Shown here piece after piece: positions 1 through 64,000 of a DNA stretch of 64,000 nt (positions are counted from its first letter, which is position 1; the number at the start of each line of letters is the position of its first letter). The translations under genes and the position numbers were made by a program. This DNA comes from Ignavibacteriae bacterium HGW-Ignavibacteriae-1 (GTDB lineage: Bacteria; Bacteroidota; Ignavibacteria; Kapaibacteriales; UBA2268): positions 1-64,000 of the forward strand of contig PGYU01000014.1 in assembly GCA_002839825.1 (NCBI GenBank). Direction: 5' to 3'. Below the pieces are notes generated by a model, which saw only the letters and a program-made list of their open reading frames with translations, was not told where the DNA came from and did no database searches.

Positions 1-547
1 TTATAAGTGAAGAAGCTTTTTCAATCACTTTGACTTTCTCATAAGTGTTTACATCCCAAATATGTATTTCACCACCAACTGGGTATGTCGTTTCAGGTTG
101 CAAACTATAAGCAACTAAAGCAGCAATATAATTCTCCGAAACAGTTATAGAATGGTACCATTTAGCTCTCCATTCCTCATATCCTGCATCTAAGGTATGA
201 AGAAGTGCTCCCGTTTGTGTATCCCACACGTAAAGTGTGTTGCCAGAATCAGCGACAAAGAGTCTCCTGCCGTCTCTTGATATATCAAGCATCTCAACTT
301 GTACATCTCGCTTTACCACCAGTCCCTCATACTCCATAACAATATTGCCTGTCTCCGTCAATAGTTTCATTGGCTTAAATCCAGTTGCCGCCACATAAAT
401 AAATTCACCGTCAGGGCTGAATGTCACCGCACGTACAATTCCCCCAATGTGCTTTTTCCACACCAAAGGGTCGGGTTCAGGCTCTTGAGCCAGTGAGAAA
501 CTGCAATATAACATTGCAACAACGAATAAAACAAATGCTCGTTTCAT
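1..547 (-). CDS. Secreted WD40-like repeat protein, C-terminus cut by window edge
   Basis: The frame opens at ATG 547 and runs without a stop to base 1, so about 182 residues are visible and the C-terminus lies outside the window. It begins with a signal peptide (MKRAFVLFVVAMLYCSFSLA) and then carries beta-propeller-like repeats: 'VRAVTFSPDGEFIYVAA', 'VEMLDISRDGRRLFVAD', 'LYVWDTQTGALLHTL', 'IHIWDVNTYEKVKVI'. The 'S.DG' and '.WD' repeats are typical of WD40 propellers. It is probably an exported protein using the propeller for protein contacts; no enzymatic domain is visible. Lipoprotein status is not supported, since no lipobox cysteine follows the signal peptide. Confidence 0.75.
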   Translation of the reverse strand, partial: MKRAFVLFVVAMLYCSFSLAQEPEPDPLVWKKHIGGIVRAVTFSPDGEFIYVAATGFKPMKLLTETGNIVMEYEGLVVKRDVQVEMLDISRDGRRLFVADSGNTLYVWDTQTGALLHTLDAGYEEWRAKWYHSITVSENYIAALVAYSLQPETTYPVGGEIHIWDVNTYEKVKVIEKASSLI

Positions 548-613
548 AAAAATTCTCCCTGAAATACATGTTCCGTATATAAATACTATGACACATGAAT
601 GCCGAAATTATCT

Positions 614-621
614 CAAAATTA
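614..621 (-). promoter_or_regulatory. Candidate -7 element (TAATTTTG) for the WD40-like gene
   Basis: On the minus strand this reads TAATTTTG, matching the Bacteroidota -7 consensus TAnnTTTG. A TTG lies 22 nt upstream at 646-644. The expected transcript start near 609 leaves a leader of about 60 nt before ATG 547. This is a sequence match only. Confidence 0.35.
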
Positions 622-627
622 GGGAAA

Positions 628-650
628 AAAGTTGAAATCCCCTCAACCTT
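628..650 (-). terminator. Weak intrinsic terminator overlapping the channel gene stop
   Basis: Read on the minus strand, AAGGTTGA pairs with TCAACTTT (one G-U pair) around the loop GGGGATT, followed by a run of T. The stop codon of the channel gene lies inside the left arm. The stem is short, so strength is uncertain. Confidence 0.35.
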
Positions 651-1407
651 TATTTTGTTCTTCGATTAACTTACGGAGAGCGATGATTTCGGATTTCAGT
701 TCTTCAACTTCCTTCGAGCCGGCAATCGGGGCATCTTTTTCCTGGGCATCACGACCGATGAAATAGCTGGCAAAGGTGGCAGTGACATAACCGAAAATGC
801 TATATCCGAATATGGTGATTAAAAAAGCTAAGGCGCGCCCCTCAGTCGTTATTGGATGAAATTCGTTACCTGCAGTAATCACCCGCATTGCTGTCCACCA
901 CAGCGCAAGCCCATAATTTGTAAATCCGGGGGTCGGGTTTTCCAGAGCATACATTCCGGCGGCACCGGCAAAGATTACTATCAGAGTAATAACTATCACA
1001 TAACCAAGGGCGCGGCGCTTCATGGTTTTGCCCAAGCTACGCATGCTTCTGTTGAACGAAGATACAATACGCACAAGCCTAATTCCCCGAATGCCGCGTA
1101 AAAGCCTAACAAAGCGAAAAACTCGAAATATTCGTAATGCGGGAATAAACAATGATATTGCTGTGAGCCAATTTTTTTTGAGGAAGGAGAGTTTTTCCGG
1201 GGCGAGTGTAATCTTAATCAGGAAATCTATAATAAATATTCCCCATATGCCAAGACTTACGTATTCAAGCGTCTTGTTTATTCCCCAGACCAACTCAATC
1301 ACAAGTAGTACTAACCAAACAAAACCCAATAAAATCATCGGCCCTTCAAGAATTCGCTCTACCGCAGTGAGCAGCCTTATCCGTTCTCTAAAAATTTCTC
1401 TTAACAT
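643..1407 (-). CDS. Voltage-gated-type ion channel (ion_trans family), non-canonical pore
   Basis: A 254-residue six-helix channel of the ion_trans fold. The S4 voltage sensor is striking: arginines at residues 92, 95, 98, 101, 104, 107, 110 and 113, exactly every third position. The pore helix and filter follow at about 168-184, but the filter reads T178-A-G-N-E-F183 instead of the potassium signature TVGYGD or the sodium-channel TLESW type. S6 follows (about 190-215), then a predicted coiled coil at 231-252 (heptads such as VEELKSEIIALRKLI), which could tetramerise the channel as in bacterial sodium channels. Members of this family with T-x-G-x-E pore loops exist in databases as 'ion transporter' as far as I recall; their selectivity is not known to me. 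It stands alone downstream of the minus-strand gap before the tRNA. Confidence 0.85.
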   Translation of the reverse strand: MLREIFRERIRLLTAVERILEGPMILLGFVWLVLLVIELVWGINKTLEYVSLGIWGIFIIDFLIKITLAPEKLSFLKKNWLTAISLFIPALRIFRVFRFVRLLRGIRGIRLVRIVSSFNRSMRSLGKTMKRRALGYVIVITLIVIFAGAAGMYALENPTPGFTNYGLALWWTAMRVITAGNEFHPITTEGRALAFLITIFGYSIFGYVTATFASYFIGRDAQEKDAPIAGSKEVEELKSEIIALRKLIEEQNKG

Positions 1408-1580
1408 AATTTTGAATTTCTAATAAAAAATATAATAATACCTGGTGAATTTTAATAATGAGGTCTCAAGACATAAACGAATTCATTAATGTTGGATTTG
1501 AAATGGTGAATACTGTTAGTCCTAAAATATATTTACATAAAGTCATCGGAAAAATATTTAAAAAACAACACACCCCCTAA

Positions 1581-1600
1581 CCCCCTCTTGATAGAGGGGG
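1581..1600. repeat. Perfect C/G hairpin inside a dispersed-type repeat
   Basis: CCCCCTCT (1581-1588) and AGAGGGGG (1593-1600) form a perfect 8-bp stem with a 4-nt loop. The surrounding 'ACCCCCTAACCCCCT...' resembles short intergenic repeats I recall from several bacterial genomes. Copy number cannot be judged from this window, where I see one copy. Confidence 0.6.
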
Positions 1601-1629
1601 AACGGGTTTCGGGGTATTTTTGAATTTTA

Positions 1630-1709
1630 CCCACGGTTAAAACCGTGGGCTATGTTTTGGACAGAACACTGTTTAACCATACCCACGAATGAATTCATGG
1701 GCTATGTTT
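1630..1709. repeat. Two REP-like palindromes with shared flank
   Basis: The first copy has a perfect 9-bp stem, CCCACGGTT (1630-1638) and AACCGTGGG (1641-1649), with a 2-nt loop. The second has CCCACGAAT (1682-1690) and ATTCATGGG (1693-1701), with one mismatch and a 2-nt loop. Both are followed directly by CTATGTTT. The conserved outer CCCACG/GTGGG arms, variable inner bases and same flank suggest copies of one dispersed palindromic element. Confidence 0.65.
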
Positions 1710-1748
1710 ATCATGTATTATAGTATGAGAATGAGTCTCAATGAGATT

Positions 1749-1825
1749 TGGTACGCCCGAGTGGATTCGAACCACTGGCCCACAGCTTAGAAGGCTGTTG
1801 CTCTATCCTGCTGAGCTACGGGCGC
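1749..1825 (-). tRNA. tRNA-Arg (anticodon TCT)
   Basis: The minus strand folds as a complete tRNA. The acceptor is GCGCCCG paired with CGGGCGT (G-U at 1-72). The D arm is GCTC...GAGC, the anticodon stem ACAGC/GCTGT has loop CTTCTAA giving anticodon TCT, the variable loop is short, and the T arm is AGTGG-TTCGAAT-CCACT. The discriminator is A and the CCA end is encoded (1751-1749). It reads AGA codons. It is divergent from the SRP RNA gene. Confidence 0.97.
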
Positions 1826-1837
1826 ATAACAGAACTT

Positions 1838-1869
1838 CAAAAATAAGAGTTTTTTGGCAAAAAAACAAA
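1838..1869 (-). promoter_or_regulatory. Bacteroidota-type promoter of tRNA-Arg
   Basis: On the minus strand TTTG (1869-1866) is followed after exactly 20 nt by TATTTTTG (1845-1838). This matches the -33/-7 consensus TTTG and TAnnTTTG known from Bacteroides and Flavobacterium. The predicted start is about 5 nt further on, a few bases ahead of the mature tRNA 5' end at 1825. The divergent ffs promoter has the same two elements and spacing. Confidence 0.78.
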
Positions 1870-1874
1870 TTTAT

Positions 1875-1906
1875 TTTGGTCAGCATGGATTTTTTTCGTA
1901 TTTTTG
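1875..1906 (+). promoter_or_regulatory. Bacteroidota-type promoter of the SRP RNA gene
   Basis: TTTG (1875-1878), a 20-nt spacer and TATTTTTG (1899-1906) lie immediately ahead of the SRP RNA, whose 5' end (about 1912) falls 5-6 nt after the -7 box. That position is what a true promoter for this stable RNA requires. Together with the mirror-image tRNA promoter it fixes the promoter type used in this genome. Confidence 0.8.
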
Positions 1907-1911
1907 AATCA

Positions 1912-2008
1912 GGACCAAGTCCTGTGTGGCTAAGACAAGCCCAATTCCGTCAGGTCCGGAAGGAAGCAGCGGTTAGTTTGCTCTTAGGGTGCATCAGTGC
2001 TTGGTCTC
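1912..2008 (+). ncRNA. ffs: Small signal recognition particle RNA (4.5S type)
   Basis: The conserved SRP domain IV core is present: GTCAGGTCCGGAAGGAAGCAGC-like sequence at about 1949-1970, with the asymmetric and symmetric loops that bind Ffh. The 5' end GGACCAAG pairs with the 3' end CTTGGTCT, closing one long hairpin of about 97 nt, and a run of nine T (2009-2017) follows as terminator. The RNA joins Ffh to deliver nascent membrane proteins. It has no Alu domain, so it is the short bacterial form. Confidence 0.95.
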
Positions 2009-2036
2009 TTTTTTTTTATAATATGATAATTTTTCA

Positions 2037-2044
2037 TATTTTTG
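2037..2044 (+). promoter_or_regulatory. Candidate -7 element (TATTTTTG) for the RNase G gene
   Basis: TATTTTTG is identical to the -7 boxes of the tRNA-Arg and SRP RNA promoters. The -33 position (about 2013-2016) is TTTT rather than TTTG and overlaps the ffs terminator T-run. The predicted start near 2050 gives a leader of about 18 nt. Confidence 0.5.
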
Positions 2045-2067
2045 AATTTTAACATAATGCTGCTTTG

Positions 2068-3717
2068 ATGAAAAAAGAGATTATAATACATTCGGCTATC
2101 AATGAGGTTCGCGTTGCAATTTTAGAAGATGGTGAGTTAGCTGAATTCTTCATCGAAATGCCCAACAAAGAACGTATCATAGGCAACATCTATTATGGAA
2201 AAGTCAACAAAGTAGTAGTCTCGCTCAATGCCGCTTTCATAGACATCGGGCTGAAACAAGATGCCTTTCTCCACTTCTCCGATGCCGATGATTCGCTCGA
2301 AAAAACGATAATTACCGAAGAAGAAGATTCCGAAGAACTCGAAAAGCCAATCCCTTTGGCTGAACCTGTCGAAGAAGACGGGAAAAAAGCAAAACCCAAA
2401 AGCAAAAAGAAAGGCAAGAAAGAGCTTGAAGCACCGAAAGAAATTACAAAAGCGGTAGATGCTTCGCATACTTTCAAGACAAAGCGTTCCGGCGATGTGA
2501 AAATCAACCTTGTCGAAGGCAAAAAAATCGCTGTGCAAATCACTCGCGAAGCTTACGCAAACAAAGGCGTCAAAGTTACGAGCAAGATTGCAATTCCCGG
2601 TCGCTATTTAGTGCTTATGCCCTACGAGAAAATGATTGGTGTGTCGCGAAAAATCGGTTCGTTCCAAGAACGCCGCAGATTACGTTCAGCGGCGAAAAAT
2701 TTTATCGGTGGTGAATTTGGTTGCATTATCCGTACAGCTTCTATAGATAAAAGCGAAGAGGAATTGAAAAAAGATTGGCTCGATTTGATTGAAGTTTGGA
2801 CTGAAATCGACAAAAAAATGAAAGTGAGCACCCCTCCTACTTTGATTTATCAAGATATGCAAATGGCTACAAGTATTGTTAGGGATTTGTTCACACCTAA
2901 CGTTGAAAGAGTTGTTGTGGATTCGAAAAAGCTTTATAAGGAAATTAACGACTATATAAAGAAGGTTTCGCCACATCTTGAAAATAGAATCGAATTTTAC
3001 GAAGGTAGCAGCAGTATTTTTGAGGAATTCAACATCGAAAAGGAATTGCTCAAAAGCTACAAGCGAAGAGTAAATCTTCATGGCGGCGGCGATATTGTTA
3101 TCGAACAAACCGAAGCCATGACAGTTGTGGATGTAAATTCCGGACGTGCAAATGAAAAAGACCAAGAAAAAAATTCATACAAAACAAATATAGAAGCGTG
3201 CAGAGCGATTGCTCGACAGATACGTTTGCGGGATTTGGGCGGCATGGTTGTCATTGATTTCATCGATATGAATGATGACAACAACAGGAAAAAATTATTC
3301 TCCGAAATGAAGAAAGAATTAGCCCGTGACCGTGCCAAAACAACTGTTTATCCGTTGACGCAATTGGGATTGTTGCAAATCACTCGCCATAGGGTCAATC
3401 TGAACGTTGCGGAGAAAATCACCGAAATTTGCCCTACTTGCAAAGGTTTGGGGCGAATAACATCGAAGGCAGTTCTGATAAATGATATTGAACGTTGGTT
3501 GAAAAATTTCCGCAAAACTTCGACCGAATTTCGGATAATGTTGCAATTGCACCCAAGCATTGCCGAATACATTACCGAAGGCACAATTTCGGTCATCTCG
3601 AAGTTTATGATAAAATATTTCGTAAAAATCAAAGTTCAACAAAACGAAATAGTTCCAATAGACCAATTCAAATTCTTTTCTATACGTCAACAAAAAGATA
3701 TTACAAACGACTTTTAG
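2068..3717 (+). CDS. rng: Ribonuclease E/G family endoribonuclease
   Basis: A 549-residue RNase G-like enzyme that cleaves single-stranded RNA in mRNA decay and rRNA maturation. The S1 domain begins near residue 36 and is interrupted by a charged low-complexity insert at about 72-142, acidic then lysine-rich ('KAKPKSKKKGKK'). The DNase I-like catalytic part carries the two metal-binding aspartates, D355 in 'VVDVNSGR' and D397 in 'VVIDFIDM'. The zinc-link cysteines C455 and C458 are in 'CPTCKG', needed for dimer/tetramer assembly in this family. E. coli RNase G has 489 residues, and the insert accounts for most of the difference. I chose ATG 2068; a TTG directly before it (2065) is a less likely start. 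It sits just after ffs and 2 nt before dxr, so the two may be co-transcribed. Confidence 0.93.
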   Translation: MKKEIIIHSAINEVRVAILEDGELAEFFIEMPNKERIIGNIYYGKVNKVVVSLNAAFIDIGLKQDAFLHFSDADDSLEKTIITEEEDSEELEKPIPLAEPVEEDGKKAKPKSKKKGKKELEAPKEITKAVDASHTFKTKRSGDVKINLVEGKKIAVQITREAYANKGVKVTSKIAIPGRYLVLMPYEKMIGVSRKIGSFQERRRLRSAAKNFIGGEFGCIIRTASIDKSEEELKKDWLDLIEVWTEIDKKMKVSTPPTLIYQDMQMATSIVRDLFTPNVERVVVDSKKLYKEINDYIKKVSPHLENRIEFYEGSSSIFEEFNIEKELLKSYKRRVNLHGGGDIVIEQTEAMTVVDVNSGRANEKDQEKNSYKTNIEACRAIARQIRLRDLGGMVVIDFIDMNDDNNRKKLFSEMKKELARDRAKTTVYPLTQLGLLQITRHRVNLNVAEKITEICPTCKGLGRITSKAVLINDIERWLKNFRKTSTEFRIMLQLHPSIAEYITEGTISVISKFMIKYFVKIKVQQNEIVPIDQFKFFSIRQQKDITNDF

Positions 3718-3719
3718 TT

Positions 3720-4886
3720 ATGAATAGAAAGAAAAAAATAGCAATTCTGGGTTCGACAGGCTCTATTGGCGTTCAAACCCTCAATGTGATTTCAAACAAC
3801 CCCGAAATGTTCGACATTTTGTGCTTGACGGCGAACAATAATTTGCCGCTATTGAGCGAACAAATTGCCGAATTCAAACCACGCAAAGTTGTAATTGCAA
3901 ATAAAGCATCATACGATGATTTTGTTCGCCACTACAACTACGATTGCGAAATCACTTACGGTGAAGAAGCCTTAGTGGAAATCGCCGCCAATAATGAAAA
4001 TGATTTGGTGGTTTCGGCGCTTGTGGGATTTAGCGGTGTCATGCCGACCCTTGCTGCTTTGCGAGCAGGAACGGATGTTGCATTGGCAAATAAGGAAACA
4101 TTAGTAGCTGCCGGTGAAATCATGGTCAATTTAGCAAAGAAAACCGGTGCTAAAATAATCGCAATTGATAGCGAGCATAATGCAATTTTGCAGTGTCTCG
4201 CCGGTGAAAATTACGCTGATATCGAAAAAATCATACTCACATCATCCGGTGGACCGTTTCGGAAACGTAATCTCGATGAATATGATTCAATCACAATCAG
4301 CGAGGCACTCAATCATCCGAATTGGAGCATGGGCAGCAAAATTACGATTGATTCTGCAACTATGATGAACAAGGGATTTGAAGTGATTGAAGCACATTGG
4401 CTTTTCGATATTTCGCCCGCTCAAATTGAAGTCGTAATTCATCCGCAATCAATAATTCATTCGTTTGTGCAGTTCAAAGATGCCTCAATCAAGGCACAAA
4501 TGGGTTTGCCCGATATGAGAGTTCCAATTTCCTATGCAATTCATTACCCAAATCGCGTTGCAAACAAATTCCCACGATTGGACTTCATGTCGTTAACCGG
4601 ATTGGATTTTTGGCAGCCGACTCGCGAACGTTATCCATGCCTCTACTTAGCGTATGAATCGCTTCGGATAGGCAAAAATTCTCCTGCTGCATTGAATGCT
4701 GCAAATGAAGTTTGCGTAAGCTCGTTTTTGAAAGATGAAATTAAATTTACAGACATAGCTCGGGTAATTGAAAGTATATTAGAAACTACAGAAATAATTA
4801 CGAATCCTACACTTGAAGACATCGAAATTACGGACAAAATGTCCCGAAGAAAAGCCTCAGAATTTATCAATAATTTAAAAAGATAA
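3720..4886 (+). CDS. dxr: 1-deoxy-D-xylulose 5-phosphate reductoisomerase
   Basis: Converts 1-deoxyxylulose 5-phosphate to methylerythritol 4-phosphate with NADPH, the committing step of the MEP isoprenoid pathway in the cytoplasm. The 388-residue length is normal (E. coli 398). It has the NADPH motif 'LGSTGSIG' near residue 9, the metal/substrate segment 'IDSEHNAIL', and the substrate loop 'SSGGPFR'. The frame stays open upstream into rng, but ATG 3720, 2 nt after the rng stop, puts the Rossmann motif at the expected N-terminal position. rseP follows after 1 nt, a pairing also common elsewhere. The product feeds undecaprenyl phosphate, linking it to uppP in this window. Confidence 0.97.
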   Translation: MNRKKKIAILGSTGSIGVQTLNVISNNPEMFDILCLTANNNLPLLSEQIAEFKPRKVVIANKASYDDFVRHYNYDCEITYGEEALVEIAANNENDLVVSALVGFSGVMPTLAALRAGTDVALANKETLVAAGEIMVNLAKKTGAKIIAIDSEHNAILQCLAGENYADIEKIILTSSGGPFRKRNLDEYDSITISEALNHPNWSMGSKITIDSATMMNKGFEVIEAHWLFDISPAQIEVVIHPQSIIHSFVQFKDASIKAQMGLPDMRVPISYAIHYPNRVANKFPRLDFMSLTGLDFWQPTRERYPCLYLAYESLRIGKNSPAALNAANEVCVSSFLKDEIKFTDIARVIESILETTEIITNPTLEDIEITDKMSRRKASEFINNLKR

Positions 4887-4887
4887 C

Positions 4888-6255
4888 ATGGAACTTATTT
4901 CAAATATATTTTACTTTATCATTGTAATTGGAATACTTGTAGCAGTACACGAATTTGGGCATTTTATAGCAGCTCGGATGACCGGAATGCGTGCAAATGT
5001 ATTTTGCATCGGAATGGGCAAAAGACTTTTCGGTTGGAATAAAATCAACGGCTTTACTTTTGGCAATTTGTCGGACAGCATTGAATTGGGCGAACATACT
5101 GATTATCGGATTGCAGCCTTCCCTATCGGCGGATATGTAAAAATTTCGGGCATGGTTGACGAAAGTTTCGATACAGATTTCGCAGCTTCCGAACCGCAAC
5201 CATATGAATTCAGGTCTAAGGGAACTTTGGCAAAATTATTTGTACTGAGCGCCGGAGTTATAATGAATTTGCTGCTTGCAATTGTAGTGTTTAGTTTCAT
5301 CACTTTCACACAAGGCAAATCGGTAATTGCATCCACAAAATTAGGTAAAATCGAATCTGCAAGCGTAGCTGACCGAATTGGATTAAAAGAAGACGATGAT
5401 ATTTTAAGCGTCAACGGTGTCAAGATAAGTTCTTGGTCTGACTTTGTAGAAACAATCACATTAAAAGAATTCGGCAACGAGCTAAATATTGAATTAAAGC
5501 GCGATGGCGAAATCAAAATCGTCAAAGCTGACGGCACAAAAATTCTGAAAGCATTGGCAAATAAAGAAACGCTCGGAATATCTCCGGGTGGCATATTTGC
5601 ATACGTTGATAATACAATTCCCGGCAAACCCGCTGAAGAAGCCGGAATACAGAAAGGTGACACATTAATTAGCATCAATGGTATCAAAATTAGTGGTTTC
5701 AGCGCACTACAAGATGAATTAAAAGCCAACAAAGGGCAAAAAGTTGAACTTGTTCGCAAAAGACAAAACGATTTTATTACAGATTCGATAGTAAGCGATG
5801 AAAACGGTATGATTGGCGTCCAATTAGGTTATGGTCCTTTCACAACAGTTTCGTACGGATTTTTGGAATCAATCAAAATTGGTACTCTGGAAAGCATTGC
5901 CGCCGTTGACTTGTTGATTAATTCAATCAAGCAAATCATCATGGGCAATCTTTCATTCAAGGAATCTATCGCCGGTCCGGTGATGATAATGGATATGGCA
6001 GGCGAACAAGCAGATCGCGGAATTGATAGTTTTCTACGGTTTTTAGCATTGCTTTCGATTTCATTAGCATTCATGAATATTTTGCCATTTCCCGCTTTAG
6101 ACGGTGGTCATATTATATTCGTTCTGATAGAAGGCATCACAAGACACGAAGTCTCAACAAAAGTAAAAATGGCATTCCAACAAGGCGGCATTATCATTTT
6201 GCTGCTATTTATGGCATTTGTTTTGTTTAATGATATTACTAGATTAATTAAATAG
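4888..6255 (+). CDS. rseP: RseP-type site-2 intramembrane zinc metalloprotease (M50)
   Basis: A 455-residue membrane protease that cuts substrates within the bilayer, classically anti-sigma factors in regulated intramembrane proteolysis. The zinc motif H21-E-F-G-H25 lies in the first transmembrane helix and the third ligand is D405 in 'FPALDGGH'. Two PDZ domains occupy about 125-300 ('IGLKEDDDILSVNG' and 'AGIQKGDTLISINGI'), as in E. coli RseP (450 residues). It lies between dxr and surE. No anti-sigma or sigma gene is visible in the window, so its target is unknown. Confidence 0.95.
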   Translation: MELISNIFYFIIVIGILVAVHEFGHFIAARMTGMRANVFCIGMGKRLFGWNKINGFTFGNLSDSIELGEHTDYRIAAFPIGGYVKISGMVDESFDTDFAASEPQPYEFRSKGTLAKLFVLSAGVIMNLLLAIVVFSFITFTQGKSVIASTKLGKIESASVADRIGLKEDDDILSVNGVKISSWSDFVETITLKEFGNELNIELKRDGEIKIVKADGTKILKALANKETLGISPGGIFAYVDNTIPGKPAEEAGIQKGDTLISINGIKISGFSALQDELKANKGQKVELVRKRQNDFITDSIVSDENGMIGVQLGYGPFTTVSYGFLESIKIGTLESIAAVDLLINSIKQIIMGNLSFKESIAGPVMIMDMAGEQADRGIDSFLRFLALLSISLAFMNILPFPALDGGHIIFVLIEGITRHEVSTKVKMAFQQGGIIILLLFMAFVLFNDITRLIK

Positions 6256-6262
6256 ATGAAAA

Positions 6263-7036
6263 TTGGAAAAAGAACTCAATATTTTAGTTACAAATGATGA
6301 CGGAATCAATTCACCGGGTTTAGAAGTATTAGCACGTGCAGCAAGCAAATTCGGCAAAGTCACAGTATTCGCACCCGATAGACAGCAAAGTGCAGTAAGT
6401 AGCGCCTTGACTATAAATCGCCCTCTGAAGGTGCAAAAGCATTTCAAGAATCGAGAATTTTTCGGTTATGCCGTTGATGGTACTCCGGCAGATTGCGTAA
6501 AAATGGCACTCACTACCCTACTCGAAATTAAGCCCGATTTGATACTTTCCGGTATCAATCACGGCAAAAACACCTCAATCAACGTTATGTACTCGGGCAC
6601 TGTTGCCGCTGCTGTTGAGGGCGTTATGGCCGGTATAAATTCGATAGCTTTCTCGGTCACTTCTCACAGCATTAATGTAGATATGGCTGCAGCTGAAGAA
6701 TATGCACTCAAAATTATCGAAAGCGTTGTTTCCCGAAGTTGGGATACCAAAATACTACTCAATGTGAATATTCCGGCAATCGAAGCTAGCTCAATAAGAG
6801 GAATCCGCGTCACCAAATTAGCAAAATCCTATTGGAATGATTGGTTTGAACGAAGAGAAGACCCATTCGGAAACGAATATTTTTGGTTTGCCGGCGATTA
6901 TATTACATCAGACCATGATAAAGAGACCGATGATACTGCGATTGAAGACAGATTTGTTTCCGTTACGCCATTAAAGTTTCTTTTTGATGACGTAGATACA
7001 ATTAAAAAGATAAAATTCGTAGAAAGTTTGAGCTAA
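6263..7036 (+). CDS. surE: 5'/3'-nucleotidase SurE
   Basis: A metal-dependent phosphatase acting on nucleoside monophosphates, often linked to stationary-phase survival. The signature 'LVTNDDGINSPG' holds the metal-binding aspartates near residues 11-12, and 'SGINHGKN' and 'YSGTVAAA' are also typical. The 257-residue length is normal. The only start able to supply the N-terminus is TTG 6263: an in-frame stop lies at 6257, and the nearby ATG 6256 is in another frame. So this gene appears to begin at TTG, 7 nt after rseP. The start is less sure than the identity. Confidence 0.93.
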   Translation: MEKELNILVTNDDGINSPGLEVLARAASKFGKVTVFAPDRQQSAVSSALTINRPLKVQKHFKNREFFGYAVDGTPADCVKMALTTLLEIKPDLILSGINHGKNTSINVMYSGTVAAAVEGVMAGINSIAFSVTSHSINVDMAAAEEYALKIIESVVSRSWDTKILLNVNIPAIEASSIRGIRVTKLAKSYWNDWFERREDPFGNEYFWFAGDYITSDHDKETDDTAIEDRFVSVTPLKFLFDDVDTIKKIKFVESLS

Positions 7037-7038
7037 TC

Positions 7039-7212
7039 ATGAGGAAAATGATAAAATTGGAAACAATAATTACTGTCAGAGAAGCTGAAACAAAATTGCG
7101 AGGAATCACTCATACTATCATTAGAGAGATGTTCAAAAAAAAATGGAGTCTTCCTATTTCCATAAAAAATGCAATATGCTACCATACTACAAGTATGGTT
7201 GTCTTCTGTTAA
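7039..7212 (+). CDS. Doubtful small open frame, 57 residues
   Basis: An ATG-started frame begins 2 nt after the surE stop and ends 16 nt before the kinase start, filling the gap. The product would be basic in the middle ('IIREMFKKKWSLP') with a hydrophobic tail ending in cysteine. I recognise no family, see no Shine-Dalgarno, and codon content does not argue for or against it. It may simply be open by chance. Confidence 0.22.
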   Translation: MRKMIKLETIITVREAETKLRGITHTIIREMFKKKWSLPISIKNAICYHTTSMVVFC

Positions 7213-7228
7213 ATTTGAGGCAATAATA

Positions 7229-8992
7229 ATGACTAACAAAAAAATCGACAATGAAGTAAATTTAGATTGGAAGGATTTTTTCCGGTCAATCGAGGAATAT
7301 ATAGATTTTAAATCACAACCATCATCTGAACATGAAATTCTTAAAGAAGGTATAAAAGTATTCCTTCACTTGCCTTATGCTCAGTCTGTCGCTTTATTTT
7401 TAGTTTCATCATCTGATTTTTCTCTTAATTTTAAAGTTTCAAACCCTGATTCATCAGAAAATCTTTTCAGAAAAATTGCTGACCACTTAATTGAAACAGG
7501 CGTTGTAGGTGAGGTCTTAAACACAGGTACACTTTTGGAACATGATTTGGGCGATAAATTCAGTTTTGCCGGCAATTTATTGTTGATACCGCTCAAATCT
7601 TCTCGCACAATTAACGGATTGATACTAATTCAAACAAGCAAACCAATTGCAGATATTAACCAGATTTTATACAGGTTAAATATTTTATTTGTCAGTATGT
7701 TTGCTTCGGATATACAGACATTGCAAACTTATCGTGATCTGGAAGTCAGCAACGCAATATTGGAACAAAAAGTTCACGCTCGTACAATTGACCTAAAACT
7801 AAGCCAACAAGAGTTACGCAATGTTATTGATTCAGTATTGACCGGTATTTTAATCGTTGATAATCAAAATAAAAAAATCCTTCAAGCAAACTCAATTGCA
7901 CAAGATTTAATCGGACATGATGAATTAGTTCTTTCAAATAGACTCGTAACCGAATTTTTGCCCGAACTTCCCGAATTTAAAAATGATGAGAATAAGATTT
8001 CTAAACAATCGGGAATGTTTGAGTCATTTTTATTGAATAGTTCTAATAACAAAGTCCCGATTCTCAGGACTGCAACTCAAATAAAACTCGGACTAAGAGA
8101 CATAATCATTGAAAGTTTTGTTGAAAATAGTGCCGGGAAAAAACTTGAGGAAACACTCAAAAATGCAAACGAAATACTTGAATTGAAAGTTGACGAGAGA
8201 ACGGAGGATTTGCAATTTCTTGTAAGCAAATTGAAACTCGAAATTTCAGAACGAAAAACTTTCGAAGAGGAACTTAAAAAATTGTTCATGAAGGAAAAAG
8301 AGTTAGGCGAAATGAAAATGAGATTTGTAAATATGGTTTCGCATGAATTTCGTACTCCTCTTACCGTCATCAGAACTTCTTCTCAGTTGATTGATTCATA
8401 TTATGAAAGATTTACAGTCGAACAGATTAAAAAGCAAATCGAAAAAATCATTTATTCGGTTGATTGTCTTACTGCCTTACTCGACAACACTGTATTTATC
8501 GGCAAAAGCGAAGCGGATAAATTAGATTTGAATTTGCAGGAAGTAAATTTGAAAAACTTTTTCGAGAATTTGATTGAAGACATCAAACAAACATACTCTA
8601 CGGGTCACAAAATTAATCTATCAATTTCGGATGATATTGATTTTATTTTGAGCGATTCAAAGCTTTTGTGGCAGATTTTTAATAATCTTATCATAAATGC
8701 TATAAAGTATTCTCCTAAAAATTCTGAAATTATTATCAGGGCTATCATTAGTGATAATGCAATTCTTTGTGAAGTCAGAGATTATGGAATTGGAATACCC
8801 CAAGAAGAGTTGAATCATATTTTCGATATGTTTTTCAGAGCAAAAAATGTTGGTATTACTCCCGGAACCGGATTAGGTTTATCAGTCGTCAATGAATCGG
8901 TAAAAAAATTAACCGGACAAATCACAGTCAGGAGTTCGCCTGAACAAGGTACTACATTCAAAGTTAATTTGCCGTTTTTGACAATGGATTAA
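7229..8992 (+). CDS. Soluble sensor histidine kinase (GAF-like, PAS, HisKA, HATPase)
   Basis: A 587-residue two-component kinase with no transmembrane helix, so it senses a cytoplasmic signal. In order: a GAF-like domain (about 20-165), a coiled coil, a PAS domain (about 195-300), a second coiled coil (about 305-365), the dimerisation domain with phospho-accepting H372 in 'VSHEFRTPL', and the ATPase domain with N box 'NNLIINAIKY', G1 'DYGIGIP' and G2 'GTGLGLSV'. I chose ATG 7229 because GAGG (7217-7220) stands 8 nt ahead of it; a longer frame from 7169 lacks such a site. No response regulator is encoded nearby, so it is an orphan kinase. It is convergent with the flippase gene, 10 nt apart. 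Confidence 0.93.
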   Translation: MTNKKIDNEVNLDWKDFFRSIEEYIDFKSQPSSEHEILKEGIKVFLHLPYAQSVALFLVSSSDFSLNFKVSNPDSSENLFRKIADHLIETGVVGEVLNTGTLLEHDLGDKFSFAGNLLLIPLKSSRTINGLILIQTSKPIADINQILYRLNILFVSMFASDIQTLQTYRDLEVSNAILEQKVHARTIDLKLSQQELRNVIDSVLTGILIVDNQNKKILQANSIAQDLIGHDELVLSNRLVTEFLPELPEFKNDENKISKQSGMFESFLLNSSNNKVPILRTATQIKLGLRDIIIESFVENSAGKKLEETLKNANEILELKVDERTEDLQFLVSKLKLEISERKTFEEELKKLFMKEKELGEMKMRFVNMVSHEFRTPLTVIRTSSQLIDSYYERFTVEQIKKQIEKIIYSVDCLTALLDNTVFIGKSEADKLDLNLQEVNLKNFFENLIEDIKQTYSTGHKINLSISDDIDFILSDSKLLWQIFNNLIINAIKYSPKNSEIIIRAIISDNAILCEVRDYGIGIPQEELNHIFDMFFRAKNVGITPGTGLGLSVVNESVKKLTGQITVRSSPEQGTTFKVNLPFLTMD

Positions 8993-9002
8993 TACGTCGC
9001 AT

Positions 9003-10310
9003 TCAGCTTTTAGAGCGATTTTGCAAGTAGCTTTTGATGTCTTTAATACCTTGAAATAAGTCGGAACTTTTGAATTCTACATAAGTTGAGTTTTTAAGTA
9101 GTTTGTAGTTTAGTATTGTCATAGATGCTAAATACGCAAAATATCCCAACGGCATCAGCATTCCTATTCCTAATAATCCAATCACAGTATAAGTTACTAA
9201 GCTAATCACGATAGATATACTTGTATTTTTGAGCAATACATTGATTTTGCCTGTTGCAACAACCAAAAAATAGAATATTGAAAAGGGCAATAGCAGTGCA
9301 GTAAATAGCATGACCTTAAATAACCCGAGCGAAAGTGTATATTTTTCGGTTAAGAACCACTCTATGAAAACATCCGCAATCCCGGTCAGAAACAAAAATG
9401 TTAGCGTTACAAATGTTAGAAATGTAAAAGAAACAGATTTCACAAGCAATTGTTTGAACGATGCCAAATCTTGAGATTTCATAAATCTGACTGCAGCCGG
9501 ATAAACCAAGCCATTAATTCCATTCATACCTTCTTCAAAAAATCTAAAAAGCGTCTTGGCAGTTTGGTATAAGCCAACATAATGCAAATCGAAGAACAGC
9601 TTAACTATAAATAAATCCAATTGCTTAGGAATAGTATTTAACAAGTTGGTTAAAGTGATTGGGAAGCTAAATCTCAGCATTTCTTTTATCGTCACTTTTC
9701 CTGCAAAATCAAATTTCAATTCTCTCCAAACCATTGCCACACTAATCAAAGAACTTGCTCCGGCGCCATAAAAGTAAGTTTCTGTGGCATCGTAAAAATC
9801 CCACGGCAATTGATTGACTTTGGCGTAAAGTATGAAATAAGCCATCACTGCAAAAAAAGCAACATCACTAAGGAATATTTTGAAGGTTTGATGCTCCTTA
9901 AGCATTAACTTTTGGGCAAAAGTTCGTGGAATCATTAGCAATCCAAGTAGAGGCAAATAAGCGCCAATTTCGAGAATTCGTGATTCGGGCATCTCCGCAG
10001 ACAAAAGATGCGTGGCGATGTAAACCATTGAAGATAAGCCAATTACAACAATCACATGAAGTAATATAACAACAGAATTTACTTTCTTTTTATTGCTTTC
10101 TTCAAATCCGAATTGAATCAATAATTGCAAAGCAAAAGAATCGCTCAGCACGAAAATCCAAATGTTGAGAGCAATGAATAATGCAAACAAACCCAACTCA
10201 GCCGGGTCCATAATTGAAGCTTGGACAAGATACACGAGACCATAGAGTATATAAATTGCTTTATCGGCTGCAGTCCAGAATATTTTCCAAATATGATGTT
10301 GAATTTGCAT
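9003..10310 (-). CDS. Polysaccharide/lipid flippase of the MOP superfamily (Wzx-like)
   Basis: A 435-residue membrane protein with about 12 hydrophobic helices. It has the organisation of oligosaccharide flippases: an N-terminal 'IYILYGLVYLVQ' helix, a 'LFRFFEEGMNGI' loop in the middle and a string of C-terminal helices. Such proteins move lipid-linked sugars across the inner membrane for O-antigen or capsule. The start ATG 10310 overlaps the stop of the preceding MFS gene in TGATG, implying translational coupling. No glycosyltransferases are adjacent, so the substrate is open. Confidence 0.75.
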   Translation of the reverse strand: MQIQHHIWKIFWTAADKAIYILYGLVYLVQASIMDPAELGLFALFIALNIWIFVLSDSFALQLLIQFGFEESNKKKVNSVVILLHVIVVIGLSSMVYIATHLLSAEMPESRILEIGAYLPLLGLLMIPRTFAQKLMLKEHQTFKIFLSDVAFFAVMAYFILYAKVNQLPWDFYDATETYFYGAGASSLISVAMVWRELKFDFAGKVTIKEMLRFSFPITLTNLLNTIPKQLDLFIVKLFFDLHYVGLYQTAKTLFRFFEEGMNGINGLVYPAAVRFMKSQDLASFKQLLVKSVSFTFLTFVTLTFLFLTGIADVFIEWFLTEKYTLSLGLFKVMLFTALLLPFSIFYFLVVATGKINVLLKNTSISIVISLVTYTVIGLLGIGMLMPLGYFAYLASMTILNYKLLKNSTYVEFKSSDLFQGIKDIKSYLQNRSKS

Positions 10311-11641
10311 CAATTTCTCATTAAGTTAGCCGGCAATTGATTTCCGGAATCTAAGATTGCTTTTTTCATGTTAATTCTAAGCAATAATAATGCCCCAAAT
10401 ACAAAGAAAATTCCCAATGAAAAAATGGCAATTCTATAAGAGCCCGTTAATTGCAATGACAGTCCGAATACCAAAGGACCAATCCAGCTTGTACCACGCT
10501 CGCTGATTTCATACAAGCTGAAATATTCGGCTTCTTTGCCTTTGGGTATCAATAACGAGAACAATGAACGGCTTAGTGCTTGTGTACCACCCAAGACAAT
10601 TCCTATTACAGCTCCTATAATGTAGAATCCGAACGTAGAATTTAAGAACATATAAGCATAAATGACTATCCCAATCCAAATAAGCAAACTTAATAATAAG
10701 GCTTTTTTACTATCAAGCCATTCAGCTAACTTGTTGAAAAATATAGCTCCAAAGAATGCCACAAATTGCACCATCAAAATTACTGTCGTCAATGTAGAAA
10801 TATCTAAGCCCAACTCCTCTTGTCCAAATTGCGACGAAACTACAATCACCGCTTGGACGCCATCATTGTAAATTAAGTATGCTAACAAAAATAAAAGTGT
10901 TTTCGGATATTTACGGGCGTCTTTGATAGTTTGAATAACTGCTTTGAAACCATAGCTAAGAATATTTGTATCTTTCGGCAGAGCTTTGTGGACGCGAACT
11001 TTGAGATGAATTGCAGGGAAAATTGTAAAAATAGCCCACCAGAGCCCCGCGGAAGCTAATGATATTCGGACGGCATGACCCATTGTTAGTCCGAAATTTT
11101 CCGCCTGCATTACCAATGCTAAGTTGATGGCGAGCAAAATTCCCCCACCAAAATATCCCCACGCAAAGCCTAATGATGAGACTTTGTCGCGTTCGTCTTC
11201 GGTAGAAATGTCATTGAGAAAAGCATTATAAAAAATCATGGAAGCACCGAAAGCAAGATTTGAAATTATTAGTAAAGCACCGCCATACAAATAATTTGCA
11301 TCCTCGAGAAAGTAAAACATCATTGCTGCAATACTACCCAAATAGGCTGAGATAATGAGGAGTTTCTTTTTATAATTGCTTGTATCGGCAATTGCACCCA
11401 GAACCGGGAGTAGAAAAACTTGAAGAATAACGGAAAGAGACACGCAGTAAGTAAAAAATGAACCGTGATAAATCGGAATTCCGAAAATATCCAAAAAACC
11501 GTCAACGTTTGCAGCATTTTTGGCTATTGTGGTCAGATACGGACCCAAAAATACCGTTATCACCGTAGTAGTAAATGCCGAAACTGCAAAATCGTACATA
11601 TACCACGAGCGACGCTCCGCTAATTTAGATTTATCGTTCAT
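10310..11641 (-). CDS. MFS transporter of the UMF1/Atg22-like family
   Basis: A 443-residue protein with 12 predicted helices. The N-terminus 'RRSWYMYDFAVSAFTTTV' is the hallmark of the UMF1 (Atg22-like) branch of the major facilitator superfamily. Yeast Atg22 exports amino acids from the vacuole; bacterial substrates are not established. It is co-transcribed and 1-nt overlapped with the flippase gene. Confidence 0.88.
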   Translation of the reverse strand: MNDKSKLAERRSWYMYDFAVSAFTTTVITVFLGPYLTTIAKNAANVDGFLDIFGIPIYHGSFFTYCVSLSVILQVFLLPVLGAIADTSNYKKKLLIISAYLGSIAAMMFYFLEDANYLYGGALLIISNLAFGASMIFYNAFLNDISTEDERDKVSSLGFAWGYFGGGILLAINLALVMQAENFGLTMGHAVRISLASAGLWWAIFTIFPAIHLKVRVHKALPKDTNILSYGFKAVIQTIKDARKYPKTLLFLLAYLIYNDGVQAVIVVSSQFGQEELGLDISTLTTVILMVQFVAFFGAIFFNKLAEWLDSKKALLLSLLIWIGIVIYAYMFLNSTFGFYIIGAVIGIVLGGTQALSRSLFSLLIPKGKEAEYFSLYEISERGTSWIGPLVFGLSLQLTGSYRIAIFSLGIFFVFGALLLLRINMKKAILDSGNQLPANLMRN

Positions 11642-11668
11642 TCAATTTTATTCAAATTATAAATTGAT

Positions 11669-11680
11669 ATTTACGTAAAT
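11669..11680. promoter_or_regulatory. Perfect 12-bp palindrome upstream of the UMF1 transporter
   Basis: ATTTACGTAAAT is a perfect palindrome, 28 nt upstream of ATG 11641. The position suits an operator for a dimeric regulator. No other copy was noticed in the window. Confidence 0.35.
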
Positions 11681-11706
11681 TGGAGTTAAATATTTAAAAA
11701 AGCAGA

Positions 11707-12939
11707 TTATTCGTAGCGAAGTGCTTCAATCGGGTCTAAATTAGCGGCTTTCCATGCCGGATAAGCACCAAATATTAAACCCAGAAAAGTGCAAATTATC
11801 AGACTGTACAAAATCCAATCATAAGGCACTATCAAAGTAAGCCCGAGCAAGTTGCCAAATAAATATGACAAGGAAAGACCGAGAATAATACCGAGAACAC
11901 CCCCAAACTGGCAAAGAGTGATTGTTTCGATAATGAATTGGCTCATAATCCAACTTTTTTTGGCACCAACTGCTTTTCGGATACCTATTTCTCGCGTGCG
12001 TTCTTTAATTGTGACGAGCATGATATTCATGATGCCAATACCGGCAGCAAATAAGGCGATAAAGCCCGTAATGAAGCCAAACAAGGACAAATAGCCTGTG
12101 AGACCTGCAAATTGCAGAGCGATTGTTTCATTTGTTTCAAGTTCGAATGAACTCAATTCCCATGGTTGGTCTTCCCGAAGACCACGCAAAATCCCAATGG
12201 CTTCATCAATTGTTGGCATCAACATGTCGCGAGACGTAGCTTTGACGTTGATTGTCAGCGATTCTTCCCATCTTGTAGAATAATATTTCAAAAATTGAGT
12301 TATTGGAATTATAGCAACATTATCTTGACTTTTGCCCAGAACTGCACCCTTTGTTTCGAGTATTCCAATCACGCTGTAGATTTGTTTACCAATAATAATA
12401 TCCTTACCGATTGGGTCAGAATTAGGGAAAACCAATTGTACAACATCATTACCGATGATAGTAACGTTGCGATTGAAAGTGATGTCGTCATCTATAAATG
12501 CTCTGCCTTCGGAAATACTGATATTATTTGTCTCGAAATAACTTGCATCAGTTCCGATTAAGGAGACATCGGGATTAGTTTCCGACATTGATGTTTTGAG
12601 AATATGATTTGAAGATGTACTCATAGCACTCACTGAAGCCGCAAGCATCATATTACGCTTGAAATCTTCCACTTGGGAATAAATTATTCGCTTTCTTCCT
12701 GCATATTTTCGCCAAGTATGTGCGCCAAATTGCATTTTCGGCATTCTATAAATTGAAAAAGTATTTTCGCCAAGGTCAGCCATTTGAGTCGTAACAGTAT
12801 TGTTGATGGATTTGACAAGTGTAATTGCTACAATAATCGCAAAAACGCCTATGCAAATACTTAACAATGTTAAAAACGCTCTTAATTTATTCAATCTTAT
12901 CGAATCAATTGCTATTGATATACTTTCAAAAACTATCAT
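11707..12939 (-). CDS. MacB-type ABC exporter permease (FtsX fold), second of two
   Basis: A 410-residue permease with an N-terminal helix ('LRAFLTLLSICIGVFAIIVAIT'-type segment, about 17-38), a large periplasmic MacB-like domain (about 45-275) and three C-terminal helices with the FtsX signature 'KERTREIGIRKAVGAKK'. It has no ATPase domain of its own, unlike E. coli MacB, so it depends on the separate ATPase encoded upstream. It is the last gene of the operon. Its start overlaps the stop of the other permease in TAATG. The two permeases are clearly different proteins, so a heterodimeric pump is possible. Confidence 0.9.
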   Translation of the reverse strand: MIVFESISIAIDSIRLNKLRAFLTLLSICIGVFAIIVAITLVKSINNTVTTQMADLGENTFSIYRMPKMQFGAHTWRKYAGRKRIIYSQVEDFKRNMMLAASVSAMSTSSNHILKTSMSETNPDVSLIGTDASYFETNNISISEGRAFIDDDITFNRNVTIIGNDVVQLVFPNSDPIGKDIIIGKQIYSVIGILETKGAVLGKSQDNVAIIPITQFLKYYSTRWEESLTINVKATSRDMLMPTIDEAIGILRGLREDQPWELSSFELETNETIALQFAGLTGYLSLFGFITGFIALFAAGIGIMNIMLVTIKERTREIGIRKAVGAKKSWIMSQFIIETITLCQFGGVLGIILGLSLSYLFGNLLGLTLIVPYDWILYSLIICTFLGLIFGAYPAWKAANLDPIEALRYE

Positions 12940-14192
12940 TATTCGAACCTCAAAGCGTCAATAGGATTCAAATTGGATGCTCTGATTGCCGGAATTATGC
13001 CCGATAATATTCCAACGAAAATTGATACAATTGATGCAATTAATAACAATTGAAATGGCAAATATGGTGTTAAAAATCCGGCTTCTTCAACGAATTTGGG
13101 TAATATAGTTGCAACTGCAAATGTTATGCCCGAGCAAATTATTAGCGAAATAATTGCCCCTACGAAACATAAAGTTGAAGATTCGACAATAAATTGGAAT
13201 AAAATTGAGCGACGTTTCGCTCCGATTGCCATTCTGATGCCGATTTCTTTCGTTCGTTCGGTTACGGAAACAAACATAATGTTCATAATCCCGATTATTC
13301 CGACAATGAAAGATAAAATTGTCATTCCGATACCAATTCCCCAAACGTATAATTTCAGAGTTGCAACTTGATTTTCAAAGGCTTTTGTTTCGTTTATGGA
13401 AAAATCATCTTCAGCTTCAGGACTTACATTTCGGATTGAGCGCATTATGCCTCTCGCCTCTTCTCTGACTTCATCGAGCATTTCCTCTGACCCGGCTTTG
13501 ATTCCAATCGAAATTGAACGATTATGCCTTCCATACATAGATACGAATGAACCAACAGGAATGAAAACTTGATTATCTATAAAATCGAAAAACATGGTCC
13601 CTTGCTTTCGAATCACTCCGATTACAAGGAATTTATGCCCATTTATTTTTATGGTCTGATTGAGGGCGTTACCATCAGGAAAAATCGTAGTATAAACTTT
13701 GTGACCGAGCACAACGACTTTGGAATGAATTGATTCTTCAAATTGTGTAAAATATCTGCCTTCGATTGTTTCTCCTGCAGATGTCAAACCGTGATTGGAA
13801 GTTGTCCCAATTATTGTGATACCGTTAAATATCAAATTTTCATGCTTTATACTGCCACCCCAATCTCTGGCAGTCGGGAAAATAAGCTCAGCATTAGCTA
13901 ATCGTTCCATCATTAGGTCGGCTTGTTCGAATGTTATGTCTTTGCGTTGACGTGCTAACTTCCAGTTTTTGCCACCCGCCCAATCCCATTTATCAATGTA
14001 CAGAATATCAACCCCAATCATTCGAAAAGTTTCGTCCATTGCAGACTGCAATCCGGTTAAGACCCAACCCATTAAAATAACAGTCGAAATACCAATCACA
14101 ACGCCAAGCGATGCCAACAAAGACCTAAGTTTGTTGCCTTTCATCGCATCAATAGCAATTACGATTGTTTCCTTGAATTCTACTAATGTCAT
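12939..14192 (-). CDS. MacB-type ABC exporter permease, first of two
   Basis: A 417-residue protein with the same layout as its downstream neighbour: one N-terminal helix ('LLASLGVVIGISTVILMG'), a large periplasmic domain, and three C-terminal helices after 'TERTKEIGIRMAIGAKR'. The last residues 'ASNLNPIDALRFE' match the neighbour's 'AANLDPIEALRYE', a shared family ending. It sits 8 nt after the ATPase gene. It couples ATP hydrolysis to periplasmic conformational change, pushing substrate through adaptor and TolC. Confidence 0.9.
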   Translation of the reverse strand: MTLVEFKETIVIAIDAMKGNKLRSLLASLGVVIGISTVILMGWVLTGLQSAMDETFRMIGVDILYIDKWDWAGGKNWKLARQRKDITFEQADLMMERLANAELIFPTARDWGGSIKHENLIFNGITIIGTTSNHGLTSAGETIEGRYFTQFEESIHSKVVVLGHKVYTTIFPDGNALNQTIKINGHKFLVIGVIRKQGTMFFDFIDNQVFIPVGSFVSMYGRHNRSISIGIKAGSEEMLDEVREEARGIMRSIRNVSPEAEDDFSINETKAFENQVATLKLYVWGIGIGMTILSFIVGIIGIMNIMFVSVTERTKEIGIRMAIGAKRRSILFQFIVESSTLCFVGAIISLIICSGITFAVATILPKFVEEAGFLTPYLPFQLLLIASIVSIFVGILSGIIPAIRASNLNPIDALRFE

Positions 14193-14200
14193 AAGATTAT

Positions 14201-14905
14201 TTAACCGGCTTTTTGATTTAGCTCATCTCTTTCAATCAATCCGTCGCGGAGACGAATGATTCTGTTAGCATGGCGGGCTATTTCTTCTTCGTGAGTCACC
14301 AAAATAATTGTATTGCCTTTATGCCATAAGTCACGGAAAAGTGCGATAATTTCCTCGCCGGTTTTGGAATCAAGGTTTCCTGTAGGTTCATCAGCTAATA
14401 TTATCGAAGGGTTAGTCACCAAAGCGCGAGCAATGGCGACGCGTTGCCTTTGTCCGCCGGAAAGTTCGTTAGGTTTGTGTGTGATTCTATCTTCCAAACC
14501 GACATCAATCAAAGCTTTTTTGGCAGTTTCATGTCGCTGACTGCTTGGTCGCCCTGAATAAACAAGAGGTAACTCTACATTCTTAATCGCAGTAGCACGA
14601 GCCAATAAATTGAAAGTTTGGAATACGAAGCCAATTTTCCGATTACGAATATCAGCCAAGTCATCGTCATCCATTACGCTGACATCTTCCCCACCGAACA
14701 GATATTTACCGCCGGTAGGTGTATCCAAACAACCGAGAATATTCATTAAAGTTGATTTCCCCGAGCCTGATGGTCCCATGATTGCAACGTATTCGTTTTC
14801 GTGGATTTGAAGTGTAATATCTCTCAGAGCATAAACAGTTTCAACACCCATATGATACAATTTGGAAATATTTTCTATATCAATAATCAATTTTTTATCG
14901 TTCAT
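14201..14905 (-). CDS. MacB/LolD-type ABC exporter ATPase
   Basis: A 234-residue nucleotide-binding protein. It has Walker A 'GPSGSGKST', signature '[15 protein letters not shown]', Walker B with 'DEPTGNLD' and the H-loop 'ILVTHEEE'. These are diagnostic of the MacB/LolD/FtsE branch. It is encoded between the adaptor (12 nt upstream) and the two permeases, which lack ATPase domains, so it should energise them. Confidence 0.95.
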
Positions 14906-14917
14906 CAGAATTTCTCG

Positions 14918-16186
14918 TTATTTTTTAATTAATTTACGTTGCATCGCAGAATCAATCTTGATTTCCATACCATCATTGAGTTCCTTACTTACGGCTACAA
15001 AGCTCCCTGAAATGATTTCATCACCGGATTGGAGTCCTTCCATTACTTCAATGAATCCTTTGTCGCTGATGCCTGTTTTAACGGGTGTAAGTATAGCTTT
15101 GCCACCTTTGCTCAGGAATACAACTGACGGAGGACGAACAATTTTCAATCCGGCTGCGGGTTCAGAACCGTCATTATATTCTGAATTGCTAGTTTGATTG
15201 ATAGTCGCATCTCGTACCGTCACGGCTTGCAATGGCACTGCCAATACATTATGCCTTGTTTCGGTTTGAATTTCTACATTGCAACTCATTCCGGGACGCA
15301 GACGATATTCATTGTCAATTAATCTTACTTTGATTTGGAAATTGACCACTTGGTCTTGCGAACCAAGTTGGCTCGTTATAGCGGAATGACCAATTTCGAT
15401 TACCACGCCGCGAAGTTTCATATCCGAAATTGCATCAATTTCCACATGTGCAGTATCACCGATTGCAACCAACACAATATCGTTTTCGTCAACGTTTACG
15501 AGGGCATTCATAATTGATAAATCTGACACCTGCATTAATTCGGTACCTTGCATCATTCCGGTACCGACAACTTTTTCTCCCAACTCGACACCAAGAGTGG
15601 TGACCACTCCGGCAATTGGCGAGTATATGGAAGTTCTATCTTTGTCGCGCTCAACCTGATTCAGCTGTGCTAATGCTGATTGGTACCTTGCCAAAGCAGC
15701 TTTATATGATGAAGATGCGCCATTGAAAGCGGCTTCGGCTGCATCAAAATCTTTTTTGGATGCGAATTCCTTCTTGAATAAATCTTGGATTCGTTTGAAA
15801 TCAGCGGCAGCACGGTCTTTTTCTGCTTCACGCGCTCCGATTTCCATCTTTGAAGCTTCGGCTGTAGCTTGTGCTTGCTTGAGTTGTGCCTCCACTATAT
15901 CAGGTTTGATTCTGACAAGCAATTGATTTTGCTTTACTGTATCACCTTCTTTCACACCCAAAAAAATGATTTCGCCTGATGTTTGCGAAGAGATTTTGAC
16001 TTGCATTTCAGGCTGAATTTTCCCGATTGCCGAAACTGTTTGAGTAATCGTCCGCGTGTCAACTTTGCTTGTAGTTACACTGATTCGATGGTCTTTGGGT
16101 TGAAATATCATAAACCCTATCAGAGCCAATACTACTATTGAAACAATCAATATAATCCAAAATTTCTTTTTACTTTTCTTAGCCAT
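14918..16186 (-). CDS. Periplasmic adaptor protein (MacA/HlyD type)
   Basis: A 422-residue membrane-fusion protein. It has a basic N-terminus and one anchor helix (about 8-28), a split lipoyl domain ('VKISSQTSGEIIFLGVKEGD' and 'TSIYSPIAGVVTTLGVELG'), an alpha-helical hairpin at about 95-180 that contacts TolC, and C-terminal beta-barrel and membrane-proximal domains. It bridges the permease and the outer-membrane channel. It is the third gene of the operon, after TolC and RDD, each separated by 12 nt. Confidence 0.93.
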   Translation of the reverse strand: MAKKSKKKFWIILIVSIVVLALIGFMIFQPKDHRISVTTSKVDTRTITQTVSAIGKIQPEMQVKISSQTSGEIIFLGVKEGDTVKQNQLLVRIKPDIVEAQLKQAQATAEASKMEIGAREAEKDRAAADFKRIQDLFKKEFASKKDFDAAEAAFNGASSSYKAALARYQSALAQLNQVERDKDRTSIYSPIAGVVTTLGVELGEKVVGTGMMQGTELMQVSDLSIMNALVNVDENDIVLVAIGDTAHVEIDAISDMKLRGVVIEIGHSAITSQLGSQDQVVNFQIKVRLIDNEYRLRPGMSCNVEIQTETRHNVLAVPLQAVTVRDATINQTSNSEYNDGSEPAAGLKIVRPPSVVFLSKGGKAILTPVKTGISDKGFIEVMEGLQSGDEIISGSFVAVSKELNDGMEIKIDSAMQRKLIKK

Positions 16187-16198
16187 TTTAATTATCCG

Positions 16199-16798
16199 TT
16201 AATTCTGTTTAATATCATCTTTCATAAATACTGCAGTTTTTGCTAACATGTCCTGGAAGGCTTGACGTTTTTGTCCCAAAACAAAAAAGCAACCAATTAT
16301 TACAAGGAAACCAAGCATAGAACCTAAAATACCAAATAAGAAGAAGCCTGTAATTGCTGTTGCAATTGATACTATGTTTGAAATATTTTTCACAATATAC
16401 CTGACTGCCAATGAACTGAATTGGGCATTTTCAGCGTTTTCGCTGCCAATTCTTATTCCCAAAGTTAATTTTCCTAAGGAAAATGCAAAGAAAAGTTCTG
16501 TCGAAAAATAAATCAACCCAATAATAGTACCCGGGAGTTCGATTTGTTTTGCGTGTTCGAACAAATCTAATATCTCTACAGTATTAGATGACGCTAGAGA
16601 CACAATTTCCGCCAATGTTCCCGATAAAATCATATAAAGCATCACAATTAATGCAATGATGAAATTATCAATGAAATATGCCAAAAATCTTTTGCCGAAT
16701 CCCACTCTGTTATAATATGGATTGACGTATGCATAATCGGGCATATATTGCGCATATTGCTCGTAATTTGATTGATTTGGTGTTGAACTGTCAGACAT
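16199..16798 (-). CDS. RDD-family membrane protein
   Basis: A 199-residue protein. After a Tyr/Asn/Pro-rich cytoplasmic N-terminus (1-30) comes the RDD-type motif 'RFLAYFIDNF' in the first of three or four helices. RDD proteins are of uncertain function; a few act as sodium/proton antiporters. AAGGAG lies 6 nt before its ATG, a good Shine-Dalgarno. It is inserted between the TolC and adaptor genes, so it may assist assembly or folding of the exporter, but that is only positional inference. Confidence 0.8.
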   Translation of the reverse strand: MSDSSTPNQSNYEQYAQYMPDYAYVNPYYNRVGFGKRFLAYFIDNFIIALIVMLYMILSGTLAEIVSLASSNTVEILDLFEHAKQIELPGTIIGLIYFSTELFFAFSLGKLTLGIRIGSENAENAQFSSLAVRYIVKNISNIVSIATAITGFFLFGILGSMLGFLVIIGCFFVLGQKRQAFQDMLAKTAVFMKDDIKQN

Positions 16799-16810
16799 TG
16801 TATCTCCTTA

Positions 16811-18163
16811 TTATTTGATTAATCCAAGTGCAAACATAACTTCGTTTCTTGCTTGTAAGTAACTGAAAACTGCATTAATTCTATTGATTTGTGCAGTAAT
16901 CATCTGAGCGTTAGAAATTGTCAATTCAAAAATCCCCAAATCTCCGGCTTTGTATCGTTCGTTTACGCTTTCGTAATTTTTCTCGGATGCAAATAAAGCT
17001 CTGCGAGACACATCAATTTGCTTTTCAGCAGTTTCCAGATTCAAAAATGAATTTTGAACCGATTGGCGGACTTCCTGCTCTTTTTTCAAATACTGAACTT
17101 CGGTTTGGACATGTTGCAACTTTGAAGTCTGTACTTGCAAATTGGTAGAAAAATTACTAAATACCGGGAAATTTAGTGTCAATCCCAAAAATGAGCGCCC
17201 TCTTTCAGCCAATTCATTGAATTCCGTATGATTCCATCGCCATCCACCTGTGGCAATCAACGAAGGATAATACTGACCAACTGCATAGTCCAAACGTGCT
17301 TCTGACGCTTCCTTAGAATGTTCGAAAGCTTTCAAATCAAGTCTTTCTGCCAATGCTTTATTGACAGCTGCCCCAAATGAGCCAATTTCTTTGCGAAAAT
17401 CTGTCACATCAATTTCGGCAATATCTGAGGGCAAACTTGATTCTAAAAATGAGGCATCCATATCAGGATTCATTCCCATCATAATTAAAAGCGTAGCACG
17501 CGATTTATTGAAATTATTTTCGGAGTTGATTAATTCGATTTCTTTGTTTCCTATGTCGGCTTCTTGAGCATAAAGGTCAGTAATTGCAATTGTGCCGGAT
17601 TCGTGCATTGCCTGCAAACGAGTCAATTCAAATTTGGATTGTTGCAGATTTTCATTCCTAATTTCAACAATTTTGGAATTTTTGATAACCTCTACATATT
17701 GAGTATAAACCATTTGTTTGACATTGATGATTGAGAACTCATTGCTAAAATTTGAGGAGCTGAGGTTATTTTGGGCACGGTCGTAATTAGCTTCACGCGA
17801 AAATCCATCAAATAGCGGCAGAGAAAGTTGTGCGTTCATAAAATATGAATCGGGACTTGAGCCGGGAATATCAAACACCACACCTTCGAAATTCACCGAC
17901 CTGGTTGCATCGGGATTCAAAATGCGCGAATAGCCGGTATTGAAATCAAACCTTGGCAAGTAATTTCCGAAAGCATTTGTCAGGTCTGCACTTGCAGCAG
18001 CGACTTGTTGGCGGTTGACCATCAAATCATAGTTGTTTATAACTGCTATGTCAATACATTCTTGAAGACTATAAACTTTTTTACTTTTTGCTCCAAAGTC
18101 TTGGCTTTGGATTGTGATTGCCCCAAATAATAAGGTAAAAGCTACTATGCGAATGATAATCAT
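16811..18163 (-). CDS. TolC-family outer-membrane efflux protein
   Basis: A 450-residue protein with a hydrophobic N-terminal signal and two repeats of long helices and short strands ('SLQECIDIAVINNYDLMVNR' and 'AVNKALAERLDLKAFEHSK'), the TolC/OEP pattern. It forms the trimeric channel across outer membrane and periplasm. It is the first gene of the TolC-RDD-adaptor-ATPase-permease-permease operon and lies 89 nt after the GldM-like gene on the same strand, so the preceding cluster may read into it. Confidence 0.93.
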   Translation of the reverse strand: MIIIRIVAFTLLFGAITIQSQDFGAKSKKVYSLQECIDIAVINNYDLMVNRQQVAAASADLTNAFGNYLPRFDFNTGYSRILNPDATRSVNFEGVVFDIPGSSPDSYFMNAQLSLPLFDGFSREANYDRAQNNLSSSNFSNEFSIINVKQMVYTQYVEVIKNSKIVEIRNENLQQSKFELTRLQAMHESGTIAITDLYAQEADIGNKEIELINSENNFNKSRATLLIMMGMNPDMDASFLESSLPSDIAEIDVTDFRKEIGSFGAAVNKALAERLDLKAFEHSKEASEARLDYAVGQYYPSLIATGGWRWNHTEFNELAERGRSFLGLTLNFPVFSNFSTNLQVQTSKLQHVQTEVQYLKKEQEVRQSVQNSFLNLETAEKQIDVSRRALFASEKNYESVNERYKAGDLGIFELTISNAQMITAQINRINAVFSYLQARNEVMFALGLIK

Positions 18164-18252
18164 TCAAAAACTCCCTTTTCTGTTTTCATAAGCAATTATA
18201 CGTTTTTAATCGAGAATTGGTTACAAATCTGACAACATTTATTAGATTATAG

Positions 18253-19755
18253 TTAATTATCAGGGTATGAGACGATTTTAGACTTCTTGTTGTTTTGAGC
18301 GATAGCACGAATTTTGAAAGAAAATGGTTTGGAATCATCGCGTGGGACAATTTCAAAGACTTGTTTGGTCACAATTTGCTTGTCTTTGCTGATGTTTTGA
18401 GCACCAATAATCTCGCGAGCCACAGCGTTGCCTTCGGTAATTTCGATGCTTTTGATATAGTTTTCAGCCCCTTGGTGCAAACCGTAGGAATTAGTAAACA
18501 CTCGCACTTTGTTTTTTTCAAATCGTGCAATCCGGTGTATTTCAGGCTCGGGGAAATCTTTTACCGATATTTTGAATTTCTTACCGATAATTTTATCATT
18601 CACATATCTTTCGATAGTGTATTCCTTATCGATATCAGCTAAAGTTGGCGTGAAAGTAAAAGGCATATTATTCTCAGAAACGTGAACAGCTCTGCCTTCT
18701 GAATTCATCAACTTTGTGACATTTTCACGGTTACTCAACATCGGTAGATTTGGTTCGATAGTAAATTTCACATCGGGATACATAATTTCCGAATAAATTG
18801 GGTCGTCGAGAAGCTCTGCTATCACTCTAAATTCCCGTGAAAGTTCCTTTCCGTCAGCATGGCGAATTATGTTCAATTTCACTTTCATTGAGCCGAATTC
18901 GGGTGTATCTCCTTCCACAACAATAGTATTATTCGTAAATCCTACTATTTTTGCCGTGCCTTTGTTTGATTTATCCGGAACATGTGATATTTCGATAATA
19001 GGCTGACGTCGCAGGTCACTATTCAAATCTAATCCAAATACAAAAATCTCATTTCGCCATTTTGTATAGGCAATGCTTCGGACTATGTCGTCAGTCGGGG
19101 TGAGGATTACATTAGGGGAAAAGAGCGTTCTGCTATCAACGGTAGGATTAATAACTACAGTATCTATACGAGTGTCGTTTACTCCGGTCATTTCCATTGC
19201 CACCGCTGCCCCTTCAAAATCATACACAACTTGATAATTCAAAATGAAACGGATATTATCTTTGACGACCGCTCCCAATGTTTCAGGGTCATTGCTGACG
19301 GCTGTGGCTTCCACGTTTACAACAAAAGTGTTGTTTTTCAGTTCATTCATTACAGGATGCCACATAAATTTGGCATTTTGATTTTCCAAGTCCTCCGAAA
19401 CTCTGAAGTAGCGAGTATTTCCGGATTTTTCGTCCATCAGATTTATTTTGCGGTTTATTGATTGGTCTTCGATTTCAAATTCAAACTTGACATCCTTAAC
19501 ATTACCGGTGAAATAAATCGTATTTACCGTATCGGCACTAACGATTTTCATACCTGTAGAATCAAATGTCAGCAAAGTATTAAGAGCATTTTTCTCGGCT
19601 TTAAGATTGAAAGGCAATTGGAAAATTCTATTATCAGCCAAGATTTTGCCGTTTTCTTCCTCTTCTTTCTTACTTTGTGGAATCAATAGAATCAGAGCGG
19701 CTAAATACAGCACGAAATAGATTTCAATCACCCTTTTTTTTCGATTATACATCAT
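18253..19755 (-). CDS. GldM/PorM-like protein with one membrane helix and Ig-like domains
   Basis: A 500-residue protein: a short basic N-terminus, one helix (about 10-27), then a long all-beta periplasmic part that looks like several tandem Ig-like domains. The segment 'FKISVKDFPEPEIHR' resembles the 'VKRIPDP' linker of GldM, and the single-helix plus stacked-beta layout is that of GldM, the rotor/stator partner of GldL in gliding motility and type IX secretion. GldM of Flavobacterium is of similar size. Its gene begins 5 nt after a GldL-like gene, as in gldLM operons. The resemblance is from memory and order, not a computed match, and GldK and GldN are absent here. Two ATGs stand in tandem at the start. 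Confidence 0.5.
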   Translation of the reverse strand: MMYNRKKRVIEIYFVLYLAALILLIPQSKKEEEENGKILADNRIFQLPFNLKAEKNALNTLLTFDSTGMKIVSADTVNTIYFTGNVKDVKFEFEIEDQSINRKINLMDEKSGNTRYFRVSEDLENQNAKFMWHPVMNELKNNTFVVNVEATAVSNDPETLGAVVKDNIRFILNYQVVYDFEGAAVAMEMTGVNDTRIDTVVINPTVDSRTLFSPNVILTPTDDIVRSIAYTKWRNEIFVFGLDLNSDLRRQPIIEISHVPDKSNKGTAKIVGFTNNTIVVEGDTPEFGSMKVKLNIIRHADGKELSREFRVIAELLDDPIYSEIMYPDVKFTIEPNLPMLSNRENVTKLMNSEGRAVHVSENNMPFTFTPTLADIDKEYTIERYVNDKIIGKKFKISVKDFPEPEIHRIARFEKNKVRVFTNSYGLHQGAENYIKSIEITEGNAVAREIIGAQNISKDKQIVTKQVFEIVPRDDSKPFSFKIRAIAQNNKKSKIVSYPDN

Positions 19756-19760
19756 CAGGT

Positions 19761-20540
19761 CTAAATCCTCGATTGCAAAATTCGCTCAAGTTCTTTGCGG
19801 ACAGCAGCTTCGATTTCGGCTCTTTTGATAGCTTCGGCAGCCTTATTAAGTGTCTCGATATTTTGTTGGAGGTTTTGTAGTTCGGCATTGGTCTTCTCCA
19901 TGATTCCAATCATTTTTGGATTAGGATTGGACATATCGGCATAACTTTGATTGAGCGATTCCAATCTGGACAAAATTAGCCCTTGATTGGCAACAAATGC
20001 TTTCATTGTTTCAGAAATTTCTTCTAACTGGACGACAGCACTTGCGAAATCTACAGAAATCTCCCCCACTTCATCCATTAACATCTCAGAATCAGAATTA
20101 TTACCCTTATTATCATATTGTTCGAGTTCGTCATCTGGAGTAAATAGCATTACAATAAACATAGTCGCAAGCATACCTGCTTCGAAAATCACTCCTGCTA
20201 TAACCATTTCGTCAGTCAACAAATCGCTGAATCGTCGCAAGCCTATTAGCACAAGTAAAATTGCCGCGCCGAAATAGACAAATGAATTGATAACGGAAAA
20301 AAAGTAGCGATTAACGACTTCCTGCATCCATAGCATGGTTCCACGCCAAAAGCCTAAAACGTATGTAATTTGAACTTCTCGTTTGATATATTTGTGCATA
20401 TCTCGCTCGAAAACACAGATTTTCCATAATGTAAGGAGTATAGCCAAAGAGCCGGATTGCTTTTCGTATCGTAGTTCATGATAAATACTCCTCAGCAAGG
20501 CACGACCCTCTAAAGACATCAACGAATCAATTTTTTCCAT
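19761..20540 (-). CDS. GldL-like membrane protein with acidic residue in helix 2
   Basis: A 259-residue protein. Residues 1-80 form a cytoplasmic domain not found in classical GldL. Two helices follow (about 86-103 and 112-134), the second carrying a buried glutamate, E120 in 'GVIFEAGML', then 'FTPDDELEQ'. Classical GldL has an essential membrane glutamate in a similar 'TEAIIFAYSAFEPVDDELDW' setting, so both the acidic residue and the following DDEL correspond. The C-terminal third (about 160-255) is a long coiled coil. GldL is the proton-driven motor component of gliding/type IX secretion. Position beside a GldM-like gene supports this; the extra N-terminal domain and missing gldK/gldN argue for a divergent form or a different motor. 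Confidence 0.55.
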   Translation of the reverse strand: MEKIDSLMSLEGRALLRSIYHELRYEKQSGSLAILLTLWKICVFERDMHKYIKREVQITYVLGFWRGTMLWMQEVVNRYFFSVINSFVYFGAAILLVLIGLRRFSDLLTDEMVIAGVIFEAGMLATMFIVMLFTPDDELEQYDNKGNNSDSEMLMDEVGEISVDFASAVVQLEEISETMKAFVANQGLILSRLESLNQSYADMSNPNPKMIGIMEKTNAELQNLQQNIETLNKAAEAIKRAEIEAAVRKELERILQSRI

Positions 20541-20558
20541 CTTTGCGAACCCTTCTAT

Positions 20559-21641
20559 TTAGGTTTTTGTTTTCAAAATTACGATAATTCCGGCAACTAA
20601 AAATATCATATTTGCCATCCAACCCGCCACTATTGGCTGAATATCCATAGTTTGCGCCAAAGGTTGGCTTACTTTCAGAAAAATGATATAGAAAAATGAA
20701 ATTACCAAAGCTGCCCCAATTTGTATTGCAATGCCACCTTTACGTCTAACAGAAGCAAAAGGTACGCCAAAAAGTATCACGATGAAATTTGCAAATGGAT
20801 AGGCATATTGACCATGATAATCAATTTGCAATTCCCTGACATCTCTGCCCCCACTTTGCAAAATTTCTATAAACTCGGCTAATTCGTCAAAATTCATCTC
20901 ATCAGGAGATTTTTTCAACTTTGCAATTTTACTGTCAGTAATGTTTAAAACCATTTCGAGCGAATCATGTCTGATTGTATTGACGTTGTTTCCTGTGTAA
21001 ATGCGCTCAATTACTTGCCTCATCATCCATTTTTGCTTTGCATCATTCCACTCTATAAGATTCGATTCGATGCGGCGGGTCAATCTTGGAGTATTCTCGT
21101 TCGTAAAATATTCAATTGCAATTCGACTGCCGGATTTGATATCCGAATCATAATGTTGCATCAGCAAATTTACTGTAGGACCTTCTCGAAAATAAAGGTT
21201 GTAAATAGGTGCGTTGGTATTCGACATCGAAAAATATTTATTGGAAATATCGTGCTTAAGTTTGTTTGATTCCGGTACAACCCAGCCGTTGAAGTACAAA
21301 TGTGCGAAACTGATGAGGATTGCCATTGTGACAAAAGGCAACATGATTCGGTACAAACTGACGCCGCCGGACTTCAATGCAGTTATTTCGTTCAAAGTGG
21401 ACATCCGTCCCATTGTAAAGAGCGTCGAAAGCAGTGATGCAATTGGAGTCAAAAGCTTGAGGATTTCGGGCATGAAGTAAAAATAATAGTGTGCAATTAT
21501 CTCGACAGTCGCATTTTGGTCGAGAAATTTATCAAGATTGCTCATCAAATCAATAACAACAAATATCATGCTCAATGCGAGTTGAGCAAAAATAAATGTA
21601 AATATGAATTGCTTTATTATGTATCTGTCAATTATTTTCAT
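20559..21641 (-). CDS. LptF/LptG-family lipopolysaccharide export permease
   Basis: A 360-residue protein with the YjgP/YjgQ layout. Three N-terminal helices carry 'MKIIDRYIIKQFIFTF' and 'LLTPIASLLSTLFTMGRMS', a periplasmic jellyroll lies at about 120-270, and three C-terminal helices carry 'PFANFIVILFGVPFASVRRK'. LptF/G extract LPS from the inner membrane with LptB. Only one such gene is in the window. Its start overlaps the heparinase gene by 14 nt and it precedes the GldL-like gene by 18 nt. Confidence 0.92.
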   Translation of the reverse strand: MKIIDRYIIKQFIFTFIFAQLALSMIFVVIDLMSNLDKFLDQNATVEIIAHYYFYFMPEILKLLTPIASLLSTLFTMGRMSTLNEITALKSGGVSLYRIMLPFVTMAILISFAHLYFNGWVVPESNKLKHDISNKYFSMSNTNAPIYNLYFREGPTVNLLMQHYDSDIKSGSRIAIEYFTNENTPRLTRRIESNLIEWNDAKQKWMMRQVIERIYTGNNVNTIRHDSLEMVLNITDSKIAKLKKSPDEMNFDELAEFIEILQSGGRDVRELQIDYHGQYAYPFANFIVILFGVPFASVRRKGGIAIQIGAALVISFFYIIFLKVSQPLAQTMDIQPIVAGWMANMIFLVAGIIVILKTKT

Positions 21642-23679
21642 TTATACTTATTTGCCAGTTAATGTTAGTTTCATAGCTTGTTAAAACGATTTTGTCGGCT
21701 TTTACTTTTTTCCCATATTCAGTAGCATAGTCATATTCGATAATTTGGAATTTTCCGTCGTCGGATTTGAGCCAAATCGAGCATTCTTCGATTTCGATTT
21801 TTATCAGATTTTCGTTGATTGCTTCAGCTTTCAATCCCGGGAAAAGATGGAAATTTATGAATTTTATCTCTTTGAGTTCGTAACTATCAATGGCTTCGAT
21901 TGCATCATCTTTGATTTTCAAAGCTCTTTTTACAGGCTGCCCATAACCGTAATGCTCGGCTTCGATTTCGTCATCGTCGAATTTCAGCATTTGCGATTTT
22001 GTCAAATCATCTAACCAAAACAAATCTCCACCTAAGCCTTCCGGTAATGGATTTTGTTCCATATTGACATCTTGCAATACATTATGTGATGCCGTAGAGC
22101 GGAACAAATTACGTAATTCGGGATAAGCAGTGTAATTGAATGTGCCAGGGTCGGTGAAAATTTCTCGCCCGTGAACAAAAAGACAAAAGCTGAGTTGGTC
22201 ATTATGAGCGTGACCACCCTTTCCATTTTGCCCTAAACTGCCGCATCGGAAATATAAGTTGAATTTATTTCGATTGATTACATACAGTCCAAAATCATCA
22301 AATCTGAACGCACTATTTTCCCTATAAACCATCTCATCTAAATTGCGTAAGTCTTTAGAAATTATATCACCTTCGCGAGCAATAAAAGGCGGATTTGTTC
22401 GGAGGAAAAAGCCCGAATCGTCATCACCGATTTTTGGGTATCGTCCATCATCAAGAGAAGTTGCCGCTGAAAAGTTCTTTATAGCTTGGATTCGATTCAT
22501 GACTTCGTCCGCGAAGATAATGCGATTGTCATCAATAGTAAAACTATCATCTGAATTGATAAGCATATTCAACCAATTCAATCTATTATCACCAATATTT
22601 TCGATTGCTGATAATGAGGTGAAAAGCATTTCCGAAACGAAAAAATGATATGGCAAAGATGCTTCGAAGTTTCCGCCGTCATTGTCAAATTGGTACAAGA
22701 TTTCCTCAGACAACATATTCAAAGCAAAACGCAAGGTTCTGATTTTTTTATCTGATGCACCCAAAAATGATGACAAGATTATCAGTCCGCAAATTCCGGC
22801 AAAGTAATGATTGCCCCTCATTCCACCTGACCATTCCAAATTTTTGCGGATGAAATTATAATGGTCTTCAAGCGTAGAGGAAATGATTATATCTTTTTCG
22901 GAAACGGTTGAGCCATTCTGCTTTTTAATTGCCAAATAAGCACAGATATTCACGGCTCTGATAGCAGCATCCATAGCAGTCATCCACTGAGTGCCAAAAT
23001 ATGGCGGATTGGACATTATGAAGTCTATCGCAATATTATCGGCGGCTTTGATATATTTCAAATCGCCCGAAACATGACTTGCGAAAGCCATCCAAGGCAG
23101 AAATTGGAGCCGCCCTATTTCCCATGGCACTTTGATATCAACTCCTTCGATAGCTCCGTATCTAATCTTTCTGTGCCAAGTGTTTTCATTCCATCTATAT
23201 CCCGAAGCAAAATCGCGTTCCCAATCAATTAGTTTGTAGCTTTCGGGCAAATTTCTCGAGATTAGTATCGAATGCTTTTGATTTTGTTCATTTATATGCT
23301 TTTTTATGTATTCTCTGTGACTTTTAAAATTTTGGGGTTTGGTGCAATGCTTGTTTACTTCGTAAGAATTTTCGTAATAATGCCCACAATTGATGTCATA
23401 ATGACCTAAGATATCGAATCTATGCTCAAGAACTCGGTCGCAAACATTGAAGAGTATATCGCTTTTTTCATTATCAAATTTGGCGATGAAATCTTTGAAA
23501 ATATCAAAATTGAGATTTTGCACATCAACTGCCTTCCCCGAAAAAGAAGATTTCGCTGCGTAAAGCTGACGCCTGTAACGGTTTTTGAGGTATTCTGTGA
23601 TTTTCCATACGAACTTATCGAGCAGAAATTTTGTTCCTCTCTTTTTGTTAAGCGATAGTATGTTATCTATAATTTGCAT
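21628..23679 (-). CDS. Heparinase II/III-family protein (polysaccharide lyase-like)
   Basis: A 683-residue protein with the alpha/alpha-toroid N-terminal part (about 150-440) and the beta-sheet heparinase II/III domain at the C-terminus, whose hallmark 'GHAHNDQLSF' and 'TDPGTFNY' are present. Family members cleave or bind acidic polysaccharides, and many sit in exopolysaccharide clusters. No signal peptide is evident (the N-terminus is 'MQIIDNILSLNKKRG'), so export is uncertain. It is the first gene of a four-gene run with the LptF/G permease and GldL/GldM-like genes. Confidence 0.85.
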   Translation of the reverse strand: MQIIDNILSLNKKRGTKFLLDKFVWKITEYLKNRYRRQLYAAKSSFSGKAVDVQNLNFDIFKDFIAKFDNEKSDILFNVCDRVLEHRFDILGHYDINCGHYYENSYEVNKHCTKPQNFKSHREYIKKHINEQNQKHSILISRNLPESYKLIDWERDFASGYRWNENTWHRKIRYGAIEGVDIKVPWEIGRLQFLPWMAFASHVSGDLKYIKAADNIAIDFIMSNPPYFGTQWMTAMDAAIRAVNICAYLAIKKQNGSTVSEKDIIISSTLEDHYNFIRKNLEWSGGMRGNHYFAGICGLIILSSFLGASDKKIRTLRFALNMLSEEILYQFDNDGGNFEASLPYHFFVSEMLFTSLSAIENIGDNRLNWLNMLINSDDSFTIDDNRIIFADEVMNRIQAIKNFSAATSLDDGRYPKIGDDDSGFFLRTNPPFIAREGDIISKDLRNLDEMVYRENSAFRFDDFGLYVINRNKFNLYFRCGSLGQNGKGGHAHNDQLSFCLFVHGREIFTDPGTFNYTAYPELRNLFRSTASHNVLQDVNMEQNPLPEGLGGDLFWLDDLTKSQMLKFDDDEIEAEHYGYGQPVKRALKIKDDAIEAIDSYELKEIKFINFHLFPGLKAEAINENLIKIEIEECSIWLKSDDGKFQIIEYDYATEYGKKVKADKIVLTSYETNINWQISINENN

Positions 23680-23698
23680 TTTTTATCATTACAAATAT

Positions 23699-23706
23699 CA
23701 AAATTA
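23699..23706 (-). promoter_or_regulatory. Candidate -7 element (TAATTTTG) for the heparinase operon
   Basis: Minus-strand TAATTTTG matches TAnnTTTG. The predicted transcript start is near 23694, about 15 nt ahead of ATG 23679. No TTTG is present at the expected -33 position, so support is moderate. Confidence 0.35.
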
Positions 23707-23767
23707 AAAATTATTTCTCTATATCTTAGTCTTTATTTTTATTTAATTGTACAATTTCGGAAAAACA

Positions 23768-23983
23768 ATGTCAAATTTAATATCGAACAGTTTGAATATT
23801 AACGATTATGAAATATTAATCCGTCGTCGTGGCGAAACAGACTATGCTTCATATTGCCCTCAATTGAACCTAATGCTAGTTGGTTCATATCACGAAGAGG
23901 TCGAAAATAAAATGTACGAAAAAGTCGTAAGTCATATAGAAGAACTGAAAAAGCAGACAAGCACAGACCCTTCTAACAACTAA
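23768..23983 (+). CDS. Small HicB-like (UPF0150-type) protein
   Basis: A 71-residue protein. 'DYASYCPQLNLMLVG' (about 25-39) resembles the 'Y.AYCPEL' core of HicB/UPF0150 domains, followed by a helix with lysines and glutamates. HicB normally neutralises HicA, but no HicA-like frame is adjacent and no DNA-binding domain is present. ATG 23768 was chosen over an upstream TTG at 23747, giving a shorter and more typical N-terminus. The gene ends 1 nt before the CPBP gene, so the two are co-transcribed. Confidence 0.6.
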   Translation: MSNLISNSLNINDYEILIRRRGETDYASYCPQLNLMLVGSYHEEVENKMYEKVVSHIEELKKQTSTDPSNN

Positions 23984-23984
23984 A

Positions 23985-24863
23985 ATGTCTGCGAAATTTT
24001 CACTTTTTGTACATCCTTGGTACAGAATTGCCTTTTTTTTAGTGGCAGTCTTAATTTTTTGGACTGCCTCTTTCTATTTTGGGAGTCCAAGTCACGGTTT
24101 TGACGTATTGCACTTGCTTATTTTCCCACTTTTCATGATTGCAATATCAGGTTTTATCGAATGGAGCCGCCCGGGAAAGCATTTTTGGATTTTCGGGCTA
24201 TCTTTTGATAGAAGCGCTTTCCATAACATTGCTCTCGCTCTAAACTTAGTGCTTACATTTGTGATATTTTTTTTTATCACATCTTTGATTTTCTTTGAAG
24301 TCAGTATCGGTGAAATGGGTTTCCCAATTTTATATATATTGATCTATCATGTTTTTGTGGCATTTATGGAAGAAATTATGCTTCGCGGAATAATTCTCCA
24401 ATCACTTTCTGAAAAATTCGGCTTTGCCGCAGCAGCATTAACTACATCAGCAGTCTTTGCAGCACTTCATTTGTTTAATCCCGGAATAGATTTATTGTCG
24501 CTAATAAATATTACTTTAGCCGGATTAGTACTTTCATTTATGTACTTCAAAACTAAAACACTTTGGATGAGTATTGCTTTTCATTATTTCTGGAATGTAG
24601 GTATAGCACTGTTTCTTGGAGTAAATTTGAGCGGATTCAGTTCCGAAGCATCATTGATAATTATAAGCGAAGTTCCTCAAAATATATTTTGGGGTGGGCA
24701 TTTTGGTCCGGAAAGCGGACTGATAACCACTTTGTTCTTATTGTTGATTTTTTATCCTATTGCAAAATATGGAAAAATTTCTCCATATGTAACATCGAAA
24801 TTGTTTAAGCGTCGTTATAATGAATCAATGTTAAAACTAAGTGATGAAATAACATCTAAATAA
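23985..24863 (+). CDS. CPBP-family intramembrane glutamic protease-like protein
   Basis: A 292-residue protein with about eight helices and the CAAX/bacteriocin-processing (ABI) motifs: E129-E130-xxx-R134, 'FAALHLFNPG' and 'HYFWN'. Relatives include Rce1 and bacterial enzymes for bacteriocin self-immunity. The catalytic glutamates and histidines all appear present. It stands in a run with a HicB-like, a TPR and a NamZ gene. Confidence 0.9.
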   Translation: MSAKFSLFVHPWYRIAFFLVAVLIFWTASFYFGSPSHGFDVLHLLIFPLFMIAISGFIEWSRPGKHFWIFGLSFDRSAFHNIALALNLVLTFVIFFFITSLIFFEVSIGEMGFPILYILIYHVFVAFMEEIMLRGIILQSLSEKFGFAAAALTTSAVFAALHLFNPGIDLLSLINITLAGLVLSFMYFKTKTLWMSIAFHYFWNVGIALFLGVNLSGFSSEASLIIISEVPQNIFWGGHFGPESGLITTLFLLLIFYPIAKYGKISPYVTSKLFKRRYNESMLKLSDEITSK

Positions 24864-24865
24864 TT

Positions 24866-26020
24866 ATGAAAGCAAAATTTCTTGTAATTCTCGCGATATT
24901 TGTAATGAGCAGCACTCAAATGATTTCCCAATGGTCAATCATGCGTTCTGATGCTGATAGTCTGGTACGTTTGGGGACCGGATACATTTACAATGTTGAA
25001 TTTGCCAAAGCGGAAGACTGTTTCCAACAAGTCAAGGATATATATCCAGAGCATCCAGCCGGATATTTTTTGGATGCAATGGTGGAATGGTGGCGAATAA
25101 CTTTGGATAGGTCAACTAATCGGCATGACGCAAATTTTGAAAGAAAGATATCGCAAGTTATCGAAATGTGTGACAAGTTGTTGAAGGACAATCCATCTAA
25201 TTTGAACGGTCTATTTTTCAAAGCAGGTGCAATTGGTTTTCGTGGACGCTATTATGCCCAAAAGGAAGAATGGGTGAAAGCTGCCAGAGACGGGAGTACA
25301 GCGTATAATTTGTTAATCGAAAGTTACAAAATCGCTCCTCAAAACCATGACATAATGCTTGGAACGGGCATTTATAACTACTTTGCTGTAGCTGTGCCAG
25401 AAAAATATCCATTGTTGAAACCACTGCTTGCATTTTTACCACGAGGCGATAAGTTGTTAGCATTGCACCAATTACGTGCAGCAGCAAGAAATGCTCGATA
25501 TGCCGATATCGAAGCAAAAACTGTACTTCTGCAAATTTATTATTCATTTGAGCGAGATAATGATTTCGCTCATGCAATGGCTCAGGAATTGTTTGAAGCA
25601 TATCCACAAAATGCATATTTCCACAGATATTTGGGTAGAGTAATAGTTCGCAAAGGTCTAACAGATGAGTATGAAAAAATTTGGCGTGAAATTTTATTAA
25701 AATGCATGGACAAAAAGTTTGGATACGACAATCTGACAGCCCGCGAAGCAATGTATTACGTTGGATTGGCGCTGCTGAAAAAAGGTCGCTATGATCAAGC
25801 TTTAAGATATTTTTTGAAATCTGACGAAGGAAATGTCGTACTTGACAAAGAATCTTCGGGATTTCAGGTAAATTCAAATATTTACATCGGCAATATATAT
25901 GACATGACAGGCAAGCGGGACGTGGCACTTCAGTATTATCGCAAAGTTCTTGCGATGAAGGAATATGAGGATTCGCATAGAAAAGCTCAAAATTTTATTG
26001 ATAAGGGATATGGCAAATGA
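24866..26020 (+). CDS. Exported tetratricopeptide-repeat protein
   Basis: A 384-residue protein with an N-terminal signal peptide (MKAKFLVILAIFVMSSTQM) and helical repeats with TPR spacing, for example 'GYIYNVEFAKAEDCFQQVKD', 'ALLKKGRYDQALRYFLKSDE' and 'IYDMTGKRDVALQYYRKVL'. TPR arrays bind other proteins. It starts 2 nt after the CPBP gene and overlaps the muramidase gene by 4 nt (ATGA), implying coupled synthesis. Confidence 0.85.
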   Translation: MKAKFLVILAIFVMSSTQMISQWSIMRSDADSLVRLGTGYIYNVEFAKAEDCFQQVKDIYPEHPAGYFLDAMVEWWRITLDRSTNRHDANFERKISQVIEMCDKLLKDNPSNLNGLFFKAGAIGFRGRYYAQKEEWVKAARDGSTAYNLLIESYKIAPQNHDIMLGTGIYNYFAVAVPEKYPLLKPLLAFLPRGDKLLALHQLRAAARNARYADIEAKTVLLQIYYSFERDNDFAHAMAQELFEAYPQNAYFHRYLGRVIVRKGLTDEYEKIWREILLKCMDKKFGYDNLTAREAMYYVGLALLKKGRYDQALRYFLKSDEGNVVLDKESSGFQVNSNIYIGNIYDMTGKRDVALQYYRKVLAMKEYEDSHRKAQNFIDKGYGK

Positions 26021-27267
26021 TTTATTGTCAGTTCCGTGTTTTGATTTTTTTACTTTTGATTTCTAATACTGTTGTGGCATTGTCCCAACAAACAACCTTG
26101 CCCGGAATTGACGTTCTGCAAGCTGAATCTTTTGCTTCAATCAGTGGAAAAAAAATATTGCTGCTGTCGAATAGCTCGGGACGTAACTCAAAGGGGCAAT
26201 CAACTCTTGAAATCCTCTCTAAATCCAACAGATTTGAATTCTTGGGTGTTTTAGCACCTGAACACGGCTATTACACTGCTGCACCGGCAGGCCAATCAAT
26301 CACTGAAGAAACAATTGACGGAATCAAAATATATTCGATTTACGGGTCAACAAAAGAGCCTGATAAGGGCTTGATGAGACATGCCGACGCAATTGTAGTT
26401 GATATTCAGGACATCGGAGTACGCTCTTACACATATATCAGTTCATTGCACCGAACCATGAAAGCCGCAGCACAATCGAGTAAGCAGGTTATTGTCCTTG
26501 ACCGCCCAAACCCTCTGGGTGGATTAATTGTGGACGGGAATGTACTCGAGCAAGGAATGGAATCATTTGTTGGAGTGGTGCAAATCCCTTATATTCATGG
26601 ATTGACAATCGGCGAATTAGCATTAATGATTAATGAAGAAGGTTGGCTTGGAATTGGAACAAACAATGAAGCTCTTAAATGCGATTTGCAGGTCGTCAGA
26701 ATGTCAGGATGGCAAAGATGGATGGCATGGGAAGATACAGGCTTGATGTGGTTTCCGACTTCACCACATGTCCCGACACCGGATGCAGTCAGAGGATTAG
26801 CTTGTTTGGGAATTTATGGCGAAATTGGATTAATGAGCATCGGAATTGGCTCTACCTCACCTTTCCAATACTTTGGAAGCCCAAGTTTCAATCCCAAAGC
26901 GGTACTGAAATTACTCGAAAAAGAGAATTTGCAAGGATTGCACTTGTCGCAATCAAGATTTCAACCATTTTACGGAATGTATTCGAACAAAAGCATTGAG
27001 GCTGTTTTATTGCGTTTTGCTCCTAATCAAGATTTTCGTCCTTATACTTGGGGATTGAAATTAGTTTTGGCAGTCCGAGAAGTTCATCCCGATTTGTTCA
27101 AAAGCGAGACAAAAAGAGCCGGAATTGATATGTTTCACAAAGTAACAGGCACGAAAGATTTATACAATGCGCTTTTCAATAATTTGCCCGATGATGTAGT
27201 GCTGAAAATTGCTAATCGTGGAGTTGAAGATTTTATGCTTCTCCGAAGTAAATATTTTCTTTACTGA
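26017..27267 (+). CDS. namZ: Exo-beta-N-acetylmuramidase NamZ (DUF1343)
   Basis: A 416-residue exported protein with an N-terminal hydrophobic signal (about 5-22). It has the DUF1343 motifs 'LAPEHGYYTAAPAGQSI', 'YSIYGSTKEPDKG', 'DIQDIGVRSYTYI', 'DRPNPLGG' and 'GLTIGELALM'. NamZ enzymes of Bacillus and Tannerella remove N-acetylmuramic acid from the non-reducing end of peptidoglycan fragments; the H/E/D cluster in these motifs is the likely active site. It is the last gene of the HicB-like, CPBP, TPR run, suggesting cell-wall recycling. Its stop overlaps the convergent dus gene. Confidence 0.9.
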   Translation: MIYCQFRVLIFLLLISNTVVALSQQTTLPGIDVLQAESFASISGKKILLLSNSSGRNSKGQSTLEILSKSNRFEFLGVLAPEHGYYTAAPAGQSITEETIDGIKIYSIYGSTKEPDKGLMRHADAIVVDIQDIGVRSYTYISSLHRTMKAAAQSSKQVIVLDRPNPLGGLIVDGNVLEQGMESFVGVVQIPYIHGLTIGELALMINEEGWLGIGTNNEALKCDLQVVRMSGWQRWMAWEDTGLMWFPTSPHVPTPDAVRGLACLGIYGEIGLMSIGIGSTSPFQYFGSPSFNPKAVLKLLEKENLQGLHLSQSRFQPFYGMYSNKSIEAVLLRFAPNQDFRPYTWGLKLVLAVREVHPDLFKSETKRAGIDMFHKVTGTKDLYNALFNNLPDDVVLKIANRGVEDFMLLRSKYFLY

Positions 27268-28277
27268 TTTTCAAAGTCGTAGCCTGTTTCTTGCAGTATT
27301 TTATACACATCGTCGCTACTTTCGGTCATCATCAGTTTTTGCCTAATTTCCGATGCTCCGTAAAAATCGTAAGTATAAATTTTGAAAAATCTTTTCAAAA
27401 TCGGGAAGTTCTTTCTCCCTTTCCAAGTTTTCAAGAACAATGAGACGTGATTCCACAAAAGCCCTAATTTCTCTTCCGGAGTTCGCTCTATTTGCGGAGA
27501 GTTGAAAATCCATGGGTTCTTGAAAATGCCTCTGCCAATCATATATCCATCAGATTTATATTCATCAAACTTTTGATTGCAATCATCAATTGATAGCAAA
27601 TCGCCATTGCCGATTATCGGGATTTGTGCATCATTTTTTTTGAGAGTTTCAATGGCTTTTCCCATTTCAGCCCATTCGGCTGGATAGTCCGACATCATTT
27701 TTTGAGTTCTGCAATGCAATGTAATGCATGCGGGCTTTGCTTCAATCAAATGCGACATCCATTCTTCAGTGATATGGCGTTCAATTCCTGTGCGAGTTTT
27801 GACACTGACCGGAACCGAAGACCCTTCCTTAGTCGCTGCGATTATTTCCTTTGCCAAATCGGGATATTTAATGAGTTGAGAGCATGAAACATGCTTGACA
27901 ATCTTTTTCACGGGGCAACCCATGTTGATATCAATGCCATCAAAATCCATTTCCTCAGATATTAATTTTGCCGAGCGATAATACTTTTCAGGGTCAGAGC
28001 CCCAAATTTGAGCAATGATTTTTATATTTTTCTTCTTAAGGATTTGCCTTTCGGTATCGCTGATATGTAGGCGATGAATTACATTGTCCCGCCCGATTGG
28101 GTGCAGCAGTCCATCCGTCGAAGTAAATTCGGCAAAGACCGCATGAAGATAATTTTCGTCGGAAATACCCATAATAAGCTCCCTGAAGACAGTGTCAGTC
28201 ACGTCTTCCATAGGTGCTAAGGTATAAAAAGGTCGCGGCAAATCAAGCCAGAAGTTATGTCGTTTCGATTCAATCAT
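27261..28277 (-). CDS. tRNA-dihydrouridine synthase
   Basis: A 338-residue flavoenzyme that reduces uridine to dihydrouridine in tRNA. The FMN-binding start 'TLAPMEDVTD', the catalytic cysteine C121 in 'INMGCPVKK', 'VKTRTG', 'TLHCRT' and 'IIGNGD' match the Dus family. The subclass (DusA, B or C) cannot be fixed by eye. Its stop overlaps the convergent NamZ stop by 7 nt. Confidence 0.93.
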   Translation of the reverse strand: MIESKRHNFWLDLPRPFYTLAPMEDVTDTVFRELIMGISDENYLHAVFAEFTSTDGLLHPIGRDNVIHRLHISDTERQILKKKNIKIIAQIWGSDPEKYYRSAKLISEEMDFDGIDINMGCPVKKIVKHVSCSQLIKYPDLAKEIIAATKEGSSVPVSVKTRTGIERHITEEWMSHLIEAKPACITLHCRTQKMMSDYPAEWAEMGKAIETLKKNDAQIPIIGNGDLLSIDDCNQKFDEYKSDGYMIGRGIFKNPWIFNSPQIERTPEEKLGLLWNHVSLFLKTWKGRKNFPILKRFFKIYTYDFYGASEIRQKLMMTESSDDVYKILQETGYDFENQ

Positions 28278-28335
28278 AGCTTACAAAAATACGAAATAAG
28301 CCTCAAATGACGCAAAATCAAATCTAACGATTACA

Positions 28336-29364
28336 TCAATAGCTCGTGTTGTCCAATTTCACCTTACCGCGAAATATCCAATAGATGCTGATTGTATAGG
28401 ACAGAACGAATGGAATTCCTATCAATGCCATTGTGAACATTACTTCGAGTGTGGTTCGCGATGATGCCGCATTATAGATATTCAGACTGTATTCAGGAGA
28501 AATCGTCGAAGTTAATAAATTCGGGAATATTCCAATTGCAAATAGCGCAAGCAAAGCAAATATGCTGAATGACGATGATAAAAAGGCTCTAAACTCTCTG
28601 CCATGGAAAATTTCCCTCGGGATATTAGCTATCGCAAGCATATTTAAAATTGCAATAAGAAAATATTCAGGATGCGATTTCAGTACCGACGCCATTTGCG
28701 GCACATAAATGAGAGTTGCCATAGTTGTCGTAACGTAGCAAATCACAAAAAATATGATTGCGTTATTGACCCAGCCACGAACTAACTTTTGCAAATCTCC
28801 TTCGGTTTTCATGACCAAGAAAATTGCTCCATGCATCATGAAAAGTGCAACAGTTGTGATACCAACCATTATAGCATATGGATTTAGCAGGTCGAAAAAT
28901 GACATGTAGGCTTCTTTGTCAGCGGCAACCGGAATTCCGATGATGACATTTCCTAATGCAATTCCGAAAAAGAGCCCTATCATAATTGATGAAACACTGA
29001 AAGCAATATCCCAAATCTTTCGCCAAGTAGCTGATTCAACTTTACTCCGAAATTCAATCGCGACGGCTCGAAAAATAATTACCATAAGAATGAGCATCAC
29101 AGCAAGGTAAAAGCCTGAAGCAAAAGTTGCATAAACATGAGGGAAAGCTGCAAACAAAGCACCACCGCCTGTCACGAGCCAAACTTCGTTTCCGTCCCAA
29201 AATGGTCCGATGGAATTCAGTGCTATTCTGCGGTCTAAGTCATTTTTGATGAGCAAATGCAATGAACCGACTCCCAAATCAAAGCCGTCAAGGATTGCGT
29301 ATCCTGTGAGCAATACTCCAATCAGCACAAACCAAGTTATATTCAGATCCAATCCTTCGTACAT
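28336..29364 (-). CDS. cydB: Cytochrome bd oxidase subunit II
   Basis: A 342-residue polytopic protein with 8-9 helices and the CydB motif 'GYAILDGFDLGVG' near residue 25 and 'FWDGNEVWLVTGGGALF'. It partners CydA in the terminal quinol oxidase that reduces oxygen to water without proton pumping, favoured at low oxygen. Its ATG overlaps the cydA stop by 1 nt (TAATG). No CydX was found by eye and no CydCD is in the window. Confidence 0.95.
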   Translation of the reverse strand: MYEGLDLNITWFVLIGVLLTGYAILDGFDLGVGSLHLLIKNDLDRRIALNSIGPFWDGNEVWLVTGGGALFAAFPHVYATFASGFYLAVMLILMVIIFRAVAIEFRSKVESATWRKIWDIAFSVSSIMIGLFFGIALGNVIIGIPVAADKEAYMSFFDLLNPYAIMVGITTVALFMMHGAIFLVMKTEGDLQKLVRGWVNNAIIFFVICYVTTTMATLIYVPQMASVLKSHPEYFLIAILNMLAIANIPREIFHGREFRAFLSSSFSIFALLALFAIGIFPNLLTSTISPEYSLNIYNAASSRTTLEVMFTMALIGIPFVLSYTISIYWIFRGKVKLDNTSY

Positions 29365-30728
29365 TACAGCACCTCCTTCGTGGAAATCGTGTCATCTTTT
29401 GCCGGAATCAACTTGTAATCATCAGGACCATGATGGATTTTCTTATTCAATAAAAATAGGAATAATACAAATAACAGTAAATAAATTAGGCTAAACATAA
29501 TGAGAGAAATAAGTACATCGTTGGCAGAAACTGTTTTTGATAGTGCATCTTTGGTTTTGAGCAAACCATACACAATCCATGGTTGGCGACCAATTTCAGC
29601 AGACATCCACCCTATTTGATTGCCAATATGTGGCAGCAAAATGCTGAAAACGGCTAAAATCATAAACCACTTTTGTTTGAATAAAACACGACGCCACCAC
29701 ATAAAGAGCCCAAGTGCAGTGAAACCAATCATAAACATCCCTATTGCAACCATCAAATGATAAGTTTGGAAAATAATGTTTACAGGCGGTCTTTCATCTA
29801 TTGGAAATTCGTTTAATCCGGTGACAGGTTTTTCGCTATCGAAAAATAGCATATAGGATAACATTCCGGGAATTTTGACTCCGTATGTCTCCTGTTTTTC
29901 CTCGTCAACCCAGCCAAAAAGGTATAAATCGCCGGGAGCAGTTTCATAATGCCCTTCAAACGCTGCAAGTTTGGCAGGTTGATATTCATATACCTGAACT
30001 GCACTGCTATGACCCGTAAATAATTGAAAAAGCGATGCAACAAAAGCAACAATTAGGGCTATTTTGACGCCTGCTTTGGCTGTTTCGATATGACGATTTT
30101 TGATATAAAAATAAGCTGATACGCTTAATACGAGGAAAGCACCTGCAAGCCAAGCTCCGCCAATTGTGTGGGATAGTCTTTCAACACTTGAGGGATTGAA
30201 AACCATTGCCCAAAAATCGTGAATTTCGGCTCGTGCTTCCAAACCTTCACCAACTATTCGATATCCGGCAGGAGTATGCATCCACGAACCTGCAACTACA
30301 ATCCAGACAGCACTCATATGTGCCCCGAGAGTAACCATTATCGTAGAAAAAAAGTGCATTTTAGATGATACTTTATTCCATCCAAATACTAATATTGCCA
30401 AAAATCCTGATTCCAAGAAGAATGCGAAGATACCTTCAGCGGCTAATGCGCTCCCGAATACATCACCCACGAATCTCGAGTATGTAGCCCAATTTGTTCC
30501 AAATTCAAATTCCATCACAATGCCGGTAGCGACACCAATCCCAAATATTAAAGCAAAAATCCGAACCCAAAATTTCGTCATTTCCTCATACATCTTGTTT
30601 CCGGTTCTCAGATACATGCCTTCCATGATAATGAGCATAACACCAAGGCCTATGCTCATAGGAGGATAAATGTAATGAAAACCTATTGTAAAAGCAAATT
30701 GCAGTCGAGATAGAAATTCGACATCCAT
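29364..30728 (-). CDS. cydA: Cytochrome bd oxidase subunit I (short Q-loop type)
   Basis: A 454-residue protein holding hemes b558, b595 and d. H18 in 'FTIGFHYIYPP' is the N-terminal heme ligand, 'RLSHTIGGAWL' supplies a second histidine, and 'EIGRQPWIVYGLLKT' is the conserved C-terminal segment. At 454 residues it has the short quinol-binding loop, unlike the 522-residue E. coli protein. GGAG lies 6 nt ahead of ATG 30728, a clear Shine-Dalgarno. The pair suggests respiration under limited oxygen. Confidence 0.96.
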   Translation of the reverse strand: MDVEFLSRLQFAFTIGFHYIYPPMSIGLGVMLIIMEGMYLRTGNKMYEEMTKFWVRIFALIFGIGVATGIVMEFEFGTNWATYSRFVGDVFGSALAAEGIFAFFLESGFLAILVFGWNKVSSKMHFFSTIMVTLGAHMSAVWIVVAGSWMHTPAGYRIVGEGLEARAEIHDFWAMVFNPSSVERLSHTIGGAWLAGAFLVLSVSAYFYIKNRHIETAKAGVKIALIVAFVASLFQLFTGHSSAVQVYEYQPAKLAAFEGHYETAPGDLYLFGWVDEEKQETYGVKIPGMLSYMLFFDSEKPVTGLNEFPIDERPPVNIIFQTYHLMVAIGMFMIGFTALGLFMWWRRVLFKQKWFMILAVFSILLPHIGNQIGWMSAEIGRQPWIVYGLLKTKDALSKTVSANDVLISLIMFSLIYLLLFVLFLFLLNKKIHHGPDDYKLIPAKDDTISTKEVL

Positions 30729-30839
30729 GTTTTACTCCAAAATTGTTAGTATTGCTACTTTGAATTATATTTACATATAATGCTACTAAAATAACAATAA
30801 AGCGCAAATAAAGCTATAAAAAATCAGCTAATATGAGAA

Positions 30840-31853
30840 CTATTTTTTCATTTCGCCTAATTTAATTGTACTAATGCCTTCATAAATCAAGTATATAGCA
30901 CCAATGCAGGATTGGACAAGGAGAGTAATGATATGAATAATCGTTGCGTAAGCAAAAGCTTCGTTTGATGTAATCGAATATAAAGTGGTCATGATAGATG
31001 CTACGACCAAATGATACACACCGACAGCGCCCGGAGTGAAGGCAATTGCTGTTGCGATTCCGGCAAAAACTACCAAAATAATTGAATCAATGAATGAGAG
31101 TTGAATCGCAGATTGAAATGCAAAAGCAAAAGACACGAGATACATAATCAGGGCATAAGATAACCAAAGCAAAATAGTGTAGAGTGTCATTTTGAAATAA
31201 AACAGTGGATTTCGCAGTGACACAAATCCTTGTACAAAGGCTGACATTGAATCTTCGAGCTTAGAGGCAAATTTTGCAGGTAAAATTGATTTCGACCATT
31301 GCCATAATTGACGACGATAGCGATAAATGAAGAATAGCGCGGTAATAACTACTAATACGATGATAAATATACCGAGCGAGCCTTGAAAAACGCTATCGAA
31401 ATTCAGTAATTTGAAAAGCGGTTCGGACAGGAAAACTAGAGATATGAAAAATAGAATTATTAAAAAGGCAAAGTCAACTCCACCTTCGAGTACGGCTGTA
31501 GAAATAACTGCTGCGAAAGGCAATTTTTCCTTTTTGGCTAAGATTATCGGGCGAGCAAGTTCTCCAAAACGGAGCGTGAAACTATTCAACAAGTGCCCAA
31601 TCATGATTGCGGAAAAAGCATTATGAGTTTTCACTTCAGTCGAGAGCGGAGTATGTATTTCTCGCCATCTTAATGCTCTAATTATATTTGAAGCAATAAT
31701 TACAGGAATCGAATACAAGACCCAGACATAATCAAGACCTTGAAGTTGCATTATCAAATCATCAAATGCAATTTGCCGAGCCGATAAATATAAACTCAGA
31801 GCCAAAATTGCAGTTGCAACAATGTATTTAATTATTTTTTTATCGAATCTCAT
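30840..31853 (-). CDS. LPG-synthase-type flippase-domain membrane protein (UPF0104), copy 1
   Basis: A 337-residue protein with about eight helices, matching the transmembrane part of MprF and AglD-type proteins. 'FGELARPIIL' (about 100) and 'FTPGAVGVYHLVV' are the family's conserved loops. Where the usual 'ER' is found ('VERVID' in copy 2), this copy has 'LEGGVD', so an arginine is missing. The soluble lysyl-transferase domain of MprF is absent, so it cannot aminoacylate lipids; a lipid flippase or dolichol-like lipid role is more likely. Confidence 0.8.
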   Translation of the reverse strand: MRFDKKIIKYIVATAILALSLYLSARQIAFDDLIMQLQGLDYVWVLYSIPVIIASNIIRALRWREIHTPLSTEVKTHNAFSAIMIGHLLNSFTLRFGELARPIILAKKEKLPFAAVISTAVLEGGVDFAFLIILFFISLVFLSEPLFKLLNFDSVFQGSLGIFIIVLVVITALFFIYRYRRQLWQWSKSILPAKFASKLEDSMSAFVQGFVSLRNPLFYFKMTLYTILLWLSYALIMYLVSFAFAFQSAIQLSFIDSIILVVFAGIATAIAFTPGAVGVYHLVVASIMTTLYSITSNEAFAYATIIHIITLLVQSCIGAIYLIYEGISTIKLGEMKK

Positions 31854-31875
31854 ATATTTTGTATAAATTTATAGA

Positions 31876-31883
31876 CAAATTTA
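31876..31883 (-). promoter_or_regulatory. Candidate -7 element (TAAATTTG) upstream of UPF0104 copy 1
   Basis: Minus-strand TAAATTTG matches TAnnTTTG and would place the start near 31871, about 18 nt ahead of ATG 31853. No good -33 TTTG is seen. Confidence 0.3.
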
Positions 31884-31994
31884 AGGTAAAAATTCCGTAA
31901 ATAGTACATTCATTTCAGATAATTTGGAGATAATTATGATTATTTTATAATAATTACACTATAATACAATATCATCCGTATAAATATTATCAAA

Positions 31995-32013
31995 GTAAAC
32001 TTTAAAAGTTTAC
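31995..32013. promoter_or_regulatory. Perfect 9-bp inverted repeat ahead of the RNA helicase gene
   Basis: GTAAACTTT (31995-32003) and AAAGTTTAC (32005-32013) are exact reverse complements with one base between them. It lies 25 nt upstream of ATG 32039. It could be an operator, or a 5' leader hairpin that controls access to a helicase messenger. The surrounding 150 bases are A+T-rich and hold no gene. Confidence 0.45.
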
Positions 32014-32038
32014 AGTTTATGATTCTAAAAAGATTAAT

Positions 32039-33631
32039 ATGAATACACCTTTAACATTCGAAGAGCTCGGCTTATCGGATAACATCCTCCAATCCCTTCA
32101 CACAAAAGGTTTTGAAACACCCTCACCGATTCAAGAGCAATCTATCCCAATAATCATGGGAGGCGATTATGACTTAGTCGGTCAAGCGCAAACAGGAACA
32201 GGTAAGACTGCGGCATTTGGACTGCCAATCTTAGATTTGATAGAAGAAAACGCCAGACGCGTTCAAGCAATTGTACTCGCGCCTACTCGCGAACTTGCTA
32301 TGCAAATCTCGGAAGAATTGAACTCATTGAAGGGTTCAAAGAGAGTTGTGATTGCACCAATTTACGGTGGTCAATCAATTGACAGGCAAATTGCAAAACT
32401 TACTTCCGGAGTTGACATTATCGTCGGCACTCCGGGCAGAGTAATAGATTTACTAAATCGGAAAGTCATCAAATTGCAACAAATATCATATTTGGTATTG
32501 GACGAAGCAGACGAAATGCTCAATATGGGATTCGTTGATGATGTAGAATTAATCATGAAAACTACAAATTCCGAAAAGCGTACATTCATGTTTTGCGCTA
32601 CAATGCCAAAAGAAATTTTGGGATTAGCCAAAAAATACATGAACGAATTTAAAACTATCAAAATCGAGAGCAATCAATTAACAACGATTTTGACTGACCA
32701 AATTTACTTCGAAGTAGAAGAATCTGACAAATTGGAAGCACTTTGCAGAATTATTGACTTCGAAATGGACTTCTATGGTTTGATATTTTGCAGAACTAAA
32801 CTTGACGTGGACAGAGTATCGACCAGATTGAACGACCGCGGCTATCAAGCTGAAGCTATTCACGGCGATATTTCTCAATCTCAAAGAGAAAAAGTATTGG
32901 CTCAGTTGAAGAGCAAGAGAGTTAATATTTTAGTTGCAACTGACGTTGCTGCCAGAGGAATTGACGTTCAAAACCTGACTCACGTTATAAATTATTCGCT
33001 TCCCCAAGACCCCGAATCATATGTCCATAGAGTTGGTCGTACAGGTAGAGCAGGAAACGAAGGCACGGCAATCACTTTTGTGACAAGACGTGAAGTACGT
33101 AATTTGAGCTTCATCCAAAAACATTCCAAAACTGACATCCGCAAGGGTAAACTTCCCGGAATCGCGGAAATTATCGAAGCCAAGAAAGATTGGATTATGA
33201 CTGAAATAGAAACAAAATCAGCGGAAAAACTCGAAAAAATTTACAAAGCACTTGCTAATAAAATCTTAACTACAATTGACCCCGAAACTGCTTTAGCAAC
33301 TTTGCTAAAATATACCTTTGCCGATGATTTGGACGTAACGAGTTACAAAGAAATCAGAGAAAGAGAATCTTCTAAACCTTCGATTAAAGAGCAAACAAGA
33401 TTGTTTATTGCGAAAGGTAAAAAAGACGGCATGAGCAAACGTTCAATCGTCAACTTTATAGTTGAAAAAGCAAAAACACGCGAGACAAAAATCTCCAACG
33501 TTGAAGTTTTTGATGCATACTCATTTATTACTGTTCCTTTTCAGGAAGCAGAATTTATACTTCGCACATTCAAACGCGAAAAATTTGGCAAAAAACCAAT
33601 GGTTGTAAAAGCTGAAGACAGAGATAATTAA
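32039..33631 (+). CDS. DEAD-box RNA helicase with DbpA-like C-terminal domain
   Basis: A 530-residue ATP-dependent RNA helicase. It has the Q motif 'PSPIQEQSIP', Walker A A50-QTGTGKT-57, 'PTRELAMQ', the DEAD box D155-E-A-D158, the motif III segment reading 'CAT' instead of 'SAT', and 'HRVGRTGRAG'. Residues about 450-525 form a DbpA-type RNA-binding domain ('MSKRSIVNFIVEKA'), as in DeaD/CsdA proteins that help ribosome assembly and cold growth. Its stop overlaps the convergent xseB stop by 4 nt. The deaD symbol is not assigned because other helicases share this layout. Confidence 0.94.
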   Translation: MNTPLTFEELGLSDNILQSLHTKGFETPSPIQEQSIPIIMGGDYDLVGQAQTGTGKTAAFGLPILDLIEENARRVQAIVLAPTRELAMQISEELNSLKGSKRVVIAPIYGGQSIDRQIAKLTSGVDIIVGTPGRVIDLLNRKVIKLQQISYLVLDEADEMLNMGFVDDVELIMKTTNSEKRTFMFCATMPKEILGLAKKYMNEFKTIKIESNQLTTILTDQIYFEVEESDKLEALCRIIDFEMDFYGLIFCRTKLDVDRVSTRLNDRGYQAEAIHGDISQSQREKVLAQLKSKRVNILVATDVAARGIDVQNLTHVINYSLPQDPESYVHRVGRTGRAGNEGTAITFVTRREVRNLSFIQKHSKTDIRKGKLPGIAEIIEAKKDWIMTEIETKSAEKLEKIYKALANKILTTIDPETALATLLKYTFADDLDVTSYKEIRERESSKPSIKEQTRLFIAKGKKDGMSKRSIVNFIVEKAKTRETKISNVEVFDAYSFITVPFQEAEFILRTFKREKFGKKPMVVKAEDRDN

Positions 33632-33828
33632 TTCTCGTCTTCAGTTTCTGCAAATTTGTTTGTAATATCAATTATTTTGAGTTCGGCTTTTTCGAGATAC
33701 TTCCTGCAATCGGAAGCAAGGGATAAGCCTTCCTCATATAATTTTGTCATTTCGTCGAGCGATACGTTTCCTTCGTCGAGGATTTCGGATATTGCATCTA
33801 TCCGTTTGATTTTATCTTCAAATTTCAT
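33628..33828 (-). CDS. xseB: Exodeoxyribonuclease VII small subunit
   Basis: A 66-residue helical protein with the XseB pattern 'ISEILDEGNVSLDEMTKLYEEG' (broken here as a heptad-rich hairpin), 'CRKYLEKAE' and an acidic tail. It binds the large subunit in multiple copies to form the single-strand DNA exonuclease. The gene lies 10 nt after xseA. Confidence 0.93.
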   Translation of the reverse strand: MKFEDKIKRIDAISEILDEGNVSLDEMTKLYEEGLSLASDCRKYLEKAELKIIDITNKFAETEDEN

Positions 33829-33838
33829 ATAAATATAT

Positions 33839-35050
33839 TTATTGGTTTAACTTAATTTCAACAGTTTCATTCTTTCGAATGATTTGAATGGCAGTAAATT
33901 GATTCAATGACTGTTCGTTCGTAATGTATGCTTTCCCATCACTCAACAATGCGTAGCCCTTATTCAAAGGTGCTTTGGGGTCGTTAGCTTTGATGACAGC
34001 GTATTTGGATTGCAATCCATTCTTTGCGAAATCCACTTGCCTTCTGACATCGGTCATCATCGAGTTTGTATTCAACTTCAAATTCTGCTTCAAAATAGCA
34101 ATCCTTTCCTGAATCCGCCGTAGTCCTTTTTGGGCAAAAGTTTTCGTAATCAAATTTCGAGTTTTCTCAACGACACGATTTGCAGCCCTTTGCATAGCCG
34201 ATACTTTCACATCAATATGATACATGTAATCCTCGAGCGTGACTGAAGTTACAATTTCGGCAGATGCAGTCGGCGTAGCGGCACGTAAATCTGCCACAAA
34301 ATCAGCAATAGTGAAATCGGTTTCATGCCCGACAGCGGAAATAATTGGCTTTTTGGCATTAAAAATTGCATTTGCAACTATTTCCTCGTTGTATGCCCAA
34401 AGGTCTTCGATAGAGCCGCCTCCCCTGCCAATAATAATCACATCTAATGGCAAATTATCCAATTCGGCGATTGCTTTTGCAATGTCTTGTGCCGAGCCTT
34501 CACCTTGTACAAGCGTCGGTCGGAAATAAATCGTTGCCAATGGAAAGCGTCTTTCAATTGTTGAAATTATATCACGCACTGCGGCACCTGTGGGCGATGT
34601 CGAAACACCGATTTTTAAAATATTGCCAGGAAGAATTTTCTTGCGTTCTTGTGCAAAATACCCTTTTTCCTGAAGTTTTTGCTTCAGTGCTTCATATGCC
34701 AAGTACAAGTCACCTTCTCCGGCTGGCATTACCGTTGAAACATCAATTTGATAGCGTCCTTGCGGTGGATAAACAGTCACTTTGCCTGTTAGTTTGACTT
34801 TCAGCCCGTCTTTGATTTGGAATGAAACCGCCTTTCCACGCCACATCACACAGGAAATCGAAGATTGCTCATCTTTAAGTGAGAAATAGCGATGTCCGGA
34901 AGTATGTGCAGTGAAATTTGAGACTTCTCCCATCACTGAGATTTGCCCAAAATCGCTTTCGAGCACCGAACGGATGCGGTTAGTCAGCTGACTAACTGTT
35001 GGTACGGGAACGGTTGCTGTAGATTCGAAATTTATTCTGGTAAGTTTCAT
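33839..35050 (-). CDS. xseA: Exodeoxyribonuclease VII large subunit
   Basis: A 403-residue nuclease degrading single-stranded DNA from both ends in repair. The N-terminal OB fold (about 12-105, with 'GEVSNFTAHTSGHRYFSLKD'), the catalytic core with 'ISTSPTGAA'-like 'GVSTSPTGAAVRDI', 'GRGGGSIEDLWAYNEE' and 'SAVGHETDFTIADFVAD' are all conserved. The C-terminal coiled coil is shorter than in E. coli (456 residues). Confidence 0.96.
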   Translation of the reverse strand: MKLTRINFESTATVPVPTVSQLTNRIRSVLESDFGQISVMGEVSNFTAHTSGHRYFSLKDEQSSISCVMWRGKAVSFQIKDGLKVKLTGKVTVYPPQGRYQIDVSTVMPAGEGDLYLAYEALKQKLQEKGYFAQERKKILPGNILKIGVSTSPTGAAVRDIISTIERRFPLATIYFRPTLVQGEGSAQDIAKAIAELDNLPLDVIIIGRGGGSIEDLWAYNEEIVANAIFNAKKPIISAVGHETDFTIADFVADLRAATPTASAEIVTSVTLEDYMYHIDVKVSAMQRAANRVVEKTRNLITKTFAQKGLRRIQERIAILKQNLKLNTNSMMTDVRRQVDFAKNGLQSKYAVIKANDPKAPLNKGYALLSDGKAYITNEQSLNQFTAIQIIRKNETVEIKLNQ

Positions 35051-35168
35051 ATCTTATTTTTTGTTTTTATCATCTACGAATATATTGATTTATTCTTGAA
35101 TTTAACACATCCAAATTTTCCTTTTTGAAACAATTTTGAATTGACTATATTAATAAGCGATAAATGTT

Positions 35169-35176
35169 TATTTTTG
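35169..35176 (+). promoter_or_regulatory. Candidate -7 element (TATTTTTG) for glnS
   Basis: TATTTTTG is identical to the stable-RNA promoters' -7 boxes. It would start transcription near 35181, about 37 nt before ATG 35218. The -33 region lacks a clear TTTG, so this is tentative. Confidence 0.4.
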
Positions 35177-35217
35177 TTGGTTAAGATGTTGTAAAAATTT
35201 AAATAATTGTGGGCATA

Positions 35218-36921
35218 ATGAGCGAATCAAATATCAGCGAAACACCAAAAGTTGCATCAAACTTTATAAAAGTAATCATAAATGATGATTTGAAAACCAA
35301 TAAATACGACGGTAGGGTTCATACGCGTTTTCCACCCGAACCAAACGGGTATTTACATATTGGACATGCAAAATCTATTTGTTTGAATTTCGGATTGGCT
35401 AAAGAATATGCCGGACTTTGCAACTTAAGATTTGATGATACAAATCCAACAAAAGAGGATGTTGAATATGTTGATTCCATTAAGGAAGATGTTCGTTGGC
35501 TGGGATTTGATTGGGAAGACCGCGAATACTTCGCCTCGGATTATTTCGACAGACTTTATGAATTAGCCGAACAATTGATACTTAAGGGCAAAGCTTTCGT
35601 TTGTGAATTGACTCAAGATCAGATGCGCCAATACAGAGGCACATTGACTGAACCCGGCATCAACAGCCCTTTCCGCGACAGAACAATTGATGAAAATCTT
35701 GAATTATTCCGCAAGATGAAAAATGGCGATTTCCCTGATGGTGCAATGGTTTTGAGAGCAAAAATTGATATGTCATCGCCGAATGTCAACATGCGCGACC
35801 CAATTATCTACAGAATTCGTCGCGATCATCACCACCGCACAGGCGACAAATGGTGCATTTACCCAATGTATGATTTCACTCATTGCATTTCCGATTCGAT
35901 TGAATTCATCACACATTCATTATGTACGCTTGAATTTGAAAACAATCGCCCACTTTATGATTGGTTTTTGATTGAGCTTGGACTTTATCGCCCCCAACAA
36001 ATTGAATTTGCAAGATTGAACTTGAATTTCACTGTGCTAAGCAAGAGGAAACTGCTAAAATTGGTCGAAGATAACTTCGTGGACGGCTGGGACGACCCAA
36101 GAATGCCGACAATTACCGGGTTGAGACGTCGTGGCTATACTCCCGAAGCTGTTAGAAATTTCGCAGAAATGGTTGGAGTAGCCAAAGCAGACAGCATAGT
36201 TGATATGGGAATGTTAGAATTTTCAGTTCGCAAGCACCTTAATTCCACTGCAAATAGAGCTATGGCAGTTTTGAACCCGGTGAAAATCGTGATTACAAAT
36301 TTCCCCGAGGGTCAGAAAGAGATTTTAGAGGCAGTCAATAATCCAGAAGATGAAAGCAAAGGTGTAAGAAATATTCCTTTTACGAGAGAGATTTTCATAG
36401 AACGCGAAGATTTCATGGAAGAACCACAAAAGAAATTTTTCCGATTGTCACCCGGACGTGAAGTAAGATTGCGTTATGCATATATAATTATGTGCAATGA
36501 AGTAATCAAAGACGAGCACGGCAATATCACAGAATTGCATTGCACTTATGACGCTGAAACTAAAAGCGGAACGAGCTCCGAAACTCGGAAAGTAAAGGCA
36601 ACTTTGCATTGGGTGTCTGCTTCGGAATGCTTCGATGCGGAAGTTCGATTATATGACAATTTGTTTATGAAAGAGAATCCAAATTCGGTTGAAGATGGCA
36701 AAGAATTTACAGATAATTTGAATCCTGATTCGCTCAAAATAATCTCAAATTGCAAATTGGAGCCATCGCTGAGAGATTCAAATTCCGGTGACCGTTTCCA
36801 ATTTGAGCGTCTTGGTTATTTCTGCGTAGATTCCAAACATTCAACATTAGACCATCCCGTTTTTAACAGAATCGTAACTTTGAAAGATACTTGGACTAAA
36901 ATTCAAGCTAAGGAGGCTTAA
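35218..36921 (+). CDS. glnS: Glutamine--tRNA ligase
   Basis: A 567-residue class I aminoacyl-tRNA synthetase. The HIGH motif is H47-I-G-H50 in '[12 protein letters not shown]', and the KMSKS counterpart is 'VLSKRK' (273-278). 'RFDDTNP' and the two beta-barrel anticodon domains after about 340 follow GlnRS, not GluRS. It charges tRNA-Gln with glutamine, so the indirect GatCAB route is not needed for this tRNA. ATG 35218 was preferred to GTG 35209. The DUF4286 gene follows after 2 nt. Confidence 0.95.
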
Positions 36922-36923
36922 TC

Positions 36924-37238
36924 ATGTTCGTATTTACAGTTAGAGTAGAAATGGAAAAATCGCATGCTGAGCAATGGTACAAATTTATGACTCAAAAACA
37001 TATCCAGGATGTTCTTGATACAAATTATTTTGAAAAAGCTGAGTTAGAAATAGTATTATCGGATAATGATGAAACGAGCCGCTTTGTATCGCGATATTAC
37101 TTCATTGAGATGGAACTTTACGAGCGCTATCTTACGAAATATGCACCAAAACTTCGCGCTGAACATAGTGAATTATTCGGGGACAAAGTCAAAGCCGAAC
37201 GCACAGTGTCGGAACTCAAGGAATATTGCTTTACTTGA
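36924..37238 (+). CDS. DUF4286-family small protein
   Basis: A 104-residue protein with 'FTVRVEMEKSHAEQWYKFM' and 'YFIEMELYERYL', which match the Bacteroidota DUF4286 family as I recall it. It has a ferredoxin-like alpha/beta pattern and no known function. It starts 2 nt after glnS and overlaps the convergent PPK2 gene by 8 nt. Co-transcription with glnS is likely. Confidence 0.75.
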   Translation: MFVFTVRVEMEKSHAEQWYKFMTQKHIQDVLDTNYFEKAELEIVLSDNDETSRFVSRYYFIEMELYERYLTKYAPKLRAEHSELFGDKVKAERTVSELKEYCFT

Positions 37239-38040
37239 TAACCAAACCTGTGTAGTTTTGCTTTGCAGTAGGATATTTCATTTTCAATTCCGTTAATTCG
37301 TTAACGAGAATATTCGAAATTATCAAGTCTCGATACCACTTTTTATTTGCCGGAATTATGTACCAAGGCGCTGCAGCTGTTGATGTTTTGACAATTACAT
37401 CATTATATGCTTCGAGGTATTCGCCCCATTTCTCGCGATCTTTGAAATCATTTGGGTCAATTTTCCAATGCTTGTCGGGGTTATTGATACGGGATTGCAA
37501 TCGGCGACGCTGCTCGTCATTGCTAATGTGAAGGTAGAATTTGTAAATTGAAGTACCTTCATCCGTCAGCATTTGCTCAAAATCATTAATATGCTTGTAG
37601 CGATTTTGCCAAACGGGCTTTGGCATAAGTTTCTGAACACGTACAATCAAAACATCCTCATAATGACTTCTGTTGAAAATCACCATTTCGCCTTTTGCAG
37701 GAACTCTATTGTGAATTCTCCACAAAAAGTCTCGAGACAGTTCATCATGCGAAGGTGCACCGAAATGCGCCACGTAAACTCCACTTGGATTGACGCTATT
37801 GAAAACATTCCGAATCGCTCCATCCTTGCCGCTGGCGTCCATCCCCTGGAAAACGATTAGAATTTTGTGTTTCTTTTCGGCGTGTTGGACTTTTTGGAGC
37901 TTATCCAATTCTATATTGAGTAACTTGATTTCGGCTAAAGCAGATTCCTTGTCGCCTTTATATATGTGATGTTCGTCAGCATCCACTTTATTAAGGTCAA
38001 TGTTGTCACCGGGTTTGACTAAATATTTACTAGTTTTCAT
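37231..38040 (-). CDS. Polyphosphate kinase 2 family protein
   Basis: A 269-residue enzyme that uses polyphosphate to phosphorylate nucleotides (AMP or ADP), or the reverse. Walker A is G66-MDASGKD-73, and Walker B lies in 'NRSHYEDV' (about 123-130). The lid segment with 'NRVPAKGE' and the C-terminal 'WYIIPANKKWYRDL' complete the PPK2 signature. Start ATG 38040 has AGGA 4 nt upstream; the frame stays open 57 nt further. Class I, II or III cannot be assigned by eye. Confidence 0.93.
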   Translation of the reverse strand: MKTSKYLVKPGDNIDLNKVDADEHHIYKGDKESALAEIKLLNIELDKLQKVQHAEKKHKILIVFQGMDASGKDGAIRNVFNSVNPSGVYVAHFGAPSHDELSRDFLWRIHNRVPAKGEMVIFNRSHYEDVLIVRVQKLMPKPVWQNRYKHINDFEQMLTDEGTSIYKFYLHISNDEQRRRLQSRINNPDKHWKIDPNDFKDREKWGEYLEAYNDVIVKTSTAAAPWYIIPANKKWYRDLIISNILVNELTELKMKYPTAKQNYTGLVIK

Positions 38041-38066
38041 CAATTCCTGATGATTTGTAAAAAAAA

Positions 38067-38074
38067 CAAAATTA
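38067..38074 (-). promoter_or_regulatory. Candidate -7 element (TAATTTTG) for the PPK2 gene
   Basis: Minus-strand TAATTTTG matches TAnnTTTG, with a predicted start near 38062, about 22 nt ahead of ATG 38040. It sits within the T-rich tail of the preceding terminator, so the two signals overlap. Confidence 0.35.
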
Positions 38075-38117
38075 AAAAATAAAAATGGCTGTAACAAATC
38101 TAATATTAGTTACAGCC
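38073..38117 (-). terminator. Intrinsic terminator of the TonB-dependent receptor gene
   Basis: On the minus strand GGCTGTAAC (38117-38109) pairs with GTTACAGCC (38095-38087) across a 13-nt loop, followed by ATTTTTATTTTTT. It begins 23 nt beyond the receptor stop codon. The 9-bp perfect stem and T tract make this convincing. Confidence 0.75.
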
Positions 38118-38139
38118 GAATTTGTTGGCAATAAATTGT

Positions 38140-40143
38140 TTACAGACTGAAAGAAATACCTGCTTGAATTGTTCTTCCGGGTTCCGGCAATCCACGCTGA
38201 TAAAGTCTATAAGTATCAAATATATTGTTCGCCCTGATATAAATATCAGCAACATGACCGGTCAATTTGAAAAGATTGTAGGAAATTCTGAGATTAAATA
38301 TTGTCGAACCATCAACTTTGGCAAAACCACTTTCTTCAGAATTATCGGCTTCGTATTGGTTGCCGGTTGTTTCGGATTCAAGCATTAGTGAAATTCCGGA
38401 AACGTGAGTATAAATGGCTGACAATCCGCCGAGCAATTCGGGCTTGTTATCGAGATGCTCCAATTCTTTGCCATTACTCTCGCCTTTTGCGTTCATATAA
38501 GTCATAAAGGCGCCTAATTTGATGCTTCTGCTAATTGACCAATCAATACCAAATTCAGTTCCTAAAATATCGGCTTTACCTACGTTTACTCTCATTCTGC
38601 GACGTAATTCATCTTCTTCAGACGATAAAGTTACTTGTGAAATAAGATTTTCGTAAAAATTTGCAAATGCAGAGAATTTCAAAGTTATGTCACTAATCGA
38701 ATAGCCTAATCCAATTTCGGTCAAAATCCCTGATTCGGGAAGCAAATCGGGGTTTACTTTGAAGCGGTCCAAAGCGCCCGAGAAGGATTCTCTCATGGTA
38801 GGAAATCTTGTTCTACGGCTAAAATTGGCAAAAAGCACCATTTCACTTGTCAAATCATAATTGGCATTTAAAAATGCGGCATAATCACTCGATGATAATC
38901 CCGCGTATTCCGTAAATAGCCCCGTTTCGGGAGTTTCATTATAATCATATGCCACTCCGACGCCGATTTTCAAGTTATTCATAGCAATATTATACTCGAT
39001 TCCTGCATTCAGCGTATTCTGTGAAAAATTATCGGGAGATTTTTCTTCAATAGCTTCTTCATGTTTTGTGTGAAATCCATTTACAACGAAATTCAGATTT
39101 TGATTTTCAGTCAATTGCTGAGCAAATGCAAGTCTTGCACCGATTGTATTGTCTTGGTCATGCTGTTCAGATGTGACGGAATCAAATCTTGTGGATGCAT
39201 AAGTATTGATTTGTTGATTGAAATCATCGAACCACAAAGTTCCTCTAAGGGTTGAATTCCCTGATTTTGAGAACTTATGTTCAAAATTCGAAGAAATTAA
39301 CATTCTGCTCCATTCCGGGTATCGCCAAAAGCGAGCATTTTCGATGTGAGATTCGGGAGCGACGCCCTTTTCGCCTGTTAAATATAATACTGAAACTCCT
39401 GCCACCGTCAGCGGGTTGAATTGGTATTCGCCGCGAAGATAGCCGGACATACGCTTTTGGTCTGTATTTGTCCTGAATTTTGCATCTAAATCTTGGTGAA
39501 GCATGTCATCAGGAACATCACCCGGCAAAATGTAACCATTCGAATTGAAGTATGAAACATTTGCGATATAGTTGAAATCGCCGATTCTGGCGTCATGAGT
39601 CAAATCGAGGCTGTAAGTTTCGCTATTTGCACCCTGCAATTTTGCATTCATTCCATAGCCGTCGGAATGCCTTTCTATCGTACTTACATTAACGACACCA
39701 CCCAAAACATTTGGACCGAACATAATAGAATTGGAATTTTGATTCACTACGATATTTCCGATGATTCCTGCGGGCAACATACTCAAGTCGAAACGGTTAT
39801 CCCAAGGTAAATTCATCGGTACGCCATCAAAAAACAACCCTAATTGACGTTCCCCGGCACCACGCAAGAACAACATCGCCTCACCTCTCGAATTAGTGCG
39901 GATTCTGGCTGAAGGGATAGATTTTTGAATTTCGGCAAGTGAAAATATATCAGCGCGTTGCAATTCGAAGTACTTAATTTCATTTATTGTAGAATTCACG
40001 ACACTCCCTACTTGGCGAGTGGAACCAACATTGATGTCGCCAAGCCGATAGATTCTGAGTGTATCTGATTCGATTTCAGCTGCATTTAGATTAGCGAAAA
40101 GTACAAAAGGCAGTAAAAAACAAACAAATTTATAATTGAACAT
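38140..40143 (-). CDS. TonB-dependent outer-membrane receptor
   Basis: A 667-residue transporter. The signal peptide is MFNYKFVCFLLPFVLFANLNA (about 21 residues), followed by a plug domain (about 45-155, with 'IQKSIPSARIRTNSRGEAMLFLRG' split by 'GAGERQLGLFFDGVP') and a beta-barrel to a C-terminal 'GISFSL'. It imports a substrate with energy from TonB-ExbBD. No TonB, ExbB or siderophore gene is nearby, so the ligand is unknown. ATG 40143 was chosen over an upstream start at 40185 because it gives the proper signal peptide. Confidence 0.9.
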   Translation of the reverse strand: MFNYKFVCFLLPFVLFANLNAAEIESDTLRIYRLGDINVGSTRQVGSVVNSTINEIKYFELQRADIFSLAEIQKSIPSARIRTNSRGEAMLFLRGAGERQLGLFFDGVPMNLPWDNRFDLSMLPAGIIGNIVVNQNSNSIMFGPNVLGGVVNVSTIERHSDGYGMNAKLQGANSETYSLDLTHDARIGDFNYIANVSYFNSNGYILPGDVPDDMLHQDLDAKFRTNTDQKRMSGYLRGEYQFNPLTVAGVSVLYLTGEKGVAPESHIENARFWRYPEWSRMLISSNFEHKFSKSGNSTLRGTLWFDDFNQQINTYASTRFDSVTSEQHDQDNTIGARLAFAQQLTENQNLNFVVNGFHTKHEEAIEEKSPDNFSQNTLNAGIEYNIAMNNLKIGVGVAYDYNETPETGLFTEYAGLSSSDYAAFLNANYDLTSEMVLFANFSRRTRFPTMRESFSGALDRFKVNPDLLPESGILTEIGLGYSISDITLKFSAFANFYENLISQVTLSSEEDELRRRMRVNVGKADILGTEFGIDWSISRSIKLGAFMTYMNAKGESNGKELEHLDNKPELLGGLSAIYTHVSGISLMLESETTGNQYEADNSEESGFAKVDGSTIFNLRISYNLFKLTGHVADIYIRANNIFDTYRLYQRGLPEPGRTIQAGISFSL

Positions 40144-40269
40144 GAAAGATTTCCGATACAAGATAATAATTATAGAAATTGACATATGAAAAACGTACTT
40201 AAATTAACATTATTACTAAATGCATTGCGTAAATTGCCTTTTCAATCACTTTTTTTAGAATCTAAAAAT

Positions 40270-40324
40270 TTTACAAATTGTCCCAACGCTACTACATGTA
40301 TTGTAAATTTTGCTTATTTTACAA
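40270..40324. promoter_or_regulatory. Three TTTACAA/TTGTAAA half-sites between divergent genes
   Basis: TTTACAA occurs at 40270-40276 and 40318-40324, and its complement TTGTAAA at 40301-40307; the last two form an inverted repeat with 7-bp arms and a 10-nt spacer. The cluster lies between the TonB receptor (start 40143) and the gene at 40351, where a shared operator would be useful. It could also be a chance feature of A+T-rich DNA. Confidence 0.3.
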
Positions 40325-40350
40325 AATATTGAATTGCAATAAATGTATTA

Positions 40351-40860
40351 ATGAGTAAAAATATGCAAAAGTTCAGATTTACAGTTACAGACTATAGACG
40401 AATTACACGTTCGATGCTATATTTTTTTGTAGCGATGCTGCCGATTTTGTTTCTTGTTCTATATTTGCTCAAAACTCACAGAGACATATATTTCGTTTTA
40501 GCCACATTTGCTGCGGCTATCATAGTTCTGGCAGTATATTTTGGAGTTGTCAAATATGCTATGATTTACGACTCGGAATTCGAGATTGATGAAACCGGAA
40601 TCAAAGAAAATAATCTCAAGAACGGCAAACAATTTGATTTCAATTGGGACAAAGTCGAATCAATCAAAATCAGCAACACGAAGCATGTTGCTGATGTCCG
40701 AGAATATTTAACTGTAAAGTTCACAGATTCAAAGCATACAATTTCAATTTCGGAAGATGATGATATTGTTGCTCGAAAATTATTCCAAAGTTTCAAATCG
40801 CAATTAATCGAAAACATTACTAATCAAGGGTATCAAAACAAAATTGAAATTACAGAATAA
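40351..40860 (+). CDS. Small membrane protein with PH-like domain
   Basis: A 169-residue protein with a short basic N-terminus, two helices (about 22-40 and 46-70) and a soluble beta-rich part (about 75-155, 'DSEFEIDETGIKENN', 'FDFNWDKVESIKIS') that resembles the YcxB/PH-like domain fold. I do not recognise a specific family. It is divergent from the TonB receptor and ends 2 nt before the convergent ychF. Confidence 0.6.
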   Translation: MSKNMQKFRFTVTDYRRITRSMLYFFVAMLPILFLVLYLLKTHRDIYFVLATFAAAIIVLAVYFGVVKYAMIYDSEFEIDETGIKENNLKNGKQFDFNWDKVESIKISNTKHVADVREYLTVKFTDSKHTISISEDDDIVARKLFQSFKSQLIENITNQGYQNKIEITE

Positions 40861-40862
40861 GA

Positions 40863-41972
40863 TTAGACATTGAATCGGAAATGAATCACATCGCCATCTT
40901 TGACGATATATTCCTTGCCTTCGAGACGCATTTTGCCGTTTTCTTTCAATTTTGCTTCAGTCTTTAGCTCAAATAAATCATTGCAATGGTAAATTTCGGC
41001 TTTGATAAATCCACGTTCAAAATCGCTATGGATGATTCCGGCTGTTTGAGGCGCCTTCATTCCGCGTTTGAAAGTCCAAGCTCGGACCTCTTTCTCTCCG
41101 GCTGTGAAATAAGTCTGCAAATCCAAAGAATGGTAGGCAGCCCTGATTAATTGGTCTAAGCCCGATTCTTCGAGTCCGGCTGAATTCAAAAATTCCTTTT
41201 GTTCTTCTTCAGATTCAAGTTCGGAAATCTCCGCTTCCAATTTCCCGCAAATTACGATTACGTCCGAGCCATTTGTTTGAGCAAATTGCTTTACAGCCTT
41301 GACGTAGTCATTGTCTGCGGCGAGAGATTGCTCGTCAACATTGCAGCAATAAATTTGTTGCTTCAATGTAATGAGATTCAAATCCTTCATTGCGAAAAGC
41401 TGCTCATCTGTCAATTCCATCTTGCGAACAGGAATTCCATCAAGCAAATTGTCGGATACTTTTTGCAAAATCGGTTCGAGTATTTTAGCTCTATCGGCGA
41501 TAAGTTTATCATTTGAGCGAAGTTGTTTGCCCAGATTGTCAATTCTGCGGTTGATAGATTCGAGGTCGGCAAAAGCTAATTCAATTTCAATTGTTTCGAT
41601 GTCGCGAATTGGGTCAATTGTTGTTTCAACGTGATGAATATTGTCATCGTCAAAGCATCGCACAACGTGAATAATAGCACCAACGTTGCGGATACTTGCC
41701 AAAAATTGATTGCCTAAGCCCTCCCCTTTTGACGAACCTCTGACAAGGCCTGCCAAATCCACAAACTCAACTGTAGTCGGTATTGTCTTTTGGGGTTTGA
41801 TAAGTTCAACAATCTTGAAAAGTCTTTTATCTGGCACATCAACTGTCCCAAAATTCGGGTCTATAGTGCTAAATGCATAATTAGATGTTTCGGCTTTTGT
41901 AGCTGTCAGAGCCGAGAATATTGTCGTTTTGCCAACATTTGGCAACCCTACAATTCCACAATTTACAGGCAT
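40863..41972 (-). CDS. ychF: Redox-responsive ATPase YchF (Obg family)
   Basis: A 369-residue P-loop protein that hydrolyses ATP rather than GTP and associates with ribosomes. P-loop G9-LPNVGKT-16, switch-like 'NYAFSTIDPNFG', and 'NVDE' in place of the GTPase 'NKxD' all identify YchF/Ola1. The C-terminal TGS domain with 'ARAWTF'-like 'VRAWTFKRGMKAPQTAGIIH' and 'DGDVIHFRFNV' is complete. It is transcribed alone. Confidence 0.97.
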   Translation of the reverse strand: MPVNCGIVGLPNVGKTTIFSALTATKAETSNYAFSTIDPNFGTVDVPDKRLFKIVELIKPQKTIPTTVEFVDLAGLVRGSSKGEGLGNQFLASIRNVGAIIHVVRCFDDDNIHHVETTIDPIRDIETIEIELAFADLESINRRIDNLGKQLRSNDKLIADRAKILEPILQKVSDNLLDGIPVRKMELTDEQLFAMKDLNLITLKQQIYCCNVDEQSLAADNDYVKAVKQFAQTNGSDVIVICGKLEAEISELESEEEQKEFLNSAGLEESGLDQLIRAAYHSLDLQTYFTAGEKEVRAWTFKRGMKAPQTAGIIHSDFERGFIKAEIYHCNDLFELKTEAKLKENGKMRLEGKEYIVKDGDVIHFRFNV

Positions 41973-42002
41973 AATTTCTCACTTTGATTCATTCGGAAAG
42001 TA

Positions 42003-42010
42003 CAAAAATA
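42003..42010 (-). promoter_or_regulatory. Candidate -7 element (TATTTTTG) for ychF
   Basis: Minus-strand TATTTTTG is identical to the stable-RNA -7 boxes and would start transcription near 41998, about 26 nt ahead of ATG 41972. The -33 position is not TTTG. Confidence 0.45.
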
Positions 42011-42056
42011 ACAATATTTACGGCAGCATTTAGAATTTTATTGCTCTAAAAAGCAA

Positions 42057-42085
42057 AAATCCCGTAATTTGAACTTACGGGATTT
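42057..42085 (-). terminator. Intrinsic terminator of osmC
   Basis: AAATCCCGTAA (minus strand, 42085-42075) pairs perfectly with TTACGGGATTT (42067-42057) around a 7-nt loop, followed by TTGCTTTTT. An 11-bp stem directly after the osmC stop is a strong terminator. Confidence 0.85.
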
Positions 42086-42091
42086 GAAAAA

Positions 42092-42490
42092 TTAAGCTTT
42101 GACTACAGTTTCGACCACGAACTCGGGTGGGTCGTAAACTAATTTTTTCACCGAGCAATGATTGACCGCATTGACTAATGCTTGATAATATTCTGCCGGA
42201 AACTCAGGTGGAACGTTGATTGCAATCTTAATTTGCGAGACTCGGCGATTGACCGAATCATATTTAAGGTCTTGGATGAGTTCGATATTATCTGCCGGAA
42301 TTCCGCGACTATCGCAAAAACCTTTTACGAAGATACCGCCACAAGTGGCTAAAGAAGCTAAGAACAATTCATAAGGCGAGGGTGCTGAAGCGTCTCCACC
42401 ACCGCTTTGCGGTTGGTCGGTTTGGATTACAAAACCATTTTGTTCGGCATACACTTTTTTGTTGCCCGGAAAGAAAACTCTAATAGACAT
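42092..42490 (-). CDS. OsmC-family peroxide-detoxifying protein
   Basis: A 132-residue protein of the OsmC/Ohr fold. The two cysteines used to reduce hydroperoxides occur in 'LASLATCGGIF' and 'NHCSVKKL'. It is probably cytoplasmic and may defend against organic peroxides; the exact substrate is open. It is divergent from mltG and followed by its own terminator. Confidence 0.9.
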   Translation of the reverse strand: MSIRVFFPGNKKVYAEQNGFVIQTDQPQSGGGDASAPSPYELFLASLATCGGIFVKGFCDSRGIPADNIELIQDLKYDSVNRRVSQIKIAINVPPEFPAEYYQALVNAVNHCSVKKLVYDPPEFVVETVVKA

Positions 42491-42584
42491 TTCGATTACT
42501 CCAAATTTTATTTGTAATTTTACAGTTGAATTTATTTCAAAAAATCATATTGCTACAAAGCAATACATATTATGACGTGAACAT

Positions 42585-43604
42585 ATGAAAAAGATTTCAA
42601 TTGTATTATTATTTTTTATTTTGCTTGTGGCACTCGCCCTATTCTACTTCTATGCTTCGGTGTTGAAAGAATCTGTCGAATTCCCTAAAGATGTAATAAT
42701 CGAAATACCGACAGGCGCGAGCACAACGGAGATTATCTCGATTTTCAACAAATATGAAGCTTTGGAACCATCGTCCTTGTTTAAATTTTACTTTAGATTG
42801 TTTGCCCGAAATGAAAAGAAATTTATAAAAGCAGGCTATTACAAATTCGACTCAAGCATGACAAACCAAAGTTTGATTGATGCAATTATGAGCGGAACAC
42901 ATCAACATATTCTGAAAATCACCTTCCCCGAAGGTTTGACTTATGTTGAAATTGCCGAAATTATCGAAAAGCGAACTGAAATTCCCAAAAAACGATTTAT
43001 AGCATTATGCGAAAGCGATTCATTGCTCGAATCTCGCGGAATAGTGGCACAAAATGTTGAAGGCTATTTATTGCCGAATACTTATGATTTCCCACCATCA
43101 GCCAACGAAAGGATTATAATAGACAGGCTTTTGAACGAATTTGAAAAATTATGGGCAAAGCAAATCGAAAGTAAGAAAGCTAATGTAAGCCTCACAAAAC
43201 ATGAAATCATTACTTTAGCATCAATAATCGAAGCCGAAACCCCACTTGACGCCGAGAAAGCAAAAGTCAGCGGCTTGTATCATAATCGCCTGAAAAAAAA
43301 GATGCTCTTGCAAGCAGACCCAACAGTTCAATACGGACTTGGGCAAAAGAAACGATTGCTATATTCAGACCTCGAACATAACAGCAAATATAATACATAC
43401 AAACACGCGGGATTACCACCCGGTCCAATCAATAATCCCGGTGCTAAAGCTATATTGGCAGCAGTCGAACCCGAAACTCACAAATATATCTACATGGTAG
43501 CGACTCCTGATGATACAGGTTGGCACAATTTTTCGGATACATATTCTGAGCATTTGGTTTTTGTTAATCAATATCGAAAGTGGTTCAAGAATCGAAATAA
43601 ATAA
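42585..43604 (+). CDS. mltG: Endolytic transglycosylase MltG
   Basis: A 339-residue inner-membrane protein with one N-terminal helix (about 3-25). It cuts nascent peptidoglycan strands to end their growth. The YceG domain has 'VEGYLLPNTYDFP', catalytic E216 in 'ASIIEAET', and 'LLQADPTVQYGLG'. Length is normal (E. coli 340). It precedes the second exporter by 48 nt, possibly within one transcript. Confidence 0.95.
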   Translation: MKKISIVLLFFILLVALALFYFYASVLKESVEFPKDVIIEIPTGASTTEIISIFNKYEALEPSSLFKFYFRLFARNEKKFIKAGYYKFDSSMTNQSLIDAIMSGTHQHILKITFPEGLTYVEIAEIIEKRTEIPKKRFIALCESDSLLESRGIVAQNVEGYLLPNTYDFPPSANERIIIDRLLNEFEKLWAKQIESKKANVSLTKHEIITLASIIEAETPLDAEKAKVSGLYHNRLKKKMLLQADPTVQYGLGQKKRLLYSDLEHNSKYNTYKHAGLPPGPINNPGAKAILAAVEPETHKYIYMVATPDDTGWHNFSDTYSEHLVFVNQYRKWFKNRNK

Positions 43605-43652
43605 TGCTGAACTTGCATTGAAACTGATTTGAAAGTAATTCGTATTATAAAA

Positions 43653-44924
43653 ATGAAAAAAATCATAATTACAATTGTTATTTTAGCGTTAGTTGGCGCA
43701 GCCGTTTGGGCATATTTCAACTTTTTCCAAGCAGTCGCAACCGATTATGTAACTGCTAAACCAGTATATGGCGAATTCCTGTCTCTGGCTACGACTACCG
43801 GAGAATTACGAGCCAAGAACAGTATGGAAATTCGTGGTCCTCAACATGCCCGTTCAGTAGGAATCTGGCAAATGAAAATCACCAAAATTGTCGAGGAAGG
43901 CACTATAGTGAAGGAAGGCGATTTTGTTGCCGAATTGGATAAATCCGAAATAATGACAAAAATCAAAGATATTCAGCTCAATATTCAAAAAAATGAGTCA
44001 CAATTTTTGCAATCAAAATTGGATAGTTCATTGACTTTATCCAGTGCTCGTGATGAATTGGAAAATCTGAAATTCAATATGGAAGAGAAGAAGTTGCTGA
44101 TGGAACAATCCAAATACGAAGCTCCATCCATCATCCGACAAGCCGAGATTGATTATGAAAGGATTCAAAGGAATTTTACGCAATCGCAGAAAAATTATCA
44201 AACCAAAGTAAAACAATCAATTGCTAAAATCAGAGTAATTTATACAGATTTGGTCAAAGAGCAACAAAAATTGCAGCAATACAACGAAGTGTTAGCCCAA
44301 TTCACAATACTTGCTCCGGCTGAAGGGATGGTAATTTACGCACGAGAATGGAACGGAAGACGCAAAGTCGTAGGCTCGACGGTTGATGCATGGTATCCGA
44401 TTGTTGCAACATTGCCCGACCTCACGATTATGGAATCCGTCACTTACGTGAATGAAGTAGATATTCAGAAAATCAAAGAAAAGCAACCGGTAAAAATTGG
44501 TTTAGATGCTAATCCCGACAAACAAATCACCGGTAAAGTAGTAAAAGTTGCAAATATTGGCGAGCAAAAAAGTGGCTCGAATGCAAAAGTTTTTGAAGTA
44601 GTAATTGAACTAACGAAAACGGACTCCTCTCTCCTTCCGGCAATGACCACAAGCAACGAGATTTTGATTGACAAATTGGACAAGGCTCTCTACATACCTC
44701 TTGAGGGATTGCACACCGAAAATAATGTTGATAAGGAAAAAGTCTATTTTGTGTATAAAAAGGACAAGAGCAAAATCGTCAAGCAAGAAGTAAAAATTGG
44801 GATTATGAATCAAAATGAAGTGGTGATTGAATCCGGTTTGACTGTTGACGATGAAATCTTGTTGAGCGAACCTGACGGAAAAGCTGAATTAGAATTTATT
44901 ACAATTGCAAATAATAAGAAATGA
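43653..44924 (+). CDS. Periplasmic adaptor of second exporter (MacA/HlyD type)
   Basis: A 423-residue membrane-fusion protein with one anchor helix (about 5-22), lipoyl halves near 'MEIRGPQHARSVGIWQMKI' and 'TILAPAEGMVIYAREW', a coiled-coil hairpin (about 105-205) and the C-terminal beta domains. The hairpin is long, suiting contact with a TolC. ATG 43653 was chosen over an upstream TTG at 43629 as it yields a compact signal-anchor. It overlaps the permease gene by 4 nt (ATGA). Confidence 0.9.
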   Translation: MKKIIITIVILALVGAAVWAYFNFFQAVATDYVTAKPVYGEFLSLATTTGELRAKNSMEIRGPQHARSVGIWQMKITKIVEEGTIVKEGDFVAELDKSEIMTKIKDIQLNIQKNESQFLQSKLDSSLTLSSARDELENLKFNMEEKKLLMEQSKYEAPSIIRQAEIDYERIQRNFTQSQKNYQTKVKQSIAKIRVIYTDLVKEQQKLQQYNEVLAQFTILAPAEGMVIYAREWNGRRKVVGSTVDAWYPIVATLPDLTIMESVTYVNEVDIQKIKEKQPVKIGLDANPDKQITGKVVKVANIGEQKSGSNAKVFEVVIELTKTDSSLLPAMTTSNEILIDKLDKALYIPLEGLHTENNVDKEKVYFVYKKDKSKIVKQEVKIGIMNQNEVVIESGLTVDDEILLSEPDGKAELEFITIANNKK

Positions 44925-46258
44925 TAAAACATTTCGGATATAATTTCAAAATAGCTACCGAAGCTATTATCCAGAATAAGTTACGCTCTGTACTTACATC
45001 TTTGGGTATAATTTTCGGTGTATCGTCGGTTATAGCAATGCTTGCAATTGGTAGCGGAGCAGAACAAGCAATACTGGAAAAAATGAAACTGTTAGGCACA
45101 AATAATATAATCATTGTGCCATTAGACCGAGAAGCACAACAAGAAATCTCCGACCAAAGCGAGGAGACGAGCGATAAGAAAGAAGGCACAGCTGAAAAAT
45201 TCACACCGGGATTCACTTTGAACGATTTAGATGCAATCACAAAAATCGTCAAATCAGTAACATACGCAAGTCCGGAAATCATCTACGAAACAGATGCAAT
45301 GCATTCGGGTTTAAGCACGAAAATCAAATTAGTGGGCATTTTGCCGGAATATTTCAAAATCAATAATTTCTCATTCAACAAAGGCAATCCTCTCCATGAA
45401 AGTAATTATAAATTTGCTGAAAATGTTTGTATAATCGGATATAGCCTGAAATCAAGATTATTCCCGACGGATGATCCAATTGGCAAATTTGTGAAATGTG
45501 GCGAACATTGGTTGAAAGTAGTCGGGATAATGGACGAACGAAGCATGTCCAAAGAAAATATTCAAAGTTTGAATATTCGCGATTACAATCTTGATATTTA
45601 TATTCCAATCAACACCATGCTTCTGAGATATATAAATCGTTCCTTAGTAACTAAGCAAGATTTCATAAGAGAACGCGGAGATGACAGCAAAAAAATTGAC
45701 CCCAATTATCACCAAGTTGACCGAGCTATAATTCATTTTGCGGATTCGGAGGAAATCAACAAATCAGTTGAAATCATAGAGCGATTGTTGCTCCGCCGAC
45801 ATAATGGAGTTAAAGATTTCGATATCGTTGTTCCCGAATTGCTTTTGCAACAGGAACAAAGCACAAAACGCATTTTCAATATCGTGCTTGGAGCAATAGC
45901 GTCAATTTCGTTGATTGTAGGAGGAATTGGAATCATGAACATCATGCTTGCATCGGTTATGGAACGAACGAAAGAAATAGGCATTCGCAAAGCTGTTGGA
46001 GCCCGTAGATCAGACATTTTGACCCAATTCTTATTAGAAGCAGTTGCGATTAGTATGACAGGTGGATTGATAGGAATAGTTGTGGGTGTCGCAGCAGGAA
46101 TTTTAATCGAAATGCTAACAGGTATCACGACTATAATTACACCCGAATCAGTATTCTTATCATTTTTTGTTTCAATATCAGTGGGATTGATTTTCGGAAT
46201 AACACCTGCTCGACGAGCTTCAAAACAAAACCCAATTGAACTCTTGAGGTATGAATAA
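44921..46258 (+). CDS. MacB-type ABC permease of second exporter, no ATPase alongside
   Basis: A 445-residue FtsX-fold permease: one N-terminal helix ('LTSLGIIFGVSSVIAMLAIG'), a large periplasmic domain (about 45-315) and three C-terminal helices after 'MERTKEIGIRKAVGARR'. It lacks an ATPase domain, and no ATPase gene lies in this cluster (adaptor, permease, TolC, DUF2723). The needed ATPase must be supplied from elsewhere, for example the MacB/LolD-type protein encoded at 14201-14905 or a gene outside the window. Confidence 0.9.
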   Translation: MIKHFGYNFKIATEAIIQNKLRSVLTSLGIIFGVSSVIAMLAIGSGAEQAILEKMKLLGTNNIIIVPLDREAQQEISDQSEETSDKKEGTAEKFTPGFTLNDLDAITKIVKSVTYASPEIIYETDAMHSGLSTKIKLVGILPEYFKINNFSFNKGNPLHESNYKFAENVCIIGYSLKSRLFPTDDPIGKFVKCGEHWLKVVGIMDERSMSKENIQSLNIRDYNLDIYIPINTMLLRYINRSLVTKQDFIRERGDDSKKIDPNYHQVDRAIIHFADSEEINKSVEIIERLLLRRHNGVKDFDIVVPELLLQQEQSTKRIFNIVLGAIASISLIVGGIGIMNIMLASVMERTKEIGIRKAVGARRSDILTQFLLEAVAISMTGGLIGIVVGVAAGILIEMLTGITTIITPESVFLSFFVSISVGLIFGITPARRASKQNPIELLRYE

Positions 46259-47717
46259 AATGCAAAAATTATTGATTTTAATATTTATATTATTTAGTGG
46301 ATTTAAGGCATATAGTATAGAATTTACATTAGATGAATGTATCACATATGCCCAGAGAAATAGTATTGATGCACGAAAAGCAATGAACTCTTTTCTAGCT
46401 CGGACAAATCGCTCCCAAGCATTTTACGCTGATTTTTATCCACAATTGAATTTGAATGCGTCATTACCCGGTGTATCGAGAGAAATCAACCAAATCACTC
46501 AACCCGACGGTTCAACTGTATTCCATGAGCAAAGTCAACTATTCACTTCCGGTTCATTGGTATTATCCCAAAAAATTCCATTCCTAAATTCGGAATTATC
46601 TATTGCAAGTGGCATCACCAAACTTGATGTTTATCAGACAAATGATTACACACTATGGCGTAGTACACCTTTCCAAGTAACATATCGCCAACCGCTATTC
46701 AAATACAATTCTATGACTTGGGATAGAAAAATTCGAGAGTTGTTGGATTCCAAATCCGACGATGAATTCAATCAAGACATGGAAGAAATTGCTATCAATG
46801 TCACCCGAAAATTCTTTGATTTGTACTTGTCTGAAATGAATTTGAGAAATTCCGAGCAAAACGTTGCCGTCAATGATACTTTGTTCAGACTTTCAGAAGG
46901 CAGGTTCTCGGTAGGGAAAATCGCCGAAAATGATTTGCTCCAAAGTGAACTCGCTTTATTGAATGCTAATAATTCATTTGGTAGTGCTGAATTGGAATAC
47001 CGACGAACTTTGGACGAATTGAAAATTACAATTGGATATACGGGAAGCGATAAAATCAGTATAATTCCTCCAAAAGACATTCCGCAAATAGACATTTCGC
47101 CTGACGAAGCCGTAAGATATGCAGTGAAGAACAACCCTCGTATAATTGACCTTGAAATAAGAAATCAAGAGGCTGACCTTGCATTGCAACGAGCCGAAAG
47201 CAACAACAGAATAAATGCCGATATCTATGCTTCATTTGGTTTGAATCAAGCTGCAGGACAATTTGATATGATTTATAGGGATTTGCTCGACAGGCAACGA
47301 TTTGATGTAACAATTCAATTGCCAATTTTCACTTGGGGCAAAGGTTCGGGAACAATCGAAGCTGCATTGCAGGACAAAAACCGAATAGTCTCGGATAGCG
47401 AATTGCAAAGGATGAATTTTGAAACTGAAGTAAGATATCTGACTGAGAGACTGAATCAGCTGAGGCGTCAAGTCGAAATTTCGACCAAAGCTGATATAAT
47501 TGCAGCGAGAAGATTTGACGTTGCAAAGAATCGTTATATAATAGGTAAAATTGATTTGAATTCTTTTTTTATAGCCCAAAGCGAGAAGGACATGGCGTTT
47601 CGAGCATTAGTGCAAAATTTACAAAGTTTTTGGCTTGCATTTTATAATGTAAGAAAGTTAACTTTGTATGATTTCGCAGTGCAAAAACGAATAAACTATG
47701 TTTTGGAAAGAAGATAA
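46251..47717 (+). CDS. TolC-family outer-membrane protein of second exporter
   Basis: A 488-residue protein with an N-terminal signal (about 4-22) and the two TolC repeats ('TLDECITYAQRNSIDARKAM' and 'DEAVRYAVKNNPRIIDLEIR'). It forms the outer-membrane exit channel for the adaptor/permease above. The start overlaps the permease stop by 8 nt; an ATG three codons later (46260) is an alternative. The DUF2723 gene begins on the very next base. Confidence 0.92.
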   Translation: MNKMQKLLILIFILFSGFKAYSIEFTLDECITYAQRNSIDARKAMNSFLARTNRSQAFYADFYPQLNLNASLPGVSREINQITQPDGSTVFHEQSQLFTSGSLVLSQKIPFLNSELSIASGITKLDVYQTNDYTLWRSTPFQVTYRQPLFKYNSMTWDRKIRELLDSKSDDEFNQDMEEIAINVTRKFFDLYLSEMNLRNSEQNVAVNDTLFRLSEGRFSVGKIAENDLLQSELALLNANNSFGSAELEYRRTLDELKITIGYTGSDKISIIPPKDIPQIDISPDEAVRYAVKNNPRIIDLEIRNQEADLALQRAESNNRINADIYASFGLNQAAGQFDMIYRDLLDRQRFDVTIQLPIFTWGKGSGTIEAALQDKNRIVSDSELQRMNFETEVRYLTERLNQLRRQVEISTKADIIAARRFDVAKNRYIIGKIDLNSFFIAQSEKDMAFRALVQNLQSFWLAFYNVRKLTLYDFAVQKRINYVLERR

Positions 47718-49664
47718 ATGAAATTAAATTACAATTTTGCTTTAGCAATCGTATTTCTTGTTGCGATTGTAGTCTATTTTGGTACTGTGACACCATCGGT
47801 CACTTTTACCGATAGCGGTGAATTAGCAGGAGCTTGCTCTACGCTCGGAATATCGCACCCAACAGGCTATCCCCTATTTACAATGCTTGGGTACTTATGG
47901 ACATTGCTCCCTTTGCCTATGTCTAACGTTTACAAACTGAATTTACTTGCATCACTTTGGACAGCATTATCTGCGGTAGTTTTCTTTGCATGGATTCGAG
48001 ATTTATCAACTCATCTATGTAGGGAAATCAAACGCGAGCAAATCAACAAGAAGAAGAAAATCAAGCCTGAATATGTGAGTTTACTAGCTGATGAAGATTT
48101 GATAAACAAACTTTCCGCAGTATTGGCTATTTCATATGCATTTGCATTGACAATTTGGGCACAAGCTGTGGCAATCGAAGTTTATTCGCTCCAATTATTG
48201 ATATTTAATCTACTTATATTTTTGCTTTTACGTTCATACATCAATGTGTCCGGCAATTTCTACCTATTGGCAACTGCTTTTATGTTCGGGTTGGGATTTG
48301 CAAATCACATGACGACTGTGCTTTTAGTTCCCGGAGGAATAGTACTTTTTTATAGTATTTTCAAAGAACGCAAAACTCACTTATCATCAGCTAAAAGCGA
48401 GAATGTCACCCAACATAAGCAACTCAGTTTTAGTTCACTCATAGCGTATATGGGTGCACTGTTTATCTCCGGATTGGCATTGTATATTTATATGCCATTG
48501 CGAAGTGCTGCATTGCCGGCGTTTAATTGGGGCTGGGTGCATAGGAGCTTCGACAAATTCATTTATCACACTCAGGGCAAGCAATACCAAGGTTGGATGT
48601 TTTCGGATCTGGATGCATTTTTTGCAAATCTTGGCGAGTTCATTCAAGATTTGCCTTTTCAATTTGGGATTGTAGGTTTGATTTTGGTAGCTCTGGGCTT
48701 CTTCATGGTTCGCAAAACCAATATGCGAGCGGTCTATGTTTTCTTTGCGGTAAATGTTTTAGCATGTATAATTTATGCTTCTAACTATTCAATTCACGAC
48801 ATTGAGGCATATTACGCATTGGCTATAATTTCATTATTCCCGTTTGCAATTCTTGCTTCGGCTGATTTGCTCAAAAGAAACAGAAATTTTGTTTATGCAC
48901 TGCTACTGATTCCAATTTTAAATATTGCACTTAACCTCAAAACGAACGACAAATCCGGTGATGTATTGGTTCACGAATACACTACAACCTTGGTAAGTGG
49001 CTTAGATGATGACGCTATCATAATTTCTGCTCAATGGGATTACTGGAATTCTGCATTCATCTATTTCCGAGAAATTGAAGGAATGCGGACTGATGTTTGG
49101 TGGATAGGCAAAGAATTGATGCGGCGTACCTGGTATCCACTACAATTGCAACAATGGCACCCAACAATTTTCGATGCTGCCGAAAATGAGCTGAAAGCGT
49201 ATTCAGATGACCTTGAACTCTTCGAGTCCGGGCTTCCACCGAATGCTTATCCGTTCATTCAGCAAAATTTCGTAGGGTTGTTCAGAAAGATAATCGAATC
49301 AAATATTGACAAAAGACCCGTGTATATCACCTTAGACATATTGAAAACTGAGGAAGATATGATTCGTGGCTACGAAGTAGTACCCGAAGGTCTTGCAATA
49401 AGACTGTATCGCCCGGGTACTATACCAAAAGATATTCAATTCGAGCTTCCGGATTTGAATCGTTTCATTGAATCTTCAAAAGTCACCGAAGGTTCGATTG
49501 GTCATTCATTAGTCGAAGTTGTATCTCATTCTGTTTTCAGTTTGGGGCAATTCGAATCGCTATATCAACGAATGGATAATGCCAAAAAGGCTTATGAGTA
49601 TGCATTGAAAATAAATCCAAACAATCCCGATGCTCAAAAAGCCTTAGCAAATCTTAATCGTTGA
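47718..49664 (+). CDS. DUF2723-family membrane protein (GT117-type glycosyltransferase)
   Basis: A 648-residue protein with about 10-12 helices and the DUF2723 start 'VTFTDSGELAGACSTLGISH' followed by 'PTGYPLFTMLGYLW', the pattern of lipid-linked-sugar glycosyltransferases that O-glycosylate exported proteins (GT117 family). The aspartate of 'TDSGEL' is the probable catalytic residue. A TPR-like tail closes the protein ('AKKAYEYALKINPNNPDAQ'). It follows the TolC gene with no gap, hinting that the exporter cargo or envelope is glycosylated. It ends 11 nt inside the convergent ABC-F gene. Confidence 0.85.
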   Translation: MKLNYNFALAIVFLVAIVVYFGTVTPSVTFTDSGELAGACSTLGISHPTGYPLFTMLGYLWTLLPLPMSNVYKLNLLASLWTALSAVVFFAWIRDLSTHLCREIKREQINKKKKIKPEYVSLLADEDLINKLSAVLAISYAFALTIWAQAVAIEVYSLQLLIFNLLIFLLLRSYINVSGNFYLLATAFMFGLGFANHMTTVLLVPGGIVLFYSIFKERKTHLSSAKSENVTQHKQLSFSSLIAYMGALFISGLALYIYMPLRSAALPAFNWGWVHRSFDKFIYHTQGKQYQGWMFSDLDAFFANLGEFIQDLPFQFGIVGLILVALGFFMVRKTNMRAVYVFFAVNVLACIIYASNYSIHDIEAYYALAIISLFPFAILASADLLKRNRNFVYALLLIPILNIALNLKTNDKSGDVLVHEYTTTLVSGLDDDAIIISAQWDYWNSAFIYFREIEGMRTDVWWIGKELMRRTWYPLQLQQWHPTIFDAAENELKAYSDDLELFESGLPPNAYPFIQQNFVGLFRKIIESNIDKRPVYITLDILKTEEDMIRGYEVVPEGLAIRLYRPGTIPKDIQFELPDLNRFIESSKVTEGSIGHSLVEVVSHSVFSLGQFESLYQRMDNAKKAYEYALKINPNNPDAQKALANLNR

Positions 49665-51615
49665 TTTCGTTTTGCAGTTTTTCTTGATTTTGACTCAAAT
49701 TAGACCAAGTCTCCATACATTGACCCAAACGTTTAGCGAATGAATCATATTCAGAGCGAGCTTTAGAATATTTTTGCTTGTTATTCATAAATTCTGTATC
49801 GTTAAATAATACGTCATACTTTTGCATTTTTTCCTCTAAATCTGCAATCTCTTTTTCGAGAGCAGCGATTTGTTTGACTATTTTGCCCAACTCTCGTTGC
49901 ATCTCTTTGCGCTTTTCACGTCGTAATTGCGAGCCTGACGCTTTGTCTTCAGATGGAGTGTCATCATTTTTATTAGCAGGTGAATCCGATTTAATCATAT
50001 TCAAATCACCTATTTCAGTCTTTGTCAAGTAATACTCAATATCTCCGGGATATTCTTTAACGTTGCGGTTTTTGAATTCAAAAGTTTTATCGGTCAATCC
50101 TTCCAAAAATTCACGGTCATGGGATACAACTATCAAAGTGCCTTCGTAATCCATCAATGCAGATTTCAATACGTCCTTTGTTAACATGTCCAAGTGATTT
50201 GTAGGCTCATCGAGAATCAGCAAATTACTCGGTGTGAGCAATAATTTAGCCAATGCTAGACGGGATTTTTCACCACCTGAGAGAACTTTGACACGTTTGT
50301 AAATATCATCGCCGCTGAATAGGAAAGCACCCAATAAATGTCGCACCTGAGTTCGCATCTCCCCTGTTGCAGCATTGTCAATGATTTCAAAAACGGTGCT
50401 GTCACCGGAAAGCATAGTAGCTTGATGCTGTGCATAGTAACCAGTGACGACACTCTCCCCGATTTTCACATTGCCTTCGAAGCTTTCAATTCCGGCAATA
50501 ATACGCGAAAAAGTAGATTTACCTTCGCCATTTTTCCCGACAAAAGCCGCTCTCTCCCCTCTTTCCAACGCAAAATCAACACCTTTCAGCACATTCAATT
50601 CATCGTAACTTTTCGAGAGATTGGTCACTTCGACAACAAGTCTGCCTGAACGCGGTGGAGTAGGGAATCGAATATTTACTGTAGAAGTATCAACGTCCTC
50701 CAATTGAACGACGGTCATTTTTTCCAATTTTTTGACACGAGATTGAACGCGAGAAGCAAGCGACGCTTTTGAGCGGAATCTTTCAACAAATCGTTCAATT
50801 TGCGCAATTTCGCGCTCTTGATTGCGTAATGTAGCTACTTCACTTTGGCGTTGTTCATCACGCTTCATCATGAAATCACTATATTTATACGGCATATCGT
50901 AAATTCTCTGGTTAGTGATTTCGATTGTACGGTTACAAATATTGTCCAAAAATTTTCTATCATGGGAAACTAGAATCACCGAGCCAACATAGTTTTTGAG
51001 GAACAACTCAAGCCAACGAATGGACTCTATGTCCAAGTGATTTGTAGGCTCATCGAGCAAGATGCAATCAGGTTTATTAATAAGAATCTTAGCGAGTTCG
51101 ATACGCATTTGCCAACCACCCGAAAACTCGGTAACTAAACGACCCAAATCTGCGCGTGTGAAGCCAAGCCCAATCAGAATCATTTCGACATCGCCTTGTG
51201 CTGAATGAGACTCAAGGATTTTGAGCCGTTCGGACAAATGCGACATTGTCTCGAGAAGCTCATAATATTCCTCAGATTCATAATCAGTCCTATTTGAAAC
51301 TTCTTCAGTCAATTTTTCGAAATCTGATTCGCTTGACTTGATTTCAGTCAGAGCAGATTCGGCTTCTTCCAAAACCGTGACGTCAGAATGAATCTGTGGG
51401 TCTTGGGACAAATAGCCGACTTTGAAATAACTTGGGAAAATAATCCTACCTGCCGACGGTTCTTCATAACCCGACAAAATTTTCATTAAAGTAGATTTGC
51501 CTGAACCGTTACGACCAATCAAGCCGATTTTGTCGCGAGAGTTGACAACAAAACTCACATTATCGAATAATGTTCTGCCGCCAAAGTGAATACCAATATT
51601 GTTACATGAAATCAT
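49654..51615 (-). CDS. ABC-F family ribosome-associated ATPase
   Basis: A 653-residue soluble protein with two ABC domains and no membrane part. The first has Walker A G33-RNGSGKS-40, signature 'FSGGWQMRIELA' and 'DEPTNHLD'; the second has 'GKNGEGKS', 'LSGGEKSRLALAK' and 'DEPTNHLD'. A linker of two helices (about 250-320) and a C-terminal coiled coil (about 560-650) follow. Such proteins act on the ribosomal E site, for translation control or antibiotic protection. The exact class (Uup, EttA or resistance type) is not set by eye. Confidence 0.93.
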   Translation of the reverse strand: MISCNNIGIHFGGRTLFDNVSFVVNSRDKIGLIGRNGSGKSTLMKILSGYEEPSAGRIIFPSYFKVGYLSQDPQIHSDVTVLEEAESALTEIKSSESDFEKLTEEVSNRTDYESEEYYELLETMSHLSERLKILESHSAQGDVEMILIGLGFTRADLGRLVTEFSGGWQMRIELAKILINKPDCILLDEPTNHLDIESIRWLELFLKNYVGSVILVSHDRKFLDNICNRTIEITNQRIYDMPYKYSDFMMKRDEQRQSEVATLRNQEREIAQIERFVERFRSKASLASRVQSRVKKLEKMTVVQLEDVDTSTVNIRFPTPPRSGRLVVEVTNLSKSYDELNVLKGVDFALERGERAAFVGKNGEGKSTFSRIIAGIESFEGNVKIGESVVTGYYAQHQATMLSGDSTVFEIIDNAATGEMRTQVRHLLGAFLFSGDDIYKRVKVLSGGEKSRLALAKLLLTPSNLLILDEPTNHLDMLTKDVLKSALMDYEGTLIVVSHDREFLEGLTDKTFEFKNRNVKEYPGDIEYYLTKTEIGDLNMIKSDSPANKNDDTPSEDKASGSQLRREKRKEMQRELGKIVKQIAALEKEIADLEEKMQKYDVLFNDTEFMNNKQKYSKARSEYDSFAKRLGQCMETWSNLSQNQEKLQNEIND

Positions 51616-51620
51616 TTTAT

Positions 51621-52691
51621 TTAATTAACCCTATTTCCGTTTGAATTGAATAAATGCAATTTTGAATTGTTGAACTTGATATTAATAATATCGTTCGGTA
51701 AAATTTGTTTGTCAAGATTATATCTGATTGATTTGAGACTCCCGAAAAAATCGAAATAAATGAGTTGCTCAAATCCGAGAAATTCGACGTTCAGAACTTT
51801 TATTTTGAATGAATCGCTTTCCGAATCGCTCAAAATAATGTCTTCAGGACGTATGCCACATGTTTTTACATCGCCGGAATCACTCTTAAGTTCAGATTGT
51901 AAAGGTATATCGAAATCATTGTCTAATAATTTTATTGATTGATTTTGTATAGACGTTGCATCAAAGAAGTTCATCTGTGGACTTCCGATGAATTGTGCAG
52001 TGAAAATATCCGACGGGAAATCGTAAATTTTCTGAGGAGTGTCAATTTGATTGATTTTGCCGCCATTCATGACCACAATCCTATCGCCCATAGTCATCGC
52101 TTCAGTTTGGTCATGAGTGACATAGACCGAGCTTGTGCCAAATTCTCTATGAAGTTGGATAATCTCAGTTCGCATCTGTACTCGTAATTTGGCATCAAGA
52201 TTGGAGAGCGGCTCATCAAACAAGAAAACATCAGGTTTGCGAATCAATGCTCTCCCCAATGCTACTCGCTGACGTTGTCCACCTGAAAGTTGCTTGGGCT
52301 TTTTATTTATATCGCTACTCAGACCTATAATTTTGGCGATTTTTTCAACTTGAGTTTTGATTTCGCTCTTATTGACTTTTTTGATTTTCAAGGGAAAGGC
52401 TAAATTATCGTAAACCGAAAGATGCGGATACAGGGCATAATTCTGGAATACCATCCCAACAGACCTTTCATTCGGCGGCAAATTATTGATAATTTTGCCG
52501 TCGAAATACAAATTGCCGGAGCTAATGTCCTCCAAGCCCGCTATCATTCTAAGGATTGAAGTTTTGCCGCATCCCGACGGACCGACCAAAACAACGAATT
52601 CGCCTTTGTGAATATTGAATGATGCCGAATCAACGGCTTTGGTGCCGCCTGAATATACTTTTGTGATATTTTCTAAGTTAATTTCAATCAT
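51621..52691 (-). CDS. MalK/UgpC-type ABC ATPase (CUT1), orphan
   Basis: A 356-residue ATPase. 'VGPSGCGKTS', '[15 protein letters not shown]', 'FDEPLSNLDAKLR' and 'YVTHDQTEAMTMGDR' place it in the sugar-import MalK group, and the C-terminal OB-like regulatory domain (about 240-356) is present. No permease or solute-binding protein lies nearby, so it may serve several importers encoded elsewhere, as MsmK-type proteins do. It lies 5 nt upstream of the ABC-F gene on the same strand. Confidence 0.9.
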   Translation of the reverse strand: MIEINLENITKVYSGGTKAVDSASFNIHKGEFVVLVGPSGCGKTSILRMIAGLEDISSGNLYFDGKIINNLPPNERSVGMVFQNYALYPHLSVYDNLAFPLKIKKVNKSEIKTQVEKIAKIIGLSSDINKKPKQLSGGQRQRVALGRALIRKPDVFLFDEPLSNLDAKLRVQMRTEIIQLHREFGTSSVYVTHDQTEAMTMGDRIVVMNGGKINQIDTPQKIYDFPSDIFTAQFIGSPQMNFFDATSIQNQSIKLLDNDFDIPLQSELKSDSGDVKTCGIRPEDIILSDSESDSFKIKVLNVEFLGFEQLIYFDFFGSLKSIRYNLDKQILPNDIINIKFNNSKLHLFNSNGNRVN

Positions 52692-52708
52692 TGTTCAAAT
52701 ACAAATCA

Positions 52709-52716
52709 CAAATGTA
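52709..52716 (-). promoter_or_regulatory. Candidate -7 element (TACATTTG) for the MalK-like gene
   Basis: Minus-strand TACATTTG matches TAnnTTTG and would begin transcription near 52704, 13 nt ahead of ATG 52691. No clear -33 box. Confidence 0.35.
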
Positions 52717-52753
52717 AATAATAAGTGTGGTATAACATTGAAGATATAATGAT

Positions 52754-52761
52754 TATATTTG
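52754..52761 (+). promoter_or_regulatory. Candidate -7 element (TATATTTG) for the FGE-like lipoprotein gene
   Basis: TATATTTG matches TAnnTTTG, with a predicted start near 52767 and a 22-nt leader before ATG 52789. With the minus-strand candidate at 52709-52716 it would make a divergent promoter pair. Confidence 0.4.
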
Positions 52762-52788
52762 TATTTTGTATATAAACAGTCTTTTACA

Positions 52789-53853
52789 ATGAAATATAAT
52801 CAAATTACAATCACTATTACATTATTTGCTTTGATAGCATTTTTGACATCTTGTAACGATGCAGACCCAAACGTACCGAGCGGCGACCCCGAGATACTTT
52901 CGATATCTCCCACAACAGCGCATATTGGCGATACAGTCACAATCACGGGCAATTATCTTGGATTCGGAATATCGTCGGCAACGGTGAATATTGGCGGCAA
53001 CTCCTTTGTAGGACTTAATGAATCTATCTCGTGGCAAACTAATCAAATCAAGTTCCGAGTGCCGGATTCGGCATCAAGCGGAGATGTAACTGTTAATATC
53101 AGCTTTAATACAAGCAACCCGATGGCACTTAACGTTATCAAATATCCTCCGATTGAAGTCGTGGAGATAGTTGGCAAAACATTCAAAATGGGCTCTAACT
53201 CTAATTCAGTGGATGAATTTCCCGAACATGAAGTAACAATCACAAAGACGCTTGAAGTAGGAAAATTTGAAGTTACGCAAAGGCAATATAGTAATATGAT
53301 GCGCCGAAATCCATCACTAACGGCAGATTTCAGACTTCCGGTTTATAATGTCAGTTGGCTCAATGCTGTGCAATTTTGCAATGCATTATCAAAAGCACAA
53401 AATTTAGATACTGCTTACAGGTTTGTAGGTGCAGAAATATTATGGAACGAAAATTCAAACGGATGGCGATTACCGACCGAAGCTGAATGGGAATTTCTGT
53501 GCAGAGCGGGAACAGAAGGCGACTTTGCCGGAACAGGCATTATTAATGATATATGTTGGATTAGCGACAATTCGGGTTTGAAGCCACACCCGGCAGGTTT
53601 AAAATCTCCCAATCAATTCGGATTGCATGATATGCACGGAAACGTTTGGGAATGGTGCTGGGATTGGTATTTGCTTAATTATTATTCGACAAGCCCTACT
53701 GATGACCCAAAAGGTCCTGATTTCGGCTCGAGACATGTAATTCGGGGCGGATCGTATAACGATGGAGCATTGTACGCAAGGTCTTCAAACAGAACTATAC
53801 CTGAAATACTATCTAACAACATTGGTTTTAGAATTGTGAGAACAAAAAATTAA
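52789..53853 (+). CDS. Lipoprotein with IPT/TIG domain and FGE-like (SUMF1) domain, catalytic cysteines absent
   Basis: A 354-residue protein. The lipobox 'AFLTSC' puts the lipidated cysteine at C22. An IPT/TIG Ig-like domain (about 33-115, 'DTVTITGNYLGF') is followed by a formylglycine-generating-enzyme fold (about 123-354, 'WRLPTEAEWEF', 'HDMHGNVWEW'). In true FGE the loop after 'RGGS' has two cysteines. Here residues 315-333 (R-H-V-I-R-G-G-S-Y-N-D-G-A-L-Y-A-R-S-S) have none, so oxidation of sulfatase cysteines is unlikely; a structural or ligand-binding role is more likely. Gliding protein GldK also has an FGE-like fold and lipid anchor, but the TIG domain and distant position do not match. 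Confidence 0.9.
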   Translation: MKYNQITITITLFALIAFLTSCNDADPNVPSGDPEILSISPTTAHIGDTVTITGNYLGFGISSATVNIGGNSFVGLNESISWQTNQIKFRVPDSASSGDVTVNISFNTSNPMALNVIKYPPIEVVEIVGKTFKMGSNSNSVDEFPEHEVTITKTLEVGKFEVTQRQYSNMMRRNPSLTADFRLPVYNVSWLNAVQFCNALSKAQNLDTAYRFVGAEILWNENSNGWRLPTEAEWEFLCRAGTEGDFAGTGIINDICWISDNSGLKPHPAGLKSPNQFGLHDMHGNVWEWCWDWYLLNYYSTSPTDDPKGPDFGSRHVIRGGSYNDGALYARSSNRTIPEILSNNIGFRIVRTKN

Positions 53854-53883
53854 ACATTCGCAATCATTGTGAATTTATATAAA

Positions 53884-55119
53884 ATGTATTTAAAAAAAGT
53901 TATCTATATTATCAGTTTTATATTTTTGCTTGGTCTGTTTGCTTGTAGCAATGAATATCCCTATGACACCTTCAACACGAACGGTGGCGAAACGAGAGCA
54001 AATTCTTATGAAAGTTATGGCAAATTGCCAATGCTTATGCTTACGAATGAAACGCTGCTTATCAATGATTCATCGGGAATAATTCAAGCACCAATAGCCT
54101 TCGGACCACAAGATTATATTATTGCTACTCGCTCCGGAAAAATTATCCGACTCATGGATACCAAGAGCAAATGGGAATATCAGTTGGATTCGAGTTTGAT
54201 AGCTCTGACAGGAATCGCCGGAATTACAAAAGATGAAATTTCTGCTTTTGTATCGAGCGACCATAATTTGGTATCGCTCAATAAAGACGGAAAGCTGATT
54301 TTCAAGACTAAACTTGAGATAACGAATTCCAAATTTTTGACATATTCTGAGCTTCTTGCTTTGAATGATGCTTTCATAGTCGGGACAAATGACGGTTTTA
54401 TCGGGAAGTATGATTTGTCGGGTAAAAATCAAAAGCAATTGCAATTTGAAAATTCGATAACTGAAATGATTGCATCCGAGAAGGGAATCATAACATTTGG
54501 AGTGACGCAAAATTTGTTCGGTAAATCAGATTCGTTGATTATAGCCGATAGCGATTTAAACATCAAACAACAAATTAGCATTGATAATTTCCGAATTCTG
54601 CACGGTCCGATTATCAAAAATGATAAGATTTACATTGCCGGAGCAACAGAAACTGAGAATGGAAGATTAGGACGAATCATAACGTATGATACAGAAGGTA
54701 AATTGCTTCATGACATAGAAACAGATTTGGTGATTAGAACTATTTCGGTTGACAATGAAGGCAATGTTTACGCTGCCGGATTTAACTCAGGAGTTGCTGA
54801 ACTCTATTCGTGCTTGTATGCATTTGACAAATCCGGCGTTGAGCGATGGCTTTTGTATTTGAAATCGTCGGTCAATTCGCCAATCATCATTTGCAAAAAG
54901 TATATCACTTTTGTGGGATTGACAACTGATGGACCCGGAATATTTTCAATTCGGCATGAGGACGGTTTACTGACAAGGTTGCACCCATTGAACGACCTGC
55001 CACTGCTCTATTTGCATCCTACTGTAACAAGCGAACCAATGATGGTGCTATTTGGTTCCGATAGACCGGTAATTATTAAAATGACACAAACACAATTAGA
55101 CAAAGTTTTACCATGGTAA
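53884..55119 (+). CDS. Lipoprotein with propeller-like repeats
   Basis: A 411-residue protein with signal and lipobox 'LLGLFAC' (C21). The rest looks like a beta-propeller: repeated strands such as 'DYIIATRSGKIIRLMD', 'VSLNKDGKLIFKTK', 'GRIITYDTEGKLLHDI' and 'SCLYAFDKSGVERWLL' resemble PQQ-like quinoprotein repeats. No enzyme motif is seen. It starts 30 nt after the FGE-like lipoprotein and 7 nt before the stop overlap with the carbonic-anhydrase gene, so the three may form an operon. Confidence 0.75.
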   Translation: MYLKKVIYIISFIFLLGLFACSNEYPYDTFNTNGGETRANSYESYGKLPMLMLTNETLLINDSSGIIQAPIAFGPQDYIIATRSGKIIRLMDTKSKWEYQLDSSLIALTGIAGITKDEISAFVSSDHNLVSLNKDGKLIFKTKLEITNSKFLTYSELLALNDAFIVGTNDGFIGKYDLSGKNQKQLQFENSITEMIASEKGIITFGVTQNLFGKSDSLIIADSDLNIKQQISIDNFRILHGPIIKNDKIYIAGATETENGRLGRIITYDTEGKLLHDIETDLVIRTISVDNEGNVYAAGFNSGVAELYSCLYAFDKSGVERWLLYLKSSVNSPIIICKKYITFVGLTTDGPGIFSIRHEDGLLTRLHPLNDLPLLYLHPTVTSEPMMVLFGSDRPVIIKMTQTQLDKVLPW

Positions 55120-55691
55120 GAGATATGAAATTTGAAAACGGAAAAAGCGGCTCTATTATAACTCATCACGGGATTACACCTACAATTCCCGAATCGGCTT
55201 TTATTTGCGAAGGTGTCCGAATCATTGGCGATGTAGAATTAGGCGAAAATGTTTCGGTTTGGTTCAACAGCGTAATTCGTGGCGATGTAAATTATATTCG
55301 AATCGGAGATAACTCCAACATTCAGGACATGAGTATGCTTCACGTTACAAACAAAGTTTGGCCACTTATTATCGAAAACAATGTTTCAATTGCTCATTCG
55401 GTTACAGTTCATGGTTGCACTTTGAAGGAAGGCTGCCTGATTGGAATTGGTGCAAATGTTTTAGATGGTGCAGTAGTTGGGCAGTACGCACTTGTAGCAG
55501 CCGGAACGGTCGTGCGAGAGGGCTTCGAAGTGCCTCCGATGACATTAATAGCAGGCGTGCCGGACAAAGTTATCCGCGAACTTAAACCCGCCGAAATTGA
55601 ACGAGTAAAAAGCACTCCATACAATTATATTAACTATGTTGCGGAATACAGAAAAGAATACGAACATTATTTACAAAATAATAAATTATAA
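55113..55691 (+). CDS. Gamma-carbonic anhydrase-like hexapeptide protein
   Basis: A 192-residue left-handed beta-helix protein of the YrdA/PaaY type. The three zinc-binding histidines appear in 'MLHVTN', 'IAHSVTV' and 'VHGCTL', and hexapeptide repeats run from about 40 to 150. It could be a gamma carbonic anhydrase or a CoA-related acyltransferase-like scaffold. ATG 55113 overlaps the previous stop by 7 nt; ATG 55125 is an alternative start. Confidence 0.88.
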   Translation: MVRDMKFENGKSGSIITHHGITPTIPESAFICEGVRIIGDVELGENVSVWFNSVIRGDVNYIRIGDNSNIQDMSMLHVTNKVWPLIIENNVSIAHSVTVHGCTLKEGCLIGIGANVLDGAVVGQYALVAAGTVVREGFEVPPMTLIAGVPDKVIRELKPAEIERVKSTPYNYINYVAEYRKEYEHYLQNNKL

Positions 55692-55703
55692 AGAGAATTT
55701 AAT

Positions 55704-56579
55704 ATGTTTAAAAGCATGACAGGATTCAGCAAGGCTGAATTAAGCGAGAATGGAATTAGCATCGTGATTGAACTAAGAAGTTTGAACGGCAAATTCCTCG
55801 AATTAGGTTGCCGATTACCAAGAGCAATCCAACACAGAGAGAACGAAATTCGTGACATCGTAAAGCGCAACATGACTCGCGGTACAGTCAATATTAACGT
55901 CAATCTCGAACTTGACGCAAATCAGAGCCAATTCATTATAAATGATTCGGCTGCAACTCACGTTTATGACCAACTCCAAGCACTCAAGAAAAATTTCAAG
56001 TTCAAAGAAACCATTAAACTTGATAATCTTCTTGCGTTTTCGAATTATTTCGTAGGTCAGCAAGATTCAGCTGATGAAGAAGAAATCATGAAAGTAGTCG
56101 TGAAAGTACTTCGCGAAGCTCTCAAAAAGCTTGATATGATGCGCACCAAAGAAGGTAAGCAAATACTGAACGATATAACTAACAGATTGAAAAAAATCAC
56201 TGAAAATGTGAATAAAATCGAAAAACTCGGCATTGAAAAAATACCTGCCGAACGCGAAAGACTCAAACAAAGAATTGCCCAAATGTTCGAAAGTGATGAA
56301 TATGATGAGCAACGTTTGCAAACTGAAATGGTACTTCTCGCCGATAAACTTGATATTTCGGAAGAGTGCGTACGATTGTATTCGCATTTCAAATTTTTCA
56401 ACGAAACAATCAAATCCAATGAGCCATCAGGCAGAAAATTGAACTTCTTGCTTCAGGAAATGAACAGAGAAATCAACACTATCGGCTCTAAAGCATCAGA
56501 TTCTTATATTTCTCAGCTCGTAGTATTGACCAAAGAAGAATTGGAACGAATAAGAGAGCAAATCCAAAACATAGAATAA
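55704..56579 (+). CDS. YicC/YloC-family endoribonuclease-like protein
   Basis: A 291-residue protein with the YicC pattern: N-terminal 'MTGFSKAE', central 'RSLNGKFLELGCRLPRAI' (family-typical), and the C-terminal 'GRKLNFLLQEMNREINTIGSKA' followed by helices. YicC proteins act as RNases in small-RNA turnover in E. coli. It begins 12 nt after the carbonic-anhydrase gene. Confidence 0.92.
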   Translation: MFKSMTGFSKAELSENGISIVIELRSLNGKFLELGCRLPRAIQHRENEIRDIVKRNMTRGTVNINVNLELDANQSQFIINDSAATHVYDQLQALKKNFKFKETIKLDNLLAFSNYFVGQQDSADEEEIMKVVVKVLREALKKLDMMRTKEGKQILNDITNRLKKITENVNKIEKLGIEKIPAERERLKQRIAQMFESDEYDEQRLQTEMVLLADKLDISEECVRLYSHFKFFNETIKSNEPSGRKLNFLLQEMNREINTIGSKASDSYISQLVVLTKEELERIREQIQNIE

Positions 56580-56583
56580 AAAA

Positions 56584-58203
56584 ATGATTCGAAATTATTA
56601 TACTTTACTCCATTTATGCAATGAAATAAACAATTTATCGGGTTTTGCAGTAAAAGAGTGTTGGACTCAAGAAAGTGATTCGCTTGTTATCGAACTTAGC
56701 GATTCGCAGACATCTAAATATTTGATTTTCCGCTCTGACGGCAAACACGATGCACTTTTTATCCGAAATCAGTTTGCTCGTGCCGGTAAAAATTCTGTGA
56801 CCTTGCTCGACGAAATCTCTGATGAGCTTTTCCAATCTTGCGAAGTATTTGAAAAAGAGCGAATAATTCGTATCCGATTCATCAATACTTTGGCATATTT
56901 TGTTTTGTTCGGAGGCGAAAACAGCAATGTTTTCATCACAAACAGTGACGATACCATCATTGATGCATTTAAAAACCCAAGCAAACACATGGGTGAGAAA
57001 TTTGTTGTAGAATCTCGTGTGATTCCCTCAATCAATGATTTCAATTCGGAAACTATGACTCGAAAAGCAGTCGCATCGTCGGACTATTTGTTCGGCTCAG
57101 TCTATGCAGAAGAGTTGTTAAATATGATGGGTTTGAATCCTGAACTTCCTATTGGTGAATTACCGGGAGCGGAAATTGATTTGTTGCTCGACAGTTGCGA
57201 CAAATTTCGTGACAAACTAATATACGACCCTGTCTATATGGTTTACGAAGACGATGATTCCTACATCTTTTCGCTGACATCACTCACAAAGTATCCTTTA
57301 GCGAAGCAATTTGATTCAATTAGCGATGCAATCGGGTTTGCAATTTCAAAAAATATTAGTTCAGGCAATTTCGATAAATTGAGCTCTGATATTAAGAAAG
57401 CTCTGCAATTCTCATTATCAAAAAATCAGAAGCAACTTCAATCTATGAAAAATGATGAAAATCTTCTGAAAAGCATTAATGATTATAAGACTATTGGCGA
57501 TTTGTTGATGACATATCCCGAAAATGCTGAGCTTCCCGGAAAATTGCTCGAAATGGAAGATGAAAACGGAGTAGTTCACAAAATCAAGCTCGAACCTAAA
57601 TACAGCATTTACAAAAATGCTACATATTATTTTCAAAAGTCGAAAACTGCTGAATTAGAGCTGAATTCGAGAGCAAAACGGATACCAAGCATTGAAAAAC
57701 GAATTGAATCAATCAACGAAGCGATACTTGAGTTCGATACAATTGAAAACGTCAAAAGCTTAGAAAAATTCAAAGAAAAGTTCAAACATTTACTCTCGAT
57801 AAAAATGGAATTTGAAAAGAAAACACCTGAAGACAAATACAAAAAATTTGAACTTGGCGAAGGATTCACAGTTTACGTAGGCAAAAATGCCGCAAATAAT
57901 GACGAATTGACGATGAGATTTGCAAAGCCTAATGATTTGTGGCTTCATGCGCGGGGAACGAGTGGTTCGCATGTGGTGCTGAAATTAAACAAGCCCGAAA
58001 AACCTCCGAAGCACATTTTGGAGAAAGCGGCAGAGCTTGCAGCTTACTACAGCGGCGCCAGAAATGCTAAGTATGTTCCCGTGATTTATACTTTCAAGAA
58101 ATTCGTCCGGAAACCCAAAGGTGCAAATATAGGTGCAGTTGTCGTCAGCAAAGAAGAAGTTATTATGGTAGAACCGAAATTGCCCGCAGGCGCTCAGGAC
58201 TGA
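56584..58203 (+). CDS. NFACT/RqcH-like protein (fibronectin-binding A family)
   Basis: A 539-residue protein with NFACT-N (about 1-190), coiled coils (about 280-400) and the NFACT-R (DUF814) domain near 430-520, with 'DLWLHARG' (451-458) and 'TSGSHVVL' directly after. In other bacteria RqcH binds stalled large subunits and adds alanine tails. The short size and divergent N-terminus make the precise activity uncertain. It starts 4 nt after yicC and overlaps the convergent UPF0104 copy 2 by 10 nt. Confidence 0.88.
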   Translation: MIRNYYTLLHLCNEINNLSGFAVKECWTQESDSLVIELSDSQTSKYLIFRSDGKHDALFIRNQFARAGKNSVTLLDEISDELFQSCEVFEKERIIRIRFINTLAYFVLFGGENSNVFITNSDDTIIDAFKNPSKHMGEKFVVESRVIPSINDFNSETMTRKAVASSDYLFGSVYAEELLNMMGLNPELPIGELPGAEIDLLLDSCDKFRDKLIYDPVYMVYEDDDSYIFSLTSLTKYPLAKQFDSISDAIGFAISKNISSGNFDKLSSDIKKALQFSLSKNQKQLQSMKNDENLLKSINDYKTIGDLLMTYPENAELPGKLLEMEDENGVVHKIKLEPKYSIYKNATYYFQKSKTAELELNSRAKRIPSIEKRIESINEAILEFDTIENVKSLEKFKEKFKHLLSIKMEFEKKTPEDKYKKFELGEGFTVYVGKNAANNDELTMRFAKPNDLWLHARGTSGSHVVLKLNKPEKPPKHILEKAAELAAYYSGARNAKYVPVIYTFKKFVRKPKGANIGAVVVSKEEVIMVEPKLPAGAQD

Positions 58204-59228
58204 TGTTCTAAATCATCAGTTTGCATTGTACCTTTGAGGGAAAATTTTGCAGAACGTTCCCGTATTAGGAACAAACCGCCGACAATAATCTGAACCATAA
58301 GACCTACTGCGTGATTGATAGTGGCATATGCTAAAGCAGTTTCTTCTTTCAATCCATAAAGTCCCATCATGGCATACATAATCAAAAAGTGCATTACCCC
58401 GATTCCGCTTGGAGTCGGGGCTATTGTTACCCCAATCCCCGAAACGATTACCAAAAATAAAGCATCAGATAGCTGAACATCTATATAAGTATGAAAATCG
58501 AAACAGTAAAACATAATATACATTGGCAACGCATAACAAGCCCAAATCAAAAGAGACTCCACAGCTAATCTAAAATACGAGCCGGGTGTTTTGATAATTG
58601 TAAAACCCTTGCGGAATTTATCAAACATATCAGTTAATCGTAAATAAACTTTTTCAGAAAATGGTTTGACAAGAAATCGCAATACAACGTTTACAAAAGG
58701 AGGATAAAATCCAAATAACAAAATTACGAGTACAAAAACCGAGAATAATATAATACGCTCTGCATCTACCCCGGGTATCATATGAACTATTTTATCGCGA
58801 GAAATTATAAAAGCGATTACAAACAAAAAGCCGAGCGTAAAAACATCAATTACACGTTCGACAATGATTGTGGCAAAAGCACTTGATACGGACGTATTGC
58901 GACGTTTGGCATAAACATAAGGTCGGACAAATTCGCCCAAACGCGGCAAAATCGCATTGAAAAAGTAACCAACCATCACCGCCGAAAATAAATTTATTGT
59001 AGGTCCGGGCTCTTGTATTGGTTTAAGTATAGTTTTCCAGCGTATTGCACGAATGAAATGCGACAAAATGATTATTGGTATGGGCACAATTGCCCATAAA
59101 TAATTTGCCCCTTTCAGTACCGATACGAGTTCGTCTAAGTTGATGTCTTTAACTGCTAAGTACGTCGAACCGATGATTAACACCAAAGTTAAAGACCATT
59201 TTAAGATATTTTTCTGGATTCCGCTCAT
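58194..59228 (-). CDS. LPG-synthase-type flippase-domain membrane protein (UPF0104), copy 2
   Basis: A 344-residue paralogue of the protein encoded at 30840-31853, with about eight helices. It has the family motifs in canonical form: 'PRLGEFVRPYVYAKR', 'IIVERVIDV' (with the Glu-Arg pair) and 'PTPSGIGVMHFL'. It lacks a soluble catalytic domain. It probably moves a lipid rather than synthesising it. The two copies differ in the Glu-Arg motif, suggesting different roles. Confidence 0.82.
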   Translation of the reverse strand: MSGIQKNILKWSLTLVLIIGSTYLAVKDINLDELVSVLKGANYLWAIVPIPIIILSHFIRAIRWKTILKPIQEPGPTINLFSAVMVGYFFNAILPRLGEFVRPYVYAKRRNTSVSSAFATIIVERVIDVFTLGFLFVIAFIISRDKIVHMIPGVDAERIILFSVFVLVILLFGFYPPFVNVVLRFLVKPFSEKVYLRLTDMFDKFRKGFTIIKTPGSYFRLAVESLLIWACYALPMYIMFYCFDFHTYIDVQLSDALFLVIVSGIGVTIAPTPSGIGVMHFLIMYAMMGLYGLKEETALAYATINHAVGLMVQIIVGGLFLIRERSAKFSLKGTMQTDDLEHQS

Positions 59229-59308
59229 TCAACCTGTGATTTTCAATAATAAAAAGTAAATATTGTTTAAAACAAAATTTTTAAAATATGAATTTATGCT
59301 GTACTTTA

Positions 59309-59316
59309 CAAACTTA
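59309..59316 (-). promoter_or_regulatory. Candidate -7 element (TAAGTTTG) for UPF0104 copy 2
   Basis: Minus-strand TAAGTTTG matches TAnnTTTG; the predicted start lies near 59304, about 75 nt ahead of ATG 59228. Tentative, with no clear -33 box. Confidence 0.25.
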
Positions 59317-59343
59317 TTGTTGAAAAATTGAAAAATAGTTTGA

Positions 59344-60186
59344 ATGAGTATCATAGAAGCAATTATTTTAGGCATCATCCAAGGATTGACGGAATTCATT
59401 CCAATCAGTAGCACAGCACATCTTACTATCGCAGGACACTTAATGGGGCTGATTGACCCCGATTCACCCGAAAAATGGACTGCATTTATCGCAATTATAC
59501 AATTAGGTACTTTGGTAGCAGTACTGTTCTACTTCAGAACCGATATTTACCAAATCCCAAAAGCCTTTTTGTCCGAAAATTTAAGCAAACGAAAACCCTA
59601 TAAGGAACAAAGTTACGAATCCAGAATGGGCTGGCTCATCATAATAGGTACAATTCCGATTGTGATAGTAGGGCTTTTGCTCAAAGATTTCATCGAAGGC
59701 AGCTTTACAAAAGAACTCAACGTCATCGCCGGAAGTTTGATAGGATTAGCTCTGATACTCGCTCTTGCCGAGAAACTATCCACCCGAACCAAAGATATGA
59801 AAGCAATCACAATGAAAGATTCAATTATAATCGGGATAGCTCAATGCATAGCTTTGATACCTGGTTCATCTCGCTCAGGAACGACGATTACTGCCGGCTT
59901 GTTCATGGGATTGAACCGAGAAACAGCAGCCAGATTTTCCTTCTTACTTTCAATTCCGGCAATTTTGGCAAGCGGATTATTGAGCGTTTATCAAGCAATG
60001 GAGTACATAGACGGTAGCGAAGCCATCAATTTGATTGTTGCAACAATCTTTTCGGGCATCAGCGGCTATTATGCGATTGATTTTCTTATCAATTTCTTGA
60101 AAAAGCACAGCACATATATCTTCATATATTATCGTATCGCATTAGGTATAACTATATTTGTAGCTCTTATATACTTGAACATTTAA
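59344..60186 (+). CDS. uppP: Undecaprenyl-diphosphatase UppP (BacA)
   Basis: A 280-residue membrane protein recycling the lipid carrier of cell-wall and O-antigen sugars. The two catalytic motifs are 'GLTEFIPISSTAHL' near residue 14 and 'PGSSRSGTT' around 177. It is divergent from UPF0104 copy 2, another lipid-related gene. Confidence 0.96.
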   Translation: MSIIEAIILGIIQGLTEFIPISSTAHLTIAGHLMGLIDPDSPEKWTAFIAIIQLGTLVAVLFYFRTDIYQIPKAFLSENLSKRKPYKEQSYESRMGWLIIIGTIPIVIVGLLLKDFIEGSFTKELNVIAGSLIGLALILALAEKLSTRTKDMKAITMKDSIIIGIAQCIALIPGSSRSGTTITAGLFMGLNRETAARFSFLLSIPAILASGLLSVYQAMEYIDGSEAINLIVATIFSGISGYYAIDFLINFLKKHSTYIFIYYRIALGITIFVALIYLNI

Positions 60187-60227
60187 AATTCGGCAAATTT
60201 GTGCTGATTAAAATTCAATAAAACTTG

Positions 60228-60235
60228 TAAATTTG
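60228..60235 (+). promoter_or_regulatory. Candidate -7 element (TAAATTTG) for pepT
   Basis: TAAATTTG matches TAnnTTTG. The nearest upstream TTTG (60198-60201) is 26 nt away, too far for the 20-nt spacing of the stable-RNA promoters, so support is weak. A start near 60240 would give a 51-nt leader. Confidence 0.25.
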
Positions 60236-60290
60236 TGGAAAAATCAATATTTTGTAGGATATTTTTTGTCAAATTTTATAAAGTTAAGAA

Positions 60291-61547
60291 ATGAAGAATG
60301 AAATTTTGGAGAGATTACTCCGATACGTAAAAATTGATACTCAATCTAACCCTGAATCAAGCAATACACCGAGTACACAAAAGCAATTCGATTTGGCAAA
60401 TTTGCTCGTCGAAGAGTTGAAAGCATTTGGTTTGAAACATGTGGAAATTTCCGACAAATGTTATGTTTATGCGACGTTGCCATCGAATATCCCCGCTGAC
60501 GATGCAGCTTATGGCAAAGTTCCTGCAATCGGATTTATAGCCCATGTTGACACTTCACCTGATACGACCGGAGCAAATGTAAATCCGCAGATAATCGAAA
60601 ATTACAAAGGTGGCGATATTGTGCTGCCAAATGACACAAGCGTAGTTATTAAAACTGCTGAATCACTTGGTTTGGAAAAATGCATCGGACATACAATCGT
60701 GACTACTGACGGCACTACACTATTGGGTTCGGACGACAAATCCGGAGTTGCAGCAATCATGACAGCAGTTAAATATTTATTGGACAATCCCCAAATCATT
60801 CACGGTGACATTAGAATTGGCTTCACACCTGATGAGGAAATCGGACGTGGTGCAAATCATTTCGATGTCAAAAAATTCGATTGCAAGTATGCTTATACAC
60901 TCGACGGTGAACTTCCGGGCGAAATCAACAAAGAGACTTTTTCGGCAAATGCTTGTATCATCCGCGCAAAAGGTCGCGACATTCATCCGGGTTATGCCAA
61001 AGACATTATGGTTAATTCAATTCGTGCAATCGCGGACGTCATTGCTTTGACACCTGCCGATATGGCACCGGAAACAACAGATGGCTACCAACCTTATATT
61101 CATCCTCATAAAGTCTCGGGAACAGTTGAACATTCCGAATTGCATTTGTTATTCCGCGATTTCAAAACCGAGGGACTCAACACGCAAAAAGTTATGATGG
61201 AAAAAATCGTTGCCCAAGTGCAAGAAAAACATCCTAAAGTAATATTGGAACTCGAAATTGTTGAGTATTACAGAAATATGTTGGAATTACTCGAATCCCA
61301 ACCCGAAGGACTTGACTATCTTTGGGAAGCTTGCGAAAGAGCAGGCACAAACCCATATTGGAGTCCGATTCGTGGTGGTACAGACGGCTCGAAACTAACG
61401 GCAATGGGTCTGCCCACTCCGAATATCTATACCGGTGGTCAAAACTTCCATAGCAAGACAGAATGGGTCTCTATAGATTTCTTAGTCAAAGCAGTTGAAA
61501 CAGTTGTTCATCTTAGCCAAGTTTGGTACGAAAAGAGTAAGAATTAA
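60291..61547 (+). CDS. pepT: Peptidase T (tripeptide aminopeptidase)
   Basis: A 418-residue M20-family zinc metalloprotease removing N-terminal residues from tripeptides. Metal and catalytic segments are 'IAHVDTSPD', 'GSDDKSG', 'TPDEEIGRG' and 'TGGQNFHSKTEW'. Length matches the family (E. coli 408). It is monocistronic, closed by a strong terminator. Confidence 0.95.
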   Translation: MKNEILERLLRYVKIDTQSNPESSNTPSTQKQFDLANLLVEELKAFGLKHVEISDKCYVYATLPSNIPADDAAYGKVPAIGFIAHVDTSPDTTGANVNPQIIENYKGGDIVLPNDTSVVIKTAESLGLEKCIGHTIVTTDGTTLLGSDDKSGVAAIMTAVKYLLDNPQIIHGDIRIGFTPDEEIGRGANHFDVKKFDCKYAYTLDGELPGEINKETFSANACIIRAKGRDIHPGYAKDIMVNSIRAIADVIALTPADMAPETTDGYQPYIHPHKVSGTVEHSELHLLFRDFKTEGLNTQKVMMEKIVAQVQEKHPKVILELEIVEYYRNMLELLESQPEGLDYLWEACERAGTNPYWSPIRGGTDGSKLTAMGLPTPNIYTGGQNFHSKTEWVSIDFLVKAVETVVHLSQVWYEKSKN

Positions 61548-61563
61548 ATTCGTAATCAATTGA

Positions 61564-61602
61564 AAATCTCCTGTTTAATTTCTTGAACAGGAGATTTTTT
61601 TT
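61564..61602 (+). terminator. Strong intrinsic terminator after pepT
   Basis: AAATCTCCTGTT (61564-61575) and AACAGGAGATTT (61586-61597) form a perfect 12-bp stem with a 10-nt loop, followed by a T run to 61602. It begins 17 nt after the pepT stop. Confidence 0.9.
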
Positions 61603-61972
61603 GACAAAACATTGAAAAACATTGAAATATTTTGTTTTATTTGATAATTATCTCTACTTACTTCCAATCTCATTCTGCGGCTCAAGAAATATAATCATTT
61701 GATTTCGAGTTTTTATAAGTATCATATCTGCTAAAGGTTTAGCGATTTTTTCGTCCATTCATAATTATACTTAATCTGAATGTTAATATTGAAATTATTT
61801 CATTATTTTTCGGATTATTTAGCCGTTTTCTTAGAAAATCATTATATATCTTCTCAAAATTAAAAAACACAAGTTCTATTAGCCGATTGCGCGAATTTAC
61901 TCATTTGACAATCAAACTACCAATTGATACTGATTTCAATCAGGATTTCATCTAAGAATCAAAATCTCGTAA

Positions 61973-61980
61973 TATTTTTG
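61973..61980 (+). promoter_or_regulatory. Candidate -7 element (TATTTTTG) for ftsH
   Basis: TATTTTTG equals the stable-RNA -7 box. A TTTC lies 23 nt upstream at 61946-61949, an imperfect -33. A start near 61985 would give a leader of about 160 nt. Confidence 0.4.
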
Positions 61981-62136
61981 ATTGATATTTCATAGAATTC
62001 AAGCCCCAAAACTCAGACTCTCCCCTACTTCCCTCATAAAGTATCTCTCTCAAAATAACTAAATATTCATACCAATCATCTTTGTAAAAATTATGACTTC
62101 TTTGCTACGTCATATGTAAAATAACAATTAGGAATT

Positions 62137-62141
62137 GGAGG
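62137..62141 (+). promoter_or_regulatory. Shine-Dalgarno of ftsH
   Basis: GGAGG with 7 nt to ATG 62149, the best ribosome-binding site in the window. It fixes the ftsH start, and it contrasts with genes such as rng or surE that show none. Confidence 0.85.
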
Positions 62142-62148
62142 ATACGGA

Positions 62149-64000
62149 ATGTCAGAATCGCCGAATAATGGTGATAACAAAAAGGAAAAGAAAGACCCAT
62201 TCAACGAATTTAAGCGAATGGGTGATGGAAATACTCCACCGGCAAACATGATGCGAAACATGATGTTAATGTTTGTGCTTGCTGCCGGTGTCTTTATAGT
62301 TTACATTTTCATGCAAGGTACGCAACAACATGATTGGCCCGTATCTTATACAGATTATCAAAGATTTTTGAGAGAAGATTTGATAAAAGAAGCCGTAATA
62401 GTCAAATCTCAGTTGAATCATTTTGAGTTCAGAGGCGTTTTGAAACAACCCGTAACTTTGATGGTAGATAACCGTGAACGTACTATTACAAGATTTTCTA
62501 CTTTTTTGGGTGTATTAGACACAGAATCTGAAAAAGTTTGGGAAGAAAAAGGTATTGCACTAAAATATGAAGAGGGTGACACCTCTGTTTGGCGTAGCTT
62601 GATAATGATTTTGCCCTGGATTCTAATCATTGGGCTATTTATTTTCTTCATGCGTCGTATGCAAGGTGGCGGCTCGAAAGGGATTTTCTCATTTGGCAAA
62701 TCTAAAGCCAAATTACTTAACGAAAATCACATCAAAGTCACTTTCGATGACGTTGCAGGTGCCGATGAAGCAAAATATGAACTGCAAGAGGTAATTGAAT
62801 TTTTGCGCGAACCGGAGAAATTCCAAAAACTTGGTGGCAAAATTCCACGTGGCGTTTTGTTGTTAGGACCTCCGGGAACCGGTAAGACACTCATGGCTCG
62901 TGCAGTAGCAGGAGAAGCAAAAGTGCCCTTCTACTCGATTTCGGGCGCTGATTTCGTCGAAATGTTTGTCGGCGTTGGTGCAAGCCGAGTTCGTGACTTA
63001 TTCGAGCAAGCTAAGAAAACTCCACCGTGTATCGTTTTTATAGATGAAATTGATGCAGTCGGTCGCCACAGAGGCGCCGGATTGGGTGGCGGACACGATG
63101 AAAGAGAACAAACATTGAACCAATTACTTGTAGAAATGGATGGATTCGAGCAAAATAATGGCGTCATTATAATTGCTGCAACAAACCGCCCCGACGTATT
63201 AGACCCGGCATTACTTCGTCCGGGCAGATTCGACAGACAAGTAGTCGTGGACAGACCCGATGTCAAAGGGCGTGAAGGCATATTCAAGGTTCATACGAGT
63301 AAAATCCCGCTTGGGTCAGATATTGATTTAGGAACATTAGCAAAAGGTACTCCGGGTCTATCAGGAGCCGATATTGCAAATATAGTAAACGAAGCCGCAC
63401 TTTTGGCAGCACGTCGAAACAGCAACCAAGTAACGATGTATGATTTCGAAAATGCTAAAGATAAAGTTTTGATGGGCGTTGAACGCAAGAGCATGGTAAT
63501 TTCGGAACGCGAAAAAGAAATGACCGCCTATCATGAGATGGGTCACGCACTTGCAGGCAAATTTATGCGTCATGCCGACCCTGTTCACAAAGTGACAATT
63601 ATTCCGCGTGGCAGAGCTTTGGGATTGACATGGAATTTACCAAATGAAGAATTTTATTCAAAATCATCTCGTTACTTTGAAGACCAACTCGTCGTACTAA
63701 TGGCTGGAAGAGCTGCCGAAAAGCTAGTTTTCAACGTACTTTCAACCGGTGCATCGAATGATTTGCAACGCGCCTCACGAGTAGCCCGAAAAATGGTCTG
63801 CGAATGGGGAATGAGCGAGTTAATCGGACCGGTCACATTTAATAATGACGACGGGGAAGTATTCTTGGGCAGAGATTTCTCCAAAACACGTGACCATAGC
63901 GAAGAAACAGCACAAAGTATTGACGGCGAAGTTCGGAGAATTTTGAATAAAGCTATGGAACAAGCAACAGCACTTTTAGAAGAAAAAATTGAAATTTTGC
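62149..64000 (+). CDS. ftsH: ATP-dependent membrane zinc protease FtsH, 3' end beyond window
   Basis: 617 codons are visible and the frame is open at the edge. After a charged cytoplasmic N-terminus (1-33) come two helices (about 35-57 and 150-168) flanking a periplasmic domain. The AAA+ domain has Walker A G240-PPGTGKT-247 and Walker B D299-E300 in '[11 protein letters not shown]'. The zinc motif is H462-E-M-G-H466 (usual form HEAGH) with the third ligand expected near the 'DLQRAS' segment. FtsH degrades misfolded and regulatory membrane or soluble proteins in quality control. Confidence 0.96.

Follow-up and report, generated by a model that had tools for sequence, protein, structure and literature searches.

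A prokaryotic clade of six-transmembrane channel proteins with a shortened potassium-type filter and a voltage-sensor-like domain lacking a paddle

The window analyzed here, a 64,000-nucleotide stretch of a contig from Ignavibacteriae bacterium HGW-Ignavibacteriae-1, encodes a 254-residue protein with the helix order of a six-helix voltage-gated-type channel, in which the selectivity filter aligns with that of KcsA with one residue missing. The protein belongs to a widespread and apparently undescribed clade of bacterial and archaeal channel proteins that share this shortened filter. On balance, we favor the reading that it is a voltage-sensor-controlled homotetrameric cation channel with a KcsA-like pore and a weakly selective filter.

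The gene lies on the reverse strand (Table 1). A sequence-only reading of the window had delimited the same open reading frame without assigning a strand; the forward strand across this interval carries many stops. The translation matches PF00520 (Ion_trans) over S2–S6 with an E value of 2.4e-11 and 43.8 bits, against a curated cut-off of 25. The gene is present in one of the two congeners searched, and comparison with that orthologue indicates purifying selection (dN 0.042, dS 0.31; dN/dS about 0.14 over the whole gene), which rules out a pseudogene. A sequencing artefact is likewise ruled out by the 82 homologues described below.

Table 1. Coordinates of the channel gene and of the segments of its product within the window.
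Feature	Position	Strand	Basis
Channel gene, 254 aa	643..1407	(-)	ATG at 1407-1405, stop at 645-643; same start in congener orthologue
S1 and S2, residues 22-68	1204..1344	(-)	E38, W55, F58, D61; column counts
S3, residues 71-90, ending at P89	1138..1197	(-)	11-column gap against KvAP-type channels; column counts
S4 ladder R92-R113, 8 Arg, every third residue	1069..1134	(-)	Numbering against alignments; register counts
Shortened selectivity filter T178-A-G-N-E-F-H-P185	853..876	(-)	phmmer, hmmsearch, and MAFFT each align it to KcsA TVGYGDLYP with one residue missing
S6, residues 190-216, KcsA-like FGYVTAT..A	760..840	(-)	KcsA match; column counts
Putative C-terminal coiled-coil segment, residues 233-253	646..708	(-)	V234, L237, I241, L244, I248 at heptad a/d positions; AF2-predicted helix 231-253

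Few motifs in biology are as strongly conserved as potassium-type selectivity filters. The closest pore by sequence is that of KcsA (E 6e-14), with a single gap, located in the filter; phmmer, profile search, and MAFFT all place the same one-residue deletion, setting KcsA TVGYGDLYP against TAG-NEFHP. The window protein has this shorter loop in place of the TxG[YF]GD motif of potassium channels, and GYG is absent from the filter in all 82 members of the family. As aligned, a single small polar residue stands where potassium channels have Tyr-Gly. The consensus of the 82 homologues reads T/S - I/M/L/A - G - S/N - D/E - Y/F - W/F/N/H - P, in which no member departs from G180 or P185; Ser occupies position 181 in 70 members and Asn in 10, and position 182 is E in 37, D in 35, A in 4, Q in 4, S in 1, and G in 1. 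The T-A-G-N-E-F loop reported by the sequence-only reading is present and lies outside every characterized selectivity class. Its description as unlike the potassium type holds as to the missing TVGYGD, but the loop is still of KcsA type, minus one residue. That reading had also named a characterized family with the same filter as the finding that would tell against it; homology searches and searches of the open-access literature found none.

Homology searches gathered 82 short-filter members (77 without duplicate copies) from Bacteroidota, Pseudomonadota, Acidobacteriota, Cyanobacteriota, Deinococcota, and the archaeal genus Methanosarcina. We define the clade by the filter T/S-x-G-[S/N/T/P]-x-x-x-P together with common ancestry, both of which the window protein shows. 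Trees that leave out the filter and S4 columns still join all short-filter members into a single clade, apart from the TVGYGD channels, with support of 98/97 (36 rows) and SH-aLRT 99 (77 rows). This phylogeny, which the sequence-only reading had proposed as a check, resolves a single clade beside channels with the normal potassium filter, and the nearest relatives in the tree carry TVGYGD. Because every outgroup has GYGD, the simplest history would be one loss of one filter residue. Branches in the broad tree are long, which makes any exact placement of the sister group tentative.

Carriers are found among Bacteroidota, Pseudomonas, Nitrosospira, Acidobacteriota, and Methanosarcina. Their frequency is low in the phylum of the window (2 of 395 genomes, its own included), in that of Nitrosospira (2/349), in that of Methanosarcina (5/197), and in Acidobacteriota (3/199); occurrence is denser among relatives of Pontibacter (31 of 148) and of Nitrosospira (11 of 150). 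Further members occur in Nostoc, Kovacikia, Gloeothece, and Sinorhizobium and Deinococcus plasmids, where they carry the annotation "ion transporter" or else "potassium channel family protein." No relatives were found in viral contigs, and the open-access literature searched contained no description of such a filter or of paddle-less prokaryotic sensors. Broken copies of the channel gene were observed on Nostoc and Deinococcus plasmids (L099, L100, L101), with an IS transposase gene near L099 and L101.

The second distinctive element is the S4 segment. Numbering against the alignments bears out the arginines at 92, 95, 98, 101, 104, 107, 110, and 113, giving a basic residue at every third S4 position, as in voltage sensors. 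Across the 82 homologues, the 649 basic S4 residues fall into the three phases of this register as 645, 4, and 0, far beyond chance. Measured from a fixed anchor, the span between the residues equivalent to R92 and N119 takes only the values 24, 27, 30, and 33 residues (in 3, 20, 51, and 8 of the 82 rows, respectively), and at least eight length changes are needed on the tree; the turret of the same proteins, an internal control, ranges from 11 to 18 residues and takes all sizes. If indel size were random modulo three, the probability that all eight changes were multiples of three would be, by a rough estimate, about 1 in 6,500. The three-residue register and the whole-unit length changes together suggest that selection acts on a ladder of charges that moves past a fixed site. 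The ladder had been singled out beforehand for its length; its eight gapless arginines stand, but eight is not the family maximum. Ladder slots number 7–10 across the family, the longest gapless runs reach nine, and length is a variable family trait. Additionally, R107 to R113 of the window protein may already belong to the S4–S5 linker, so that eight arginines need not equal eight gating charges.

The remainder of the S1–S4 domain is mixed in its resemblance to known sensors. An acid is conserved in S1 at E38 (81 of 82 members), as are F58 (81/82) and an acid at D61 (80/82) in S2; mapped onto Kv S2 through the alignment, F58 and D61 would make up the aromatic and acid of a charge-transfer-like center. 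With these S2 residues kept and a basic residue at every third S4 position, the alignments agree with the sequence-only reading that S4 is probably of the voltage-sensor type. However, an S3 acid and a paddle are usual parts of a working voltage sensor, and both are missing here, which we count against that assignment: column counts show no S3 acid at position 82/83 in any of the 82 members, and only two residues separate P89 from R92, a stretch that in KvAP-type channels contains S3b and a loop (the 11-column gap of Table 1). The outer half of S3 and the S3–S4 loop are absent, leaving no S3b–S4 paddle. Short S3–S4 connections also occur in actinobacterial and other TVGYGD relatives, so this trait probably predates the filter change.

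Attempts to model the structure with AF2 gave poor results (pLDDT 57 and 69, pTM about 0.35, from alignments of 26 and 25 sequences), and we therefore base no structural claim on them. The model with pLDDT 69 shows weak structural matches to Kv-like channels and NavAb (Z about 7–8; Foldseek, VIA), and one low-confidence model shows S3–S4 as a single helix. The C-terminal coiled coil suggested by the sequence-only reading is plausible, given the heptad pattern, conservation of L244 in 80 of 82 members, and the helix predicted by AF2 (pLDDT about 68–85 over the segment).

The missing S3 acid and paddle, together with the single low-confidence helix through S3–S4, leave some room for an S4-like segment that does not sense voltage, its arginine helix instead lying at the membrane surface or binding lipid head groups while something other than voltage, for example membrane tension or stress, opens the channel. 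Some neighboring genes fit such a role, with MscS, CLC, MgtC, a DnaJ/CbpM chaperone, and general stress genes found beside the channel in several genomes. However, no neighbor family was seen more than twice among 52 neighboring proteins; a conserved neighborhood was accordingly rejected as a functional clue, and as no neighbor is conserved, any part played in ionic or envelope stress is guesswork. The strict S4 register, its changes in whole three-residue units, and the conserved S2 Phe and Asp of the charge-transfer center further oppose this explanation, which we regard as unlikely though far from negligible.

Selectivity bears on the other half of the favored reading. The KcsA-like pore helix, the W170–W171 cuff, and S6 are all retained, and all nearest relatives are TVGYGD channels; the pore could on this basis still be potassium-selective, if refolding of the shorter loop preserves enough carbonyl sites and S/N plus D/E stand in for Tyr-Gly. 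Against this, the Tyr-Gly pair that forms the outer sites is reduced to a single residue in 82 of 82 members. Given KcsA geometry, such a loss would remove the outer two ion sites. In addition, the position of KcsA E71 is occupied by Met, so its pairing with D80 is lost. These data make potassium selectivity improbable. In 15 of 82 members, apparently the Bacteroidota branch of the window, residue 175 in the pore helix is Arg; it precedes the filter by three residues and could pair with E182.

Position 182 lies immediately external to the conserved glycine and holds an acid (D or E) in 72 of the 82 members; this acid might alternatively act as a ring like the EEEE of Nav and Cav, making the channel sodium- or calcium-preferring. 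The placement of Glu182 in the pore loop, to which the sequence-only reading had drawn attention, is upheld, and an acid is frequent there; it is not universal, however: the tree requires seven or more replacements by Q, A, S, or G, with the remaining filter positions retained. Being replaceable, it cannot alone define selectivity, and the filter may serve some purpose other than binding divalents. The protein also lacks a TLESW-type filter motif, and no BacNav appears among the sequence matches shown, so that preference for sodium or calcium seems quite improbable. A BacNav-type channel as such is ruled out by the absence of that motif and by KcsA as the best pore match. We consider it very improbable that the protein does not conduct and acts instead as a dominant partner of, or a sensor for, ordinary potassium channels in the same cell: genomes with a short-filter channel often also carry KvAP-type TVGYGD channels, but the source genome has no second Ion_trans match, the pore is strongly conserved, and dN/dS is about 0.14 when taken across the entire gene.

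We return to the favored reading of a voltage-controlled, weakly selective cation channel. The family profile reaches the full-length Kv-type channel 6uwm over residues 13–243 (E 5e-15). Six-transmembrane subunits would assemble as a homotetramer, in which an S1–S4 domain with a long gapless arginine ladder and without an S3b paddle would control a KcsA-like pore; the arginine helix would move relative to F58 and D61 with voltage, and S6 would open. In the filter, loss of one residue from the GYG turn would abolish the outer two K+ sites while keeping the inner two, formed by the T178, A179, and G180 carbonyls and the T/S hydroxyl, below a broader mouth lined by a ring of N181 and E182. Na+ and K+ would then pass with little preference, similar in effect to CNG or NaK channels though of separate origin, and divalents may bind or block at the outer acid ring where an acid is present. 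NaK (TVGDGN) is described as having only the inner two sites and as non-selective (PMC9822992). CNGA1 binds Na+ and K+ alike and has an outer Glu site (PMC12375067), the CNG filter confers Ca2+ block in a NaK chimera (PMC5052707), and non-selectivity is seen in KirBac relatives whose loops are altered (PMC4607889).

Comparison with known channels places the family closest to KcsA and the prokaryotic six-transmembrane potassium channels with KcsA-type pores (TVGYGD), with which it shares the pore-helix WW, the S6 FG..TA..A pattern, and the nearest tree branches, and, in the case of the six-transmembrane channels, the overall helix order; the window protein differs from them in its filter, one residue shorter and without Tyr-Gly, and in its longer arginine ladder. 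KvAP and Kv channels share the S1–S6 layout, the basic residue at every third S4 position, and the S2 Phe and acid, whereas the short-filter family lacks their S3b, S3–S4 loop, S3 acid, and GYG filter. CNG (TIGETPPP) and NaK (TVGDGN) likewise combine a potassium-type pore with a reduced filter, and CNG has an outer acid; by analogy, weak selectivity would be expected. In contrast to CNG, however, the acid lies one residue further out, the lineage differs, and conduction by the short-filter family is predicted. The protein ends about 38 residues past S6, with no C-linker or cyclic-nucleotide-binding domain and no such Pfam match, which rules out membership of CNG/HCN. NirBac2.1 of Gemmatimonas aurantiaca (filter TTGTD) has nearly the same filter letters, T-x-G-[S/T]-D, and also derives from a potassium channel; unlike the present family, it is built on a Kir scaffold without S1–S4, and problems with its expression and purification kept its function from being assayed in that paper (PMC4607889). 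The window protein has a six-transmembrane layout rather than a Kir cytoplasmic domain on a two-transmembrane pore, and no Kir Pfam match. BacNav and CavMr (TLESW-type) are also six-transmembrane prokaryotic channels with a filter acid, but their filter and pore sequences are unrelated beyond the superfamily level.

The S1–S4 domain of the family also occurs without the pore. In sister proteins with open frames of 533–650 aa, it is joined to a domain with distant similarity to archaemetzincin (NCBIfam NF033823, E 1.9e-5, far short of its cut-off), after which a further predicted membrane region follows. These fusions occur in Hymenobacteraceae relatives and in G405 (L064, L154–L162), and several genomes hold both fusion and channel. 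Six of the nine fusions carry HxxxHxxGxxH, in which the catalytic Glu is changed to Leu or Met (HLLGHxxGLxH in most). The nine form one group (100/98), and a tree of the voltage-sensor domain only places their S1–S4 among short-filter channels with weak deeper support. This distribution suggests that S1–S4 is an independent module, and the fusions are possibly a new class of voltage-sensor protein. A broader conjecture, which we think rather unlikely to hold, is that S1–S4 is a compact paddle-less voltage sensor, resized by charged three-residue units and joined to different effectors (a non-selective cation pore, and an archaemetzincin-like domain with an altered active site). If true, the paddle-less module would fall outside the known classes of voltage-controlled membrane proteins (channels, proton channels, and phosphatases) and would have a new gating geometry.

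The one-residue-shorter filter has been kept since its single origin across at least six phyla, including archaea, and the clade therefore offers a natural experiment on what a filter needs for conduction and selection. Similarly, the three-residue S4 steps (7, 8, 9, and 10 slots) provide a graded natural series for relating gating charge and travel to ladder length, in a putative sensor without the paddle, a part usually thought important for gating.

Several smaller features flank the channel gene. Just upstream are a tRNA-Arg(tct) gene at 1749–1825 (-) and a small SRP RNA gene at 1913–2009 (+). Downstream, 1–549 (-) holds the start of a secreted WD40-repeat-like protein (as read by eye), partly similar in the congener's locus. 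The intergenic segment 1560–1657 is repeated in the congener's locus at 1289–1402 and 2600–2625, possibly as a small mobile or structural repeat.
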